Source of the DNA: Bacillota bacterium
GTDB lineage: Bacteria > Bacillota > Sulfobacillia > Sulfobacillales > Sulfobacillaceae
Assembly: GCA_021799435.1 (NCBI GenBank)
Contig: JAJZAN010000005.1
Location: 20,042 to 84,041, forward strand
Direction of reading: 5' to 3'
Length of the DNA stretch: 64,000 nt
Part shown: positions 1 through 64,000 of the stretch, piece by piece
How positions within the stretch are numbered: position 1 is the first letter of the stretch
Layout of the letters: each line of letters starts with the position of its first letter
Translations under genes and position numbers: made by a program
The notes under the pieces: model-generated
Database searches by the model: none
What the model was told of the DNA's origin: nothing
Seen by the model: only the letters and a program-made list of their open reading frames with translations

Positions 1-153
1 TTGCTGCCCACCATGGGTTGGGACACTGCGGCCGGACAGGCAATTGTGGAGTCCGTCGGTGGGCATGTTCACACGATGGACGGCGTTCCTCTGACGTACG
101 AGCCGGCAGCACGCAAGAACCCCCACTTTGTGGCCGCTCGTCCGGGATTTTAG
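1..153 (+). CDS. cysQ: 3'(2'),5'-bisphosphate nucleotidase / CysQ-like inositol monophosphatase family, C-terminal fragment (5' end outside window)
   Basis: Frame 1 reads LLPTMGWDTAAGQAIVESVGGHVHTMDGVPLTYEPAARKNPHFVAARPGF*, matching the WDTAAG...GG.V...DG.PL.Y...NP.FVA C-terminal signature of the family. Not in the ORF track because the start is upstream of the window. Confidence 0.75.
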   Translation: MLPTMGWDTAAGQAIVESVGGHVHTMDGVPLTYEPAARKNPHFVAARPGF

Positions 154-896
154 ATCGGATCTCGCCAACGCCGCGGGGGGACCACAGACACACATGGGCA
201 GTCAGTCCCCCCGAGCCCTGCGCGTGCTGCTAAACAGGGTGGTCCCACCCGTGCCGGCGCCGGGAGCGCCATCTTATTCATCAGTTCGATGTTATCGCTC
301 ATATCTGTGCTTTGATTCAAAGGCGGGCGATATGCTCCCATTGGTCCGACCACGTCTGCATTAGGATTCACCCGACCGCTCAACCGACAGGTCCGCATGG
401 GAATCCATGCCACCGGCAAGGCGTCATCAGGCGGCGCTTCGATATCTGGCATGGCGCCCGTTCGTTTCTGATTCTCTGCGGTAATGGGACTCATGGCCCT
501 TTCTTGCGGGATAACAAGCTCAATGCCCTCAGACGTCACCGGAGAAGGTGAATTGCACATGTCAGCACGTGATACGGCCAGACGGCTCATTCTTGGTACC
601 GTCCATAGACCGCGTTCGGGGCGGGATGGCGAGTTCCTTCCATAGTCCATGATTACCATCGGGAAGGTCAGCGTGGTCTTTTTTTCCCACAATGGACTTC
701 GCTCCCATAGATTGGGTATACCCTGGCACCCGTGAACGCAAGTTTTTTCGCTTTTGTTGCTTTTTACGCATGACAGACGTGTGAATGTTTGCCATAATTT
801 AACACACAGAGTCGACGTTGCTCAGAGCACTCCGATCGAGAGGTCGGGTCGCAAAGCCAAAGGGTCTGACGTCCCACCAGAGGGGGCAAGACAGCC

Positions 897-1625
897 GTGC
901 TGCCAACGTTCTTTAAGGAATTGCCGAGGGCGAGGTACCCTCGACCGCCGGGTGGCGAGATTTACTTCCGATTTCGGGGGGGCCTCATCCTGCGGGGAGT
1001 CACCGCCGTGTTCCTGTTATGGTACAGTCTCGTGTTTCCAACGCGTGTGTGGGAGCACGCATGGGTAGTTGCGGCCTTGCTGGGGATTTATGATGGCTTG
1101 GCAGTGCTCGCTCAGAGTGTCTTGGACAAACCTTTGGAGTCGTTATTACATGGCACACTCTATATGGATGGCCTGATGGGATGGGCCGTAGCCTGGGCGT
1201 TTGACCAATCTCCGAATACCATGATTCCGGCACTTCTTTCGTTGCTTACCATTGAGCTCCTCGCTTATTATCCCCGAAGGACCGGCGCCTTGGCCGCCTT
1301 GGCGTACATCCTCATAACCAACGCGTTGATGGGGGTTGTGCCGGGACTGCACCACCAGGCACTGTGGAGATGGTCAGGCGTGATGTCGTGGACCGGCGCT
1401 GACATGCTCATTTGGGGTGCCCTACTGACGTTTGTTCAAGTGCCTTTGCGGGGCCCGTCACTGCAATCCTTGACGCCGCGCGAACGGGAGGTGTACCGCC
1501 TCTCGGAGTCCGGGCTGACCACTGTGGAGATTGCCGAACGGCTCCATATCGAGGCCAGCACCGTCAAGTCCCACCTCGTTCACATCCACCGCAAGCTGAC
1601 CCACGGATCACCCTCTCCTCACTGA
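897..1625 (+). CDS. Membrane protein with C-terminal LuxR-type HTH domain (transcriptional regulator)
   Basis: Several hydrophobic segments followed by LTPREREVYRLSESGLTTVEIAERLHIEASTVKSHLVHIHRKL (LuxR/GerE HTH); GTG start preceded by AGGGGG. Confidence 0.8.
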   Translation: MLPTFFKELPRARYPRPPGGEIYFRFRGGLILRGVTAVFLLWYSLVFPTRVWEHAWVVAALLGIYDGLAVLAQSVLDKPLESLLHGTLYMDGLMGWAVAWAFDQSPNTMIPALLSLLTIELLAYYPRRTGALAALAYILITNALMGVVPGLHHQALWRWSGVMSWTGADMLIWGALLTFVQVPLRGPSLQSLTPREREVYRLSESGLTTVEIAERLHIEASTVKSHLVHIHRKLTHGSPSPH

Positions 1626-1759
1626 GAGGAGACGCGCTCTTGGACTGTCCTACGCCTCTCCGCTGAGCTACCCCGAAAGATCCACCGCTTTCCACCACAA
1701 GATCCACCTTCTCAGTTGCGACCCAGCGGGTGTTCAATGGCGGCTAAGGAGGGATAGAG

Positions 1760-2002
1760 ATGTTGACGTTAACAGATTTCATGACAGTGGCAGGAGCAAC
1801 TGCCATAACGGCGGCAGTGCTCTCCTTGCTGCAGGACATTTGGAAAAAGGCACCGGAGCCCTGGTGCACATGGATATTGGCCGAGGTCGTGGTCTTCTTG
1901 GGAGGGCTCATGCAAGGCGGTGTCACGGTGCGCGCCGCCCTCGTATGGTTTGTCAGCGGGATAGTGGCTGCCGCAGCAGTCCGACAATCGTGCAACAAAT
2001 AG
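1760..2002 (+). CDS. Small hydrophobic (putative membrane) protein of unknown function
   Basis: 80 aa ORF with a good RBS (ggaggg before ATG) and two hydrophobic segments. Confidence 0.5.
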   Translation: MLTLTDFMTVAGATAITAAVLSLLQDIWKKAPEPWCTWILAEVVVFLGGLMQGGVTVRAALVWFVSGIVAAAAVRQSCNK

Positions 2003-2082
2003 GGTTTATGACATCATCGTGACGGAGGCGGTGGCAGTGCCTGGGGAAGGGAAAAGGCCCGGGAACCCCCGGGCCTGAGTTG

Positions 2083-2316
2083 TTAGATGTCTTCCATGCG
2101 GGCCTTGGAAGCCAACTCCTTCAGATGAAGGCCCCAGAAACCCACGAGTCCGGCCAACGCTGCCAGCGCCACCAGGCACCCGAGCACTTCAGCACCGAGC
2201 ACAGGTCCTGTCCAGGGATTGCCGGTGCGGGGGGCAAAGCCGACGATAAAGGGGGAGGTCATGACCCAGATCCCGGCCAAGAACGCCACAACACTCATCC
2301 AAGTCCCGAATTTCAT
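2083..2316 (-). CDS. SPW-repeat-like small membrane protein
   Basis: 77 aa, VAFLAGIWVMTSPFIVGF resembles SPW repeat proteins; start overlaps the stop of the upstream gene by 4 nt. Confidence 0.6.
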   Translation of the reverse strand: MKFGTWMSVVAFLAGIWVMTSPFIVGFAPRTGNPWTGPVLGAEVLGCLVALAALAGLVGFWGLHLKELASKARMEDI

Positions 2317-2702
2317 ACTTGTCGTCCTCCTCCACCAGCGTGTTCTTTGGCCGCCAATTGCTCGCTCAAATCACGCAGTACCGTCTCCGCCAGAGGGCGG
2401 AGCAGGCGGTCTAGATCCTCCTCGGGAGCGGAGGGGGCCGCGCTCTGGGCAGGTTCAGGGGTATGCGGCGTACGACCGGCGATAATTCCCATGTCTACCA
2501 TCGCGGTCTTAACTCCGCCATACCAGCCGGCGCCTGTCAGCAATCCGATGGCGGCTAATCCGACGCCGCTCCAAAACTCAGTCGTGGTGGCATGAGTCCA
2601 TCCGTGCACGTTGGTGTGCACCAAAAACGGCCAAACAATCAGGCACGCGCCCAACAGAACAACCAAGGCCGAGCTGGCGAGTGCCCACAAGTACTTGGTC
2701 AC
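2313..2702 (-). CDS. Small two-TM membrane protein with cytosolic tail
   Basis: GTG start (VTKYLWALASSALVVLLGACLIVWPFLV...) overlaps the stop of the MFS gene (GTGA). Confidence 0.55.
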   Translation of the reverse strand: MTKYLWALASSALVVLLGACLIVWPFLVHTNVHGWTHATTTEFWSGVGLAAIGLLTGAGWYGGVKTAMVDMGIIAGRTPHTPEPAQSAAPSAPEEDLDRLLRPLAETVLRDLSEQLAAKEHAGGGGRQV

Positions 2703-4717
2703 CGTGATAAATCCCCTTTCCGAATGTCTTGGTCGAGAGTGGCTTGCACCTCGATAGGCCGCTCCGACGTTTCTGCGATGCGCCGGAGTTCCTCTACACT
2801 GACCGGCGACTCTGGCTCGCGGTGTCCGAGAGCCAACGACAAGAGACTGAGAGATCGCCGCAGTTGACTTTCGCGCTCGCGCGGCGCTCCAACCTCTGCA
2901 CCATCCTTGGCCATCCACACTGCAGAGAGAGCCAACAGGACCGAACCCAGCGGCAGATGTGCGGGGCCAGCGGGATGCACTGCCTCGCGGGCGGCTACCT
3001 CTCTGTCATCATACACGAACCGTCCCCCTCGGAAGACGGAGAGAACGGCCGACAAGAGGGTCATGCCGGCGGCGAACAGGAACACCAGCCGCAGCGCGTC
3101 CATAAACGGGTGAGAAATGAGCTGTGGGAAGAAGCGCGGGCTGGTCAGCGTCGCAACCTGCGGAGCGGGCATGTGACTCAACAGCGCTTTCCCGGCGGCG
3201 GACTGGTTGAAGACAATCTTCAATGGGTTGTATCCCAAGAGAGCGGCAAATAACACCGACAGAGGCGGAAGGTGCGCCACATAATGAATGAACACACCGG
3301 GGATGCCGAAGCGCCCCAACCCCTTGGTGATGGTGTGGGGAAGTCCGGTCGACAGGGAACTGATGACCATGGTGAAGAAAATGCCCATGCTCAACATTAT
3401 GCCGGCGTTCATGAACGTGGCGCGCATCCCGGAGGCGGCGCCGCGGAACCGAGCAGGTACCGAGGACATGATCGCGGAGGTGTTAGGGGAGGCAAACAGT
3501 CCCATGCCAGCACCCACTACAAAGATGTAAGCCGCGAACGTCCAGTAATGGAAGTCCGCTGGCAAGGTGTTCAGCAGGAAAAAACCGATCGCGCTCACCA
3601 ACATGCCCAACGTTGCAAACCAGCGTGCGCCATAGCGGTCAGACAGACGACCGCTGATAGGGCCACACAACAGGAACCCTGCCATCTGGGGGATGGTGTC
3701 AATACCGGCTTGCAAGGGGGTGTTGGCGAAGGAGACACCATGCATCGGAAGCCACACGCCTTGCAGCCAAATAATCAGCATGAAGGACAGGCCGCCTCGG
3801 GCAATTGACCCCATCAGGCTGGTGAAGTTGCCGATGGAGAAGGCGCGAATTTTGAAGAGAGCCATGTGGAACATGGGGTCCTCGACGTATCGTTCGATGA
3901 CGACGAAGGCAATGAGCAGCACGACACCCGCGACCAGGCTGATGTCGACAAATGGGCTGTGCCATCCCATCGGGTGGTTCTTGTACGGGTTGATGCTGTA
4001 TGTCAGTCCCAGCATGACACCCATCAGCCCCAATGCGAAGCTCAAGTTTCCCCACCAGTCAATACTCTTGGCCTCGCGGGTGGTGGCTGTTTCGCGAAGT
4101 GCGATATAAGCCCAGACTGTGCCAAAGAGTCCGACCGGCACATTGACCAAGAAAATGGCCCGCCACCAGACGACGGACAAAAGACCGCCCACTACCAAGC
4201 CGATGACACTGCCGCCGATGGCGGCGATCTGGTTTAAGCCTAACGCAAACCCGCGCTCCTCGACCGGGAACGCGTCAGTTAGAATCGCAGCACTGTTGGC
4301 GAACAGAAATGCACCGCCTATGCCTTGAATGAACCGAAAAATGATGAGCTCCCACTCCCCGGCGGTACCGATACTGGGTGTCAAAAACAAGAGCAGAGAG
4401 CCAACGGTGAAGACCAGAAATCCCAGGTTATATAATTTCACACGGCCATAGGTGTCCGAAATGCGGCCGAACGACACCAGAAGAATGGTGGTGGCCACGT
4501 TGAATCCCATCAGAATCCACAACAGCAGGCTTGTCTGGCTCGTGTTGTGCAAAGGATTGACTTTGATGCCGTGGAAGATGGCGGGTAGGGAAATGATTAA
4601 AATGGTCTGGTTGATGGTGGCCATCAGCACACCCAGGGTGGTGTTGGTGAGGGCTATCCACTTATAGTTTCCACCCACCGCGCGCCGCGGCGCGGACGTC
4701 GCTGTCGCCATTCCCAA
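2699..4717 (-). CDS. DHA2 (EmrB/QacA) family MFS drug transporter with C-terminal cytosolic extension
   Basis: 672 aa, ~14 TM segments; GRISDTYGRVKLYNLGF and FRFIQGIGGAFLFANSAAILTDAFP are typical MFS DHA2 motifs. Confidence 0.9.
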   Translation of the reverse strand: MGMATATSAPRRAVGGNYKWIALTNTTLGVLMATINQTILIISLPAIFHGIKVNPLHNTSQTSLLLWILMGFNVATTILLVSFGRISDTYGRVKLYNLGFLVFTVGSLLLFLTPSIGTAGEWELIIFRFIQGIGGAFLFANSAAILTDAFPVEERGFALGLNQIAAIGGSVIGLVVGGLLSVVWWRAIFLVNVPVGLFGTVWAYIALRETATTREAKSIDWWGNLSFALGLMGVMLGLTYSINPYKNHPMGWHSPFVDISLVAGVVLLIAFVVIERYVEDPMFHMALFKIRAFSIGNFTSLMGSIARGGLSFMLIIWLQGVWLPMHGVSFANTPLQAGIDTIPQMAGFLLCGPISGRLSDRYGARWFATLGMLVSAIGFFLLNTLPADFHYWTFAAYIFVVGAGMGLFASPNTSAIMSSVPARFRGAASGMRATFMNAGIMLSMGIFFTMVISSLSTGLPHTITKGLGRFGIPGVFIHYVAHLPPLSVLFAALLGYNPLKIVFNQSAAGKALLSHMPAPQVATLTSPRFFPQLISHPFMDALRLVFLFAAGMTLLSAVLSVFRGGRFVYDDREVAAREAVHPAGPAHLPLGSVLLALSAVWMAKDGAEVGAPRERESQLRRSLSLLSLALGHREPESPVSVEELRRIAETSERPIEVQATLDQDIRKGDLSR

Positions 4718-4726
4718 GAATCCCTC

Positions 4727-5224
4727 CTATCTAATCTCGTCTGATAACGTGTCTGATCCCGCTCCTACCGTGCTGCCTTCCGCGTCGCGCACCGCCTCCG
4801 TAAAGTCGCTAAGAACTGTGGTCAGCCGGGCCACATGATCCGGCCCCATTTGTCGGATGGCACCGAACAGGGGAGTGGTGAACCAACTTGTCAGACTCCC
4901 GACCGCCGTACGGCCGGTGTCGGTCAACCGCACCCACACTCGTCGGCGGTCGTGCAGATCCAGCGTCCGTTCCACCAGACTGCGAGCCTCCAACCGCTCC
5001 AAGACACGCGTCAAGGAGGTGGAGGACATCGAGAGCTTTTTGGCCAAGTCGCCGGCCTGTTCAGGCTGTTGGCTTAAAATGCGCAAGCATTGCACTTGGG
5101 CCAGGGTTAGCTCGTGAGAACGCCAGAGGTCAAAAATCAGCGGCTCTGCTAAACGGATGAAGTTGACGACCGCCTTGAGGGCTTCCCGTTCCTGATCCGT
5201 GGGTTGAATGCCGTTCGTGTCCAC
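4727..5224 (-). CDS. MarR-family transcriptional regulator
   Basis: LTLAQVQCLRILSQQPEQAGDLAKKLSMSSTSLTRVLERLEARSLVERTLDLHDRRRVWVRLTDTGR is a MarR winged helix. Confidence 0.9.
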   Translation of the reverse strand: MDTNGIQPTDQEREALKAVVNFIRLAEPLIFDLWRSHELTLAQVQCLRILSQQPEQAGDLAKKLSMSSTSLTRVLERLEARSLVERTLDLHDRRRVWVRLTDTGRTAVGSLTSWFTTPLFGAIRQMGPDHVARLTTVLSDFTEAVRDAEGSTVGAGSDTLSDEIR

Positions 5225-5299
5225 GCAGTTCCTCCTGCCTTGGTATTTGTCGGGTCAGCAATCATTATCACACCAACAATAATATCACAATGGACAACT

Positions 5300-5311
5300 A
5301 TTGAATACAAT
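5300..5311. promoter_or_regulatory. Candidate MarR operator half-palindrome ATTGAATACAAT
   Basis: ATTG-N4-CAAT inverted repeat in the AT-rich divergent intergenic region next to the marR-like gene. Confidence 0.3.
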
Positions 5312-5438
5312 TCTGTGCAATCGCGAGTAGTATGCCCCGGGACGTTGTCATGCTCCCCGGATTTTACAGCGTCGCCATATTTTCGAAGTTCCGAGAATAG
5401 AGTGTAAGGACAAACTCGTATCGGAAAGGGCGAGGCTC

Positions 5439-6857
5439 ATGGATCACGATTGGGATTGGGAAAGATCTGCGTTGGATTATGAGTGGCTGGTTCCATGGCG
5501 CTACGCGCGCGGACACGACCTATGGTACCAAGGCGGTTACAGCAACATGGCCCTGAATCTCTTGGACCGCCATCTGGAGGCACGCGCGGATGACAGTGCC
5601 CTCATCGATCGCCGCTCCTCGAACCCGCTTCGGCTGCGGTATCGGGATTTGTATTGGGATAGCGCGCGACTGGCACGATGGTGGGAAAAGCGCGGTCTGG
5701 GATTGGGGCAGCGGGTATTGCTCTATGGCAGCCCCGACACGCACCTGATGACCGCCCTGCTGGCACTAGCCCGTCTTGGAGCCACGGTGGTGAGAAGCCC
5801 AGAGACTACGGACGCCCTGTTAATCGACCGCGTCTTGGCAACCGAAACTCATTGGGCAGTTGTTTCCGTGCACGCGACGCCGCAGGTCCTGCGTCTCCAG
5901 CATCGCTTGGGGGCGGAATTTCAGGTGATTTCGGAGGCCGCGGGGGGATGCGCCAGCGTGACGTCGGCCATGGCCGAGGCGGAGGGGCTCTTGGATGCCA
6001 TCCCCATCGAGGCGAATCACATTGGCGCGGTCTTATGGGGGGACGACCCCGCCCCCTATGCCTACGCCGGCATGGGTGGTCTGGTGGGGTGGCACCAAAG
6101 TCTCAAGCGCTTGCTGGACCTCGGGCCCGGAGACCGTGTGGGCATCGTGAGCCGTCACGGCGGGTTGCTCGACCCAATGTGGCTCACGGCTGCCGTGATG
6201 GCTGAGGGATGCCCGGTGGTATGGCTGGGTGACGATGCCAGGGCTGGAGTTCGGGAGCATGGACTAACCAAGCTCGTGGCAGGTGGGGGATATCGGTCCC
6301 GGCTGGCCGAGCTATCGGCTCGATTGGATCGGATTGTGCTTTTTGGAGAGCAGCGGCAACAGGGCGAGATCTGGGCGTCACGTCGCGCTGATGTCGTGTG
6401 GGCTCGGGCTGACATGACTATGGGGCTTTACGTGCCGTTGGAAAACACTCAGCCGATTGATACCCCGTCCCACGACCGAAGCCGCATGGCTCGTTCCGCG
6501 CCCGAGACCGGCACGGGACCAAAACTCGAGCATCGCGAACAGGAAATTCTAGCCCTAGCCATGGCCTTGGAGGGTGTCGAGGACGCAGTGATCGTCCTTG
6601 ATGACGCCTCTGAGTGGCACCTCTGGCTCGCCACCGCAAAAACCGCCGACGACATTCTCAGCCAGATGGCCGAGCACCTTGCTGAATCTCACCACGTCCA
6701 CACGGTCCGCGCACTTCCCGAGACAATCGAGGGACGGTTGGCCACCTCAGTCCTGCAAGCGGTGCAGCGCCGGGAACCGCACCTTAGTGTGCTAGGTCTT
6801 TCGAAACCGCACCTGGTGGAAGAATTGGTGCGCGCCGCGCACAGTCCTGAACAGTAG
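5439..6857 (+). CDS. Degenerate acyl-CoA synthetase-like (ANL superfamily) protein lacking catalytic motifs
   Basis: N-terminus WYQGGYSNMALNLLDRHLEARADDSALID...RLRYRDLYWDSARLA resembles acetyl-CoA synthetases; the P-loop (TSGSTGxPK) and C-terminal GK lysine motif are absent. Confidence 0.65.
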   Translation: MDHDWDWERSALDYEWLVPWRYARGHDLWYQGGYSNMALNLLDRHLEARADDSALIDRRSSNPLRLRYRDLYWDSARLARWWEKRGLGLGQRVLLYGSPDTHLMTALLALARLGATVVRSPETTDALLIDRVLATETHWAVVSVHATPQVLRLQHRLGAEFQVISEAAGGCASVTSAMAEAEGLLDAIPIEANHIGAVLWGDDPAPYAYAGMGGLVGWHQSLKRLLDLGPGDRVGIVSRHGGLLDPMWLTAAVMAEGCPVVWLGDDARAGVREHGLTKLVAGGGYRSRLAELSARLDRIVLFGEQRQQGEIWASRRADVVWARADMTMGLYVPLENTQPIDTPSHDRSRMARSAPETGTGPKLEHREQEILALAMALEGVEDAVIVLDDASEWHLWLATAKTADDILSQMAEHLAESHHVHTVRALPETIEGRLATSVLQAVQRREPHLSVLGLSKPHLVEELVRAAHSPEQ

Positions 6858-6924
6858 ATCACAGTTGTGTACCCTGAGTCCTCCTGGTACGGTGGATGGG
6901 ATAAAAGGCTCAGGGGAGGCATCC

Positions 6925-7350
6925 ATGAAGGATCAAAAGCAAGAGCCGTATGTCTACGAGAGCGATTATGAACGGCGCTTTTTCGAGTGGGCGGGCTTGT
7001 CGGTGGTTGAGGCCGGGAACGGCAGGGCGCGAGTCCAGCTCGACGTTCAGCCTCACCATCGCGGCGGCGGCGGAACAGACGCCATCAACGGAGGCATCGG
7101 CGCTTACATGTTTGATGGCGTTTTGGGTACGGCGGTGCGGTCCACATGGGACGACGACGTGGTCGGGCAGGTTACCATGACGCTTAACATTCAATACCTG
7201 CGCCCGCTTGTCGCCGGCGAGACGGTGACGGCCTACGGAGAGGTCACCCGTCGTGGACGCCAATCGGCGTTCGTGCGGGGTGAAATATATGATCGGGAGG
7301 GGCAGGTGGCCATGGCCGCGACCGGACTTTTCCACCTGTTCCGCCGATGA
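6925..7350 (+). CDS. PaaI-family hotdog-fold thioesterase
   Basis: NGGIGAYMFDGVLGTAV...TMTLNIQYLRPLVAGETVTAYGEVTRRGR; RBS caggggagg before ATG at 6925. Confidence 0.8.
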   Translation: MKDQKQEPYVYESDYERRFFEWAGLSVVEAGNGRARVQLDVQPHHRGGGGTDAINGGIGAYMFDGVLGTAVRSTWDDDVVGQVTMTLNIQYLRPLVAGETVTAYGEVTRRGRQSAFVRGEIYDREGQVAMAATGLFHLFRR

Positions 7351-7985
7351 TGGTGCGGAAGTGGGGACCCTGGGCGGTCGTATTTTTGGTCTTATCCGGT
7401 ATCGCTCTTTCAGGCGCGGCGGTCGGTCTTGATCGGCAGGTGGCAGCGTGGCTTCGGCCTTGGGGCAGTGCCTGGCCGCAGCTTAACCTTATCTGGGTTT
7501 TTGGGGGCATTCCCTTAACTACGGCCGCGGTCCTCTGGGTGTCCTTTCGGCGTGGCTGGGGCTATCTGTTGCTTTTCGGGGCTGGCATGGTCATCGAGGT
7601 GGTGTGCAAGCATTGGATTGGCACTCCCATGCCGACAGCCACGCCCGAGCCATCCTTTTACCGTCACCTGGAAAACTGGTTCAACATTAGCCCCTCAACC
7701 GCCATGAGCTGGGTCGACTGGGTTCTGGGCCGCTCGGCGCTGGCTTCCTCCACGCACCACTTTCTACGCGGCAGCTTTCCCAGTGGCCACACCTTTCGGA
7801 TTACATTCACCTTGGGAGCGATAACGGGTGCGAAGCGGTGGGCGATTCTCGCCGGCGCCGGCCTGGTGACCGCGGTGCTGGTGGTCGCGACTGGCGGTCA
7901 CTGGATTCTGGATGCGGCCGGGGGCTTCGCGCTGGCGTTCACGGGACTGACTTTCCTGCAGCCTAGGAGTCGCCGCGCGCGATAG
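7347..7985 (+). CDS. PAP2-family phosphatase
   Basis: PSGHTFRITF and GGHWILDAAGG motifs; ATGA overlap with the upstream gene. Confidence 0.85.
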   Translation: MMVRKWGPWAVVFLVLSGIALSGAAVGLDRQVAAWLRPWGSAWPQLNLIWVFGGIPLTTAAVLWVSFRRGWGYLLLFGAGMVIEVVCKHWIGTPMPTATPEPSFYRHLENWFNISPSTAMSWVDWVLGRSALASSTHHFLRGSFPSGHTFRITFTLGAITGAKRWAILAGAGLVTAVLVVATGGHWILDAAGGFALAFTGLTFLQPRSRRAR

Positions 7986-8799
7986 GGGCGTCGGTATGCT
8001 GGATCCAGTCACTCCAACTGCCCGGATACAGGAGCGGCTCGCTGCCCAGCAAACGCAGGGCCAAGACATTCACGCAGGCGGATACGCCCGAGCCACAGTA
8101 GACCATGGGGTCCTTCTCCGCCACAGAAGGGAACACCTCGCGAAGCTCGGTGGTAGATCGATACGTTCCGTCAGCGTTCAGAACCTGGCTGTACGGAACG
8201 TTAACAGCCCCCGGGATGTGTCCGCCAACCCGGTCGATTGGCTCTTGGGCACCCGAATAGCGTTCCCGGGCTCGGGAGTCGATTAGCGGCCACTCGTCTC
8301 GCAGAGTGGCTATGGTTTGATAGTCGGCGGTCATGCGGGGATCGGCATGAGACTGGAATCGCCCAGCTTTGGGATTGGGTATCGCGGTGCTGACCTGCCC
8401 GCCATTGGCAACCCAGGCGCCATAGCCTCCGTCCAGAACGGAGACCTTGTCATGACCGTAGAACTGCAAAAGCCACCAGCAACGCGCCGCACCGGCGGCA
8501 TCGTCGTCGTAGCAGACCACATAGCTCTCCGGACCGACACCGAGTCGAGTCATCAGTGCGGTAAAGGCCTCGGGCCCGGGCAGGGGATGCCTTCCCCCAA
8601 AGTCTCCCGGCGGACTTGAGAGGTCTGTGTTTAAATCTACCCGGCGTGCGCCTGGAATGTGGCCCTCGGCATAGACACGAGCCCCGTACTGGGCATCGGT
8701 CAAGCGCCATCGGCAATCCAGAATCACGACTTCGGGGTCATCGACGCGGTCCTGGAGCCAATTTGCGGATATGAGTGCGGCAACATCACTAAACGGCAC
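7963..8799 (-). CDS. Thiosulfate/3-mercaptopyruvate sulfurtransferase (tandem rhodanese)
   Basis: Two rhodanese domains; active-site loop MVYCGSGVSACVN; GTG start at 8799. Confidence 0.85.
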   Translation of the reverse strand: MPFSDVAALISANWLQDRVDDPEVVILDCRWRLTDAQYGARVYAEGHIPGARRVDLNTDLSSPPGDFGGRHPLPGPEAFTALMTRLGVGPESYVVCYDDDAAGAARCWWLLQFYGHDKVSVLDGGYGAWVANGGQVSTAIPNPKAGRFQSHADPRMTADYQTIATLRDEWPLIDSRARERYSGAQEPIDRVGGHIPGAVNVPYSQVLNADGTYRSTTELREVFPSVAEKDPMVYCGSGVSACVNVLALRLLGSEPLLYPGSWSDWIQHTDAPIARGDS

Positions 8800-8980
8800 A
8801 GGGAATCCTCCTCCTTCATCCTCTCCGTTCAGTGTATCCGGGGTATGGGTAGGCCGCAAGAGCGCCTGCGCGTCCTTATTGGATTGCTGCCTCAGAGTGT
8901 GATCCGGTCTTGGATTGTTGCTCGGTTGAGCCGAAGAGGACGGGGGTGGTCCCTTAAGAATTGGCCCGGAGTCGCGGCGC

Positions 8981-9499
8981 TTAAGAGCCGTCCGCAGGTG
9001 GCTCCTGGGTCTGCTCCTGGCGCGAGTGGTGGCTCTGGCTCGATGAGGAGGAGGACTCGATGATGCCCAACTTACCATCTATCTCCAACTGGGCCATCTT
9101 CACGTCCCGGTAGCGGTTGACCTTAAGCTCCCGGAGCCGCATGTCCAAGTCCTCCCGGGCCATGCCCGCCTTACCGAGCTCACGGGTGAGTACGTGACCA
9201 TCCTTGACAATGACCCGGGGATGTCCAAGAAGCCACGGACGCGCACTCGGCATCCGCACGGAGAACTGCCCCACAATCCAAGACAGCACCGCAAAGGATG
9301 CGACCACCAGAACGCCGGCGTCCAACGGAACGCTCCGGGTGAGCGATACCGATCCTGCCACGGTGCCATAGGTTATGGCGGCGACTTTGTCCAGGGGCGT
9401 GAGTTCGGCCATGGTGCGCTTACCCAGCAGGCGAAAGGCCAGCAACACTGACAGAAACATGACAAATGACCGATAGAACATGGGCAACGCTAAATGCAT
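8981..9499 (-). CDS. DUF421/YetF-like membrane protein with Ser/Gln-rich tail
   Basis: MHLALPMFYRSFVMFLSVLLAFRLLGKRTMAELTPLDKVAAITYGTVAGS...VIVKDGHV...LRELKVNRYRDVKMAQLEIDG. Confidence 0.8.
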   Translation of the reverse strand: MHLALPMFYRSFVMFLSVLLAFRLLGKRTMAELTPLDKVAAITYGTVAGSVSLTRSVPLDAGVLVVASFAVLSWIVGQFSVRMPSARPWLLGHPRVIVKDGHVLTRELGKAGMAREDLDMRLRELKVNRYRDVKMAQLEIDGKLGIIESSSSSSQSHHSRQEQTQEPPADGS

Positions 9500-9660
9500 T
9501 CCCGTCCCTCCTGATATGATAGCGTTTGGCAGTTCCTGGTTGGTTTTCCCAACTGAGGGAGGAATTATCCGGGTTCTGGCGAATAGCGAGGTGATGAGGA
9601 TCGACCAGGGTCGATGCCTCGCGCCCCCAGGGCGACATGGGGTTGGAGGAGGAAGATTTG

Positions 9661-10455
9661 GTGACATTCCAAGACATTGTGGCAGAGTCCCAAGGGGCTC
9701 TGCTGACTATTTCGTTGAATCGACCCGAGGCCTTGAACGCCTTGACCGCCAGGTTGCGTCAAGAGCTCTTGCAGGCACTTCGGGGTGCGGATCGCAACCC
9801 CGAGCTGCGGGTCGTCGTGATCCGTGGCCATGGCCGTGCATTTTCCGTCGGACAAGACCTAAAAGAGATGACGGAGTATTACGAAGCGCATGGCCCCCGA
9901 CTCGGCAAGCTGGTGCAAGACGAGTACATACCCATTGTGCAAGCCTTGCGGAACCTGTCCAAACCGACGGTCGCAGTATTGGAAGGCGCGGCCGTGGGCG
10001 GCGGCATGGCATTAGCCCTCGCTGCCGATTTCCGGGTTATTTCTACACGCGCGCAGATGGTGCCCGGATTCGTGAATGTGGGATTGGCTCCTGACACCGG
10101 CACGGCGTTCTTGTTAGGGCGCTCCATTGGCTATGCGCGGGCCTTATCGGTGTGTTTGACGGGGCAACCCATCAAGGCCGCCCAGTTGGTGGAGTGGGGC
10201 TTGGCGGCTTCCGCTCACGACAGCGCCGAGTCCTTGAATGAGGAACTGGCGCAGTTGACCGACAAGCTTTCGCACGGTCCCACCAAGGCGTACGCCGTCA
10301 TTCGCCGGCTGTTCGATCAATCGGCTCACCTGCCGCTCGAGGCTGTGCTCGGCTTGGAGCGGGACGCTCAAGAGGAGCTCGCCCAAACCCAGGATCACCA
10401 GTCCTCGATTGCAGCCTTTCTGGCTAAACAAACCCCCGAGTTTCACGGTCAATAG
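9661..10455 (+). CDS. Enoyl-CoA hydratase/isomerase family protein
   Basis: ISLNRPEALNAL...VVVIRGHGRAFSVGQDLKEM crotonase signature; GTG start after ggaggagg. Confidence 0.85.
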   Translation: MTFQDIVAESQGALLTISLNRPEALNALTARLRQELLQALRGADRNPELRVVVIRGHGRAFSVGQDLKEMTEYYEAHGPRLGKLVQDEYIPIVQALRNLSKPTVAVLEGAAVGGGMALALAADFRVISTRAQMVPGFVNVGLAPDTGTAFLLGRSIGYARALSVCLTGQPIKAAQLVEWGLAASAHDSAESLNEELAQLTDKLSHGPTKAYAVIRRLFDQSAHLPLEAVLGLERDAQEELAQTQDHQSSIAAFLAKQTPEFHGQ

Positions 10456-10484
10456 CGACCAACGCTCAAAAGGAGGAACAGAGA

Positions 10485-11276
10485 ATGTCCAAAACCATGC
10501 TGCCAGAGGGGACGTTGGCTGGGCAGACTGCCGTTATTACAGGTGGAGGGAGTGGAATCGGGTTCGGTATTGCCCGCGAGTTGGGGCGCCTTGGCGCCAC
10601 CGTTGTGTTGGCGGGCCGCAAGGCTGATAAGTTGGAAGCGGCTGCAGCCGAACTCGGCCGCGACGACATGACGGCTCTGGCTCTCCCCACTGATATCCGA
10701 GACCCCGGTCAGGTGGAGAACCTCATGGAGCAGACCGTCGAACGAACCGGCAGGTTGGACATGCTGGTGAACTCGGCGGCTGGCAACTTTATCGTTGACA
10801 GCGACAAATTGTCCGTCAATGGCTGGAACGCAGTGGTGAATACCGTGCTGCACGGAACTTTTTATTGTACCCGAGCCGCTGGGCTCAAGATGATGGACTT
10901 GGGACACGGGGGCCGCATCCTGTCGATTGTGGCCAGCTACGCCTGGACGGGCGGACCCCGGACGGTCCACTCGGTCGCAGCCAAGGCCGGCGTTGTGGCC
11001 ATGACCCGGACACTGGCAGTGGAGTGGGCGCAGCACGGAATTCGAGTCAACGCCATTTGCCCCGGTCCGACCGACACCGAGGGTGCGCGGCCGCTTTGGG
11101 CAGATCCGGCAGAAGAAGCCCGGCTCACGCAAAAAATCCCGGTCGGGCGGTTTGGCAGTGTCGAGGAAATGGGCCAGGCGGCCAGCTACCTGCTCTCGCC
11201 CTACGCGGATTTTGTTAATGGGGAAGTGTTTGTCATTGATGGTGGCGAATGGTTGGGCAAGGGTTTGACGTCTTAG
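10485..11276 (+). CDS. SDR oxidoreductase, 2,4-dienoyl-CoA reductase (FadH of Bacillus)-like
   Basis: TGGGSGIGFGIA, NSAAGNFIVDSDKLSVNGWNAVVNTVLHGTFYCTRAAG and AVEWAQHGIRVNAICPGP resemble Bacillus FadH. Confidence 0.8.
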   Translation: MSKTMLPEGTLAGQTAVITGGGSGIGFGIARELGRLGATVVLAGRKADKLEAAAAELGRDDMTALALPTDIRDPGQVENLMEQTVERTGRLDMLVNSAAGNFIVDSDKLSVNGWNAVVNTVLHGTFYCTRAAGLKMMDLGHGGRILSIVASYAWTGGPRTVHSVAAKAGVVAMTRTLAVEWAQHGIRVNAICPGPTDTEGARPLWADPAEEARLTQKIPVGRFGSVEEMGQAASYLLSPYADFVNGEVFVIDGGEWLGKGLTS

Positions 11277-11295
11277 GAAGAGGGGAGAGCTGTCT

Positions 11296-12159
11296 ATGGA
11301 CAAGCGGATGAGTATAGACGAGGTGGTGGACCGCATTCCCAGCGGGGGCTTAATCGCCATTGGCGGGTCCTCGATCTCACGGAAGCCCATGGCCTTGGTA
11401 CGGGCCTTGGCCCGCAGCGATAAGCGCGACTTGCGGATTATCGTGGATGTGGGCGGGCCGGACGTAGACCTGTTGTTGGGCACAGGACGCGTGGGCGAGG
11501 TCATCTATGCCTTTGTGGGTTTCGAGGTGTTGGGCCTGGCCCCGCATTTCCGTCGTGCCCGGCAGAGTCAGACCGTCCGGTTCCAAGAATGGACGGAGTA
11601 CACTGTCATGGCGGGGCTGGACGCGGCTATCAAACGAGTACCGTTCATGCCCACCCATGCCACTCTGGGCACGGACGTACTCCGGGTCAATCCCTCATTC
11701 AAGGAAATCCGTGATCCGTTTACGGAGCAGCCGATCGTGGCGGTTCCAGCGTTGAAGCCGGATGTAGCCCTGATTCATGTGAATTACGCGGACATCCAAG
11801 GCAACGGAGTGATCTTAGGTGATGGCCACGTGGACGTACTCTGCGCCAAAGCGGCCAAGGATACCTACATGTCGTGTGAGCGCCTCTTATCTTCTGAAGA
11901 GTTGCAGCGCTTCGGACGAGACGTACAGATCCTGCGGGTGTACTCCCGCGGAGTCGTCGAAGCCCCTTGGGGGGCGCACCCGACAGGCTGTGCACCAGAC
12001 TATCGGACAGACGTGCGGCACCTGCAGGACTATCTCCGGGCCTCTGCCTCGGAGGAAGGCTGGCATCAGTACGAAAGCGAGTTTGTCACGGTGGACCACC
12101 GGCAGTACTTGGAAAACCATGGTGGCGCGGAAGAACTGGTGTCGCGCCTGAAGGTCTAG
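11296..12159 (+). CDS. CoA-transferase subunit A, IpdA-like
   Basis: SGGLIAIGGSSISRKPMALVRALARSD...GVVEAPWGAHPTGCAPDYRTDVRHLQDYL is very similar to mycobacterial IpdA. Confidence 0.8.
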   Translation: MDKRMSIDEVVDRIPSGGLIAIGGSSISRKPMALVRALARSDKRDLRIIVDVGGPDVDLLLGTGRVGEVIYAFVGFEVLGLAPHFRRARQSQTVRFQEWTEYTVMAGLDAAIKRVPFMPTHATLGTDVLRVNPSFKEIRDPFTEQPIVAVPALKPDVALIHVNYADIQGNGVILGDGHVDVLCAKAAKDTYMSCERLLSSEELQRFGRDVQILRVYSRGVVEAPWGAHPTGCAPDYRTDVRHLQDYLRASASEEGWHQYESEFVTVDHRQYLENHGGAEELVSRLKV

Positions 12160-12182
12160 CGGAGCCATAAGGAGGGATACCC

Positions 12183-13046
12183 ATGCCGATTGACCCACAA
12201 TTGAATGTCGATGAAGTCATCATCACGACTATGGCGCGGCAGTTGTCGGGAGAGATGCTGGTGAGCTCGGTCACCGCATTTGGTTCTCTGGCGGCGCACT
12301 TGGCCAAGCGGCGCTATGCGCCGGACCTGGCGGTCCTGTCTACACCGGAATCGGGAATGGACGTCACCCCGATGCCGACTTTGACTCTAGGGCAATTTCT
12401 GACGGATGTACAACAGGGAATCCCATTGACGATGGAAGACATCTTTGATGCCATCTTTACAGACCATTTCCGTATCTGGATTAATCCGTCGCAGATTGAT
12501 CAGTACGGCAACACCAACATTACCTGCATTGGGGATTGGTACCGCCCCAAAGTGGCCCTGGTCGGTGCGCGAGGCATACCCGAGGATACCTCCCACCTCT
12601 CGGAGACCTTCTACTACATTCTGAACCACTCCCCGCGGGCCGTCGTAGCCCGAGTGGACTTCAAGAGCGGGGCCGGGAACGGGGAGAGCCGCCATGGTTT
12701 AGACTCCCACGGGGCCCCAAGTGTTTTGGTAACGGACCTGGGCGTGTTCGACTTTACGGGTCCCGACGGCACCATGGCGGTCCGGAGCCTGCACCCGGGG
12801 GTAACGGTGGAGGAAGTGCAACAGCGCACCGGGTTTCCTGTTTATGTGCCGGGCGGTGAGATTCCCTTAACGGAACTGCCGAGCCCCGAGGATGTGCGTA
12901 TTATCCGTGACGCCGACCCGCTCGAGGTGCGGAAGTTGGAACTCATGTCCGGTCCCGAGGCAGCCGAGAAGTTTGTGGCTATCTACGAGCGCGAGCGGCA
13001 AGCGCTCCATGCCACCTATCCGCGTGTGGGGAAGTTTGGCCGATGA
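12183..13046 (+). CDS. CoA-transferase subunit B, IpdB-like
   Basis: Paired with the A subunit; FRIWINPSQIDQYGNTNITCIGDWYRPKVALVGARGIPEDTSHL. Confidence 0.8.
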   Translation: MPIDPQLNVDEVIITTMARQLSGEMLVSSVTAFGSLAAHLAKRRYAPDLAVLSTPESGMDVTPMPTLTLGQFLTDVQQGIPLTMEDIFDAIFTDHFRIWINPSQIDQYGNTNITCIGDWYRPKVALVGARGIPEDTSHLSETFYYILNHSPRAVVARVDFKSGAGNGESRHGLDSHGAPSVLVTDLGVFDFTGPDGTMAVRSLHPGVTVEEVQQRTGFPVYVPGGEIPLTELPSPEDVRIIRDADPLEVRKLELMSGPEAAEKFVAIYERERQALHATYPRVGKFGR

Positions 13047-13792
13047 GCGTGGCCGGAAAGACCGTTCTGATTACGGGTGGCGCGCGCGGCATCGGACAGG
13101 CCGTCGCAGAAGGAGCGCTGCAGGAGGGTGCCCGGGTGGCCATCTGGTCGCTGAATCCAGCGAGTGTGGAGCAGGCACGCGGCGCCATGCCGACTTTGGC
13201 TTGGGCAGACGCTGTCGATGTCGGGGACCGCGCGGCGGTGTCTCAGGGGTTCCGGCGTGTGGAAGAGCACGTAGGACCGGTGGACGTACTTGTTAACAAC
13301 GCCGGCTACACGTTGACCTCCCGGTTTATGGAGGAAGACGAGTCCTATTGGCGTCGGGTGGTCGATACCAACTTCTGGGGTGTGATCTACACGATCCGGG
13401 AGGCCCTGACCAGCATGCTGGAAAGACAGACCGGCAGCATCGTGAATGTGGTGTCCGACGCGGGGCGAGTCGGGATGGGCGGCGAATCGGTGTACGCTGG
13501 AGCCAAGGGAGGTGTCGTGGCGTTTTCTAAGTCCATCGCCCAAGAAACTGCCAAGGCCGGCGTCCGGGTTAACTGCGTGGCCCCAGGTCCGACCCGCACG
13601 CGGATTCTGGAAAGCAACACGGAGGATGGGGACGCGGAAAAGCTCATCGACAAGATGATCAGACGAATCCCCTTGCGCCGCATTGCGGAGCCCAGCGAGG
13701 TGGCGGCGGCCGTGCTGTTTCTGGCAGGATCGGGTGCGTCGCATATCACCGGCCAAGTCTTGTCCGTGTCCGGTGGGCTGACTATGGTATGA
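13043..13792 (+). CDS. SDR family oxidoreductase (FabG-like)
   Basis: TGGARGIGQAVAEG, NNAGYT, YAGAKGGV; ATGA overlaps on both sides. Confidence 0.85.
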   Translation: MSVAGKTVLITGGARGIGQAVAEGALQEGARVAIWSLNPASVEQARGAMPTLAWADAVDVGDRAAVSQGFRRVEEHVGPVDVLVNNAGYTLTSRFMEEDESYWRRVVDTNFWGVIYTIREALTSMLERQTGSIVNVVSDAGRVGMGGESVYAGAKGGVVAFSKSIAQETAKAGVRVNCVAPGPTRTRILESNTEDGDAEKLIDKMIRRIPLRRIAEPSEVAAAVLFLAGSGASHITGQVLSVSGGLTMV

Positions 13793-14385
13793 TCCGCCGT
13801 CTGGCCGGGGCGTTGCTGCTGACCTTAGCTGGCGCCCCCAGCCCCACGGTTCTCATGATTCAACGGCCACGGTCCATGCGTCACTTCCCGGGGGTCTGGA
13901 GTTTTCCGGGCGGTCTGGTCGAGGCAAGCGACCGGGGGGGGCGAGAGTGGGTGAGTCCCGCCGACACAGGGACGTCGCTCTGCCTCTCCACGGAGAGTTA
14001 CCTCCACCGTTGGGATCTCAGCGCGCCGCCCATTCATGCGTGGTTGCCGCCCGATGATCCAGGTGCCGTTGAAACGGCGGCTCGTGCGGCGTGGCGCGAG
14101 GTCCAGGAAGAATTAGGACCCGACATCAGTTCCGTTGTGGCGGAAGAGCGCCGCATGCGGTATCTAGGGCGGCTGTCTCCACCACCAAGCGTCGAGTTTG
14201 GATTCGACACCCGATTTTTTGCCTTGGCGGTGCGGCCGTTTCGTATCGTTCCCGAGCCGGCTGAGGTTGCCCAAGCGTGCTGGCTTCGCGTTTCGGCGGT
14301 GCTCGAGGGAGGGCTGGAAATGGCGAAGCCTACGCAGTATGTTTTGGAGCGCCTCGAGGATTGTCTCCGGTCCCAGAAAGCATAG
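13789..14385 (+). CDS. NUDIX hydrolase
   Basis: HFPGVWSFPGGLVEASD...AARAAWREVQEELG Nudix-box-like. Confidence 0.75.
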   Translation: MIRRLAGALLLTLAGAPSPTVLMIQRPRSMRHFPGVWSFPGGLVEASDRGGREWVSPADTGTSLCLSTESYLHRWDLSAPPIHAWLPPDDPGAVETAARAAWREVQEELGPDISSVVAEERRMRYLGRLSPPPSVEFGFDTRFFALAVRPFRIVPEPAEVAQACWLRVSAVLEGGLEMAKPTQYVLERLEDCLRSQKA

Positions 14386-14400
14386 ATGAGGGGGCACCGC

Positions 14401-15243
14401 ATGCTACAGGTATCCAACACCGTGTATCTCTCCGAGGTCCCGAGCGTTACATTGCCGCCATATCATACGACCAACGCGTATTGGATTTTAGATCTGGGCC
14501 GCGCCGTGCTGGTCGATCCCGGCGACGGACAGGAGGCTTCTATCGATATTCTCGAGCGGGACTGGGAGAGTTTAGGACGTCCCGTGGTAGAAGCGGTCTA
14601 CTGCACCCATTACCACCTCGACCATAGCGGCGGTGCGCGCAAGGCGGGTGACGCTTTTCAGGCCCCCATTTACCTCTCCCGCGATGACCAGGCGTGTTTA
14701 AGAGACCACGGCGGAGATCCCACAGGGTTTCAAACGCTTAGTCCGGGCCGGATTTCTGTGGGCGGGATGGACGTGGAGATTCTCGCCGCGCCGGGCCACA
14801 CTCCGGGCCAGATGAACTTGTGGCTTCCGGATGATCGGGGGCTCCTGGCGGGGGATAACGTCTTAGGCAATACCACGGTCGTCATTGTACCGCCTGATGG
14901 CCACTTGGGTCAGTATCTGCACTCGCTAAAGCATCTCGAGAGTCTGGAACTCGCATGGATTGGCCCTGGACATGGCGGCATTGTGCGCCATCCCGGGGCC
15001 TATCTGGCGCAATACATTGCGCACCGCGAGGAGCGTAATCAGCAAATTCTGGCCCTTTTATCGTCGGACTGGCACACGCCTCGCGCCATCGCGGAGGATG
15101 TATACCGTGGTAAGCTCAGTGATGCGGAGATGTCTATGGGAGAATGGATGGTGCGAGGTCACTTGGCGTGGTTCCTCGAGCAAGGCTGGATCGAAGAACG
15201 CGAGGGACAGTACAGAAAGGTTGGAGCGCATGATTTTTCGTGA
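14401..15243 (+). CDS. Metallo-beta-lactamase-fold hydrolase
   Basis: THYHLDHSGG, APGHTPGQMNLWLP, LLAGDNVL, GPGHGG motifs. Confidence 0.88.
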   Translation: MLQVSNTVYLSEVPSVTLPPYHTTNAYWILDLGRAVLVDPGDGQEASIDILERDWESLGRPVVEAVYCTHYHLDHSGGARKAGDAFQAPIYLSRDDQACLRDHGGDPTGFQTLSPGRISVGGMDVEILAAPGHTPGQMNLWLPDDRGLLAGDNVLGNTTVVIVPPDGHLGQYLHSLKHLESLELAWIGPGHGGIVRHPGAYLAQYIAHREERNQQILALLSSDWHTPRAIAEDVYRGKLSDAEMSMGEWMVRGHLAWFLEQGWIEEREGQYRKVGAHDFS

Positions 15244-16081
15244 CGATTTGTTGCAGGACAAGATCGTGCTTATCACCGGGGGCGGCACAGGACTGGGGCG
15301 GGCGATGGCCGAATCGTTCGGCCATTTGGGCGCATCGCTGGCTCTTGTGGGGCGCCGTCTTGAGGTTCTCAAAGAGGCTCAACGGGACCTGGAGTCGCAA
15401 GGGATCCCGACCTTTATTCACTCACTGGACATTCGGGATGCCGAGGCGGTTGAACGCGCCATGGACGCTATCGAGGGCCATTATGGCCGGTTGGACGTCT
15501 TGGTCAACAACGCGGCCGGCAACTTTATCAGCCCCACCGAGCGTCTCTCCCCCAGAGCCGTGGATGCCGTTGTCAACATCGTGTTGCATGGGACTCTATA
15601 CTGCACCTTGGCTGCCGGCAAACGCTGGATCGCTAACGGCACCGGCGGGACGGTATTGAATATTGTCACCACCTATGCATGGACCGGTTCCGGCTACGTG
15701 GTGCCCTCGGCCGTGGCGAAAGCGGGGGTGCTGGCCATGACGCGCTCGCTGGCGGTGGAATGGGCCCCCCATCACATCCGCCAGGTCGCCATTGCCCCGG
15801 GACCGTTTCCTACCGAAGGCGCCTGGTCGCGGTTGATGCCCACCCCTGAGATGGCTGAGGCAGTCGTCAACCGCGTGCCGATGAAGCGCGTGGGAAGACC
15901 GGAAGAACTAACGAGCTTGGCAGCCTATCTGATTTCTGATGCAGCAGACTACATTAACGGCGAAGTGGTCACCATTGATGGCGGCGAATGGCTGAACGGA
16001 GCGGGTCAGTTCAACGCATTGGACCGCGTCACGCCCGAGCAGTGGGACATGGTACGGGCCATGATGCCAAAGAAGTCGTAA
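15230..16081 (+). CDS. SDR oxidoreductase, FadH-like (second paralogue)
   Basis: TGGGTGLGRAMAES, NNAAGNFISPTERLS, VVNIVLHGTLYCTLAAGKRWI; start overlaps the upstream MBL gene. Confidence 0.8.
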   Translation: MIFRDDLLQDKIVLITGGGTGLGRAMAESFGHLGASLALVGRRLEVLKEAQRDLESQGIPTFIHSLDIRDAEAVERAMDAIEGHYGRLDVLVNNAAGNFISPTERLSPRAVDAVVNIVLHGTLYCTLAAGKRWIANGTGGTVLNIVTTYAWTGSGYVVPSAVAKAGVLAMTRSLAVEWAPHHIRQVAIAPGPFPTEGAWSRLMPTPEMAEAVVNRVPMKRVGRPEELTSLAAYLISDAADYINGEVVTIDGGEWLNGAGQFNALDRVTPEQWDMVRAMMPKKS

Positions 16082-16082
16082 T

Positions 16083-16820
16083 ATGTCGGATCCAGCCTGG
16101 GCCTTGGCGCTGACCCTGGCCGGTCTGGCAGCCTCCACCAGCAATGGAGCGGTCGGCATCGGTGGCGGACTTTTGGTCATGCCGCTGTTGGCCTTATGGT
16201 TTCCTCCCCAGCAGGTGGTGGCCTACACCGTTCCCATGTTTTTCGTGAGTACGTTGGTGACAGGCTGGCGGTATCGCCGCGACATTCACTGGCGAACCTT
16301 TTTCAGCCTCACACCCGGCGTCCTGGCAGGAATCGTGGTCGGCGCACACTTTCTCTCCACCGCCCCCTCTGTTATTATCCGAGCCATTATGGGCGGGATT
16401 GCGCTCCTGTTTGGGACTCAGGAAGTCATTCGGCTCATCACGCACCGCACCCTCGCGGCACCGCCGGTATGGGTCAGCGTGCCGTTGACACTGGCAGCGG
16501 GTGTCGCGAGCGCTTTGACAAACATCGGCGGGACTGTCGTGTCGTTGGCGATGATTGGGCAGAACATGGGTCCCCGGTTGTTTGTGGGAACCTTGACGGC
16601 AGTGATGATCAGCATGTCGGCCTTAAAATTGGGGCTTTTCTCGGCCGGCGGCCTCTTGACTTGGCACGGCGCAGTACTGGCGATTCCGTCGATACCAGCC
16701 AGCATTGTGGGTAGCCGCATGGGAAGGTGGCTGAACGGCCGACTGTCCCCAGACGTGTTCCGGTGGATGTTGCTCGCCATTATCGTGGCGTCGGCGCTGC
16801 TGCTGGTGCTTCGCCATTAG
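16083..16820 (+). CDS. TauE/SafE-family sulfite exporter-like membrane protein
   Basis: GAVGIGGGLLVMPLLALWFPPQQVVAYTVPMFFVSTLV...TNIGGTVVSLAMIGQNM. Confidence 0.8.
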   Translation: MSDPAWALALTLAGLAASTSNGAVGIGGGLLVMPLLALWFPPQQVVAYTVPMFFVSTLVTGWRYRRDIHWRTFFSLTPGVLAGIVVGAHFLSTAPSVIIRAIMGGIALLFGTQEVIRLITHRTLAAPPVWVSVPLTLAAGVASALTNIGGTVVSLAMIGQNMGPRLFVGTLTAVMISMSALKLGLFSAGGLLTWHGAVLAIPSIPASIVGSRMGRWLNGRLSPDVFRWMLLAIIVASALLLVLRH

Positions 16821-16873
16821 AGCAGGATTCCCTCACCTAGGGAGAGAATGGATCGGCTGATAGGAAAGGAGGA

Positions 16874-17335
16874 ATGCGGGTGTTCCGTGTGGATGAGACG
16901 CGAGTCGGACAGTGGTCCGAAGCAGAGACTCGAGTGGTCGAACGGGGCGCCGTCGGGAAATTTGCGCGCGCTCTAGGACTCACCTCGGTTGTCCATTTTG
17001 ACCCCGCTGCGGCGCGGTCAGCCGGATACCGCGATGTGGTAGCTCCGCCAACATTTGCCGTTACCATGCTGCCCTGGCAGGTCCCCGGGTTGGAGTTGCC
17101 GGAAGCGGGGGTGCTTCACGGCGAACAGGAGTTCGAATGGGGAGAACCTCTGTGTGCAAGCGATGAGCTCACGGTCAGGGGGCGGTTGGAGGATGTGAAA
17201 ACCCGAACTGGACAGCAAGGCCGCATGAGTATCTTGACTCTTGTGAGCGAAGCGCACCATACATCGGGAGAGCTGGCTTTCCGAGCGCGTGCGATGCTGA
17301 TTGTCACGGAGGAGGGTGAGCATGGAGGTCGGTGA
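16874..17335 (+). CDS. FAS1-like / MaoC N-terminal-type hotdog dehydratase subunit
   Basis: FARALGLTSVVHFDPAAARSAGYRDVVAPPTFAVTM...HGEQEFEWGEPLCASDELTVRGRLEDV. Confidence 0.75.
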   Translation: MRVFRVDETRVGQWSEAETRVVERGAVGKFARALGLTSVVHFDPAAARSAGYRDVVAPPTFAVTMLPWQVPGLELPEAGVLHGEQEFEWGEPLCASDELTVRGRLEDVKTRTGQQGRMSILTLVSEAHHTSGELAFRARAMLIVTEEGEHGGR

Positions 17336-17723
17336 CGTTTTTGGACCCTACCAATTCCAAATCTCCCGTGAGCAGTTGGTGCGCTACGCGGGGGCGTCGG
17401 ATGACTACAACCCTATTCACTACGATGACGCGGCTGCGCGAGGTTTTGGACTCCCCGGCGTCATTGTGCACGGCATGCTCAACATGGGCCTCATTGCGCG
17501 GTGGATGACGGAAGATGCATTCCAGGGCCAAGCCCAGTTGGAGCAGTACTCGGTCCGCTTCCGCCAAATGGTGCAGCCTGACCGAGTGCTGGTCGTCACA
17601 GGGCGGGTGCGGGAAATCGATGGTGATCAGGTGCAGGTGGATGTACAACTGGCGGAGAGCGGCCAAAAGCCGGCTGTGACCGGCAAGATGCGGCTGCGGA
17701 TGGCACGGGGGAAGGAGGCTTAA
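17322..17723 (+). CDS. MaoC-like dehydratase (hydratase subunit partner)
   Basis: YAGASDDYNPIHYDDAAARGFGLPGVIVHGMLNMGLIARW is a MaoC hydratase motif; 14-nt overlap with the upstream gene. Confidence 0.8.
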   Translation: MEVGDVFGPYQFQISREQLVRYAGASDDYNPIHYDDAAARGFGLPGVIVHGMLNMGLIARWMTEDAFQGQAQLEQYSVRFRQMVQPDRVLVVTGRVREIDGDQVQVDVQLAESGQKPAVTGKMRLRMARGKEA

Positions 17724-17729
17724 ACGCGT

Positions 17730-18485
17730 ATGCGGGGATTAGCCAATCGGGTAGCCATTGTGACCGGTGCCGGTCAGGGCATTGGGCGAGCGGAGGCCGA
17801 GCGCTTGGCGGCAGAGGGGGCACGCGTGGCTCTGTGGGATCGCAATGGGGAGGAGGTGCGGGCCGCCGCCGAAGCCATCATCGCGGCAGGCGGCACCGCG
17901 CAGGCCTTCACCGTAGATGTCACCCAGCGCGCGGAGGTCGACGATGCGTTGGCGCAGGTGGTATCCCGATGGGGAGCGCCGGCCCTGTTGATCAACAATG
18001 CGGGAATCATCCGCGACAATCTCTTTTTCCGCATGACCGAGGACGATTGGGACGCCGTCATGGGAACCCATCTCAAGGGCACCTTCTTGGTCACGCAGGC
18101 GGTCCAAGCACATATGGTGTCGGAGCGTTTCGGCCGCATCGTCAACACCTCCTCAACTTCAGCTCTGGGCAATCGGGGACAGGCCAACTATTCGGCCGCT
18201 AAAGCGGGGCTTCAAGGCTTGACGCGCACCTTGGCCATTGAGTTGGGACCCTTCAACATCACCGTCAACGCGGTGGCGCCGGGTTTCATCGACACCGCGA
18301 TGACGGAGGCGACCGCGCGGAGGATGGGCCTAGACCCGGCGGTACTGAAAGCAGCAGCCGCCGGGCAAATTCCAGTGGGACGTGTAGGTACCCCGGAGGA
18401 CGTAGCGGGCGTGGCGGCTTTCTTGTTGAGCGACGACGCGGCCTTCATTTCGGGCCAAGTGCTCTATGTACGCGGAGGACCCTAA
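17730..18485 (+). CDS. 3-oxoacyl-ACP reductase-like SDR (FabG-like)
   Basis: TGAGQGIGRAEAERLA, NNAGIIRD, YSAAKAGLQGLTRTLA. Confidence 0.88.
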   Translation: MRGLANRVAIVTGAGQGIGRAEAERLAAEGARVALWDRNGEEVRAAAEAIIAAGGTAQAFTVDVTQRAEVDDALAQVVSRWGAPALLINNAGIIRDNLFFRMTEDDWDAVMGTHLKGTFLVTQAVQAHMVSERFGRIVNTSSTSALGNRGQANYSAAKAGLQGLTRTLAIELGPFNITVNAVAPGFIDTAMTEATARRMGLDPAVLKAAAAGQIPVGRVGTPEDVAGVAAFLLSDDAAFISGQVLYVRGGP

Positions 18486-18507
18486 CGCGCAAGGAGGGCG
18501 GAAGACC

Positions 18508-18777
18508 ATGATGTACGTGGCGTTTCTGACTATTCGCGACGCTAAACTGAACCAGGCTGTGCGGCCAGAACATCTCCAATATGTGGCTCGTCTTCAAGAG
18601 AAAGGGCAGGTTCTGATGGCGGGACCCTTCCAAGATGGGAGCGGGGGCATGGTGATCTATCAAAATGTCACCGAAAGCGAGGCCCGATCTCTGGCCGAGA
18701 ACGACCCGGTCATTTCGTCGGGCGCCCGGGAACTGAGGCTCACAGCCTGGAATCCGCTCGACCTCAGGTCGGATTAA
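18508..18777 (+). CDS. YciI-family protein
   Basis: RPEHLQYVARLQEKGQVLMAGPFQDGSGGMVIYQNVTESEARSLAENDP. Confidence 0.75.
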   Translation: MMYVAFLTIRDAKLNQAVRPEHLQYVARLQEKGQVLMAGPFQDGSGGMVIYQNVTESEARSLAENDPVISSGARELRLTAWNPLDLRSD

Positions 18778-18784
18778 ATCCGAC

Positions 18785-19903
18785 ATGCGCATTCTAGTGG
18801 CCCCCGATTCTTTCAAAGGCAGCGCTAGTCAGCACCACGTCGCGTCGGCGCTGGAACATGGCCTCCACCGGGGATGGGGGGAGGGTCTCGAGGTCGAGAG
18901 ACGACTCATGGCGGATGGCGGAGAAGGCACGACTGAAATTTTTCTGCAGGCTGGTGCGATCTGGGTCCCCGTCCCGGTCCACGATGCCTATGGCAGGCTG
19001 CGAACCGCCGGATGGGCGCGGCATGGGGCGCTCGGGATTGTGGAAGCAGCCCAGGGATCTCCCTATGTGTCTCCACCCGATCGGCCAGCGCGTGTGCGCG
19101 AATCCACCAGTCAGGGTACTGGTGAGCTCCTGCAGGCTGCATTGAACGATGAGCAAGTGTCCGAGGTATGGGTGGCGTTGGGCGGCAGTGGATGCATTGA
19201 CGGGGGGATGGGGTTGCTCGAAGCCCTGGGAGCCGAGTTCCACGATGCGGCGGGCCGACGCTTGACGGCTCGAGTGGAGAACTGGGGCCGGGTCGAGCAA
19301 GTGGCACTGCCAACAATCCAGAAGCCCGTGGTAGTATTGGCTGACGCCTGGGTACCGCTCCTGGGATCCGATGGCGCCCTTCAGCTGTTTGGTCCACAAA
19401 AGGGATTGGCCATCGAGGAAGCACGCCAGCTGGAGCCAAGTTTGGGGCACTTTGCGTCCCGAATGGGAACCAACCTCATCACACGGTCCGGAGCCGGGGC
19501 TGCGGGGGGCATGGGCATGGCCTTGGCGGCTCTCGGGGCCCAACTAGTTCCCGGGGCCGAGTGGATCGCGGATTGGATAGGACTCCCGGAAGCTCTGCAG
19601 CGTGCCGACGTGGTGGTGACGGGGGAAGGGCGGCTGGATCGGCAGTCGCTGGTGGGAAAGGCCGTGGGTGTCGTATTGGATCGGGCCCGGAAGGCCCATG
19701 TGCCAGCGGTAGTCGTGGCAGGATCACTCCCGGACGAACTCGACCCGTTTTACCAGCGAGGCCTGAGCGTGGCGCTTAGTTTGGGGCGTGAGCCGCGAGA
19801 GCGCGACCAGGCGATGGCCAACACCGTGCAGGATTTGGAAGCGGCCGGCGAGACGCTTGGCCGCATGCTGCGAATGTGCCGCGTGATGGGGAGGGCAGAG
19901 TAG
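18785..19903 (+). CDS. Glycerate kinase
   Basis: MRILVAPDSFKGSASQHHVASALEHGL...MADGGEGTTEI...GEGRLDRQSLVGKAVGVV. Confidence 0.9.
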   Translation: MRILVAPDSFKGSASQHHVASALEHGLHRGWGEGLEVERRLMADGGEGTTEIFLQAGAIWVPVPVHDAYGRLRTAGWARHGALGIVEAAQGSPYVSPPDRPARVRESTSQGTGELLQAALNDEQVSEVWVALGGSGCIDGGMGLLEALGAEFHDAAGRRLTARVENWGRVEQVALPTIQKPVVVLADAWVPLLGSDGALQLFGPQKGLAIEEARQLEPSLGHFASRMGTNLITRSGAGAAGGMGMALAALGAQLVPGAEWIADWIGLPEALQRADVVVTGEGRLDRQSLVGKAVGVVLDRARKAHVPAVVVAGSLPDELDPFYQRGLSVALSLGREPRERDQAMANTVQDLEAAGETLGRMLRMCRVMGRAE

Positions 19904-19904
19904 G

Positions 19905-20648
19905 ATGCTACGAGAACAGATGCAGTTGTCAGGCCGCCTTCTGGAAGGGCTATTCATGAACGGTCCAGGAGCCGATCTCGTGGAAATGGCCGGGTTGGCC
20001 CACTTCGACTTCGTCGTGCTCGATGGCGAGCACGGGGCGGTCTGGCCGGTGTTGCCCGAGTTGATCCGGGCGGCGCGGTTTCGGGAGGTCGCGGCCATTG
20101 TCCGCGTTCCCAAGACGCGGCCGGAGGCCATGTCGCAGGTTATGGACTGGGGAGCGGACGGCGTGTTGGTGCCAGCCGTGCGGGAGACGATAGAGATCCA
20201 GCGCGCCGTCTCTGCGGTGCGCTATCCACCCGAAGGAGAGCGAGGGCTGGCCACGTCGGTGGCCGCCGCTGACTATGGTTGGAAGGGCGCGGCCTACCTC
20301 TCTGAAAGTCGCAGAAAGGCGCTGGTCTGGATCCAAGTTGAAACGGTTGAGGCCCTGGGGGCGCTGGACACGTGGGCGACTCTACCTGGGGTCGATCTCT
20401 TTTTCGTAGGCCCCCACGATTTGTCGATGGCTTTGGGTGAAGAGGGGCATCCTGGTCCTCGCTTCGAGGAGGCCATGCAAGCTATCGTCGGGACCTTGAG
20501 GGGCCGGAAGCCATGGGGCATCTTTGCGGGCGCGGCGGCTGAACGGCGACATTGGGAGAGCGTGGGGGCCATGGCGGTCGCCACATCAGTTCCGTCGATT
20601 CTACGGCAGGGCATAGCGGCGTGGCGCGGGGGGAACCAGCATGGCTAG
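19905..20648 (+). CDS. HpcH/HpaI aldolase/citrate lyase family protein
   Basis: FDFVVLDGEHGA, AAIVRVPKTRPEAMSQVMDWGADGVLVPAV, VDLFFVGPHDLSMALG. Confidence 0.88.
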   Translation: MLREQMQLSGRLLEGLFMNGPGADLVEMAGLAHFDFVVLDGEHGAVWPVLPELIRAARFREVAAIVRVPKTRPEAMSQVMDWGADGVLVPAVRETIEIQRAVSAVRYPPEGERGLATSVAAADYGWKGAAYLSESRRKALVWIQVETVEALGALDTWATLPGVDLFFVGPHDLSMALGEEGHPGPRFEEAMQAIVGTLRGRKPWGIFAGAAAERRHWESVGAMAVATSVPSILRQGIAAWRGGNQHG

Positions 20649-23142
20649 CTATCGGTTGGGCGGCACCATGGATCGCCGTGCGTTGATTGGTCGCTACCCG
20701 CGATTGTCGGATGAGCAGCGGCGGGCCTTGGCTCGTCAGTTGGTCTCTGAACTGGGACCCGACGCGGTCATTTCGGACCCGGATTTGCTGCTGGCATACA
20801 GCTATGATGCGACAGGGGAACGCCACTTTCCGGACGTGGTCGTGATGCCGGCGGATTCCGACGAAGTAAGCCGGGCGGTGGCGATCGCCCGGAGAATGGG
20901 CGCTCCCGTCGTCGGCCGGGGCGCTTCCACAAACCTCAGCGGGGGTACCACGCCGCTCGTAGGCGGTATGGTGGTGTCCTTTGCCCGGATGAACCGCATC
21001 CTTGATCTCGATTTGAGCCAGCAGTGGGTACGGGTACAGCCTGGAGTGGTTAACGCCGACCTTCAGGCCTTTCTCGGGCGGCATGGTTACGTTTATCCTC
21101 CTGATCCGTCGAGTCACCGCATCTCCACCTTGGGCGGCAACATTGCCGAGAATTCTGGCGGGCCGCATTGTGTCAAGTATGGCGTCACAACCCAGCACGT
21201 GCTGGCACTGGAGGTGATCTTAGTCGATGGCCGACGGCTATGGCTTCCGCGAAGCGGGGACACCTTCCGGACCTTAGACTTAACCAGCTTGGTGATTGGG
21301 TCGGAAGGCACGCTGGCTCTGGTGACCGAAGCCCTGCTCAGTATTCAACCGCTTCCGCCAGCCCGCATGACCTTGCTGGCAGCTTTCGCATCCGTCCACG
21401 ACGCCACCCGGGCTGTCTCGGCGGTGATAGCCGAGCGCATCCAAGCCTCCGCATTGGAGTTAATGGACAAAGAGTCGCTGCGCATTGTCGAGTCCTATGT
21501 CCATGCCGGGTATCCTGTCAACGCGGGCGCCGTACTGTTAATTGAGCTGGATGGGACTTTGGACGAAGTGGAGCGGACCGCCAGCCGCGTAGAGCATTTG
21601 ATGGAGCGCCACGCAGCCCTAGAGTGCCGGGCCGCTCAGAGTGAATCGGAAGCCGAGGCGCTCTGGCGTGGTCGACGCGCTCACTACGGCGCCATCGCTC
21701 GACTGGCACCGCACATCTGGGTTCAAGATGTGACCGTGCCCCGACCCCGGCTAGCCGAGATGATGGACCGGGTTCTAACGATTGCGGCCCGCCACGACAT
21801 GCTCATCGTGACGGCGGCGCATGCCGGGGACGGCAACTTGCACCCCAGCATGCCCTATAACCCGGCCGATGCCGGACAGGTCCAGCGTTTGAAGTCCGCG
21901 GACCGCGACATTCTGAAAGCCTGTGTGGAGATGGGTGGCGCCATTACCGGAGAACATGGCATTGGAATCGATAAAGCCGAGCATTTGCCACTGATGTATG
22001 GACCGGACGAACTCACCGTGATGAACGATGTCAAAAGCGCTTTCGATCCCGAGAACCGGCTCAATCCCTTTAAAGCCTTGTGGCCGGCCGGGCCGGCGGC
22101 GGAGTCTCAGAGCGTCTCCAGCGGACCACTGTGGGCACCGGAGAACGAATCTCAGTTGAGCGATATGATGGGCTGGGCGCGGGCTCACGGCCAAGTCCTG
22201 AAAATTCAGGGTCAGGGACGCCGGACGCCGCCGCATGGTTACCAGACTCTCGACATGCGTGCTTTGCAAGAGGTTTTTGACTGGGACGGTGCCAACCTCT
22301 CTGTCGAGGTTGGGGCCGGCATGCCGGCTGGGGCGCTGGCGCGGTTGTTATCGCAAGAGAGTATGGACCTGCCGGGTGTCGAGCCGTTCATGGATGACAC
22401 GGTGGGCGGTTTGGTGGCTCACAACGCGCCCTATTGGCGGTTAAGCACAGGCCGCGGCTGGCGAGACCAAGTGTTGGCGGTTGAATGGGTTGACGCCCGG
22501 GGCCGCCGTCTCAAGTTTGGTCGCAAGACCATGAAAAACGTCGCCGGCTATGACTTGGCCAAATTGATGACCGGCTCGGAAGGGAGGCTGGGAGCCATCG
22601 CTCGTGTGACCTTCCGAATTCGGCCCGCCGTTGAAGCGCCGGCTCTGTACCAAAGCGAGCCCATGCCGGCCGAGGAGGCTTTCCAAGCCGCCTTGCGTCT
22701 AATAGCTCAACCTAACCGCCCCGATGGCGTGCTGCTGGTGAAGGCTGCCGGAGGGCGAGATGTGAGTCTCTGGTGCACGGGTGGCCTCGCGACTCGGCCC
22801 CGCCGGCAGGCCATCGAGGAGGTTGTCGGCAAGCCGGGATCCTGGTCGTCGGGATCGGATGGGTGGCTCCATGTGGAGCAGGAGCGGCTGCACCAGGTCT
22901 ATCGCGCGACGGCGGATGGTCTCTACCAGCGCGGCATGCTGCCGCTCGACGACATGCAAAACAGCTATCTGCGCCTCATGCAGAATGCGTCGTCGGCCGT
23001 CTTTTGCTGCCCAGGACCCGGGTGGTATGAGATATTGGGATCCGATACGTCTCACTTGGCACAGAATCCCCTATCGGACGAGGCACTGCACCTCGCTGAA
23101 CGGGTGACGCGGGTGTTTGATCCCGATCAAATATTGCGCTAG
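20641..23142 (+). CDS. FAD-binding oxidase: GlcD-like domain fused to a GlcE-like domain (glycolate/hydroxyacid oxidase)
   Basis: N-terminal ~480 aa: VGRGASTNLSGGTTPLVGG, ENSGGPHCVKYGVT, TAAHAGDGNLHPSMPYN, GAITGEHGIGIDK (GlcD). C-terminal part: VEVGAGMPAGALARLL...GRKTMKNVAGYDLAKLMTGSEGRLGAIARVTFRIRP (GlcE). Confidence 0.85.
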   Translation: MASYRLGGTMDRRALIGRYPRLSDEQRRALARQLVSELGPDAVISDPDLLLAYSYDATGERHFPDVVVMPADSDEVSRAVAIARRMGAPVVGRGASTNLSGGTTPLVGGMVVSFARMNRILDLDLSQQWVRVQPGVVNADLQAFLGRHGYVYPPDPSSHRISTLGGNIAENSGGPHCVKYGVTTQHVLALEVILVDGRRLWLPRSGDTFRTLDLTSLVIGSEGTLALVTEALLSIQPLPPARMTLLAAFASVHDATRAVSAVIAERIQASALELMDKESLRIVESYVHAGYPVNAGAVLLIELDGTLDEVERTASRVEHLMERHAALECRAAQSESEAEALWRGRRAHYGAIARLAPHIWVQDVTVPRPRLAEMMDRVLTIAARHDMLIVTAAHAGDGNLHPSMPYNPADAGQVQRLKSADRDILKACVEMGGAITGEHGIGIDKAEHLPLMYGPDELTVMNDVKSAFDPENRLNPFKALWPAGPAAESQSVSSGPLWAPENESQLSDMMGWARAHGQVLKIQGQGRRTPPHGYQTLDMRALQEVFDWDGANLSVEVGAGMPAGALARLLSQESMDLPGVEPFMDDTVGGLVAHNAPYWRLSTGRGWRDQVLAVEWVDARGRRLKFGRKTMKNVAGYDLAKLMTGSEGRLGAIARVTFRIRPAVEAPALYQSEPMPAEEAFQAALRLIAQPNRPDGVLLVKAAGGRDVSLWCTGGLATRPRRQAIEEVVGKPGSWSSGSDGWLHVEQERLHQVYRATADGLYQRGMLPLDDMQNSYLRLMQNASSAVFCCPGPGWYEILGSDTSHLAQNPLSDEALHLAERVTRVFDPDQILR

Positions 23143-23153
23143 GGAGTGATTGA

Positions 23154-23879
23154 ATGGACTTAGGATTGGAGAGGCGTACCGTTCTTGTCATGGGGGGCAG
23201 CCGGGGTTTGGGTAAGGCGGTGGCGGATGTCCTCCGCGGGGAAGGAGCCGAGGTCATCGCCACCAGCCGGAACCCGGGAGAGGACGCGGTCTTAGACACC
23301 GCAGTAGAGTCGTCTCGGCGCGCGTTCCTAGAGAGCATGCAGGGTCGGCGTCTGGATGGCATGTTTGTAAACACTGGCGGACCACGCACGGGGGATTTTG
23401 GAGAGCTCTCACTTGACGACTGGCGACAGGCGTTCGAGCAATTGCTGCTGGGGCCGATCCACATCGTGCGAGAACTGCTGCCCTCGGTGCAAGATGGCGG
23501 TTCTCTGCTGTTCAACGCCTCCTCGTCCGTCAAGGTTCCCATCCCGCACCTGACCCTGTCCAATGTGTATCGAGCAGCCATCTACGCCCTTGTCAAGTCC
23601 CTGGTCGACGAACTGGCACCCCGCCAGATCCGGGTCAATCTCATTGTTCCTGGCCGCATTGCCACAGAGAGGGTGGCACACTTAGATCAAAGCAACGCTG
23701 AACGCCTGCGGGTTAGCGAGGCCGACGTGCGTGCTCGGGCGGCCGCCAACATTCCGTTAGGCCGATACGGAGATCCGGCCGAGTTCGGGCGCATGGCAGC
23801 GTTTCTGCTGTCACCCCAAGCCTCTTATCTGAACGGCGCGAGTTTCTGGGTCGACGGAGGTCAAAACCGCAGCTTATGA
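23154..23879 (+). CDS. SDR family oxidoreductase
   Basis: MGGSRGLGKAVADVL; FLLSPQASYLNGASFWVDGG. Confidence 0.85.
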   Translation: MDLGLERRTVLVMGGSRGLGKAVADVLRGEGAEVIATSRNPGEDAVLDTAVESSRRAFLESMQGRRLDGMFVNTGGPRTGDFGELSLDDWRQAFEQLLLGPIHIVRELLPSVQDGGSLLFNASSSVKVPIPHLTLSNVYRAAIYALVKSLVDELAPRQIRVNLIVPGRIATERVAHLDQSNAERLRVSEADVRARAAANIPLGRYGDPAEFGRMAAFLLSPQASYLNGASFWVDGGQNRSL

Positions 23880-24760
23880 GTGAGGATATGAAGCCTGTCT
23901 GGGCATGGGGAATGGCTCGCACCGCGTCGGGATGGTCCGCGGTGCTGCGTCGGGGGGACAACGCGCTGTGGGTGCATGAGATTAATGAATGGGCGGGGGC
24001 TGACTTCCCCCGGGATCTCGGAGACCTTATTCGGGGCGGTTGGACCCGGGAGATCGAGGAACTGGCAGAGCGCCGGGGATGGTTCCGGGAGCGGGCACAC
24101 CGGCCCGACACCCTCACCATGGGCTTGCCCATCCCAACGCCTGAACGCGTGGTGGGCATTGGGCTAAACTTTCGGGCGCACGCCGCCGACTTGAAGGCGG
24201 TGGTCCCCGAGGAGCCGGCTACGTTTTTGAAGCCGCGCAATACCTGGGCTCCGAGTGGTGCGCGCGTCATGTTGCCGCACGCCTCCGCGCGGGTCACGGC
24301 CGAGGCTGAGATTGCGCTGATTTTCGGCCGCGATGCATACAATCTGACCTCGCGAGAGTCCGCAGACGCGATTTGGGGGGCGATGGCGGTACTGGACTTG
24401 ACGGCAGAGGACGTGCTGCAGAAAAATCCCCGGTTTCTCACCCGGGCCAAAGGCTACGACGGGTTTTTCGTCATGGCTCCATGGGCCGTTCCTTGGGAGG
24501 AGGCCGACTATCGACGCGTGCGACGGATCGAAATGCGCGTGGACGGGGACACACGGACGCAGGATACCACCGACCATATGATTTACGATTTCGATCGGGT
24601 CGTGGCCCTGGTTGCGGAGGATGTGCACGTCGGGGCGACCGCCGTTCTGAGCACCGGAACGCCGGGAGCCGCGGCAATCCAGCCAGGCAATCGGATCGCG
24701 GCTCGGGCGGAAGGGTTGTACGACGCTTTCTTCGAGACGGTTGGTTTCCAGAAAGGATGA
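23876..24760 (+). CDS. Fumarylacetoacetate hydrolase family protein
   Basis: VVGIGLNFRAHAADL...PATFLKPRNTW...TAEAEIALIFGRDA; ATGA overlap with the upstream SDR. Confidence 0.85.
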   Translation: MSEDMKPVWAWGMARTASGWSAVLRRGDNALWVHEINEWAGADFPRDLGDLIRGGWTREIEELAERRGWFRERAHRPDTLTMGLPIPTPERVVGIGLNFRAHAADLKAVVPEEPATFLKPRNTWAPSGARVMLPHASARVTAEAEIALIFGRDAYNLTSRESADAIWGAMAVLDLTAEDVLQKNPRFLTRAKGYDGFFVMAPWAVPWEEADYRRVRRIEMRVDGDTRTQDTTDHMIYDFDRVVALVAEDVHVGATAVLSTGTPGAAAIQPGNRIAARAEGLYDAFFETVGFQKG

Positions 24761-25947
24761 GGGACATGCAGGAGTTTGAGTACGTCATTATTGGCGGAGG
24801 CATGGCGGCCGATGCCGCGGTTGGCGGGATTCGCCGCCGCGATAAGAGCGGCGAAATTCTGGTGGCCTCGGAGGAGTTTTTTCCCCCGTACCAGCGCCCG
24901 CCGCTCTCTAAAAAGCTGTGGATGGATATGCGGCTTGAAGAGATCTGGCTGAACACCTGGCAAAAACAGCCCCACACCCACCTGTACCTTAACGCTGTAG
25001 CCAGCGGCATTGATCCGCAAGCCCACACGGTGACGTTTGCCGATGGACGTCAAGTGGCCTACCAGAAGCTGCTGCTGGCGACCGGAGCGCGATCGCGCAG
25101 GCTCCCTGGGGATTCCCAGCAGGCGTTTTATGTAGGCACTGCGGCCGAACATGTGCGGCTGTGGCAGGCGCTCCAGGATCCGCGCCGGGTCATGGTGGCG
25201 GGGGGCGGATTTATTGGCGCAGAAATGGCAGCGGCTTTGTCGCAGCGGGGCCACGAGGTCACTTGGATCATGGTGGAGCCGTCGCCGTTTGCCAACTTTC
25301 TGCCGCCCGGACTGGCTGAAAGGGTCACGGCCGCGTATCGAGAGCATGGGGTATCTTTCACCACAGGGGCGGCAATCGATGAACTCTCTGACACCAGCAC
25401 CGGAATTGCCGCGCGGCTCCAGTCGGGGATGACGCTGGAGGCAGATCTGGCTGTCGTCGGTGTTGGAGTCGAGCCGCGCGACGAACTCGCCCAAGCCGCG
25501 GGACTGAAGACTCATTCGGGCATTGTGGTGGATGAATACCTGCGCACCAGCAACCCCAGCATCTGGGCGGCGGGCGACGTCGCGCTAACCCATGGGCGGG
25601 CCATGATGCACGAGGACCACGCTGTGACGCAAGGGCGGGCCGCCGGGCAAAATATGGCTGGCGCCGAAAAGCCCTATCAGCACCGCTCCTTTTACTATTC
25701 CGACCTTTACCAATTCGGCTACGAGGCCATGGGTGACTGCAGCACGCAGCATGAGGTTGTAGAGGACTGGGTCGTGCCCTATGAAGAAGGAGTGGTTTAC
25801 TACCTCTCCCAAGGGCGGGTGGTCGGGGTGTTGAACTGGAACGTCTGGGACGGCATGGGCAAGGCCGAGCAACTCATCGAAGCGGACCGGCAATTTAGCC
25901 CGGATGAGCTACGGGGCCAAATTCGCAATTCGGAAGGGGACCAGTGA
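24757..25947 (+). CDS. NAD(P)/FAD-dependent oxidoreductase (ferredoxin reductase/AIF-like)
   Basis: YVIIGGGMAADAAVGGIR, FFPPYQRPPLSKK, LLATGARSR, MVAGGGFIGAEMAAALSQRGHEVTWI, WAAGDVAL. Confidence 0.88.
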   Translation: MRDMQEFEYVIIGGGMAADAAVGGIRRRDKSGEILVASEEFFPPYQRPPLSKKLWMDMRLEEIWLNTWQKQPHTHLYLNAVASGIDPQAHTVTFADGRQVAYQKLLLATGARSRRLPGDSQQAFYVGTAAEHVRLWQALQDPRRVMVAGGGFIGAEMAAALSQRGHEVTWIMVEPSPFANFLPPGLAERVTAAYREHGVSFTTGAAIDELSDTSTGIAARLQSGMTLEADLAVVGVGVEPRDELAQAAGLKTHSGIVVDEYLRTSNPSIWAAGDVALTHGRAMMHEDHAVTQGRAAGQNMAGAEKPYQHRSFYYSDLYQFGYEAMGDCSTQHEVVEDWVVPYEEGVVYYLSQGRVVGVLNWNVWDGMGKAEQLIEADRQFSPDELRGQIRNSEGDQ

Positions 25948-26549
25948 TGCGGATTGCGGTCAGTGGGTTTGGTCCCTTCGGCAGTGATACGTACAACCCG
26001 ACCGCAGCGGTCGTAGACCAACTGGTCAAACGGGACGCCTCGCTTGCGGCACAAGTGTTCGAGGTCTCGCGCGAGGTGGTGGATGGGGAGCTTCCGCAGT
26101 GGCTCGAGCGCGAACACCCGGATGTGCTGTTGAGCTTGGGCCTGGCGGGAGGACGCACCGCCATGGCCATCGAAGCGGTGGCTGTCAATCTGGTTCGGTT
26201 TGCCATCCCCGATACCCGCGGCCATCATCCTCAGGCCGGTGCCATCGTCGATGAGGGTCCGGCGGCGTACCTCTCCGGACTGGGCACCGACCAGGTAGTG
26301 TCCCTGTGGCGGACCGCACAGGTGCCTGGCTACACGTCCTTCAGTGCAGGCACGTATCTCTGCAACTATCTCTTTTATCGAGCCTCGCATTGGATGTCGG
26401 AGAGGGGCGGCGGGCGGGCTGCCTTTGTGCATGTCCCTTACAGCACCGTCTGGGTTCCCAATCCAGCGCGGCACCCCTCCATGGAGGAGTCCCGCATGGT
26501 GGAGGGCATTGAGGTGCTGGTGCGCGCGCTTCGGGCTGGGGAGCTCTAA
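25947..26549 (+). CDS. pcp: Pyroglutamyl-peptidase I
   Basis: MRIAVSGFGPFGSDTYNPT, SLGLAGGRTAM, SAGTYLCNYLFYR, HVPY. Confidence 0.85.
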   Translation: MRIAVSGFGPFGSDTYNPTAAVVDQLVKRDASLAAQVFEVSREVVDGELPQWLEREHPDVLLSLGLAGGRTAMAIEAVAVNLVRFAIPDTRGHHPQAGAIVDEGPAAYLSGLGTDQVVSLWRTAQVPGYTSFSAGTYLCNYLFYRASHWMSERGGGRAAFVHVPYSTVWVPNPARHPSMEESRMVEGIEVLVRALRAGEL

Positions 26550-26634
26550 AAAAGTGGGGATTTTTTCCCCTTGATACGGTATGGTTAAGACAAGCCCCAA
26601 GAAGGGTATCTCAACACGAGAGGGAAGATACAGC

Positions 26635-27753
26635 ATGGTTATCGGAGTGCCCAAGGAGATTAAAACCGACGAGAACCGCGTCGCGTTAACCCCGGCTGGC
26701 GCACTGGCGCTGACCCGGGATGGGCATCAGGTCTTAGTGGAACTGGGAGCGGGTGTGGGAAGCGGATTTTCGGACGAGCAGTATCAAGCCGCCGGAGCCT
26801 CTGTCGTCGCTGACGCGTCTGAAGTTTGGGGACGTGCCCAAATGGTCATGAAGGTGAAGGAGCCGCTGGTGGAGGAGTACCGATTCTTCCGCTCTGATCT
26901 GCTCCTGTTTACATACTTGCATCTGGCCCCGGAACGTGAACTGACCGGTGCCCTGTTGGAATCCGGGATTACCGCCATTGCCTACGAGACGGTGCAAAAG
27001 CCGGACCGGTCGCTGCCGCTGTTGACGCCTATGAGCGAGGTGGCCGGACGCATGGCCACTCAAATCGGGGCGCAGTTCCTGGAGAAAGCCTACGGAGGAC
27101 GTGGGGTGCTTTTGGGCGGTGTACCCGGCGTGCTGCCGGGACGGGTCGTCGTCGTAGGTGGAGGCATTGTCGGCACCAATGCGGCGCGCATTGCCCTGGG
27201 GCTGGGTGCAGAGGTCACGATTGTCGACATCAATGCTGACCGTCTCCGTCAGTTGGACGACCAGTTTGGAGGCCGAATCCGGACCCTCATGTCCAACGAG
27301 TACAACATTGCTGAGGCTGTGGCGACAGCCGATTTGCTGGTCGGAGCGGTCTTGATTCCAGGGGCCCGGGCGCCGCACCTGGTGTCCGAAGAGATGGTCA
27401 AGGCCATGCCGAAAGGCAGTGTCATTGTGGATGTGGCCATCGACCAGGGCGGTTCCATCGCCACCATCGATCGGGTCACCACCCACTCGCATCCGACATA
27501 CCAAAAGCATGGCGTCATCCACTACGCGGTGGCCAACATGCCCGGCGCTGTGGCTCGCACCTCCACACTAGCTCTCACGAATGTTACCTTGCCGTACGCT
27601 CGCCTTTTGGCGCACAAGGGCGCTGAGGAGGCCATGCGTCAGGATATGACGCTCGCCCGCGGGTTGAACGTCTACAAAGGCCGAGTCACATACCAGGCGG
27701 TGGCTGAGGCGCATGGTCTCGATTATGCACCGGTCGAGAGCGTCATTAGCTAG
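26635..27753 (+). CDS. ald: Alanine dehydrogenase
   Basis: [80 protein letters not shown]. Confidence 0.93.
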
Positions 27754-27770
27754 TCCACCACGGGAATTCG

Positions 27771-27796
27771 AAGCCCTCCTTGACGGGAGGGCTTTT
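27771..27796 (+). terminator. Intrinsic terminator downstream of ald
   Basis: AAGCCCTCC-TTGACG-GGAGGGCTT followed by TT. Confidence 0.75.
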
Positions 27797-27850
27797 GTAT
27801 TGGGCAGGAGTTTTGCGGAGCGACGCGAAGTTAAGCGTGAGGCGATAGGG

Positions 27851-28723
27851 ATGGAGAACCAAATCCAAGAGTTTCTCTACTATCTGGAATACGAGCGGCA
27901 CTTGTCGAAAAATACCTTGCTGTCCTATGGCCGCGACTTGGCGGACTTCCACGCGTACTGCAGGGCTCATCCGGGACCCGATCGGGACCAGGTGCTGGGG
28001 TACTTGGAATGGTTAAAGGCGAGCGGTCGATCATCCGCCACCCGGGCACGGCGTTTGTCCGCCCTGAAAACGTTCTTCGGGTACTTGGAGCGGGAAGAAA
28101 TTGTTCTGGACAATCCGACGTTGCACCTCGATACCCCGCGCCACGATCGTCATTTGCCCGGGGTTTTGTCGCTGGATGAAGTGGTGCGTCTGATCGAGGC
28201 GCCGGACGTTTCTACGCCGACGGGGATTCGCGATCGCGCGATGTTGGAAGTGATTTATGCAGCCGGCTTGCGCGTCAGTGAGCTGTGTCAATTGACCATC
28301 AACGACTGGTGGAGTGAGCCTGCGCGGGTGCGGTGCGTGGGCAAGGGCTCGAAGGAACGTTACGTGCCCATTGGGCGGTTGGCTTTAGAGTGGTTGACGG
28401 TTTACTTGGAACGGGTTCGGCCGCAACTGGTTTCGAAGAAGAGCGGGGAGATCGTGTTTCTAAACCGCCGCGGCACGCCTTTAACGCGGCAGGGATTCTG
28501 GAAGATTCTCAAGCAGTACGGCCTCCGGGCGGGTATTGACAAAGCTCTTACACCGCACACCATGCGCCACTCATTCGCCACGCATCTGTTGGAAAACGGT
28601 GCGGACTTGAGGGCTGTGCAAGAGATGCTGGGTCACCAGGACATTTCCACGACCCAAATCTACACCCATGTCAGCCGTGCTCGATTGCGACCCGTTTACG
28701 ACCGCGCTCACCCGCGGGCATAA
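27851..28723 (+). CDS. xerD: Site-specific tyrosine recombinase XerD
   Basis: HTMRHSFATHLLENGADLRAVQEMLGHQDISTTQIYTHVS; position upstream of deoB and the sporulation cluster as in Bacillus. Confidence 0.88.
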   Translation: MENQIQEFLYYLEYERHLSKNTLLSYGRDLADFHAYCRAHPGPDRDQVLGYLEWLKASGRSSATRARRLSALKTFFGYLEREEIVLDNPTLHLDTPRHDRHLPGVLSLDEVVRLIEAPDVSTPTGIRDRAMLEVIYAAGLRVSELCQLTINDWWSEPARVRCVGKGSKERYVPIGRLALEWLTVYLERVRPQLVSKKSGEIVFLNRRGTPLTRQGFWKILKQYGLRAGIDKALTPHTMRHSFATHLLENGADLRAVQEMLGHQDISTTQIYTHVSRARLRPVYDRAHPRA

Positions 28724-28748
28724 TAGGAGCCAGAAGGGTGGGATCTGG

Positions 28749-29918
28749 ATGCAGGTCGTGTTAATCGTGATTGATTCTGGAGGCATTGGGGCCGCGCCTG
28801 ATGCAGAGGATTTCGGAGATCCTGGGGCCAGCACCATCGCGCACGCTGTGCAGGCGGTGGGCGGTCATCCCTTGCCGCACCTATCCATGATGGGACTGGA
28901 TCGTCTGACGCCGCTGGCCGGGACCATGTCCCAGCCCTTGGCGGGCGCCGCAGCCCGCATCGCGCCGCGTGCCAACGGTAAAGATACACTGGCCGGCCAT
29001 TGGGAGATGATGGGACTCCTCGTGCAAGAACCGTTTCGTACCTATGCTGAAGGATTCCCCCCAGACGTGGTGGCCGCCTTGGAGGGGCGCTTCGGACGGC
29101 CCGTGTTGGGCAATAAGCCCGCCTCGGGCACTGAAATTATTGCCGAATTGGGCGCCCAGCACATGCAAACCGGCTATCCGATCGTGTATACGTCGCAAGA
29201 CAGCGTGTTGCAAATTGCAGCCCACGAGGAGATTGTCCCTATAGAGACGCTCTACGATTGGTGCCAGGGCGCGCGTGAGGTGATGACTGGACCGCATCGA
29301 GTGGGGCGGATTATTGCCAGGCCCTTCGTGGGTCGTCCAGGGGCATTTCAGCGCACCGCCAATCGCCACGACTATGCAGTCGCCCCTTGGGATGACACCA
29401 TGGTCGACCGTATGCAGGCGGCGGGTATTGAGACCGTGGCCATCGGAAAAATTGGAGACATATTTTCCCGTCAGGGGTTCGACCAGCACATCCCCACGGT
29501 GAGCAACCAGGATGGCCTCGAAAAGACGCTGGAGGTTATCTCGGATCCGGCCTTTGACCGATTTGTGTTTACCAACTTGGTCGAGTTCGATTCCCACTAC
29601 GGCCACCGAAGGAACCCCGCCGGCTATGTGGATGCACTGGCTGAACTGGATGCCTTTTTGCCGCGGCTCTGGGAACAGTTGAACCCGGATGATCAGCTCT
29701 GGATTACGGCTGACCATGGTTGCGATCCGACCTATCGGGGCACGGATCATACCCGCGAGTGGGTTCCGTGGCTGACGTATGGGGAACGTTTGCCGCGTGT
29801 GATCGGAGCGGATCGCAGTACCTTGTCGGATATCGGTGCCACGTTGGGGGGGCTGTGGCAGCTTACGACGGTGGGACCCGGCCACCCTTGGAATGCCCTG
29901 CTGCGAGGCGGACAATGA
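28749..29918 (+). CDS. deoB: Phosphopentomutase
   Basis: VVLIVIDSGGIGAAPDAEDFGDPGASTIAHA; NKPASGTEIIAELG; TADHGCDPTYRGTDHTREWVPWL. Confidence 0.93.
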   Translation: MQVVLIVIDSGGIGAAPDAEDFGDPGASTIAHAVQAVGGHPLPHLSMMGLDRLTPLAGTMSQPLAGAAARIAPRANGKDTLAGHWEMMGLLVQEPFRTYAEGFPPDVVAALEGRFGRPVLGNKPASGTEIIAELGAQHMQTGYPIVYTSQDSVLQIAAHEEIVPIETLYDWCQGAREVMTGPHRVGRIIARPFVGRPGAFQRTANRHDYAVAPWDDTMVDRMQAAGIETVAIGKIGDIFSRQGFDQHIPTVSNQDGLEKTLEVISDPAFDRFVFTNLVEFDSHYGHRRNPAGYVDALAELDAFLPRLWEQLNPDDQLWITADHGCDPTYRGTDHTREWVPWLTYGERLPRVIGADRSTLSDIGATLGGLWQLTTVGPGHPWNALLRGGQ

Positions 29919-31207
29919 TTGATGCCGCCCTGGTTATTGGTGCAGCTCGGGATCGCCGGGCGCTGGAACCGGAACTAATATGGTCTTGGGTTCACGCTAT
30001 TGTTGAAGGTCAAGTGCCGGATTACCAGATTGCGGCTTGGCTGATGGCGGTCGCTCTCAATGGACTGGATGACGAGAGCGTGTTTACGTTAACCCGGGCC
30101 ATGGCCGAAATCGGAACGGAACCTCTGACCCTCCGGGGCCTGGTCGACAAGCATTCGACGGGGGGGGTTGGCGACAAAACCACCCTCATCTTGGCGCCTA
30201 TCGTCTCGTCTCTGGGAATCCCCATCGTCAAGATGTCAGGCAGAGGACTGGGTCACACGGGTGGGACGCTTGATAAGTTGGAAAGCATTCCGGGTTTCCG
30301 CATTCATCTCAATCAGGAGGACCTCAGCCGCCAACTGGATGCCATGGGGCTGGCAGTAGTAGCCCAAAGCAGCACTCTGGCTCCCGCGGATGGCATTCTC
30401 TATGCCCTTCGGGACGTGACCGAGACCGTAGACAGCCTCCCTCTCATCGCGTCGTCCATCATGTCGAAGAAAATCGCGGCGGGCTCGCCCAATCTGGTAT
30501 TGGACGTGAAAGTGGGAAGCGGAGCCCTCATGAAGAATGCCAACCGGGCGCGGCAGTTGGCCGACATGATGGTCCGGATTGGAGGCTATCACCATATCCG
30601 CACCACGGCCGTCCTGAGCAGCATGGAGCAGCCCTTGGGGAGGGCGGTCGGCAACGCTCTCGAGGTGAATGAAGCGTACGCGTGTCTGTGCGGTCGGGGC
30701 CCCGACGACTTGCGGGAAGAAGTCCTGGTGCTGGCTCAGGAGATGGTCGCTTTGGCCCGTGAGGTTTCGGCAGACCAATCCCGAGCACTGGCGGAACAAG
30801 CCCTGGACTCCGGGGCCGCTCGAGAGCAGTTTTTGCGATGGATCGACGCTCAAGGCGGAGATGCCAAAGCGGTGGAATATGGGTTGCCCGTTGCGGCACG
30901 TACGCCGGTCCTCAGTCGTGCCGAGGGGCGCGTTGGGGCCATTGATACCGCAGCCGTGGGACGGGCGGCGCAATTGTTGGGAGCAGGAAGGAAAACCAAA
31001 GAAGACCGCGTCAATCCGCGCGTAGGACTGGAATGGGAGGCCCGGTTGGGTGATACCGTCCATCCAGGGGATGTGCTGGCTTGGTTGTATGCCGACCAGG
31101 CCGAGGCGGCGGAGGCGGTCGAGCACATCATTCAAGGAGCGGTCACCATCGGAGCGGAAGATGTTGTGCCGCCTTTCCCCACCGAAATCCGGCGCATGCA
31201 TGATTGA
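29915..31207 (+). CDS. pdp: Pyrimidine-nucleoside phosphorylase / thymidine phosphorylase family
   Basis: LVDKHSTGGVGDKTTLILAPIVSSLGIPIVKMSGRGLGHTGGTLDKLESIPGF; ATGA overlap with deoB. Confidence 0.92.
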   Translation: MIDAALVIGAARDRRALEPELIWSWVHAIVEGQVPDYQIAAWLMAVALNGLDDESVFTLTRAMAEIGTEPLTLRGLVDKHSTGGVGDKTTLILAPIVSSLGIPIVKMSGRGLGHTGGTLDKLESIPGFRIHLNQEDLSRQLDAMGLAVVAQSSTLAPADGILYALRDVTETVDSLPLIASSIMSKKIAAGSPNLVLDVKVGSGALMKNANRARQLADMMVRIGGYHHIRTTAVLSSMEQPLGRAVGNALEVNEAYACLCGRGPDDLREEVLVLAQEMVALAREVSADQSRALAEQALDSGAAREQFLRWIDAQGGDAKAVEYGLPVAARTPVLSRAEGRVGAIDTAAVGRAAQLLGAGRKTKEDRVNPRVGLEWEARLGDTVHPGDVLAWLYADQAEAAEAVEHIIQGAVTIGAEDVVPPFPTEIRRMHD

Positions 31208-31226
31208 ATAAGCCGCGGTGATACTA
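31198..31226 (+). promoter_or_regulatory. Candidate sigma-F promoter of dacF
   Basis: GCATG (31198-31202), 14-nt spacer, GGTGATACTA (31217-31226), which fits GGNNANAHTR at every position. Confidence 0.45.
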
Positions 31227-31257
31227 CCCCCATATGCAGGATTTTAGGGGGGATATC

Positions 31258-32421
31258 ATGGCACGTCTATGGAAGTCTCTTGTGTTGGCCGCCGCGGTGG
31301 TGCTGACACCGCTTCTCGGATCGCTCGGCGCCCTGGCGGCATCCGAGGCGGCACCGCCGCCGGTGAGCGCTAACGCGGTAGAACTTATTGATGGTCATTC
31401 AGGGCGTGTCCTGTATGAGAAAAATTCGCGCGAGCGGTTGCCGATGGCCAGTGTCACCAAGCTTATGACACTGTATTTGGCGGTCAAGGCCATTCAGGAG
31501 AAAAAAATAGCGCTGGGTGAGTTGGTCCCCGTGTCGGAAGAAGCCTATCGTACCAATGGATCGCAGATTTGGCTGGAACCGGGTGAGCGGCTTAGCGTTG
31601 ACCATCTGCTAAAAGGGATTGCCATCGGTTCCGCCAACGACGCTGCTTACGCTCTCGGAGAATACATTGCCGGGTCCGAGGATTCATTTGTTGCCGATAT
31701 GAACCGCACCGCTCGGCAGTTGGGCATGACCTCGACCCATTTTTCCAATGCGCACGGGCTGCATGCCCGCGACCACTATACTTCGGCTCACGACCTGGGC
31801 CTGCTGGCGCTGCAGGCGGTCAAACAGCCCCTGCTGCTCCATTACACCGGCATGCGGGAGGATCGCACAATCCGGAATGGCAAGGGCGGAACATTGTGGC
31901 TGATTAATCACAATCGGCTCTTGGGACAATATCCGGGCATGGATGGTCTCAAGACGGGATTTACGAGTCAAGCTGGGTTCTGCATGGTGGCGACGGCTCA
32001 GCGTCTCCACACCCGCATGATTGCCGTCGTACTGGGAGCACCCAGTTCTAAAGCGCGTTTTCAAGACGCCGCTGCACTATTGACCTGGGGCTTTCAGAAC
32101 TATCAATCTGTCAAATTGGCCGGACGTGGTGACAAGGTTCAGGACGTGACCGTGCGGCGAGGAGCCGTTAAGCGGGTGGCGGCGGTGTTTGCGCATGACC
32201 AATATCTCACCGTGTCGCCTCAATCCGGGTCGCTCAAGCGCACGATAAGCGTCAAGGCTGACGTCGAGGCGCCGGTAAGAAAAGGCCAGGTGCTGGGTGA
32301 AATGGTGGTGAGCCAACAGGGCGCGATCGCGGCCCGGGTACCTATCGTCGCTGAAAGGAGCGTCAGCCGCACGACGTGGTTAGGCGGAGCTTGGAAGCTG
32401 TTTTGGAAAATTGCCGGATAA
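31258..32421 (+). CDS. dacF: D-alanyl-D-alanine carboxypeptidase
   Basis: LPMASVTKLMTLYLAVKAI (SxxK), IGSANDAAYALGEY (SxN), GMDGLKTGFTSQAGFCMVAT (KTG); directly precedes the spoIIA genes. Confidence 0.9.
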   Translation: MARLWKSLVLAAAVVLTPLLGSLGALAASEAAPPPVSANAVELIDGHSGRVLYEKNSRERLPMASVTKLMTLYLAVKAIQEKKIALGELVPVSEEAYRTNGSQIWLEPGERLSVDHLLKGIAIGSANDAAYALGEYIAGSEDSFVADMNRTARQLGMTSTHFSNAHGLHARDHYTSAHDLGLLALQAVKQPLLLHYTGMREDRTIRNGKGGTLWLINHNRLLGQYPGMDGLKTGFTSQAGFCMVATAQRLHTRMIAVVLGAPSSKARFQDAAALLTWGFQNYQSVKLAGRGDKVQDVTVRRGAVKRVAAVFAHDQYLTVSPQSGSLKRTISVKADVEAPVRKGQVLGEMVVSQQGAIAARVPIVAERSVSRTTWLGGAWKLFWKIAG

Positions 32422-32438
32422 AACGGGGGGCTTGATGC

Positions 32439-33107
32439 ATGGGCGAGGCAGAATTAGCCCGGCGGCGGACCTGGTTGCAGCGAATGGAGGCGCGGATTCG
32501 CGAGCGGCTCGATGTCAGCGAGACAGAATCAAGCCACGCGCTCAGTGCGTACGACAACCACCCAGCCGACTTGGCCACGGATACGTTTCACCGAGAATTG
32601 GATGTTGGTCTTACGGTGGGGCTGAACCGCCACTTGGCGGAGGTTCACCGTGCACAGGAGAAGATGGACGAAGGCACCTACGGTATTTGTGATCGCTGTG
32701 GGGCGCCTATTAGCGAAGCGCGTTTGGAGGCCATGCCGGAGGCGGCCCTGTGCCTGAGGTGCCAAGAGGCTGTGGAGGAGCCTTATTTGCCCCCTTTGTC
32801 CGAAGCAGAGGTGGTGCCCTTCCCATTTGGGGATCGACGCGACATCCATCGCGATGTGGTGGAAGCGGACGGGGAGGACTTCTGGCAAAGTGTCGCCCAG
32901 TTCGGAACCTCGGACAGCCCGCAGGACACCCCGCCCGCCGTCGACTACTTCGAAACTTTTGTCGGCTTCGAGGAGCCCATCGGATACGTGCAAGATGTTG
33001 AATCCATCGTCGACGAAAATGGCGAAGCTCTCCTAGACGCGGTCCGTCAACAAGCCATCCGCAATGCAGATAGTACGGATGCGGAATCCGACCAATATCC
33101 CGACTAA
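32439..33107 (+). CDS. TraR/DksA-type zinc finger protein (YteA-like)
   Basis: TYGICDRCGAPISEARLEAMPEAALCLRCQEAVE. Confidence 0.85.
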   Translation: MGEAELARRRTWLQRMEARIRERLDVSETESSHALSAYDNHPADLATDTFHRELDVGLTVGLNRHLAEVHRAQEKMDEGTYGICDRCGAPISEARLEAMPEAALCLRCQEAVEEPYLPPLSEAEVVPFPFGDRRDIHRDVVEADGEDFWQSVAQFGTSDSPQDTPPAVDYFETFVGFEEPIGYVQDVESIVDENGEALLDAVRQQAIRNADSTDAESDQYPD

Positions 33108-33134
33108 AGGCGGCCACGAGTCGCCTTTTTTTTT
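33107..33134 (+). terminator. Intrinsic terminator after the YteA-like gene
   Basis: AGGCG...CGCCT stem followed by nine T. Confidence 0.75.
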
Positions 33135-33195
33135 GCCCGGAAGTGTGTATGATGACATTAGGAAGAAAGTGGAAAATTGGCTTGGGGGGACACGA

Positions 33196-33537
33196 ATGAC
33201 CATCATGCACGCGATCCAGGGCCGCCACGTGCGGGTCGCCGTAAAGGGAGACTTGGACCTGAAGACCGCCGAGCCGCTTCGAGATGCACTGGACAAGCTG
33301 GTGGATCGCTATCGGGACAAAAACCTCGTTCTCGACCTGACTGAGGTTGAGTTCGTGGACAGTTCGGGTTTGGGGGTTATCCTGGGACGTTATCGGCGTC
33401 TGTCCTCGCAAGGCCGTCAAATCAGCCTCACCGGGGTCAAACCCTCGGTGCGCGCTGTGCTGGAACTGGCCGGGGTCGACTCCATTATCAGCATCGGCGG
33501 AGACCCGGTGCGGGGACAAACCGCAACACCGAAATAG
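33196..33537 (+). CDS. spoIIAA: Anti-sigma F factor antagonist SpoIIAA
   Basis: STAS domain: NLVLDLTEVEFVDSSGLGVILGRYR; order spoIIAA-AB-sigF. Confidence 0.92.
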   Translation: MTIMHAIQGRHVRVAVKGDLDLKTAEPLRDALDKLVDRYRDKNLVLDLTEVEFVDSSGLGVILGRYRRLSSQGRQISLTGVKPSVRAVLELAGVDSIISIGGDPVRGQTATPK

Positions 33538-33578
33538 AGGGAGCAGAGCACGCAGTCTTGATATCAAAAGGGGAGCGA

Positions 33579-34019
33579 GTGAATTTGAATCGGGTAGAAA
33601 TGCGGTTTCTGTCACTAGCAGACAACGTAGGGCTGGCGCGAATTGCTGCGGCGGCACTGGCTGGGCAGGCGAACTTTTCAATCCATGACATCGAGGAGAT
33701 TAAAGTGGCCGTATCCGAGGCAGTGTCCAACGCCGTGATTCACGGCTATGAAAACCGTCCTGACGGCTGGGTGGAACTGACCATGGAGCTCGACGAAAGC
33801 GGCATGACCATTCTTGTGGAAGACTGGGGGGTCGGCATCGCCGACGTTGAGAAGGCGCGGGAGCCTGCCTACTCCAAGGATCCGGACCGCATGGGGCTGG
33901 GCTTCGTCTTCATGGAATCGTTCATGCACGGGCTGGAAGTGGAGTCGACCTTGGGCCAGGGCACCCAAGTCCGCATGCGCCGGTTTGTGACGCTGTCGGT
34001 ATCCCGCGATGCCCAATGA
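33579..34019 (+). CDS. spoIIAB: Anti-sigma F factor SpoIIAB (serine kinase)
   Basis: VAVSEAVSNAVIHGYEN, VEDWGVGIADVEKAREP, RMGLGFVFMESFMH; GTG start after aaaagggg. Confidence 0.93.
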   Translation: MNLNRVEMRFLSLADNVGLARIAAAALAGQANFSIHDIEEIKVAVSEAVSNAVIHGYENRPDGWVELTMELDESGMTILVEDWGVGIADVEKAREPAYSKDPDRMGLGFVFMESFMHGLEVESTLGQGTQVRMRRFVTLSVSRDAQ

Positions 34020-34773
34020 GGAGCGGTGGCCCGACAACGGAGTGGACGAGCCCGCGCTCTATCGCCGTGCCCAAGGCGGAGACCAAACCGCTCGTCAGCA
34101 GCTTGTCGAACGCCACTGGAATTTGATTTGGCACATCGTGCACCGCTTTTCCGCGCGGGGCTATGACCCCGACGACTTATTCCAGGTCGGCGCCATTGGA
34201 CTCCTGAAAGCCATTGACCGATTCGATGTTGATCGCGGTCTTAAATTTTCCACGTACGCGGTGCCATTGATTATGGGGGAGATTCGGCGGCATCTGCGCG
34301 ATGACCAGCCCATTCGGGTGGCGCGCTCACTCAGGGAATTGGGCATGAAAGTGGAGGCTTGCCGGGCTCAAATGGCCCAGAAACTGGGGCGTGACCCGAC
34401 GCCCCAAGAACTGGCGTCGGCGTTGGAGGTGGACGTGGCGGACATTACGGAAGCTCTGGACGCGGTACGGCCCATGGCGTCCCTTAACCAGACCGTGGAA
34501 ACCCCCAACGGCACCGAGACCCCGCTTGGAGACAACATCAGCGACACCCGGGCGGAGGGCGACTGGCTGGAGCAATTAGCCCTGAGCCAAGCGTTTCAGA
34601 CGTTGGACGAGCGCGAGCGCTATATTCTCCGGTTGCGCTTTGTGGAAGGCCGTACCCAAGTGGAGGTGGCCCGCCGCCTGTCGGTCTCGCAAGTGCAAGT
34701 CTCGCGGTTGGAGCGCCGCGCCCTGGAGCGGTTGAAGAGCGCGCTCAGCGACGAGGAGAGCCGAACCTCGTAG
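34009..34773 (+). CDS. sigF: RNA polymerase sporulation sigma factor SigF
   Basis: DLFQVGAIGLLKAIDRFDVDRGLKFSTYAVPLIMGEIRRHLRDDQPIRVARSL; follows spoIIAB. Confidence 0.93.
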   Translation: MPNEERWPDNGVDEPALYRRAQGGDQTARQQLVERHWNLIWHIVHRFSARGYDPDDLFQVGAIGLLKAIDRFDVDRGLKFSTYAVPLIMGEIRRHLRDDQPIRVARSLRELGMKVEACRAQMAQKLGRDPTPQELASALEVDVADITEALDAVRPMASLNQTVETPNGTETPLGDNISDTRAEGDWLEQLALSQAFQTLDERERYILRLRFVEGRTQVEVARRLSVSQVQVSRLERRALERLKSALSDEESRTS

Positions 34774-34775
34774 CC

Positions 34776-34805
34776 GGATGATGTTCTGCCAAATGGTCCA
34801 TACTA
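34776..34805 (+). promoter_or_regulatory. Candidate sigma-G promoter of the spoVA operon
   Basis: GGATG (34776-34780), 18-nt spacer, CATACTA (34799-34805); compare GHATR-N18-CATXHTA. Confidence 0.5.
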
Positions 34806-34832
34806 CTCCCGACCGAAAGGTTCGGGAGTTTT
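34805..34832 (+). terminator. Intrinsic terminator between sigF and spoVAC
   Basis: ACTCCCGA-N9-TCGGGAGT followed by TTT. Confidence 0.7.
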
Positions 34833-34852
34833 GTTATGACCGGAGGGACAGG

Positions 34853-35299
34853 ATGGATTCCGACAAACAGCAATACCAGCAAATGACCCAAGAGATGATG
34901 CCCAAGCGTCCCGTGTTGCGAAATGCCGTCATCGCGTTTGTCGTCGGAGGACTCATTTGCGTTGTAGGCCAAGGGGTGCAAGGGTTCTTCATGCACCAAG
35001 GCATGACCACCAAGGAGGCGTCCGCCCCGACGGCGGTGGTGATGATTGGGTTGGGAGCACTGTTAACCGGGCTCGGCTGGTATGACCGCATTGTCAAGCA
35101 TTCCGGAATGGGGGGCACGCTGCCCATCACGGGGTTCGCTAATTCCATGGTCGCCCCGGCCATGGAGTTTCGCACGGAAGGCTTGGTCATGGGGGTCGGG
35201 GCCCGACTCTTTACGGTGGCAGGTCCGGTGCTGGTATACGGCATGACCGCAGCGATGGTGGTGGGTGCGTTGCGCTGGCTGATCACTGGGGTGGCCTAA
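34853..35299 (+). CDS. spoVAC: Stage V sporulation protein AC
   Basis: PKRPVLRNAVIAFVVGGLICVVGQGVQGFF...GITGFANSMVAPAMEFRTEGLVMGVGARLFTVAGPV-like; first of the spoVA run. Confidence 0.93.
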   Translation: MDSDKQQYQQMTQEMMPKRPVLRNAVIAFVVGGLICVVGQGVQGFFMHQGMTTKEASAPTAVVMIGLGALLTGLGWYDRIVKHSGMGGTLPITGFANSMVAPAMEFRTEGLVMGVGARLFTVAGPVLVYGMTAAMVVGALRWLITGVA

Positions 35300-36321
35300 T
35301 GGCGGTTCGGCGGCGGGGCGCGGCCACATATGAAACCGATCGCGTATGGATTCGGGGAACGGGTTCGGTTGTAGGACCCAAGGAAGGACAGGGACCGCTT
35401 AAAGACCACTTCGACCGGGTCTGGCCGGATGAACAAAATGGGCACCCAAGTTGGGAGAAGGCTGAGCAGGCGCTTCTGGCAGAGGCATATGAGGAAGCCT
35501 TGAAGAAGGCCGAGACCGCTTGGAATGGCATCGACATGGTCATTGGCGGGGATTTGCTGGACCAAATTGTCACCACCAACTTCAGCGCGCGAGAACATCA
35601 GCGACCCTTGGCGGGCCTATTTTCGGCCTGTGCGACGTTTACCGAGGGACTGGGGCTGGCATCCATGCTCCTCAGCGGCGGCGGTCTGGATCAGGTGATG
35701 GTCTCCGCCGCAAGTCATCATCAAGCGGCGGAGCGTCAGTTTCGGTTCCCTCTCGAACTAGGCTATCAGCGCACTCCAACGGCGGCATGGACCGCCACCG
35801 CCGCCGGCGCAGTCGTGATGGCGACAAAGCCTGGACCGCTGCGCATCGAATCGGTGACGTTGGGGCGGGTTGTGGATATGGGAGGCAAGGACCCCAACGA
35901 TATGGGCAGCGCCATGGCTCCCGCCGCCTTTGACACCATTCAGCAGCACCTGACCGACACCGGCCAATCTCCAGAAGACTTTGACGCCATTTTCACGGGT
36001 GACTTGGGTGACTTTGGGGTCAAAGTGCTGAGGCGCTACGCCAAAGACAAGCATCTCGATCTCAGCGCGGTCCTGGATGACTGTGGCCGCTCGCTCTATG
36101 ACGCCCAGCAGCAGGACACTCATAATGGGGGATCGGGTCCCGGCTGTTCTGCCAGCGTTTTTGCGGGTCCCTTGGCGCGGCGCTTGGTGCAGGGAGACTT
36201 TCGGCGGCTTCTGCTCGTTGCGACGGGCGCGCTGTTTTCACCCACCACATATCAGCAGGGAGAAACTATCCCCTGCATTGCCCATGCCGTGGCGGTGGTC
36301 CGAGAGGAGGCTTTCCGGTGA
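35299..36321 (+). CDS. spoVAD: Stage V sporulation protein AD
   Basis: MVIGGDLLDQIVTTNFSAREHQRPLAGLFSACATFTEGLGLASMLLSGG. Confidence 0.95.
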   Translation: MAVRRRGAATYETDRVWIRGTGSVVGPKEGQGPLKDHFDRVWPDEQNGHPSWEKAEQALLAEAYEEALKKAETAWNGIDMVIGGDLLDQIVTTNFSAREHQRPLAGLFSACATFTEGLGLASMLLSGGGLDQVMVSAASHHQAAERQFRFPLELGYQRTPTAAWTATAAGAVVMATKPGPLRIESVTLGRVVDMGGKDPNDMGSAMAPAAFDTIQQHLTDTGQSPEDFDAIFTGDLGDFGVKVLRRYAKDKHLDLSAVLDDCGRSLYDAQQQDTHNGGSGPGCSASVFAGPLARRLVQGDFRRLLLVATGALFSPTTYQQGETIPCIAHAVAVVREEAFR

Positions 36322-36668
36322 TCTTCGTCTGGGCGTTTGTCGTCGGCGGACTCATGTGTGTCCTGGCGCAGCTGGTGATGGACTGGTTCAGGATGACTCC
36401 CGGACAGGTATTGGTCGTCTTCGTGGTGGCCGGAGCGGTTCTGGGAGGTCTAGGAATTTACGGAAAACTGGTGGACTTCGCGGGGGCCGGAGCCTCCGTG
36501 CCATTGCCGGGATTTGGCTACACCATGGTCGAGGGGATTGGGCAAGCTGTGAAGCAGAAGGGTGCGCTGGGTCTCTTTACCGGCGGACTCACCGCCGCGT
36601 CCGGCGGCATCAAGGCCGCCGTGATATTCGGCCTGGTCGCCGCTTTGATCTTTAAACCCAAGTCATAA
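36318..36668 (+). CDS. spoVAEB: Stage V sporulation protein AEb
   Basis: FVVGGLMCVLAQLVMDWFRMTPGQVLV...GFGYTMVEGIGQAVKQKGALGLFTGGLTAASGGIKAAVIFG. Confidence 0.92.
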   Translation: MIFVWAFVVGGLMCVLAQLVMDWFRMTPGQVLVVFVVAGAVLGGLGIYGKLVDFAGAGASVPLPGFGYTMVEGIGQAVKQKGALGLFTGGLTAASGGIKAAVIFGLVAALIFKPKS

Positions 36669-36690
36669 ATCGCTGAGGGGGCACTATTCG

Positions 36691-37263
36691 ATGGCACAAA
36701 AGAAGCAGGTCATCATCCTGACAGACGGAGACCAGACCGCCTACCAGGCCTTGTCGGAGGCCTGTGACGAGTTGTCGTGCCACCCTCTAAGGGCCTCGGA
36801 AGGAAACCCCACCCCGCTCACGGGCGAGGAGTTGGTCAAGGAAATCATGCGAGCGCCTGCCGAGCCGGTGGTCGTCATGGTGGACGATCGCGGCGATGCC
36901 GGTACGGGACGGGGAGAACGAGCATTGGACGTGCTCTTGGATTCCTCCGAATTGGAAGTGCTGGGCGTAGTGGCGGTAGCCGCCAACACCCACCCCGTCC
37001 ATGGTGTGGCGGTCGACGTCTCTGTAGACCAAGACGGCAACGTGGTCCACCAGGCGGTGGACAAGGACGGGCATCCGGTTTCGGGATCCACTCTGAAGGG
37101 CGACACCGTGGACGTTCTGAAGGCATACTCCGGTCCCGTGGTGGGACTGGGCGATCCGGGGAAGATGGAAGGGCATGATTCGGTCCACCATGGTGTGCCG
37201 GCCACGCGACGCGCCATCGAAGAGATTCTCAAGAAAGGGGCCAATCCCGATGGGCGAGGTTAG
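36691..37263 (+). CDS. spoVAEA: Stage V sporulation protein AEa
   Basis: VIILTDGDQTAYQAL...LTGEELVKEIMRAPAEPVVVMVDDRGDAGTGRGERAL...VAANTHPVHG. Confidence 0.88.
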   Translation: MAQKKQVIILTDGDQTAYQALSEACDELSCHPLRASEGNPTPLTGEELVKEIMRAPAEPVVVMVDDRGDAGTGRGERALDVLLDSSELEVLGVVAVAANTHPVHGVAVDVSVDQDGNVVHQAVDKDGHPVSGSTLKGDTVDVLKAYSGPVVGLGDPGKMEGHDSVHHGVPATRRAIEEILKKGANPDGRG

Positions 37264-38785
37264 GTACAAGGTACAAGGGAAAGGCAAAGTCCAAAGCCAA
37301 GACGTCTCCACCAATCTGGACGAGAACCTGCAGTGGATTAAGCGCTACCTGGGTTACAAAGAGTCGTTTGATATTTTGGTGCGCGAGTTTGAGGTGGCCG
37401 GGACGAAATGTGCGATGGTGTGCGTCGATTCGTTTATCGACTCCACCGTCCTGACTTTGATTATGAATCAACTGGAAAAGCTGAGCCAGCAGCAGTTGAA
37501 GCACCCCACGCTGGATGGACTATTGACCAAGACGATCCCGTATATTGAGGTCAGCCCCACCAGCGAACTCACATCAGCCGCTGACCAAGTGCTGGCTGGG
37601 CCGGTCGCCTTCCTTGTGGATGGGGTGTCCCACGCCATCGTGGTGGACGTCCGCAAGTATCCCGATAGGAGCCCGTCCGAGCCGTCGATTGAGCGCGTTT
37701 TACGCGGGCCGCAAGACGGGTTTATCGAGACCATGATCATGAACACGCTCCTCATCCGCCGACGCTTGCGGGATCCCAACCTGCGCATCGAAGCGTTCGA
37801 GGTGGGTCGGCGCTCCAAGAGCGATGTCGCCTTGATGTACATCAAGGACATCGCCGATGACAAAATTATCAAGGTGGTGCGTGAACGACTGAAGGCCATT
37901 GACGGGGACGCCATGGCCATGTCGGAAAAGGCGCTGCAAGAGTGGATCATCAAAAAACCGTGGTGGAATCCCTTTCCCAACGGGAAGTTCACCGAACGCC
38001 CGGATGTCGCAGCCGAGCACCTCACGGAAGGACATATTTTGGTGATGATTGACACCTCGCCCAATGCGCTTATCCTGCCCGTATCCATTTTCTCGTTCCT
38101 GCAGTCGGCGGAAGAGTATCACGAAGACGTCATGATCGGCACCTATCTCAAGTGGGTGCGCATGTTGGGCATGTTGGTCTCTTGGGTGTTGCCGCCGCTG
38201 TGGTACGCCCTGCTGGTCACTCACGCTCATTTGCCCGGAAAGTTGGATGTGTTATTGAAACCGACGACGACGGCCATCCCAATCTTCTGGCAATTAGTCG
38301 GCTTGGAAATCGGCGTCGACCTCCTGAGACTGGCGCTGACATTTAGTCCCGACCCGCTCACGCAGTCCATGGGATTTTTCGGAGCCATTCTGCTCGGCGA
38401 CGTGGCGATAAAAGCCGGGATTATCGATGCCCTGGCTATGGTCTTGGTGGCGCTGGCGGCGGTGGGAACCTTTACGGCACCGGACATCGACTTTGGCTTG
38501 GCGGTCCGGCTTCTGCGGGCGTTCCTGCTGATCCTGACGGGACTCTTCACCATCGTAGCGCTGCCTTGGCTGGGGTTTGCCCTAGGCATCATTATCCCGG
38601 TGGCCATCATGTTTACCAATGATTCGTTTGGTGCCTCCTACGGTTGGCCCCTCATTCCTTTTCGCGGTGCGGACCTGGTAGACGAGATGATCCGCAAGCC
38701 GCTCAATCGGAAGGTCTATCGACCGTCTTTGACCCATCCGCAGGATAAGACCCACCGACGGCCCCCAGGCAAGGAACGCGTATAG
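37250..38785 (+). CDS. spoVAF: Stage V sporulation protein AF (GerA-family)
   Basis: GerA-type membrane protein: GPVAFLVDGVSHAIVVDVRKYPDRSPSEPSIERVLRGPQDGFIETMIMNTLLIRRRLRDPNL. Confidence 0.92.
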   Translation: MGEVRYKVQGKGKVQSQDVSTNLDENLQWIKRYLGYKESFDILVREFEVAGTKCAMVCVDSFIDSTVLTLIMNQLEKLSQQQLKHPTLDGLLTKTIPYIEVSPTSELTSAADQVLAGPVAFLVDGVSHAIVVDVRKYPDRSPSEPSIERVLRGPQDGFIETMIMNTLLIRRRLRDPNLRIEAFEVGRRSKSDVALMYIKDIADDKIIKVVRERLKAIDGDAMAMSEKALQEWIIKKPWWNPFPNGKFTERPDVAAEHLTEGHILVMIDTSPNALILPVSIFSFLQSAEEYHEDVMIGTYLKWVRMLGMLVSWVLPPLWYALLVTHAHLPGKLDVLLKPTTTAIPIFWQLVGLEIGVDLLRLALTFSPDPLTQSMGFFGAILLGDVAIKAGIIDALAMVLVALAAVGTFTAPDIDFGLAVRLLRAFLLILTGLFTIVALPWLGFALGIIIPVAIMFTNDSFGASYGWPLIPFRGADLVDEMIRKPLNRKVYRPSLTHPQDKTHRRPPGKERV

Positions 38786-38827
38786 GTTGACCCGCTCTTT
38801 CTGGACATGCTAGGCTGTTGGCAGCAC

Positions 38828-38857
38828 GGGACGCTCTCGGGCGTCCCAACTTTTTTG
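38828..38857 (+). terminator. Intrinsic terminator between spoVAF and lysA
   Basis: GGGACGC-TCTCGG-GCGTCCC-AAC-TTTTTT. Confidence 0.8.
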
Positions 38858-38868
38858 GGGGAAACACT

Positions 38869-40179
38869 GTGCGTCCAACCACCTACGCAAAAGGCCCGAA
38901 CGGACAGATCTCGGTCGGCGGTGTCCGCATGCAAGATTTAGCTGCCAAGTATGGCACGCCTCTATACGTCCTCGATTACGAAACCCTGGTGCGGCAGATG
39001 ACCGCCTATCGAGTGGCGCTGTCCCAAATGGACCCGCCCGGTCACGCGCATTACGCTGGCAAGGCCTTTTTGTGCCAAGCCATGGCCTCCCTTGTGCAAG
39101 AGCAAGGCTTGGGCTTGGATGTGGTATCGGGCGGAGAGTTGGCCACGGCACTCAAGGCGGGTGTGGATCCCGCCCACATCTTGTTCCACGGCAACGTGAA
39201 ATCCCGCCAGGAAATTCAGATGGCGCTGGAACAGGGCGTCGGCCGTCTGGTGGTTGACTCGTTGGACGAGTTACGAAGGATTAACGCCATGGCCGGCGAC
39301 CGGGGACTGAAGGCGTCCATTCTCTTGCGCATCACACCGGGCATTGACGCTCACACCCATGACTTCATCCGCACGGGCCACTTTGACTCCAAATTTGGTT
39401 TTGGGCTGAGCGAAGGAATTGCCGATCATGCGGTGGAAGAGGCCCTAGGCTCCGACCACCTGAGGTTGGAAGGGTTCCACGCTCATATCGGATCCCAAAT
39501 TCTGGAGAGCGCCCCCTTTATCGCCAATGCCGAGGCCCTGCTGGGATTCAGCCGCGCCTGGTACGACAAGGCGGGATTTTGGCCGAGCGTGTTGGACTTG
39601 GGCGGGGGAATCGGCGTGAAATATGGACCGCACGATGTGCCGCCGAGTTTGCATCCCATGGTGCGGCAGGTCGATGCCCTGGTGCGGCAAATGACCCCGC
39701 CGGGACAAAGCCGGCCGCAAATTATCCTCGAGCCCGGCCGCTCCATTGTGGCCGAAGCGGGCCTGACCATTTATTCGGTGGAAGCGGTCAAGACCGTGGC
39801 TGGCGGTCATACCTATGTCGCGGTGGACGGGGGCATGGGCGACAACATCCGGCCAGCGCTCTATCAGGCCTCCTATGGCGCCGAACTAGACGCCAAGCCG
39901 GAATCTCTGCCGATGAAGCCGGTGACCATAGCCGGGCGATATTGCGAAAGCGGCGACATCCTCATTCACGAAGCCCTGTTGGCCGAGCCGTTGACGGGAG
40001 ACCGGCTTGTTGTGTGGGGGACAGGCGCCTACAACTATGCCATGGCCTCCACTTACAACCGCGTGCCCCGACCGGCGGTCGTGGCTGTGCGGGATGGGCA
40101 AGCCGCCGTCTGGGTGGAACGGGAGTCCTACGAGGACTTGATGCGGTTGGATCGATCCCTGGACATCGGGATTAACTGA
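38869..40179 (+). CDS. lysA: Diaminopimelate decarboxylase
   Basis: AKYGTPLYVLDYETL, HYAGKAFLCQAMASLVQEQGLGLDVVSGGEL, GEPGRS-like EPGRSIVAEAG, GRYCESGDIL; GTG start. Confidence 0.93.
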   Translation: MRPTTYAKGPNGQISVGGVRMQDLAAKYGTPLYVLDYETLVRQMTAYRVALSQMDPPGHAHYAGKAFLCQAMASLVQEQGLGLDVVSGGELATALKAGVDPAHILFHGNVKSRQEIQMALEQGVGRLVVDSLDELRRINAMAGDRGLKASILLRITPGIDAHTHDFIRTGHFDSKFGFGLSEGIADHAVEEALGSDHLRLEGFHAHIGSQILESAPFIANAEALLGFSRAWYDKAGFWPSVLDLGGGIGVKYGPHDVPPSLHPMVRQVDALVRQMTPPGQSRPQIILEPGRSIVAEAGLTIYSVEAVKTVAGGHTYVAVDGGMGDNIRPALYQASYGAELDAKPESLPMKPVTIAGRYCESGDILIHEALLAEPLTGDRLVVWGTGAYNYAMASTYNRVPRPAVVAVRDGQAAVWVERESYEDLMRLDRSLDIGIN

Positions 40180-40180
40180 G

Positions 40181-40861
40181 ATGGCTGAACAATCGGGTCT
40201 TGTGAGTGCGGAACTGCGGGCGCTGGCGGATCAAGTGCGCCGACAACCGCAACTCGCCCGTGAGATGGATGTGTCGGTCTTGGTCGATGAGGTGGCGGGA
40301 CGCTGGCGGGAACATAGCGATATGTTGCAAGCCAGTGAGGAGGTGCCCGTGGCTGCTTGGATCGTGCGCCGGAAGGTTGAAGGATTGATTCGTCCCGAAG
40401 CAGAACCCGACGAGCCGGTCCCGCTGGACCCGGCGTTAAAGCCAGAGTGGGTTGGCGACGGTGTGGCTGCACTAACCCGGTTGCGGGATGCCGCGGCAGC
40501 ACGCTGGCCGCGTCCGGTGCCCGAACGGCTGCAAATGGCGCCCGTCCCGGTGAAAGACCCTAGTCTTTGGAAGCTGGCTTGGTCCTATCCACGGTTGCGT
40601 CCCAAGTCCGCCCCGGCGCCCCAGGTGGTCGCCCGCGAAACCGACCCGTTGGACTATCACATGGAGGCTCTGTGGACTCGCATTCCCGCTGGGACCCGCA
40701 TCCGATTCTTGGAGGGATTGCGGGGGCGGGGACGGGACCAGTGGGTGGCGCAGTTTTTGGCGCTGGTGCACTTGTGGCACGTCCGCCGCGTGGAGGCCGA
40801 GCAGAGCGGTCCGTTCCAGGATCTGTGGGTGGAGCGGCGGGAAGAGGGGGATCCACGGTGA
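40181..40861 (+). CDS. scpA: Divergent segregation and condensation protein A (ScpA-like)
   Basis: Position directly before scpB with GTGA overlap; C-terminal winged-helix-like FLALVHLWHVRRVEAEQSGPFQDLWVER. The N-terminal FxGPLDLLL motif is not visible. Confidence 0.6.
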   Translation: MAEQSGLVSAELRALADQVRRQPQLAREMDVSVLVDEVAGRWREHSDMLQASEEVPVAAWIVRRKVEGLIRPEAEPDEPVPLDPALKPEWVGDGVAALTRLRDAAAARWPRPVPERLQMAPVPVKDPSLWKLAWSYPRLRPKSAPAPQVVARETDPLDYHMEALWTRIPAGTRIRFLEGLRGRGRDQWVAQFLALVHLWHVRRVEAEQSGPFQDLWVERREEGDPR

Positions 40862-41373
40862 ACTTAGCGTTGTTGGAGGCGTTGCTGTTTACGCAGTCGG
40901 CGCCCGTGTCCATCCAGCAAGTGGCGCATTGGCTAAGTCTGGACGAAAACTCGGTGGAGGCTGGCCTCCAAGCGTTGGCCGAGCGGTTGGAGGTCCGCGA
41001 GTCGGGTCTGGCCTTGGATTGGGTCGATGGAGGAGTCCGTCTCACCACCCACCCGCGCCTCTATGCGAGCCTGCAGGAGCGTCTGGCCAATCCGGATCCC
41101 GAGCCTCTCTCCCATGCCAGTTGGGAGGTGCTGGCGATCGTCGCATATCGCCAACCCATAACGCGGTTGGAAATCGAGTCCATCCGCCAGACTGGCTCGG
41201 AACGGGCTATCGAGACTTTGGTCAACCGTGACCTAATCGAGGAGGTGGGCCGCAAAGAGGCGCCGGGGCGGCCTATCCTTTACGGCACCACCCGGGGCTT
41301 TTTGCAGCAGTTTGGCCTGTCCTCTCTGGACGCTTTGCCCCAGTTGTCCCAATTGACGGAACCGATGGCATAA
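40858..41373 (+). CDS. scpB: Segregation and condensation protein B
   Basis: LEALLFTQSAPVSIQQVA, LSHASWEVLAIVAYRQPITRLEIESIRQTGSERAIETLVNRDLIEEVGRKEAPGRPILYGTTRGFLQQFGL. Confidence 0.9.
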   Translation: MNLALLEALLFTQSAPVSIQQVAHWLSLDENSVEAGLQALAERLEVRESGLALDWVDGGVRLTTHPRLYASLQERLANPDPEPLSHASWEVLAIVAYRQPITRLEIESIRQTGSERAIETLVNRDLIEEVGRKEAPGRPILYGTTRGFLQQFGLSSLDALPQLSQLTEPMA

Positions 41374-41404
41374 TGTGGCCTCCTTAAGACACCCTAGGAC
41401 GGGG

Positions 41405-42013
41405 GTGTCGGTCGTGTGGTATATCGTCATGGCTGGATTGGCAGTCATAGCGGCTCTGCTTATATGGGCCCTGTTTCAACCGCTGGACCTGTCGTTCAGT
41501 TTGCGCATCGAGGGCCTCGAGATTGAGTTGGCAACGGCGGTGCACTACAGCCGGATCCATCGTTCGCGCACCTGGACGCTGCCCGTGCTGCCTCCCCGAC
41601 AGCACGCGTCCCAAACCCACTTCCACCTTACCCCTGAATTGATTGACGAGGCGCTCTGGGCCTATGAGGTCCTCAACCGCACCATGGATGCTCTCTGGCA
41701 CCGCATGCACATTGAGGCCTTTGATCTGCACGCCACCATCGGATTCGCCGACGCGGCCCGAACCGCCGTGTGGACCGGGCGCGCCACTGACTTGCTAGCT
41801 TGGTGGATCGGCATGCGGATCGCCCCCCGTGCCCATCAAGCTCCGCGATTTTTGGTGGAACCCAATTGGGATCAGGCCGGAGTGAGCGGGAATTTTACCA
41901 GTATAATTCGGGTCCAACCCTCCGATATTATCCTGGCGATTATTCGAGGCCTGACGGGCCCGGCAAAAGGGGGACAAGAGAAGTATGGACACACCGCCCA
42001 ACAACACGCGTAA
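41405..42013 (+). CDS. DUF2953-like membrane-anchored protein (YtfI-like)
   Basis: N-terminal TM then soluble domain; located immediately before the GerW-family gene. Start codon uncertain. Confidence 0.5.
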   Translation: MSVVWYIVMAGLAVIAALLIWALFQPLDLSFSLRIEGLEIELATAVHYSRIHRSRTWTLPVLPPRQHASQTHFHLTPELIDEALWAYEVLNRTMDALWHRMHIEAFDLHATIGFADAARTAVWTGRATDLLAWWIGMRIAPRAHQAPRFLVEPNWDQAGVSGNFTSIIRVQPSDIILAIIRGLTGPAKGGQEKYGHTAQQHA

Positions 42014-42443
42014 CGCTTCCGGACATCCCATTGAAACATTGATGAAGACCGCCATGGAATCCATCAAGGGCATGATTGACGTCAACACCGTAGTGGGGAC
42101 GCCCGTTGAAACCCGCGACGGCGGGACGATCATTCCGGTGTCCCGCGTGTCGTTCGGATTTGCCGCCGGGGGCGGCGAGTATTGGAGTCGAGTGACTGAC
42201 CAAGCCGGCCATCCGTTTGGAGGCGGCAGCGGCGCCGGCGTTACCGTTCATCCCGTGGGGTTTCTGGTGATGCACGGGGACAACGTCCGGCTCCTGTCGG
42301 TGGATAAGGGCGATGTCTGGGAGTCGTTGGCCAACAATATTCCCCAGCTTATCGACCAATTGCAAAACATGTGGAAGGATCGTGAGCATCCGGCCGCACG
42401 CCGCCAAAAGAGCACCATTCTCGACCCCACGACCATGTCGTGA
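41985..42443 (+). CDS. gerW: GerW-family (YtfJ) sporulation protein
   Basis: IKGMIDVNTVVGTPVETRDGGTIIPVSRVSFGFAAGGGEY...GGGSGAGVTVHPVGFLVMHGDNVRLL. Confidence 0.9.
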   Translation: MDTPPNNTRNASGHPIETLMKTAMESIKGMIDVNTVVGTPVETRDGGTIIPVSRVSFGFAAGGGEYWSRVTDQAGHPFGGGSGAGVTVHPVGFLVMHGDNVRLLSVDKGDVWESLANNIPQLIDQLQNMWKDREHPAARRQKSTILDPTTMS

Positions 42444-42458
42444 CGCGGGCCTAGGGAC

Positions 42459-43235
42459 ATGCGGAGCCTGTATAAGGGCATTATCGGGTTCGGGCTGGTC
42501 TCCATTCCGATTCAAGTGTTTAAGGCGATGGAAACCGAGCGGGTCACCACGCACTGGATCCACGAGGCCTGCCACACGCGCATCCAATACCAGAAGTATT
42601 GCCCGGCTTGCGAGCGAGCCTTGGAAGGCGGCGAGGTCGTAACCGGTGCACCATTGCCGGACGGCCGCTTCGTGGTGTTGCCGCCGCCCGAGAAAAGGCC
42701 GGCCGGCGATCACACGATTACCATCTTGAACTTTCCCGAACTCCAGGACATTGACCCGGTATTTTATGAGACGGCATATTGGCTGAAGCCGGGACCGGGG
42801 GGTCAAAAAGCCTACGCGTTGTTGGCACAGGTGATGCGGGACATGGGACGGGTGGCGCTTGCCGAAATGCGGCTGCGAAGCCGTCCGTCTCTGGCCGTGG
42901 TACGGGCATTTAACGACCATACCCTGATGATGCATCGCATGTACTATCCGGAAAGTCTCCGCCAGGAGGGTTCCGGCTTTGGTCCCGTTGACCTGGCCGC
43001 AACTGACAAGGAACTCGAGATGGCCAAGACCTTGGTGCAGCACATGGCTGAACCGTTCGACCCATCTCGCTATCCCAACGAGCATCGGCTGGAGAAGCTT
43101 CGTCAGATTGAAGCCCTCATGCCCACCGCCGAGGCTCCTCGAACCGCTCAGCCGGGACAGGAGGTGCTGGACTTGATGGAAAAGCTGCGAGCGTCGGTAC
43201 AGGCCCAGGCCCAGCACGGCACTGGGACCGACTAG
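42459..43235 (+). CDS. ku: Non-homologous end-joining protein Ku
   Basis: MRSLYKGIIGFGLVSIPIQVFKAMET...IHEACHTRIQYQKYCPACERAL...ILNFPELQDIDPVFYETAYWLKPG. Confidence 0.95.
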   Translation: MRSLYKGIIGFGLVSIPIQVFKAMETERVTTHWIHEACHTRIQYQKYCPACERALEGGEVVTGAPLPDGRFVVLPPPEKRPAGDHTITILNFPELQDIDPVFYETAYWLKPGPGGQKAYALLAQVMRDMGRVALAEMRLRSRPSLAVVRAFNDHTLMMHRMYYPESLRQEGSGFGPVDLAATDKELEMAKTLVQHMAEPFDPSRYPNEHRLEKLRQIEALMPTAEAPRTAQPGQEVLDLMEKLRASVQAQAQHGTGTD

Positions 43236-44087
43236 GTGGAACCCGGGGATTTTGTGTCGCCCATGCTGGCCGTGACAGCCCCTGGGCCGTTCTCGAGGCC
43301 CGGATGGTGGTTCGAGACGAAGTGGGACGGGTACCGCGCCATTATCTCCGTTGGACAACGTTATGCCATCTATTCCCGGCGGGGACACGACCTCATGAGT
43401 TGGTATCCCGAACTGAGGCGGGCTCAGGAAGATCTTCCCGACGATATTGTGCTGGATGCGGAATTGGTGGCCTGGTCTGCGGGCCGCCCTCATTTTAGCG
43501 ACTTGCAACGCCGGTCCGCCCGCCAGTACCTGTTGATGGTGTTCGACTGCTTGTATTCCCAGGGTCGTTGGCTCATGCACGAACCCTTGGCCCGCCGACT
43601 CGAGGAACTGCACCGCCGGGTGTCCACGCGGGGACTCGTCGCGGTCTCGGAAGGTGTGCCTGATAACGGAGCGGCTTTCTTTTCGGCTGTCCGAGACATG
43701 GAATTGGAAGGCGTTATGGCCAAGCGGCTAGATAGTCTGTACCTGCCGGGGCGCCGTTCCCCGGCGTGGCAAAAATTTTTGGCCCTGAAGATGGAATGGT
43801 TTTGGGTGACGGGTCTCATGGAAGCGAGCGATGGCCAATGGTATTGGCTATTAGGGGAACACACCGAGGGCACTCGGCAAGCCGTGGGCAAGGTGCGAGC
43901 TCCGGGAGGTTGGAGCCCGCCCGCGGGGATTGACGGCAACATCCGGTGGGTCCGGCCCTTTTTAGTCGAGGTGGCGTATCGAGAACGAACCCGGGAGGGA
44001 CACTTACGCCATGCGCGAGTCCGACAATGGAAGTCCGGTGACCTGGGAGGCGAGAATCCCCCACCCGGAGCGGATCATATACCCTGA
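43236..44087 (+). CDS. ATP-dependent DNA ligase (LigD ligase-domain type)
   Basis: ETKWDGYRAI (KxDG) , DDIVLDAELVAW, LEGVMAKRLDSLYLPGRRSPAWQKFLALK; start follows the ku stop with no gap. Confidence 0.92.
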   Translation: MEPGDFVSPMLAVTAPGPFSRPGWWFETKWDGYRAIISVGQRYAIYSRRGHDLMSWYPELRRAQEDLPDDIVLDAELVAWSAGRPHFSDLQRRSARQYLLMVFDCLYSQGRWLMHEPLARRLEELHRRVSTRGLVAVSEGVPDNGAAFFSAVRDMELEGVMAKRLDSLYLPGRRSPAWQKFLALKMEWFWVTGLMEASDGQWYWLLGEHTEGTRQAVGKVRAPGGWSPPAGIDGNIRWVRPFLVEVAYRERTREGHLRHARVRQWKSGDLGGENPPPGADHIP

Positions 44088-44874
44088 AGCCCACATTGCC
44101 CGGAGTGAGGTGGTGAGTTACTACGCCGAGGTGGCACCGTATCTTTTGGAACAAGCCCGAGGCAGGGCGCTCACTGTCAAGCGCTGGCCACACGGTATAG
44201 ACGGCCCGATGTTCTACCAGAAACATCCCGCCGACGGCGGCCCCATTGTCGTTACCAGCACGGAAGCGTTGATCACCTGGGTGGGGCAGGGGGCGCTGGA
44301 ATGGCACGCGCCATTGGGACTTGCGGACAGCCCCCTTGTGCACGATTGGGCTATTCTCGACCTGGATCCCAATCCGCCTGCAGGGTGGGCGGAGGTGATA
44401 GAAGTGGGAGGGGTATTTAAGAATTTGCTGGAGCTGATGGACATCCCGTATCTGCTCAAAACCTCAGGACAGCGGGGACTGCACTTTTACGTGGGCATCC
44501 GTCCGCTGCACCACCAGCGTATCCTAGCCATCATGGGCCAATTGGCCGATGTGGTCGAGAGAACGCTGCCCGACGTGGCCACCACGGCACGCCTAAAGCG
44601 GGACCGTGGAGCCCGGGTCTACTTGGATTACCTGCAGAACGGGCACAGCCGAACCACCGTCATGGCCTATAGTCTTCGCGCCACGCCATCCGCCACCGTG
44701 TCCGCTCCCATCACATGGGACCAGCGTGGTCTGGGAACCCATTACTGGACCATCGACCGCGTGCGCGCACAATTGCGCAGTCGGGGCAATTTGTGGATGT
44801 GGCAGCAGCCCCGGGTGGATTTGGAAGTGGCCGTGAGCCGGTTCGGTATGCGAGGAGGTGCGGGAGAACGGTGA
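44011..44874 (+). CDS. LigD-type polymerase/primase domain protein
   Basis: RIIYPEAHIARSEVVSYYAEVAPYLL, WAILDLDPNPPAGW (DxD), KTSGQRGLHFYVGI. Confidence 0.93.
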   Translation: MRESDNGSPVTWEARIPHPERIIYPEAHIARSEVVSYYAEVAPYLLEQARGRALTVKRWPHGIDGPMFYQKHPADGGPIVVTSTEALITWVGQGALEWHAPLGLADSPLVHDWAILDLDPNPPAGWAEVIEVGGVFKNLLELMDIPYLLKTSGQRGLHFYVGIRPLHHQRILAIMGQLADVVERTLPDVATTARLKRDRGARVYLDYLQNGHSRTTVMAYSLRATPSATVSAPITWDQRGLGTHYWTIDRVRAQLRSRGNLWMWQQPRVDLEVAVSRFGMRGGAGER

Positions 44875-46469
44875 ATGTCGAGCCCCAGGCACTAGAAATG
44901 GCCCAACAGTTGATGGCATGGCCCTCTCTGTCTGACAGGGTCGCCCAAGGATTGGATTTGCATGCCTACCAGGTGGAGAGCGTCTTGAAGGTGGTCAACC
45001 AGTTGGAAGGACGCGCCATCTTAGCCGATGAGGTGGGTCTCGGCAAGACCATTGAGGCGGGGTTGGCCGTGGCCGAACTGAAAGCCCGGAGTACAATCCA
45101 AAATGTCCTGATTCTGGTTCCCGCCGGTCTGCAAACCCAATGGGTGGAGGAACTGCGGAACAAATTTGGGTGGACCGCTCAGCGCGGACCGCGGGATCCG
45201 GGTTGGCTTTGGGTGCTGTCGATTGACACAGCCAAGCGGCCCCCGCTGCTCCACCAACTGCAGTATGTGGAATGGGACTTGGTCATTGTCGACGAAGCGC
45301 ACCATCTCAAGAACACGCGGACCCAAAATTATCAGTTGGTCGAGGGCCTCAAGTGCCGCCACCTGCTGCTGCTGACCGCCACTCCGATGGAAAACCAACT
45401 GACCGAGCTCTATGCTCTGGTCAACTTGGTGCGTCCCGGCCTGTTTGGACCTTATCTGCGGTTTTACCGACAATTTATCTTGGATAAGCGAACCCCTAAG
45501 AATGCCGCCGAGTTACGTCATTTGTTGAGCCAAGTCATGGTGCGCAACCAGCGCCAAGAGGTCGGCATCGAGTTTCCGGAGCGCGAGGTCACATTGGTGC
45601 CGCTGCGGCTGGGAGGACCCGAGCGGGCCCTCTACGATGAAATTGCGGGCGCACTGAAAACCGAGTACCGCCACCGCGTGGGGGCCGACCAAACGGTGCT
45701 GCCTCTATTAATCCTGCAGCGCGAGCTCTGCTCCTCGCCGCGCGCCTTGGTGCCCACCTTGAGAAATGCCACCTGGGTTGGTCCGCATCTGAACGAGTTG
45801 GTAGCCTTGGCCGAATCCTTGGGCGTGACTGAAAAAATGCGGGCGGTTCTGGAACTGGCCCGTCATCTGCGGGAACGCATGCTAATCTTTACGGAGTACC
45901 GAGGAACCCAAGAGGCGTTGGTCGAGTTTTTGAAAGAGCAGGGATTCGAAGCCGAATCGTTTCACGGCGGGCTTCGCACTAAAGACCGAGACCAACTGGT
46001 GGAGTGGTTCCGCGAGAAAAACCGCATCTTGGTATCCACTGAGGCGGGAGGTCAGGGCATCAACTTGCAGTTCTGCCATGTGGTGGTGAACTTTGACCTG
46101 CCTTGGAATCCCATGCGGATTGAGCAGCGCATTGGCCGTGTGCACCGCATTGGCCAGACGCGCACGGTAGAAATCTACAATCTGTTCGCCGTAGACACCG
46201 TCGAGGAGGACATCCTCAGGCTGTTGCACGAAAAGATCGACCTGTTCCGCACCGTTATTGGCGAGTTGGACGTGATTCTCCGCCATATTGAACGCCGTGG
46301 CAGTCTCGAAAAGCGTCTAATCGATATCTTCTTCTGGGAGGATGATCGCGACAGTGTGGTAACTCGCTTGGACCAACTAGGCAACGAGTTCTTGGCCGCG
46401 CGGCGCCGGCTTAGCTGGCCCCATGCGATGGGTGGTGAAGAGCCAGGGAGTGGTCAATCCTCGATCTAG
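44871..46469 (+). CDS. SNF2/RapA-like superfamily II helicase
   Basis: AILADEVGLGKTIEAGL, VIVDEAHHLKN, LLLTATPMEN, STEAGGQGINLQF, QRIGRVHRIGQTRTVEIYNLFAVDTVEE; GTGA overlap with the polymerase gene. Confidence 0.93.
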   Translation: MNVEPQALEMAQQLMAWPSLSDRVAQGLDLHAYQVESVLKVVNQLEGRAILADEVGLGKTIEAGLAVAELKARSTIQNVLILVPAGLQTQWVEELRNKFGWTAQRGPRDPGWLWVLSIDTAKRPPLLHQLQYVEWDLVIVDEAHHLKNTRTQNYQLVEGLKCRHLLLLTATPMENQLTELYALVNLVRPGLFGPYLRFYRQFILDKRTPKNAAELRHLLSQVMVRNQRQEVGIEFPEREVTLVPLRLGGPERALYDEIAGALKTEYRHRVGADQTVLPLLILQRELCSSPRALVPTLRNATWVGPHLNELVALAESLGVTEKMRAVLELARHLRERMLIFTEYRGTQEALVEFLKEQGFEAESFHGGLRTKDRDQLVEWFREKNRILVSTEAGGQGINLQFCHVVVNFDLPWNPMRIEQRIGRVHRIGQTRTVEIYNLFAVDTVEEDILRLLHEKIDLFRTVIGELDVILRHIERRGSLEKRLIDIFFWEDDRDSVVTRLDQLGNEFLAARRRLSWPHAMGGEEPGSGQSSI

Positions 46470-46519
46470 CCGCTACAATAGTCGGAAAGGATTGAGCACG
46501 AAGGGAACCGAGGCGCCGA

Positions 46520-47182
46520 ATGAGCCAATTTAGTACGCGTGACCGCCGCACTCTACGGGAGATGTTGCATCCACTGCCGCGTCCAGTCGAAGTCTGGGCC
46601 TTCGCCGGACCGGACAGTCCCACCGACGCCACCAACTGGCTGTACGAACTGGCCGAAATCACAGCAGGTCGGATCGGCGTCACCGTCTTCTCCGACGCAG
46701 CGGCCCTGGCTTCGACCATGGGAGTGGTCGCGCGACCTTCCTTCCGCGTGGTGGGTGCCGGCGGAGAAGTCGCGCCGCTCGACATTGTGGGGATTCCTAC
46801 AGGCTATCAATTTGGGGCGTTTGTGCAGCTCGTCATGGCACTCGCCAAGAACAAGAGCCAGCTGCCCCATAACCGCAGCAGTGCCGTGAAGAACGTGCCG
46901 CAAGACACCGTCATGGAAATTTGGGTGACACCAACCTGCCCGCACTCCCCTCAACTGGTCCGTCTGGCCGAGGATTACGCGTTGGCCAATCCGGCCCGTC
47001 TGTTCGTGCGCGTGATTGACGCCATCCAGTATGCCGAGATGGTGCCGGAAGGTGTGGAGGCCGTGCCTCATCTGCGCCTTTTTCAGGACGGTGAACTGGT
47101 CGGGGAGCGGACCGGCATGACGCCCGCCGGTGACCTGTGGCGGATGATTCAGCGGGGACGCAAGGGGGATGGCAAACAATGA
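46520..47182 (+). CDS. PDO/glutaredoxin-like double-thioredoxin-fold protein with degenerate active sites
   Basis: MEIWVTPTCPHSPQLVRLAEDYALANPARLFVRVIDAIQYAEMVPEGVEAVPHLRLFQDGELVGERTGM; first domain lacks CxxC. Confidence 0.7.
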   Translation: MSQFSTRDRRTLREMLHPLPRPVEVWAFAGPDSPTDATNWLYELAEITAGRIGVTVFSDAAALASTMGVVARPSFRVVGAGGEVAPLDIVGIPTGYQFGAFVQLVMALAKNKSQLPHNRSSAVKNVPQDTVMEIWVTPTCPHSPQLVRLAEDYALANPARLFVRVIDAIQYAEMVPEGVEAVPHLRLFQDGELVGERTGMTPAGDLWRMIQRGRKGDGKQ

Positions 47183-48024
47183 TGGAGGTTTTGCGGACTA
47201 TTGATGGGATGCGCCGGTGGAATCGCCAGTCCACCGGCACGATTGGGTTGGTGCCTACCATGGGTGCTCTGCACGAGGGCCACCTCAGTCTGGTGCGAGC
47301 CTCTGTCAAGAAGGCCGACCGCACGGTGGTGTCGGTGTTCGTCAACCCCTTGCAATTTGGCGCCAACGAGGACTTGTCGGCGTACCCTCGCACCTTCGAA
47401 CAGGACTTGGCCCTCTTAAAAGCTGCGGGGGCCGATGCGGTGTTTTATCCCAGCGTGGAGGAGATGTACCCCCGTGGGGAAAGCCTCACCCGGGTATCCG
47501 TGGGAACCATGGGACAAGTGCTGTGCGGCCGCACTCGGCCCATCCATTTTGAGGGCGTCGCCACTGTGGTGATAAAGCTCCTCAATATCGTCGCACCGGA
47601 CTATGCATTTTTCGGCGAAAAAGATTGGCAGCAGCTGGCGGTAATCCGCCGCATGGTGGACGACCTGAACGTGCCCGTCACGGTGGTCGGCGTCCCCACC
47701 GTGCGGGAGACCAGCGGTCTCGCCTTGTCCTCGCGCAATCAGTACCTCTCCTCCGAGGAGCGTGGCTTGGCAGCGAATCTTTCTCGCGCGCTGCGGTTGG
47801 GATTAAGCCGCTATGAGGCGGGTGAGCGAAGCCGGGACGCCATTCGCGACGCCATCCGGCGGGAACTGCAAGAGCACGGACTGGAACCTGAATACGTCGA
47901 ACTGGTGGACCCTGACACCCTGGACACGGCTCCCCAGGTCTTGGACCGTCCTGCCGTGGCCGCTTTGGCAGTGCGCATCGGCCGCGCGCGGCTGATCGAC
48001 AACCTTATGCTAGGTCAAAACTAG
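47179..48024 (+). CDS. panC: Pantoate--beta-alanine ligase
   Basis: TIGLVPTMGALHEGHLSLVRAS, VSVFVNPLQFGANEDLSAYPR, FGEKDWQQLAVIRRMV, SGLALSSRNQYLS. Confidence 0.95.
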   Translation: MMEVLRTIDGMRRWNRQSTGTIGLVPTMGALHEGHLSLVRASVKKADRTVVSVFVNPLQFGANEDLSAYPRTFEQDLALLKAAGADAVFYPSVEEMYPRGESLTRVSVGTMGQVLCGRTRPIHFEGVATVVIKLLNIVAPDYAFFGEKDWQQLAVIRRMVDDLNVPVTVVGVPTVRETSGLALSSRNQYLSSEERGLAANLSRALRLGLSRYEAGERSRDAIRDAIRRELQEHGLEPEYVELVDPDTLDTAPQVLDRPAVAALAVRIGRARLIDNLMLGQN

Positions 48025-48066
48025 TCCTCCTCGGCATATACTCCCAGGACAAAGGGGGAGGACGCC

Positions 48067-48669
48067 GTGGTTAACGTGGTCTGGCTGGTCCTGATTGTGG
48101 GCGGCATTGTGATATCGGGGCTGCACCACACGATGTTGCCGGTTACCGAGGCCATCGTCACTGGGACTGAGAAGGCCGTGGAAGTGGCATTCGGGTTTAT
48201 CGGCATTATGGCGTTGTGGCTGGGCGTGGCGCGCATTGCAGAAGAAAGCGGATTAATGCGCGGATTCTCGAAATTGCTCGCGCCGATCGTGTCCCGTCTG
48301 TTCCCGGGCATTCCCGAAGACCACCCGGCTATGGGAAACATGGTGATGAACATGGCCGCGAACATCCTTGGCATGGGCAGTGCTGCGACCCCGTTCGGTC
48401 TCAAGGCTATGGAAGAACTGCAGAAGCTGAATGATGTCAAAGACCGGGCCTCGAACAACATGATTACGTTTTTAGCCATCAACACGGCCTCCATGACGTT
48501 GGTGCCCGCTACTGTAGTGGCTCTGCGGGTGGCTGCCGGGTCCAAAAACCCCACCGTGATTGTGGGCCCCACGATTATTGCCACGTGCTTTTCCATGCTG
48601 GTGGCTATCATCGTCGACCGGATATTTCGCCACCTGTCCTCCCGAGCTGCCGATGGGGACCAGCGCTAG
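48067..48669 (+). CDS. spmA: Spore maturation protein A
   Basis: ALWLGVARIAEESGLMRGFSKLLAPIVSRLFPGIPEDHPAMGNMVMNMAANILGMGSAATPFGLKAMEELQ. Confidence 0.93.
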   Translation: MVNVVWLVLIVGGIVISGLHHTMLPVTEAIVTGTEKAVEVAFGFIGIMALWLGVARIAEESGLMRGFSKLLAPIVSRLFPGIPEDHPAMGNMVMNMAANILGMGSAATPFGLKAMEELQKLNDVKDRASNNMITFLAINTASMTLVPATVVALRVAAGSKNPTVIVGPTIIATCFSMLVAIIVDRIFRHLSSRAADGDQR

Positions 48670-49202
48670 TGGTATAGCCAATGGGACAGCACAATCGCCG
48701 CCACAAATCCGGCTAAGTCTCCGATGAGCGCCACAGTCAGCGCGTAGCGGGTCTTGCGAACAGCGACTGATCCAAAGTAGAGAGTAATCACGTAGAAGGT
48801 GGTGTCGGTACTGCCCTGCAAGGTGGAGGCCAACTTGCCTACAAAGGAGTCCGCGCCGGCATGCTGCAGGATGCCCGTGGTAATGCCCAGGGCAGCGCCC
48901 CCTGAGAGGGGCCGCACCAGAATGAGCGGCACGACCGGTGCTGGCACACCAACATAGGATAAGGGCTTGGCCAGGAAGTTAATGACCGCGTCCAGCGCGC
49001 CCGACGCCTGAAAGATGTTCAACGCGACCAGAATGCCAACCAGGAACGGGATCATCCGCACGGCCATTTTAAAGCCTTCCTCGGCACCTTCCACAAAGAC
49101 ATCATAAATTTTGACGCCGCGGATCCATCCGTACAATGGAATCACGCCGATTAAAAACGGGATTGCCCAGACGGACACGGTATCAATAACGTGGTTCAGC
49201 AT
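48666..49202 (-). CDS. spmB: Spore maturation protein B
   Basis: IPFLIGVIPLYGWIRGVKIYDVFVEGAEEGFKMAVRMIPFLVGILVAL...VRPLSGGAALGITTGILQHAGADSFVGKLASTLQGSTDTTFYVITLYFGSVAVRKTRYAL. Confidence 0.93.
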   Translation of the reverse strand: MLNHVIDTVSVWAIPFLIGVIPLYGWIRGVKIYDVFVEGAEEGFKMAVRMIPFLVGILVALNIFQASGALDAVINFLAKPLSYVGVPAPVVPLILVRPLSGGAALGITTGILQHAGADSFVGKLASTLQGSTDTTFYVITLYFGSVAVRKTRYALTVALIGDLAGFVAAIVLSHWLYH

Positions 49203-49348
49203 TTGTCCTCCCCCGGACGTTAGGCGTTACCCGGCGCCAGTGCTCCTGGTATACTGATCGCACGCCGGTCAAATGCTAAAGTTTGGATTGCAAGGCCTGT
49301 CTCAAGATATGAGCAGGACAGGCGATTGATGATCAAGGGAGGACATTC

Positions 49349-49810
49349 ATGAGCATCTCCGCACGTCTCAACGAACTGGGCCTAGTCCTACCGGAGCCGC
49401 CGAAGGCGGTGGCTGCGTACATACCAGCACTTATTACGGGAAATTTGTGTTTCACGGCTGGCCAGCTGCCTTTGAAGGACGGCAGGTTGGTGGCCGAAGG
49501 CCGCGTGGGCGCCGACGTCACGCCTGAGGATGCCTATCAAGCCGCCCGCCAGTCTGCCTTGAACGCCATCAGCGTGGCGGCACAGGCGGCCGGAGGCGTG
49601 GATCGGTTAAAGCGAGTGGTTAAAGTGGTGGGATTCGTGCAGAGCGACGACGGCTTTCACGGCCAGCCAGGGGTTATTAACGGAGCCTCGGAACTTTTTG
49701 AAAGCGTCTTTGGGGAAGCTGGCCGCCACGCACGGTCCGCCGTGGGTACGAACGCGTTGCCCCTCAATGCCGCAGTCGAAGTCGAGGCCGTATTCGAGGT
49801 CGGGGAGTAG
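49349..49810 (+). CDS. RidA-family protein
   Basis: ARLNELGLVLPEPPKAVAAYIPALITGNLCFTAGQLPLKDG...AVGTNALPLNAAVEVEAVFEV. Confidence 0.88.
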   Translation: MSISARLNELGLVLPEPPKAVAAYIPALITGNLCFTAGQLPLKDGRLVAEGRVGADVTPEDAYQAARQSALNAISVAAQAAGGVDRLKRVVKVVGFVQSDDGFHGQPGVINGASELFESVFGEAGRHARSAVGTNALPLNAAVEVEAVFEVGE

Positions 49811-50677
49811 ATGTCCATCCGCGTCCAGCGTATCTTGCAGCAAGCCGGATTGGCGTCGCGCCGCGCCGCTGAGGAGTGGATTCGGGCCGGGAGGGTCACC
49901 GTCAATGGCCGCCGCATCGAATTGGGAGAATCCGCTGATCCCACCAAGGATGATATTGCCGTCGATGGAAAGCCTGTCCACTTGGAAGACAAACCGAACC
50001 TCTATTTGGCCTTGCACAAGCCTCCGGGCTACACCACCTCGTTAAAGGATCGCCACGCGGAGCACCTTATTTCGGAGCTAATCCCCCAAAAATTCGGCCG
50101 GTTGTTTCCTGTAGGACGTCTGGACCGCGACAGCGAGGGACTCATTTTGCTGACCAATGACGGGGTCACGGCTCACGCCTTGATGCACCCCTCCAAAGGA
50201 ATCACCAAAGTCTATGAAGTGTGGGTGGAAGGGGTGCCGCGCAAAAGCCATTTGGAGAGAATGCGCCGCGGGATTATGCTGGACGATGGTCTGGCACAGG
50301 CCGACCGTGTAGACGTGGTGAAGAAGGCCGAAGGTCGAACACTGCTGCGCATTGCCCTGCACGAGGGTCGAAAGCGGGAGGTCCGCCGTATTTTTGACTC
50401 GATTGGGCACCCGGTGGTTCAACTCACGCGCGTGCAGTACGGCAATATCCGTCTGGAAGGACTCGACCCGGGACGCTCTCGTCCTCTGACCAACCGCGAA
50501 GTTCGTGAGTTGAAAGCACTCTTGAGCAAGAAACAGGAAAGGACGGAATCCATCCATGAGCGACCACGATCTAGCCCAGGTGGTCAAGAGCATCGACGCG
50601 GTCAAGGCATATCAGCCACCGGACCGCGGCATTCGGTCGGCCACGCCCGCCGAAATCCAGGCCGGCCTAACCGCTGA
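49811..50677 (+). CDS. rluB: Ribosomal large subunit pseudouridine synthase (RluB-like)
   Basis: RVQRILQQAGLASRRAAEEWIRAGRVTVNG (S4), LALHKPPGYTTS, LFPVGRLDRDSEGLILLTNDG, HEGRKREVRRIFDSIGHPVVQLTRVQYG. Confidence 0.92.
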   Translation: MSIRVQRILQQAGLASRRAAEEWIRAGRVTVNGRRIELGESADPTKDDIAVDGKPVHLEDKPNLYLALHKPPGYTTSLKDRHAEHLISELIPQKFGRLFPVGRLDRDSEGLILLTNDGVTAHALMHPSKGITKVYEVWVEGVPRKSHLERMRRGIMLDDGLAQADRVDVVKKAEGRTLLRIALHEGRKREVRRIFDSIGHPVVQLTRVQYGNIRLEGLDPGRSRPLTNREVRELKALLSKKQERTESIHERPRSSPGGQEHRRGQGISATGPRHSVGHARRNPGRPNR

Positions 50678-51617
50678 CGTCTATTTCGTAGGAACCCAGC
50701 AAATCCTGGATCACCTGGGTCTCAGCCAACGGAAAGTCACGGCCGAGGTTTTTGCGAATCACGCCGGCGTGCTCGCTGGTATTGACGAGGCGTTGTCACT
50801 GCTGGAACCCTTGGACGTGACCGTGGAGGCACTGGACGACGGAACCCAGGTCCATGAGAAGGATGTGGTGATGCGCATCAGCGGCCGGTATGGGGAGTTT
50901 GGCTTGTACGAGACCGCGCTGCTCGGCATTCTAGCCTCATCTTCCGGGTGGGCCAGTCGAGCCCGCGAAATCGTCGATCTCGCAGCTCCCATACCGGTTA
51001 TCTCCTTTGGTGCCCGACATGTGCATCCAGCGGTGGCGTCGGTCATGGACCGCGCCGCTCTGATTGGCGGGGCGGCGGGGGCCAGCAGCATTTTGGGGGC
51101 CCGCCAAGCAGGGGAAACCCCCTCCGGAACAATGCCCCATGCGTTGTTGTTGATGGTCGGGGATACGGTCCAAGCGGCGGAAGCTTATGACGGGATTATG
51201 CCCCCCGACGCGCCCCGGGTTGTTTTGGTTGACACGTTCAAGGATGAAGCGGAAGAAGCGCTCAGGGTCGCGTCAGCCTTGGGTTCCAAGCTGGCCGCGA
51301 TTCGGCTCGATACACCCCGCGAGCGAGGCGGCGTAACACCAGGTTTGGTCCGCGAGTTGAAGGCTCGTTTGGCCCAAGAGGGCTATCCCGACGTGGGCAT
51401 ATTTGTCTCGGGCGGTGTCACCCCAGAGCGGGTGATAGCGCTGAAAGAGGTTGGCGTGACCGGATTCGGCGTCGGGAGCTACATCGCAGCCGCCCCGCCA
51501 CTCGACATGACCATGGACTTGAAAATGGTGGATGGCCAACCGGTGGCCAAACGCGGGCGAATCCCCGGTCTCACACCCGGTCGGGCTCTTCGTCCCCGTC
51601 TCCCGCGCGGCTCCTGA
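50556..51617 (+). CDS. Nicotinate phosphoribosyltransferase family protein
   Basis: ADVYFVGTQQILDHLGL, SFGARHVHPAVASVMDRAALIGGAAGASSILGA, GTMPHALLLMVGDTVQA, IFVSGGVTPERVIALKEVGVTGFGVGSYI. Confidence 0.88.
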   Translation: MSDHDLAQVVKSIDAVKAYQPPDRGIRSATPAEIQAGLTADVYFVGTQQILDHLGLSQRKVTAEVFANHAGVLAGIDEALSLLEPLDVTVEALDDGTQVHEKDVVMRISGRYGEFGLYETALLGILASSSGWASRAREIVDLAAPIPVISFGARHVHPAVASVMDRAALIGGAAGASSILGARQAGETPSGTMPHALLLMVGDTVQAAEAYDGIMPPDAPRVVLVDTFKDEAEEALRVASALGSKLAAIRLDTPRERGGVTPGLVRELKARLAQEGYPDVGIFVSGGVTPERVIALKEVGVTGFGVGSYIAAAPPLDMTMDLKMVDGQPVAKRGRIPGLTPGRALRPRLPRGS

Positions 51618-52683
51618 CTGCGGCCTCGAGCGACCGCCATTCGCTGTCGCCGATGAGGTGACGCACCGGGAGCACAAAGTCGAGTTGCCCGGTTTCTAAA
51701 GCTAAAGCGGTACGATGGGGAATCCCTGCGTCCAAGTTCATCCAGTCGACCAGCCGTTGTCGGGCCGCTCGGCGAGCTAAACTTTCGGTGGGCAGATGCT
51801 GTTCTAAGAGACGCATGGCGTGTTGGGGGTGCCCCGCCAGATACAGGGCGTCTGCGCGCGCCAGGTGATACGGGTCCACGTCTGGGAACGCATCCCACAA
51901 AAATCCGCTGCCATCCGGTACTGCCAAGGTGAGAGACTCCAAGGCCCTGAGCTGGCGTGCAGACGAGGAGGCCAACACGGGGCGTGGGTGAAACAACCAG
52001 CCCAGCAGAGGCGCCGCCAGCGCGATGCGATGCATAAGTCCGGCGTCGATAAGCCTCGCCATGGGAAGAGCCGGCTGCATCCAGATGAGCGCTGCACACA
52101 ACCGCGGATCGGCCGACGATAAACGTGCGCCGGATGCCCAGCGAGAAAAACCCTGCAGGAATTCGGGCACCTCCCACCAGGACGAGTGGGCCTCCGCCCA
52201 GATGCGCACCCGTGGGTCACGGGCCAGCGGGACATAATCAGCGCTCCTGACCTGCGCCAAGACGCTTGCGCCAAGCTCTGGACGATAGGGCATGCGCCAC
52301 TCCGGCGTCGCGTCCGGCACCAATTGCCAGGCAAAGGCTGCGTCCCACTGCCACACGGTATCCAAGACCCATTGCCGCACGACATCCCACGGCACTTCCG
52401 GATAGCTCAGGATTTGCCGCTCCATGTCTATCAGGAGAGCGGAAACGTGGCTGCACGGCTGGCGCCGGTCACAGGTGCAGGTTAGAGAGAGCCCTTGCTC
52501 GTCAACAGCCGCCGCTGGATGATACCGGTCTTGGTACCCACGCAGCTCGCCGGCGAACGACTGTTCTCCGTGCCTAATTCGGCGGGTAAGCCGGTCTTCA
52601 GCCAAATAGTCGCGGGCCGTCCGCTTCGTGTGGGACGGCAGTGCGTCAATGTGGTGCTGCAGCGTCTCGAGGAATGTGTCCAC
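51571..52683 (-). CDS. SWIM zinc-finger domain protein
   Basis: LSLTCTCDRRQPCSHVSALLIDMERQIL (CxCx(n)CxH); GTG start at 52683 preceded by aaggaagg. Confidence 0.75.
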   Translation of the reverse strand: MDTFLETLQHHIDALPSHTKRTARDYLAEDRLTRRIRHGEQSFAGELRGYQDRYHPAAAVDEQGLSLTCTCDRRQPCSHVSALLIDMERQILSYPEVPWDVVRQWVLDTVWQWDAAFAWQLVPDATPEWRMPYRPELGASVLAQVRSADYVPLARDPRVRIWAEAHSSWWEVPEFLQGFSRWASGARLSSADPRLCAALIWMQPALPMARLIDAGLMHRIALAAPLLGWLFHPRPVLASSSARQLRALESLTLAVPDGSGFLWDAFPDVDPYHLARADALYLAGHPQHAMRLLEQHLPTESLARRAARQRLVDWMNLDAGIPHRTALALETGQLDFVLPVRHLIGDSEWRSLEAAVRSRAGDGDEEPDRV

Positions 52684-52810
52684 CGATGCCTTCCTTCCGG
52701 GAAAACGGCGTGGACCCATTGTAGCAAAAATCCTTGAAAGTCTTGAAACTGACTCCTAATGTCGTCACAATGGGAAAGATAGCGGGGAAAACTCGAAAGG
52801 AGGAGCCCTC

Positions 52811-52966
52811 TTGGAACTGACTTGTCATGTGTGTGGACAAACTGTCACGATCGCCACGTGGAGCGAAGAGTACGAGCGCCTCAAGTCCTCCGAAGACCCG
52901 GCATATATTTGTGATGCCTGTCAGCAGAAGATTCGCTTTGACGCGCAGAACGACCAACCGCGCTAA
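52811..52966 (+). CDS. 51-aa zinc-ribbon protein (DUF2197-like)
   Basis: TTG-start ORF LELTCHVCGQTVTIATWSEEYERLKSSEDPAYICDACQQKIRFDAQNDQPR with aaaggagg RBS; two CxxC pairs. Missing from the ORF track (below length cut-off). Confidence 0.6.
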   Translation: MELTCHVCGQTVTIATWSEEYERLKSSEDPAYICDACQQKIRFDAQNDQPR

Positions 52967-52992
52967 TTCACGGAGGAGGGGCTGGGAGCAAC

Positions 52993-53370
52993 GTGATTCG
53001 GGGAATCCGGGGAGCAACCACTGTCGTGCAGGATAGTGCCGACGAAATCTTGGAGCGCACCGCAGAACTTTTACAGGCCATTGCCGAGGCCAACCAGGTC
53101 GAACCTGATGACATGGCCAGCATCTGTTTCACCCTGTCTCCCGACCTGCATGCCACGTTTCCAGCTGAAGCGGCTCGCCGGATTGGCTGGCAGTACGTAC
53201 CGGTCATCTGCATGCGCGAACTGGATGTGCCTCATGGGCTTCCCAAGACGGTGCGGGTGTTGATGCATGCCGAGACCGACAGGAGACCGCAGGATGTGCA
53301 GCACGTGTATTTGCGCGGGGCTGTGGTGCTGCGGGAAGATTTAAATCAGGATGTGGGCGCTCGTGGCTGA
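52993..53370 (+). CDS. aroH: Chorismate mutase (AroH type)
   Basis: MIRGIRGATTVVQDSADEILERTAELLQAIAEANQVEPDDMASICFTLSPDLHATFPAEAARRIGW. Confidence 0.93.
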   Translation: MIRGIRGATTVVQDSADEILERTAELLQAIAEANQVEPDDMASICFTLSPDLHATFPAEAARRIGWQYVPVICMRELDVPHGLPKTVRVLMHAETDRRPQDVQHVYLRGAVVLREDLNQDVGARG

Positions 53371-54049
53371 GCATGCGAGGGCGGGTGTGGTGGCCGTCGA
53401 CGGACCGGCTGGCGCTGGGAAGAGCACGGTAGCCCGCCAGTTGGCTGCGCAATTGGGATTTTTATATCTCGATACCGGCGCCATGTACCGTGCTCTGTCC
53501 TACAAGGCGCTGCGACTGGGCGTAGACTTGCGCGATGAGACAGCTTTGGCTGAGCTGTTGTCCGATACTGTCATTGAGCTATACCCGGCACCGGAAGGAC
53601 GGGTACGAGTGATACTGGATGGGCAGGATGTGACCGATGCATTGAGGACGCCGGAAATCAACGCCAGTGTGGCGGTGGTAGCCGGATTTCCTTCGGTGCG
53701 CACCGAAATGGTGGCACGTCAAAGGGACTTGGCCCGGCACGGCGGCGTAGTCATGGATGGCCGCGATATCGGAACCTTTGTGCTCCCGCATGCCGACGTC
53801 AAGTTCTATTTAACGGCATCCCTCGATGCCCGGGCGGACCGGCGCTATCGGGAGCTTGTGCGGATGGGATTTGACGTCGGGCTGAATCGCATTCGGGAGG
53901 AAATCCAACATCGCGACATGCTCGACTCCAGTCGGCCCTACGCCCCGTTGTCGATGGCGCCCGATGCGCTGCTTATTGACACCACTGATCTTGAGGTAGA
54001 GGAGGTCATGGCGCAGATGCTGGAGACCTGCCGCCGTCGACTGAGCTAA
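53351..54049 (+). CDS. cmk: Cytidylate kinase
   Basis: VAVDGPAGAGKSTVARQLAAQLGFLYLDTGAMYRALSYKAL; GRDIGTFVLPHADVKFYLTASLDARADRR. Confidence 0.95.
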   Translation: MWALVAEHARAGVVAVDGPAGAGKSTVARQLAAQLGFLYLDTGAMYRALSYKALRLGVDLRDETALAELLSDTVIELYPAPEGRVRVILDGQDVTDALRTPEINASVAVVAGFPSVRTEMVARQRDLARHGGVVMDGRDIGTFVLPHADVKFYLTASLDARADRRYRELVRMGFDVGLNRIREEIQHRDMLDSSRPYAPLSMAPDALLIDTTDLEVEEVMAQMLETCRRRLS

Positions 54050-54633
54050 TGTTCGGATATTGGTTTTTGTACTGGGTCGTACGCACGGCCTTCTTTTTGT
54101 ACTTCCGAGTCGAGGTGTCAGGGCTCGACAAAGTCCCGCGCTCTGGAGGCCTCATTCTCATCGCAAATCACCGGAGCGGATTTGACCCGCCTATGGTGGG
54201 GACTATTATGCACCGACCCGTACATTTCATGACCAAAGCGGAGTTGTGGCAGTATCCGTTCCTGCCATTCATATTCCGTTACGTGCAAGCCTATCCGGTA
54301 CGACGCGGGCGTCCCGATCGCCAGGCTATTCGCCACTCCTTGGAGATTCTGCACAATGGTGAGATTATTGTCTTGTTTCCAGAGGGACATCGCACGGAAA
54401 CTGGGGATCTGCAGGAAGCGCGGTCGGGCGTGGTCTTCCTGGCTCAGAAAACCGGCTGTCAATTGGTGCCCATCGGCATCAGTGGCCGGTACGGATTTCG
54501 GCGCACTATTCGTTACGTGATCGGGGACCCATTTGTCCTAGACCCGGAAATGCCCAAAAAAGACGCGCAAACGCTCGTGATGGAGAAAATTCGGGATCTT
54601 ATCAAGCAAGGGGAACAGATGGCGGCCCGATGA
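54049..54633 (+). CDS. plsC: 1-acyl-sn-glycerol-3-phosphate acyltransferase
   Basis: LILIANHRSGFDPPMVG (NHxxxxD), IVLFPEGHRTETGDLQEARSGVVFLAQKTGCQLVPIGI. Confidence 0.92.
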   Translation: MFGYWFLYWVVRTAFFLYFRVEVSGLDKVPRSGGLILIANHRSGFDPPMVGTIMHRPVHFMTKAELWQYPFLPFIFRYVQAYPVRRGRPDRQAIRHSLEILHNGEIIVLFPEGHRTETGDLQEARSGVVFLAQKTGCQLVPIGISGRYGFRRTIRYVIGDPFVLDPEMPKKDAQTLVMEKIRDLIKQGEQMAAR

Positions 54634-54723
54634 AATGGTTGGATATTCCTCCATTCCGTTGTAATATGGGGGAGAATAGCCTTTCCCCGCCTGCACTTGG
54701 GAATGGAATTTGGGAGGTCGGCA

Positions 54724-55971
54724 ATGGTGGATGAGCGGAAACACGACGGGGCTCCGAACGAGACGCATAACGAGATGGAAGAAGCGCTGAACATGGAGGA
54801 TTCCCTGGGATTCGGCATCGGCGGCGACGCCCGGCCCGGTGACATTCTCCGCGGCAGGGTGGTCCACATCTCGCAAGACGGCGTGTTGGTCGACGTCGGC
54901 GCCAAGTCCGAAGGGATCATCCATATGCGCGATCTAAGCCATCGGCGCGTCGAACGGGCTGACGAGGTTGTGCAGCTGGGTGATGAAATTTCGGTTTACG
55001 TTGTGGGTTACGAAGGCGACGAAGGAACGATGAAGCTGTCCAAGCGCCGGGCCGACGAGGAGTCTGCTTGGGAGCGCTTGGAGGATGCCCAAAAGAACAG
55101 CGAAGTGCTGGAGTCACCGGTGGTGGAAGTCGTGAAAGGCGGATTGGTGGTGGACGTCGGTCTGCGCGGCTTCATTCCCGCTTCGCTCATCGCCCCGGGT
55201 TTCGTGCACGACCTCGAGCCATTTTTAGGGCAAACCGTGCGTGTGCGGGTCTTGGAAATTGATCGCCACAAGCGGCGCGCCATTTTGTCCCGTAAGGATG
55301 TCTTGGCCGAGGAAACCAAGGCCAAGCAGGAAGAGGTCTGGTCCAAGATTGAAGAGGGGCAGGTCTGGGAAGGTACTGTGAAGAGCGTCACCGACTTCGG
55401 GGCGTTTATCGATTTGGGCGGCGTTGACGGCCTGCTGCATATCAGCGAAATGTCGTGGACACGCATTAATCATCCTTCAGAGATCCTTGAGGTGGGGCAG
55501 TCGGTGCGTGTCAAAGTCATCCGGCTGAACCCGGAAAAGGGCAAAATTTCTTTGGGTCTCCGGCAGGTGGAAGGAAGTCCCTGGGACAAGGCCAGCGAGC
55601 GCTACGAGGAAGGCCGTATTTACCGTGGTCAGGTGGTACGTTTGGCGCCGTTCGGTGTCTTCGTCCAGTTGGAACCCGGCATCGACGGCCTCGTCCACAT
55701 TTCGCAGTTGGCCGATTACCGGGTCAACAATCCTGCTGAAGTGGTCGAAGTCGGCGATGAGGTCGCCGTGAAGGTGATTCAGGTAGACCCAGAGCGAAAG
55801 CGCATTTCCCTCTCCAAGCGTGACGCCGATGCGGAAGGCGGTCTGGAGGCGGCAGCCGAGCCTCCAGCAGCCGAGGAGGCCGAAGAGGAGACTCCGAGGC
55901 GGATGACGGCGTATCACGCCGGTGACTGGGAGGACGAATTGGGTGACGGCGAGGAGCCCACGGAAGCCTAA
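54724..55971 (+). CDS. rpsA: S1 RNA-binding domain protein / 30S ribosomal protein S1 homologue
   Basis: Four S1 repeats (e.g. WEGTVKSVTDFGAFIDLGGVDGLLHISEMSW); acidic C-terminal tail; cmk-plsC-S1 order. Confidence 0.88.
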   Translation: MVDERKHDGAPNETHNEMEEALNMEDSLGFGIGGDARPGDILRGRVVHISQDGVLVDVGAKSEGIIHMRDLSHRRVERADEVVQLGDEISVYVVGYEGDEGTMKLSKRRADEESAWERLEDAQKNSEVLESPVVEVVKGGLVVDVGLRGFIPASLIAPGFVHDLEPFLGQTVRVRVLEIDRHKRRAILSRKDVLAEETKAKQEEVWSKIEEGQVWEGTVKSVTDFGAFIDLGGVDGLLHISEMSWTRINHPSEILEVGQSVRVKVIRLNPEKGKISLGLRQVEGSPWDKASERYEEGRIYRGQVVRLAPFGVFVQLEPGIDGLVHISQLADYRVNNPAEVVEVGDEVAVKVIQVDPERKRISLSKRDADAEGGLEAAAEPPAAEEAEEETPRRMTAYHAGDWEDELGDGEEPTEA

Positions 55972-55980
55972 AGCGCATCA

Positions 55981-56010
55981 AACCCCAACGAGCGTTGGGG
56001 TTTTTTCTTT
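55981..56010 (+). terminator. Intrinsic terminator after the S1 protein gene
   Basis: AACCCCAAC-GAGC-GTTGGGGTT followed by TTTT. Confidence 0.85.
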
Positions 56011-56059
56011 TTAAGGGCGCATTTACGAAACCTGTTCAATACAATGGATGGTGTTATTG

Positions 56060-56088
56060 TTAAGATTGTGTTAAGATAGAATTAAGAT
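56060..56088 (+). promoter_or_regulatory. Pho-box-like triple direct repeat upstream of pit
   Basis: TTAAGAT at 56060-56066, 56071-56077 and 56082-56088, exact 11-bp periodicity. Confidence 0.6.
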
Positions 56089-56119
56089 TCCATGATCGCC
56101 GTGATAGGAGGGACCGGGC

Positions 56120-57106
56120 ACGACCGTTGTTGACATTCTTGTTTTGATCTTGATCGCTGCATTCGCCGGGATTTCCGGGGTCAACGACGGGGGCAATTTG
56201 ATAGGTACGTACCTGTCATCCACGAGCATCCGTCCTCGGGTGACAGTGATGTTGCTGTTGGCCAGCATCCTGGCCGGCCCGATTATATTTGGCACCAGGG
56301 TCTCTCACACCATTGCAGTAGAGATCGTAAACTTTCAAGCCGCCGGCCACAGCGTTTTGGCTCTATCGCTGTTGGCAGCCGTACTCACGTTGGGGGTCAC
56401 CTGGCGCATGTCCATTCCGACCAGCACCACCATGGCCCTGGCCGGAGGAATGGTGGGGACGGCTCTTGCAGCTGGGCATCTCGACTGGATTCGGTGGGCC
56501 GGTATATTGAAGGTGTCGGTTGGACTGGTGGGTTCTGTCCTTGTCGGATTCGGTATTGCCTTTGTGGTGGCTTCGCTGTTATGGGTGCTCATGCGTCGAT
56601 ACCCGCGTGTGGGATTTGCCGGGGGACGCGCGCAGGCTGTCACGATTGTCCTGCAGGGACTGGCGTACGGAGCCAATGACCAGGAAAAGGCCATTGGACT
56701 GATGGCGGTATTCCTGATGTGGACGGCGCACCACAGCACTTATCATGTGACCTGGCTGGCCATCTTATTGCCGTGGTTGGTCTGGATGGGTGGCTTTTTC
56801 GGGGGAGGACTACGGATCGCTCGGACCGTGAGCGGCCATGTGGTGCGGTTGAACGACGTGGGCTCCATGTCCACCCAGTTGAGCGCCGCCGTGACGGTCG
56901 GCGCGGCATCGATCCTGGGTCTTCCGGTCAGCACCACCCAGACCACGGACGGAAGTTTGTTTGGTACCGGTACAGCGCTCAAACCCTACCATGTGCGCTG
57001 GCACACGGTCGGGAAATTTGCGAAAGTGTGGGCGTTAACCCTGCCTCTGGCGATAGCCATGGGCATGGTCACGATGGGAGGGGCCCGACTGGTGGCCGGC
57101 ATATGA
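56120..57106 (+). CDS. pit: Inorganic phosphate transporter (PiT family)
   Basis: (T)TVVDILVLILIAAFAGISGVNDGGNLIGTYLSS...GANDQEKAIGLMAVF (PiT GANDVANA-like signatures). Start placed at ACG 56120 on the basis of a GGAGGG 7 nt upstream; the ORF track starts at TTG 56144. Confidence 0.85.
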   Translation, partial: TTVVDILVLILIAAFAGISGVNDGGNLIGTYLSSTSIRPRVTVMLLLASILAGPIIFGTRVSHTIAVEIVNFQAAGHSVLALSLLAAVLTLGVTWRMSIPTSTTMALAGGMVGTALAAGHLDWIRWAGILKVSVGLVGSVLVGFGIAFVVASLLWVLMRRYPRVGFAGGRAQAVTIVLQGLAYGANDQEKAIGLMAVFLMWTAHHSTYHVTWLAILLPWLVWMGGFFGGGLRIARTVSGHVVRLNDVGSMSTQLSAAVTVGAASILGLPVSTTQTTDGSLFGTGTALKPYHVRWHTVGKFAKVWALTLPLAIAMGMVTMGGARLVAGI

Positions 57107-57138
57107 GAAACAACGACCTTAGTCAAGGAGGTGGCAAA

Positions 57139-57768
57139 ATGCGGTGGCGCGATTTGTTGACGGGAACCAGTGATAGTTTTCCGCAATTATTGTCCCGACA
57201 GTTGGAAGAAACGTTATTGATGGTGGAGGCGGTGCTGCATTACATTGCCGCTCCAACAGCTGACATGCGTGAGCAAATTGCCCATGAAGCGGGGGAGCAA
57301 GAACACCGCGCCGACGGGGTGCGGAGGGAGTTGATGGACCGGCTGGCTCAAACCTTTGTTACGCCGTTTGACCGAGAAGACATCAACGAACTGTCGCGGG
57401 CCATTGACGACATTGCCGATTACGCCGAGAACACCATCAAGGAGATTCGGTTGTACCAAGTAGAGCCCGATCGGTTTATCCACGACATGGTGGCCACCCT
57501 GCACGAGGCTGTCGTGGCCTTGGCGGAAGCGGTGGCAGCGCTCAACAACGACGGTCAAGTGTCCAATCGCCATGCGCTGACCGCGAAATCCCTTGAAAAT
57601 AAGATGGAGGGCCTGTATCGCAAGGCGATTGCGGGATTTTCGCCGGATACCCCGGTGCACTACCTGATCAAGATGCGGGAAGTGTACCGCCATCTGTCCA
57701 ATGCCGCCGACCGCGTCGACCTGGCGGCCAACGTGATTAACTCGATCGTCGTGAAACAGAACCTGTAA
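57139..57768 (+). CDS. DUF47/PhoU-like phosphate transport regulator
   Basis: EAGEQEHRADGVRRELMDRLAQTFVTPFDREDINELSRAIDDIADYAENTIKEI; paired with pit; RBS aaggaggt. Confidence 0.9.
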   Translation: MRWRDLLTGTSDSFPQLLSRQLEETLLMVEAVLHYIAAPTADMREQIAHEAGEQEHRADGVRRELMDRLAQTFVTPFDREDINELSRAIDDIADYAENTIKEIRLYQVEPDRFIHDMVATLHEAVVALAEAVAALNNDGQVSNRHALTAKSLENKMEGLYRKAIAGFSPDTPVHYLIKMREVYRHLSNAADRVDLAANVINSIVVKQNL

Positions 57769-57790
57769 ATCTCTCTTGGTCGACGAAAAG

Positions 57791-57835
57791 GGGCGCCGCC
57801 CCATTCGCGCTCTGCACGCGGGTGGAGAGGCGCCC
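57791..57835 (+). terminator. Candidate structured terminator/hairpin after the PhoU-like gene
   Basis: GGGCGCC...GGCGCCC outer stem with inner CGCG/CGCG; weak T-rich tail. Confidence 0.4.
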
Positions 57836-58164
57836 ATCCTTTCTGCAAAATTACAATACTGTCCAGTTTCTGAAGTGATATCCGGCCGCTCGTAGGCCCC
57901 CTCGGTGCGGACGAGTATGCGGAGCGTACAGCCTTCCGAAAACCCTCTCTGCCAAAACTGGTGAGGTGACGGCGGGGGGTGACCCTGCCGCGCCCCGTGA
58001 TGTACTGTGCAGCGCATTGGTGAGGCTCTGTCCCGAACCCGTCCGGGACAACCTGCAGTGGTCCGTCCAGATGCGGGACTGCCTCATTAATGATAACGCC
58101 GAACGGATCGAAAAGGTATCCGTTGATCCGCAAGATCCTGGATTTGCGTCGCGTCCCGCCCGGG

Positions 58165-58578
58165 TTAGTGGGGGAGAGCGGTTTTGCTTTCCAAAAGTAC
58201 ATCCGAATATCCCGTAACGGCTGTCCGGTCACCGACACGGACCTCGTGCGCCACCCTCGCCACGCCGTTGGAGAATAATTGCGCCACCGACAGGGTCACA
58301 GTAATGGTGTCGCCGACATAAACAGGGGCGCGATACTCGCTGTGCTGCACCAAGTATACGCTGCCTGGCCCAGGCAGACGCTGGCCCAGCATTCCTGAGA
58401 GCAACCCCATTACCAATGTGCCATGCGCAATGGGACGCCCAAAGCGGGAGGCTTCGGCAGCTTTGGGGTCCAAATGCAACGGGTTGAAGTCCTGAATGAC
58501 CGATGCGAAGCGCTTCACCAATTCCGCATTAATCAGAAAGTCTTGGCTGACTGAGTCGCCAATCGACAACATGGACAT
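58165..58578 (-). CDS. MaoC-like (R)-specific enoyl-CoA hydratase
   Basis: VIQDFNPLHLDPKAAEASRFGRPIAHGTLVMGLLSGML. Confidence 0.85.
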   Translation of the reverse strand: MSMLSIGDSVSQDFLINAELVKRFASVIQDFNPLHLDPKAAEASRFGRPIAHGTLVMGLLSGMLGQRLPGPGSVYLVQHSEYRAPVYVGDTITVTLSVAQLFSNGVARVAHEVRVGDRTAVTGYSDVLLESKTALPH

Positions 58579-58710
58579 TCCTCCAGTGGACGAGATTCTA
58601 TTCGTATTGAAGCATAATCCAAGGGCAAGGGGGAATCTCCATGCAGGGGATTTTCCGGCAGGGATTCCCCTGCACTATCCCGAACCATGCAGGATGTGGG
58701 AGGGAAAAAC

Positions 58711-59721
58711 ATGGCAGACATGCAACGTGTGATTTATTTTATTCAGCGTCCCCACGGGATGGTGACGCCGGATGCGTTCGAGATCCGTGAGGAGCGCGTG
58801 CCGCGGTTGACAGGCGATAAAGACGTTCTGGTCGAGACGGTCTACGCGTCGGTAGACCCATACATGCGAGGCCGCTTGTCAGCCGGAAAATCCTACACGG
58901 CGCCCTTCGCGGTCGGGCAGCCCATGGCAGGGGCCATGGTGGGACGGGTTGCCGACGGTGGACGATCCTCGCTCACCGCAGGGGAGTGGGTCTTTGGATC
59001 GTGGCCGTGGGCAGAGTACGCCGTGCTGCCGGAAACCTCGCTGAGGCGGCTCGATCCGTCCTTGCCACCCACGACCGCGCTTCACGTGCTGGGCTTAACG
59101 GGCTTGACAGCTTATGTTGGGCTGACCAAGTTCGGGCGCCCGCAGGCTGGGGAGCGCTTGGTTGTGTCAGGCTCGGCGGGGTCGGTGGGCAGTCTGACCG
59201 TCCAAATTGGGCGACTTTTAGGACTTGCCGTCTATGGCATTGCCGGCAGTGATGACAAGTGCCAATGGCTCGAGCAGCAGATGGGAGTGCACAAGGCTTT
59301 CAACTATCGTGCTGCGGACTTCGCCGACGCGTTGGCGGCAGGCCTGCAAGAAGGTGTGGATATATATTTTGACAACGTTGGAGGCGCCGTGACGGACGAG
59401 GTCCTGCGGCATTTGAATCCTCATGCGCGGATTGTGATATGCGGACAAATTGCCTTGTACAACCAGGACAAACCTGCCCAGCATCGTCCCTTGTTCTCTG
59501 ACCTGCTGATCTCCCGGGCGCAAGCCACCGGATTCATCGTTGGAGAGCACCAGGAGGAGTTCCCCAAGGCGTTGAAGCGCTTACAGTCTTGGTACCGCCT
59601 GGGGCAGTTGCACGCGGAGGAGAGCATCGCGGTCGGATTTGACCAGTGGATTAACGCCTTTCTAGGGTTGTTTGCAGGCGCCAATCGGGGCAAGGCTATC
59701 GTGCAGATTAAAGACGCATAA
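58711..59721 (+). CDS. NADP-dependent MDR oxidoreductase (zinc-independent, CurA/leukotriene B4 dehydrogenase-like)
   Basis: YASVDPYMRGRLS, VVSGSAGSVGSLTVQIGRLLGLAVYGIAGSDDKC, DIYFDNVGGAVTDEVLRHLNPHARIVICGQI. Confidence 0.9.
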   Translation: MADMQRVIYFIQRPHGMVTPDAFEIREERVPRLTGDKDVLVETVYASVDPYMRGRLSAGKSYTAPFAVGQPMAGAMVGRVADGGRSSLTAGEWVFGSWPWAEYAVLPETSLRRLDPSLPPTTALHVLGLTGLTAYVGLTKFGRPQAGERLVVSGSAGSVGSLTVQIGRLLGLAVYGIAGSDDKCQWLEQQMGVHKAFNYRAADFADALAAGLQEGVDIYFDNVGGAVTDEVLRHLNPHARIVICGQIALYNQDKPAQHRPLFSDLLISRAQATGFIVGEHQEEFPKALKRLQSWYRLGQLHAEESIAVGFDQWINAFLGLFAGANRGKAIVQIKDA

Positions 59722-59733
59722 AGGGGATTCGAC

Positions 59734-61227
59734 ATGGACCGGCACGGCGCTTGGATTGACGGCAAAGAGGCGGTGAGCGGGGAGTGGTCTCGGGTTCTAA
59801 ACCCAGCCACCGAAGAGGTTATCTCCGAGGCTGCCGTTCTTGACGTGGAGGCGGTAGACCGGGCGGTGCAGGCAGCCAAGCGGGCGTTCCCGGCTTGGAG
59901 CCAGGCGTCACCGGCGGAACGCAGTGTAGTGCTCACCCGGTGGGCCGACATTCTGGAGTCACGGGCCGAGGAGATGGCCCGAGTCGAAACGGCACAGACC
60001 GGCAAGCCCCTTCGCATGTCGCGGGATTTCGACGTCGCCTTTTCCATTGATAATCTACGCTTCTTGGCGGCGGCTGCGCGGCTCCCGCATGGAACCGTGC
60101 AGGCCGAATTTGCCGACGGGTTGACGAGTCGGATCCGACGCGAACCCATCGGGGTGACCGCGGGGATTGCCCCCTGGAACTATCCTCTCAACATAGCTGT
60201 ATGGAAGGCTGGACCCGCCCTGGCGGCGGGCAACACCACGATCTTGAAACCTGCCTTCAACACGCCGCTGACTGCACTTCTGCTGGCAGAGACCGCCCAG
60301 CAGGCAGGGATTCCCGATGGGGTGTTCAACGTTGTTACGGGACCGGGCCGCATCGTCGGCGATCGGCTGGCGGTGCATCCTGACGTTGGGATGATTTCCG
60401 TGACTGGCGACACCCAGACCGGCATTTCCGTCGCGCGGCGGGCCAGTCAAACCGTGAAGCGCCTGCACCTCGAACTGGGGGGCAAGGCGCCGTTCGTGGT
60501 CTTTGAGGACGCGGACTTGGACTCCGCCGTTCAAGGCGCATTGTTTGGCGCGTTCATCAATTCGGGTCAGGACTGCACCGCTGCTTCCCGCATCTATGTC
60601 GAGGACGGCATCTTTGGAGCGTTCATGGATCGCTTTGTGGACCAAGTGGATCAAATTCGGGTAGGAGATCCCATGCAAGCGCGCACCGAAATGGGACCCC
60701 TGATTTCCCGTGCACATCGAGAGCGGGTGTTTCAGCAGGTGCTGACCGCCCGCGAAATGGGTGCGCAGGCCGCTGTGGGCGCTGATCGATATCCATCCTC
60801 CGCGTTTCCGGAAGGATTCTATTACCCGCCCACCGTGCTCTTCCATGTCGACCAGAGTTGGCCCATCGTACAACAGGAGGTATTTGGTCCTGTGGTGGTC
60901 GTCCTCTCCTTTCGCGGCGAGGACCAAGCCATTCGACTCGCCAATGACTCGCCGTACGGACTAGCGGCCTCGGTCTGGACCCAGGATGTGAAGCGCGCCG
61001 AGCGGATGGCTCGGGCCATTCAAGCCGGTACGGTGTGGATTAATGACCATATTACAATGGTGTCGGAGCTGCCCCATGGGGGATTGAAACAGAGTGGGTT
61101 TGGCAAGGACATGTCTCACTACGCACTGGAGGATTACACGGTGGTCAAGCATGTCATGAGCAACCTCAGTGACGCGCCCACAAAACCGTGGCAATTTATC
61201 CGCGTCAAGTCCCATCGAGACGAGTAG
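59734..61227 (+). CDS. NAD(P)-dependent aldehyde dehydrogenase
   Basis: GIAPWNYPLNIAVWKAGPALAAGNTTILKPA, LELGGKAPFVVFEDADLD, NSGQDCTAASRIYV. Confidence 0.92.
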   Translation: MDRHGAWIDGKEAVSGEWSRVLNPATEEVISEAAVLDVEAVDRAVQAAKRAFPAWSQASPAERSVVLTRWADILESRAEEMARVETAQTGKPLRMSRDFDVAFSIDNLRFLAAAARLPHGTVQAEFADGLTSRIRREPIGVTAGIAPWNYPLNIAVWKAGPALAAGNTTILKPAFNTPLTALLLAETAQQAGIPDGVFNVVTGPGRIVGDRLAVHPDVGMISVTGDTQTGISVARRASQTVKRLHLELGGKAPFVVFEDADLDSAVQGALFGAFINSGQDCTAASRIYVEDGIFGAFMDRFVDQVDQIRVGDPMQARTEMGPLISRAHRERVFQQVLTAREMGAQAAVGADRYPSSAFPEGFYYPPTVLFHVDQSWPIVQQEVFGPVVVVLSFRGEDQAIRLANDSPYGLAASVWTQDVKRAERMARAIQAGTVWINDHITMVSELPHGGLKQSGFGKDMSHYALEDYTVVKHVMSNLSDAPTKPWQFIRVKSHRDE

Positions 61228-61235
61228 ACCGCTCC

Positions 61236-61262
61236 GCCCCCCGATCCGCGGGGATGGGGGGC
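61236..61262. terminator. Hairpin in the convergent intergenic region
   Basis: GCCCCCC...GGGGGGC with inner ATCC/GGAT stem; no T-run. Confidence 0.4.
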
Positions 61263-62543
61263 CTAACCCACATCAAAGCCCGACCAAAACGCTGCGGGAG
61301 GGCCCTCCACCCGTCGCAACGCCCGTGGCATAAGCCACAGGCCCGACAGCAGCACGCCCGCAACCGCGACCCAAAAGGCACCGCGCACACCCATCCATAG
61401 GGCCACGGGACCCGCCGCGAGCGCGCCGGCCACCTCCATGCCTCCGCCTAAAGCGCGAAAGGTCCCGTGTACGCGCCCGAGCCAGTGATCCGGGGTCTCT
61501 GATTGCTGAATGGTTGTGGCGCCAATCTCAAACATGGTGGCCCACATGTCCCCACCAAACTGGCCCACGAACAGCAGTCCGAACGCGAGCCACGCGGCAC
61601 CGTGCGCACTGGGTACGGCCAAGTTCAGAAGAGCGCTCGCCAGGTAGGTCACCCACATCATCCGCCCCAGACCCCATCGCGTCCTCAGGCGCCGATAAAG
61701 TCGGGTTCCAACCAGACTGCCCAGCCCGCCCAGGGTAATCAACAGGCCCAGCAAGAAAGGCGAGAGATGGAGCGTTTTTAAGACGTAGAGTTCGTAAAGC
61801 GTGGAAAAGAACCCGCCGAAAAACGCGCTTGAGCCCGCATTCCACAGCAGTGGCTTCAACACCGGATGCCGCGTCACACGGGACCAGACCCGGGACAGTC
61901 CTGCTAAAGACAACCGGCCGTCCTCCTCGAGGTCAACGGGCCGTGGATGCGGTTCAGGTCGGCGAATCTGCAGAACCGCCAGAGCCGTTGCAACATTGGC
62001 GACAGCGTCAAAGAGAATGGCTGCGGGTGCCCCCAGCCACTCGATCAACACACCCATCAAACCTGGACCTACCGTCTCCCCAATGGACTCGGCGGTTCCA
62101 GAAAGCTCGTTGCCTTCCTCGATCCGGTTCCGGTTCACCAAGGCCGGCAGGTACGCATGACGGGATACCGCAATAAGGACGCCGGCGGCCGAGGCCAGCA
62201 GGGTCACCAAGGCAATGGCCCCAAAGGCCAAGAGGTGGATCCAGAACAAAAGGGGAATGGCCAGCAGAACCGCCGCTCGCGCAAGGCTGGCGCCGACCAG
62301 GAGTGGCCGTCGGCGGGTTCGGTCAACCCAATGACCGACGAGGTTTCCGATGAGAAGCAGGGGCAGAGTGGCCAGCGCGGCCAAGATCCCCAGTTGCGGA
62401 GCAGTGGCGCCGGCCGCTACAATAGCGACAATTGGCAGGCCCTCGCGGGTAATCCGCGAACCGATCTCAGCAACCAATTGCCCGCCCAGATAGCGGCGGA
62501 CATCGGAATCATGCAGCAGCGGGAAGCGGTCTTGAACGTCCAT
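61263..62543 (-). CDS. MFS transporter
   Basis: 12-TM-type protein: GNLVGHWVDRTRRRPLLVGASLARAAVLLAIPLLF; GNELSGTAESIGETVGPGLMGVLIEWLG. Confidence 0.88.
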   Translation of the reverse strand: MDVQDRFPLLHDSDVRRYLGGQLVAEIGSRITREGLPIVAIVAAGATAPQLGILAALATLPLLLIGNLVGHWVDRTRRRPLLVGASLARAAVLLAIPLLFWIHLLAFGAIALVTLLASAAGVLIAVSRHAYLPALVNRNRIEEGNELSGTAESIGETVGPGLMGVLIEWLGAPAAILFDAVANVATALAVLQIRRPEPHPRPVDLEEDGRLSLAGLSRVWSRVTRHPVLKPLLWNAGSSAFFGGFFSTLYELYVLKTLHLSPFLLGLLITLGGLGSLVGTRLYRRLRTRWGLGRMMWVTYLASALLNLAVPSAHGAAWLAFGLLFVGQFGGDMWATMFEIGATTIQQSETPDHWLGRVHGTFRALGGGMEVAGALAAGPVALWMGVRGAFWVAVAGVLLSGLWLMPRALRRVEGPPAAFWSGFDVG

Positions 62544-62592
62544 ATACTCCGTACCATATCACACTGGGGAGCCATCAGGGCATCCCAGCACA

Positions 62593-62622
62593 GAGAAGCC
62601 GGCCCGAGGCGGCCGGCTTCTC
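62593..62622. terminator. 12-bp perfect inverted repeat between MFS and amidohydrolase genes
   Basis: GAGAAGCCGGCC-CGAGGC-GGCCGGCTTCTC. Confidence 0.6.
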
Positions 62623-62634
62623 AAAACGCAGATC

Positions 62635-63891
62635 CTAGAGGCAGTTCTTGACGACGGCTCCGCCCTTCATCACCCAGGCGATATTGTCGTTTACCCCTAA
62701 GGAGCGAATGTCCGCCAAGGGGTCCTGGCTCGAAATGACGACGTCAGCCTCTTTCCCGACCGACAGAGTGCCCACCCGATCCCCCCATTCCAGACAGTCG
62801 GCTGCCACGCGGGTACTGGCTACGATAGCCTCCATGGGCGACATGCCAATCTCGGTCATTAAAGCCAACTCTTCCAGGTTCGTGCCATGCGGACCCACGC
62901 CGCTGTCTGTGCCCATGGCAATCTTTACGCCAGCTTGGTAGGCACGCGCAATACTGTTTTGGTGGGCTTCCATGACGCGTTTGGACTTCTCGATCGCCCA
63001 CGCCGCGACCCGCTGGCCGTTTTCCGCAGCCTTCAACACCGATTGCGGTGCGATCAAGGTCGGCACCAGGTAGGTGCCATGCTCGAGCATCAAGTCAATG
63101 GCCTCGTCATCGAGATAGATCCCGTGTTCGATGGAATGAAACCCTGCCCGGATGGCGTTTTTGATGCCGGTGGCCGCCTGAGCGTGAGCCATCGCCTTCT
63201 TGTCGCCGTGCATGCGAGCCTCGTCTACGATGGCCTTGAGCTCTTCGAGCGTGAAGTGCGCATCCTCCGGATTGTCGGTGGGGCTCAGCACGCCCCCCGA
63301 TGTCGCCACCTTGATAACTTGAGCGCCGGCGCGGAGCACCTCGCGAACTTTCTTGCGCACGCCGTCCACGCCGTCGCACACGCCGGAGACGCGAAGCGGG
63401 CTGGTCAATGGCATCCCTAGAGAGGGGGAATATGCGTCACCGTGACCGCCTGTAATGGAGAGCATGGTCACGGCGATTTTTGAGCGCGGCCCCTTAATCA
63501 CACCCTCGTCGATGGCCCGCTGGATGCCGCGGTCGGCACCGCCAGCATCCCGCACGGTGGTCACGCCCGCTTCTAAGGTCCGTCTGGCGTATTCGGCCGT
63601 TTTCAGTACCAGATAGGTGTCAGGAACGAAATAGCGGTCCTCCGGACCAAAGCTCTGGGACGTTAAGTGCACATGACAATCGATCAACCCGGGAAGGATG
63701 GTGCCGCCCCGCGCGTCGACGCGCTCGACGGTCTCACCGTCGGGAACTCGAACATCGGCAGCCGCACCCACTGCCTCAATACGACCGTTGCGGACGAGCA
63801 CGGCGCCGTTTTGAATGGGGGCACCGCCTAATCCATCGATAATGGTGCCATTATATAAGTAGGTCAGACTCATCCTTATCTCTCCCCTCAA
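62635..63891 (-). CDS. Amidohydrolase family (imidazolonepropionase/prolidase-like) metal-dependent hydrolase
   Basis: GTILPGLIDCHVHL, TTVRDAGGADRGIQRAIDEG, SIEHGIYLDDEAIDLM, KIAMGTDSGVGPHGTNLEELALM. Confidence 0.92.
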   Translation of the reverse strand: MRGEIRMSLTYLYNGTIIDGLGGAPIQNGAVLVRNGRIEAVGAAADVRVPDGETVERVDARGGTILPGLIDCHVHLTSQSFGPEDRYFVPDTYLVLKTAEYARRTLEAGVTTVRDAGGADRGIQRAIDEGVIKGPRSKIAVTMLSITGGHGDAYSPSLGMPLTSPLRVSGVCDGVDGVRKKVREVLRAGAQVIKVATSGGVLSPTDNPEDAHFTLEELKAIVDEARMHGDKKAMAHAQAATGIKNAIRAGFHSIEHGIYLDDEAIDLMLEHGTYLVPTLIAPQSVLKAAENGQRVAAWAIEKSKRVMEAHQNSIARAYQAGVKIAMGTDSGVGPHGTNLEELALMTEIGMSPMEAIVASTRVAADCLEWGDRVGTLSVGKEADVVISSQDPLADIRSLGVNDNIAWVMKGGAVVKNCL

Positions 63892-64000
63892 TAAGGGCTA
63901 CTTCGCCGCCTCGAAAGGGAACTCCTGCCCAGTGCCGCGGCCCTCTGTGGGGCTGCCCAATTTGTGGTATAGTGCCAACGAACCTTAGGACGCGGGGGAA

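Follow-up and report, generated by a model that had tools for sequence, protein, structure and literature searches.

In Bacillus subtilis, the genes for non-homologous end joining (NHEJ), yqhH and ytfJ are found at separate loci. Forespore expression has been reported both for the NHEJ genes, ykoU and ykoV (LigD and Ku), which belong to the sigma-G/SpoVT forespore regulon (PMC3656841), and for yqhH, which according to PMC4703394 is transcribed by sigma-F and was picked up when delayed sporulation was screened for by Tn-seq. The former agrees with what an earlier, sequence-only reading of the present DNA had stated about ykoV and ykoU. In PMC4703394, yqhH is also among eight genes chosen for a second test with null mutants; seven of these mutants, not necessarily including that of yqhH, showed the delay. 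The YqhH protein of Bacillus thuringiensis acts as an ATPase and as a helicase that unwinds DNA, and a yqhH knockout is sensitive to UV (PMC10054049). YqhH (HepA) is also listed among translocases for which an interaction with RNA polymerase has been reported (PMC7385302).

In the window, by which we mean the whole stretch of 64,000 nucleotides that was analyzed, a ytfI-like ORF, gerW, ku, a ligase gene, a polymerase gene and the gene of an SNF2 motor (HEL) form one tight run on the plus strand. The features of this region are as follows.

41368..41396, plus strand: putative sigma-G-like forespore promoter, GCATA-N17-CACCCTA, at the scpB/ytfI junction, differing from the B. subtilis-type consensus at one position
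41375..42013, plus strand: ytfI-like ORF, presumed first gene of the operon, named by position, found before gerW across the family
41985..42443, plus strand: gerW (ytfJ), GerW family sporulation protein (TIGR02874 equivalog, 165 bits against a cut-off of 116)
42459..43235, plus strand: ku, 258 aa (TIGR02772 equivalog, 208 bits against a cut-off of 150; PF02735)
43236..44087, plus strand: stand-alone LigD-type ATP-dependent ligase, 283 aa (PF01068, 97 bits, above cut-off)
44011..44874, plus strand: stand-alone LigD-type primase-polymerase, 287 aa (PF21686, 206 bits, above cut-off)
44871..46469, plus strand: HEL, YqhH-like SNF2 motor, 532 aa (PF00176 and PF00271, above cut-off; phylogeny, structure model and PDB fold search)
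46520-47182: protein-disulfide-oxidoreductase/thioredoxin-like gene, between HEL and panC

The ytfI-like ORF, for which profile searches of Pfam and NCBIfam gave zero matches, probably has its true start 3' of the promoter, at about 41411-41414. A gap of 15 bp separates gerW from ku, the GTG of the ligase gene abuts the ku stop, ligase and polymerase genes overlap by 77 nt, and the GTG start of HEL overlaps the polymerase stop in a GTGA junction. Coordinates and profile matches thereby confirmed the continuous unit of ku, LigD-type ligase, LigD-type polymerase and complete SNF2 helicase described in the sequence-only reading, together with all the spacings it had noted. That reading had also placed the unit upstream of panC-spmA; panC does lie downstream, with the thioredoxin-like gene intervening.

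Ku, the ligase domain and the Prim-Pol domain each occur in a single copy, according to a profile search of the window's own genome. The Ku protein scores above the TIGR02772 cut-off for Ku of bacterial NHEJ, and the polymerase is of the LigD type both by its PF21686 score and by its catalytic residues, as the motifs DxD (LDLDP) and SGxxGxH are retained. For the ligase, the best match in a PDB sequence search was the ligase domain of Mtb LigD. It keeps the KWDG motif, its motif V reads WQKFL where WxKxK is expected, and the second basic residue of this motif is missing in all 36 of the 36 genomes of the order. The C-terminal domain of the ligase is divergent, with a PF04679 score under the cut-off.

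HEL belongs to the SNF2 family, as indicated by SNF2_N (PF00176) and Helicase_C (PF00271) matches above cut-off and by a complete set of classical motifs, with DEVGLGKT, VDEAH and NPMRIEQRIGRVHRIGQ intact. The core motif residues are invariant across 20 aligned members, and the AlphaFold model shows a two-lobed SNF2 motor (mean pLDDT 83.5). The motor starts about 30 residues from the N-terminus, and there is almost no sequence beyond it. Sequence and fold searches against the PDB both returned SNF2 motors, among which RapA, Mot1 and SsoRad54 rank highest. The top-scoring NCBIfam and PADLOC matches of HEL are DISARM DrmD and other defence SNF2 helicases. A reading as a defence system was rejected, since the NCBIfam scores are far under the curated cut-offs (277 bits against 610 for DrmD) and the PADLOC matches reflect the shared motor core; unlike DrmD, HEL is a syntenic core gene outside any defence cluster.

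Conservation of the neighborhood was analyzed in a set of 61 genomes (the window's own and 60 relatives) and in the whole class (154 genomes), where order, family and class are kinship labels from the search tool. HEL was called at E <= 1e-128, with the addition of a contig-end fragment in G030. In the 61-genome set, ku and HEL were found on the same strand, 1.8-2.6 kb apart, in 36 genomes. Class-wide, HEL was found in 67 of the 154 genomes, and 47 of these 67 had ku 1.2-3.0 kb upstream. Another three (G004, G037 and G143) have ku and HEL split by contig ends but in the same order, which brings the linked cases to 50 of 67. The polymerase gene lies just 5' of HEL, at a contig end, in G033, while the contigs of G092 and G030 are too short for the linkage to be judged. 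The junction between polymerase and HEL is mostly overlapping or abutting, and in every genome with enough contig upstream, HEL is located 3' of gerW, either immediately or after the ku, ligase and polymerase genes. Because the identical order recurs in dozens of relatives, the gene run is not a product of chance. A conserved Ku-ligase-polymerase-SNF2 neighborhood was thus found in most HEL genomes, and it did not extend to 14 loci where gerW and HEL occur without Ku.

In seven of these 14 genomes Ku is encoded on another contig, and in the other seven no Ku was found. The former belong to family f33, where HEL directly follows gerW, with an overlap of 14-38 nt in eight out of nine genomes, and a panC-like gene comes next; in the seven, ku, ligase and polymerase genes lie on a different contig, and wherever that locus was read the ligase gene occupies the opposite strand. 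The genomes in which Ku was not found, all with HEL after gerW, are G012, G020, G057, G097, G101, G114 and G116. The PF01068 ligase is absent from all seven, and G012, G020 and G057, the three examined for the PF21686 Prim-Pol domain, lack that as well. Some of the seven are incomplete drafts (80-99%), with the gerW-HEL stretch continuous in each. Between gerW and HEL of G012, G020 and G057, a search for remnants of ku, ligase and polymerase genes gave no match beating a reversed-sequence control. HEL is intact in the Ku-less genomes, and dN/dS was 0.087 for the NHEJ-less pair G012/G020 and 0.04-0.10 for the other computable pairs, values that place HEL under strong purifying selection in the NHEJ-less pair as well. 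The reverse configuration, gerW-ku-ligase-polymerase without HEL, occurs in e.g. G041, G042, G044, G085 and G107. Since gerW-HEL is found without NHEJ, and NHEJ without HEL, neither requires the other.

Both are tied to sporulation, for which SpoVAD (PF07451) served as a class-wide marker in genomes at least 80% complete. Among these, Ku was found in 122 of the 131 SpoVAD-positive and in none of the 14 SpoVAD-negative genomes, and HEL in 62 of 131 and none of 14, respectively, in counts that are uncorrected for kinship and include SpoVAD loss in about eight lineages (by family and genus labels). HEL was present in 55 of the 122 SpoVAD-positive genomes with Ku and in seven of the nine without; no positive association between HEL and Ku was thus seen among spore formers of this completeness. 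In the class-wide Ku survey, seven Ku-negative genomes were assigned by exclusion. As about half of the spore formers do without HEL, it is not essential for sporulation. From the distribution across the class, the factor common to Ku and HEL is sporulation itself, and the class-wide co-loss of both with sporulation therefore leads to the prediction that NHEJ serves spores in this class.

Promoters were sought with the sigma-F and sigma-G consensus patterns of B. subtilis, allowing at most one mismatch. Sporulation promoters of Clostridioides difficile conform well to the B. subtilis consensus (PMC3789829). Forespore-type sites were found before ytfI in 20 of 27 genomes of the order, against 0.8 in shuffled sequences, and before gerW in 22 of 37 representatives, covering 19 of 27 families (0.6 in shuffles), and before twelve other gene families in only three of 224 cases. 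Elsewhere in the window, the plus-strand sites that precede genes lie before the dacF-spoIIA-sigF operon, the spoVA operon and position 49349. No forespore-type site above background was found that would give ku, the ligase, the polymerase or HEL a promoter of its own, and sigma-70-type matches at these genes were weak, if slightly more numerous than in shuffles (five against 2.3). The forespore-type sites before ytfI and gerW point to a forespore-type promoter upstream of the operon, which is probably expressed in the forespore of this host. The same scan recognized no forespore-type site in family f33 or in four f45 genomes (G139-G142), an observation that, like the mismatch in the window's own site, counts against the explanation preferred below. 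The earlier claim of an operon inside a sporulation cluster was in turn strengthened by the recurrence in relatives, the forespore-type sites and the tie between NHEJ and sporulation.

The nearest well-known relative of HEL is the YqhH group. The Bacillus gene used for comparison was taken as yqhH by its position beside yqhG, sinR and tasA; its neighbors include neither gerW nor ku. YqhH and HEL, with 559 and 532 aa, share 42% identity over 501 columns, and with a Bacillus YqhH-type query HEL was the best match in its own genome (E 3.6e-119, against 1.2e-32 for the next), a search made in one direction only. In a tree rooted with twelve outgroup rows, three clades were recovered, namely HEL (96/99), YqhH (100/99) and HEL2-like (100/99), where YqhH joins the HEL2-like family, which spans many phyla, at 92/85. 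One-to-one orthology between HEL and YqhH is therefore not established. An earlier tree with only two distant outgroup rows was rooted within HEL and is superseded by this one.

One way of connecting these genes is that the helicase serves NHEJ as a dedicated accessory, clearing or remodeling Ku-bound DNA ends; the sequence-only reading had proposed such an accessory, perhaps one that remodels ends in the condensed spore chromosome or clears proteins from them. The tight junction with the polymerase fits this, as does the proximity of ku in 47 of the 67 HEL genomes (50 if contig splits are counted), and there is a precedent in the mycobacterial UvrD1, a Ku-dependent helicase cited in PMC3656841. 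However, HEL stays beside gerW under purifying selection where ku has moved elsewhere (the seven f33 genomes) or was not found (the other seven). Moreover, about half of all Ku-bearing genomes lack HEL. Among spore formers with a completeness of 80% or more, HEL is missing from 67 of the 122 with Ku and present in seven of the nine without. Around 80 homologs in named genomes, no Ku, ligase or polymerase was recognized in the flanking 6 kb, or in the shorter flanks left near contig ends. We consequently regard a dedicated NHEJ role as improbable.

About equally improbable, in our judgment, is that HEL recycles RNA polymerase in the manner of RapA, acting on stalled polymerase in forespore or vegetative cells with only an indirect link to repair. 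RapA structures are among the best matches in both sequence and fold, and the YqhH entry in PMC7385302 agrees with an RNA polymerase partner, but the N-terminal RapA domains, which bind RNA polymerase, are missing from a protein whose motor begins some 30 residues in, and the core-only SsoRad54 equals RapA in sequence score. Still less credit is due to the notion that the adjacency is housekeeping, i.e. a conserved chromosomal neighborhood in which neither regulation nor function is shared. It is true that scpA, scpB, lysA and panC in the cluster are not spore specific and that gene order is conserved over the whole stretch, but the small gaps and overlaps within the run, the specificity of the forespore-type sites for gerW and ytfI, and the absence of both Ku and HEL from SpoVAD-negative relatives at least 80% complete make this very unlikely.

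We consider it rather probable instead that the locus represents an operon for genome maintenance in the forespore, in which the SNF2 motor serves the spore program and is not an obligate NHEJ factor. A sigma-F/G-type promoter before ytfI-gerW would drive gerW and, along with it, two cargoes that can be separated from each other, namely the NHEJ genes (ku, ligase and polymerase) and a minimal, Bacillus YqhH-related SNF2 motor for double-stranded DNA. The NHEJ proteins would be loaded into the spore with its single chromosome, where they would join breaks at germination and outgrowth. The motor, moving along DNA at the expense of ATP, may displace RNA polymerase or spore-packing proteins from the forespore chromosome or push them along it, and its action could promote timely spore maturation and access to lesions; it might aid end joining indirectly, with no requirement for Ku. 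A bolder version, which we offer tentatively and hold to be somewhat doubtful, is that NHEJ in this class is altogether a sporulation-dedicated repair, placed in a forespore operon with an SNF2 remodeler that clears the packed spore chromosome of RNA polymerase and spore DNA-packing proteins, with or without Ku, as a bacterial counterpart of chromatin remodeling at breaks.

Among known systems, RapA of E. coli shares the SNF2 motor core with HEL and ranks first among the fold matches, but HEL lacks the N-terminal RapA domains and scores 187 bits against a RapA equivalog cut-off of 576, and it is thus not of the E. coli RapA/HepA type. The SsoRad54 core of Sulfolobus (1z63) is, like HEL, a stand-alone SNF2 core of about 500 aa and its best PDB sequence match, although it is archaeal, only 24% identical in the fold search and without spore or NHEJ context. 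For YqhH, the link to sporulation comes from B. subtilis (PMC4703394). Among the papers searched, none described a bacterial Ku-SNF2 operon. The genomes with the motor and without NHEJ, as well as the reverse, constitute a natural experiment on what SNF2 motors of the YqhH group do, a question on which little is understood. The B. subtilis ykoUV system resembles the present one in combining Ku with LigD-type ligase and polymerase in a sporulating host, and its forespore control is known (PMC3656841); here, however, ligase and polymerase are separate genes, situated inside the gerW operon and followed by an SNF2 motor, so that NHEJ genes, a YqhH-like motor and gerW are joined in one operon, unlike in B. 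subtilis.

The second basic residue of motif V was missing from the ligase in all 36 of the genomes of the order that were read, the motif taking the form WxKF[LVI] or similar. In the rest of the class, it read WxKx[KR] in 25 of the 28 readable ligases. The source genome of the window holds a single PF01068 protein, and this is the ligase encoded downstream of ku:

43236-44087, + strand: ligase with altered motif V, as also in the ligases read from G001-G041

At the relocated NHEJ locus of family f33 (L096, L097 and L114), the ligase gene lies between ku and pol, on the opposite strand. Five loci of families f39 and f40 (L095, L124, L125, L126 and L127) have the order ku-pol-HEL with no ligase in between; a ligase is present on a different contig in G117, G118 and G119, while a search for it in G112 and G113 found none.

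Two further features of the window were noted, the first being antisense to gerW-ku-lig and probably a GC-driven shadow ORF:

41940-43613, - strand: open frame of 557 aa
48666-49202, - strand: spmB-like gene, convergent with spmA

The convergent arrangement is shared by the members of the order that were read, and the two genes are co-directional in the remaining class members read.

For HEL, the SNF2 motor, the search alignment flagged an in-frame TAG in genus g11 (L112, L148 and L151). As the ORFs end at the usual position (524 aa), this is probably the alignment overrunning the stop codon. A second and longer SNF2 family, HEL2 (660-840 aa, 41-46% identical; L098-L103), occurs sporadically at sites away from gerW; relatives of this family are found across many phyla.
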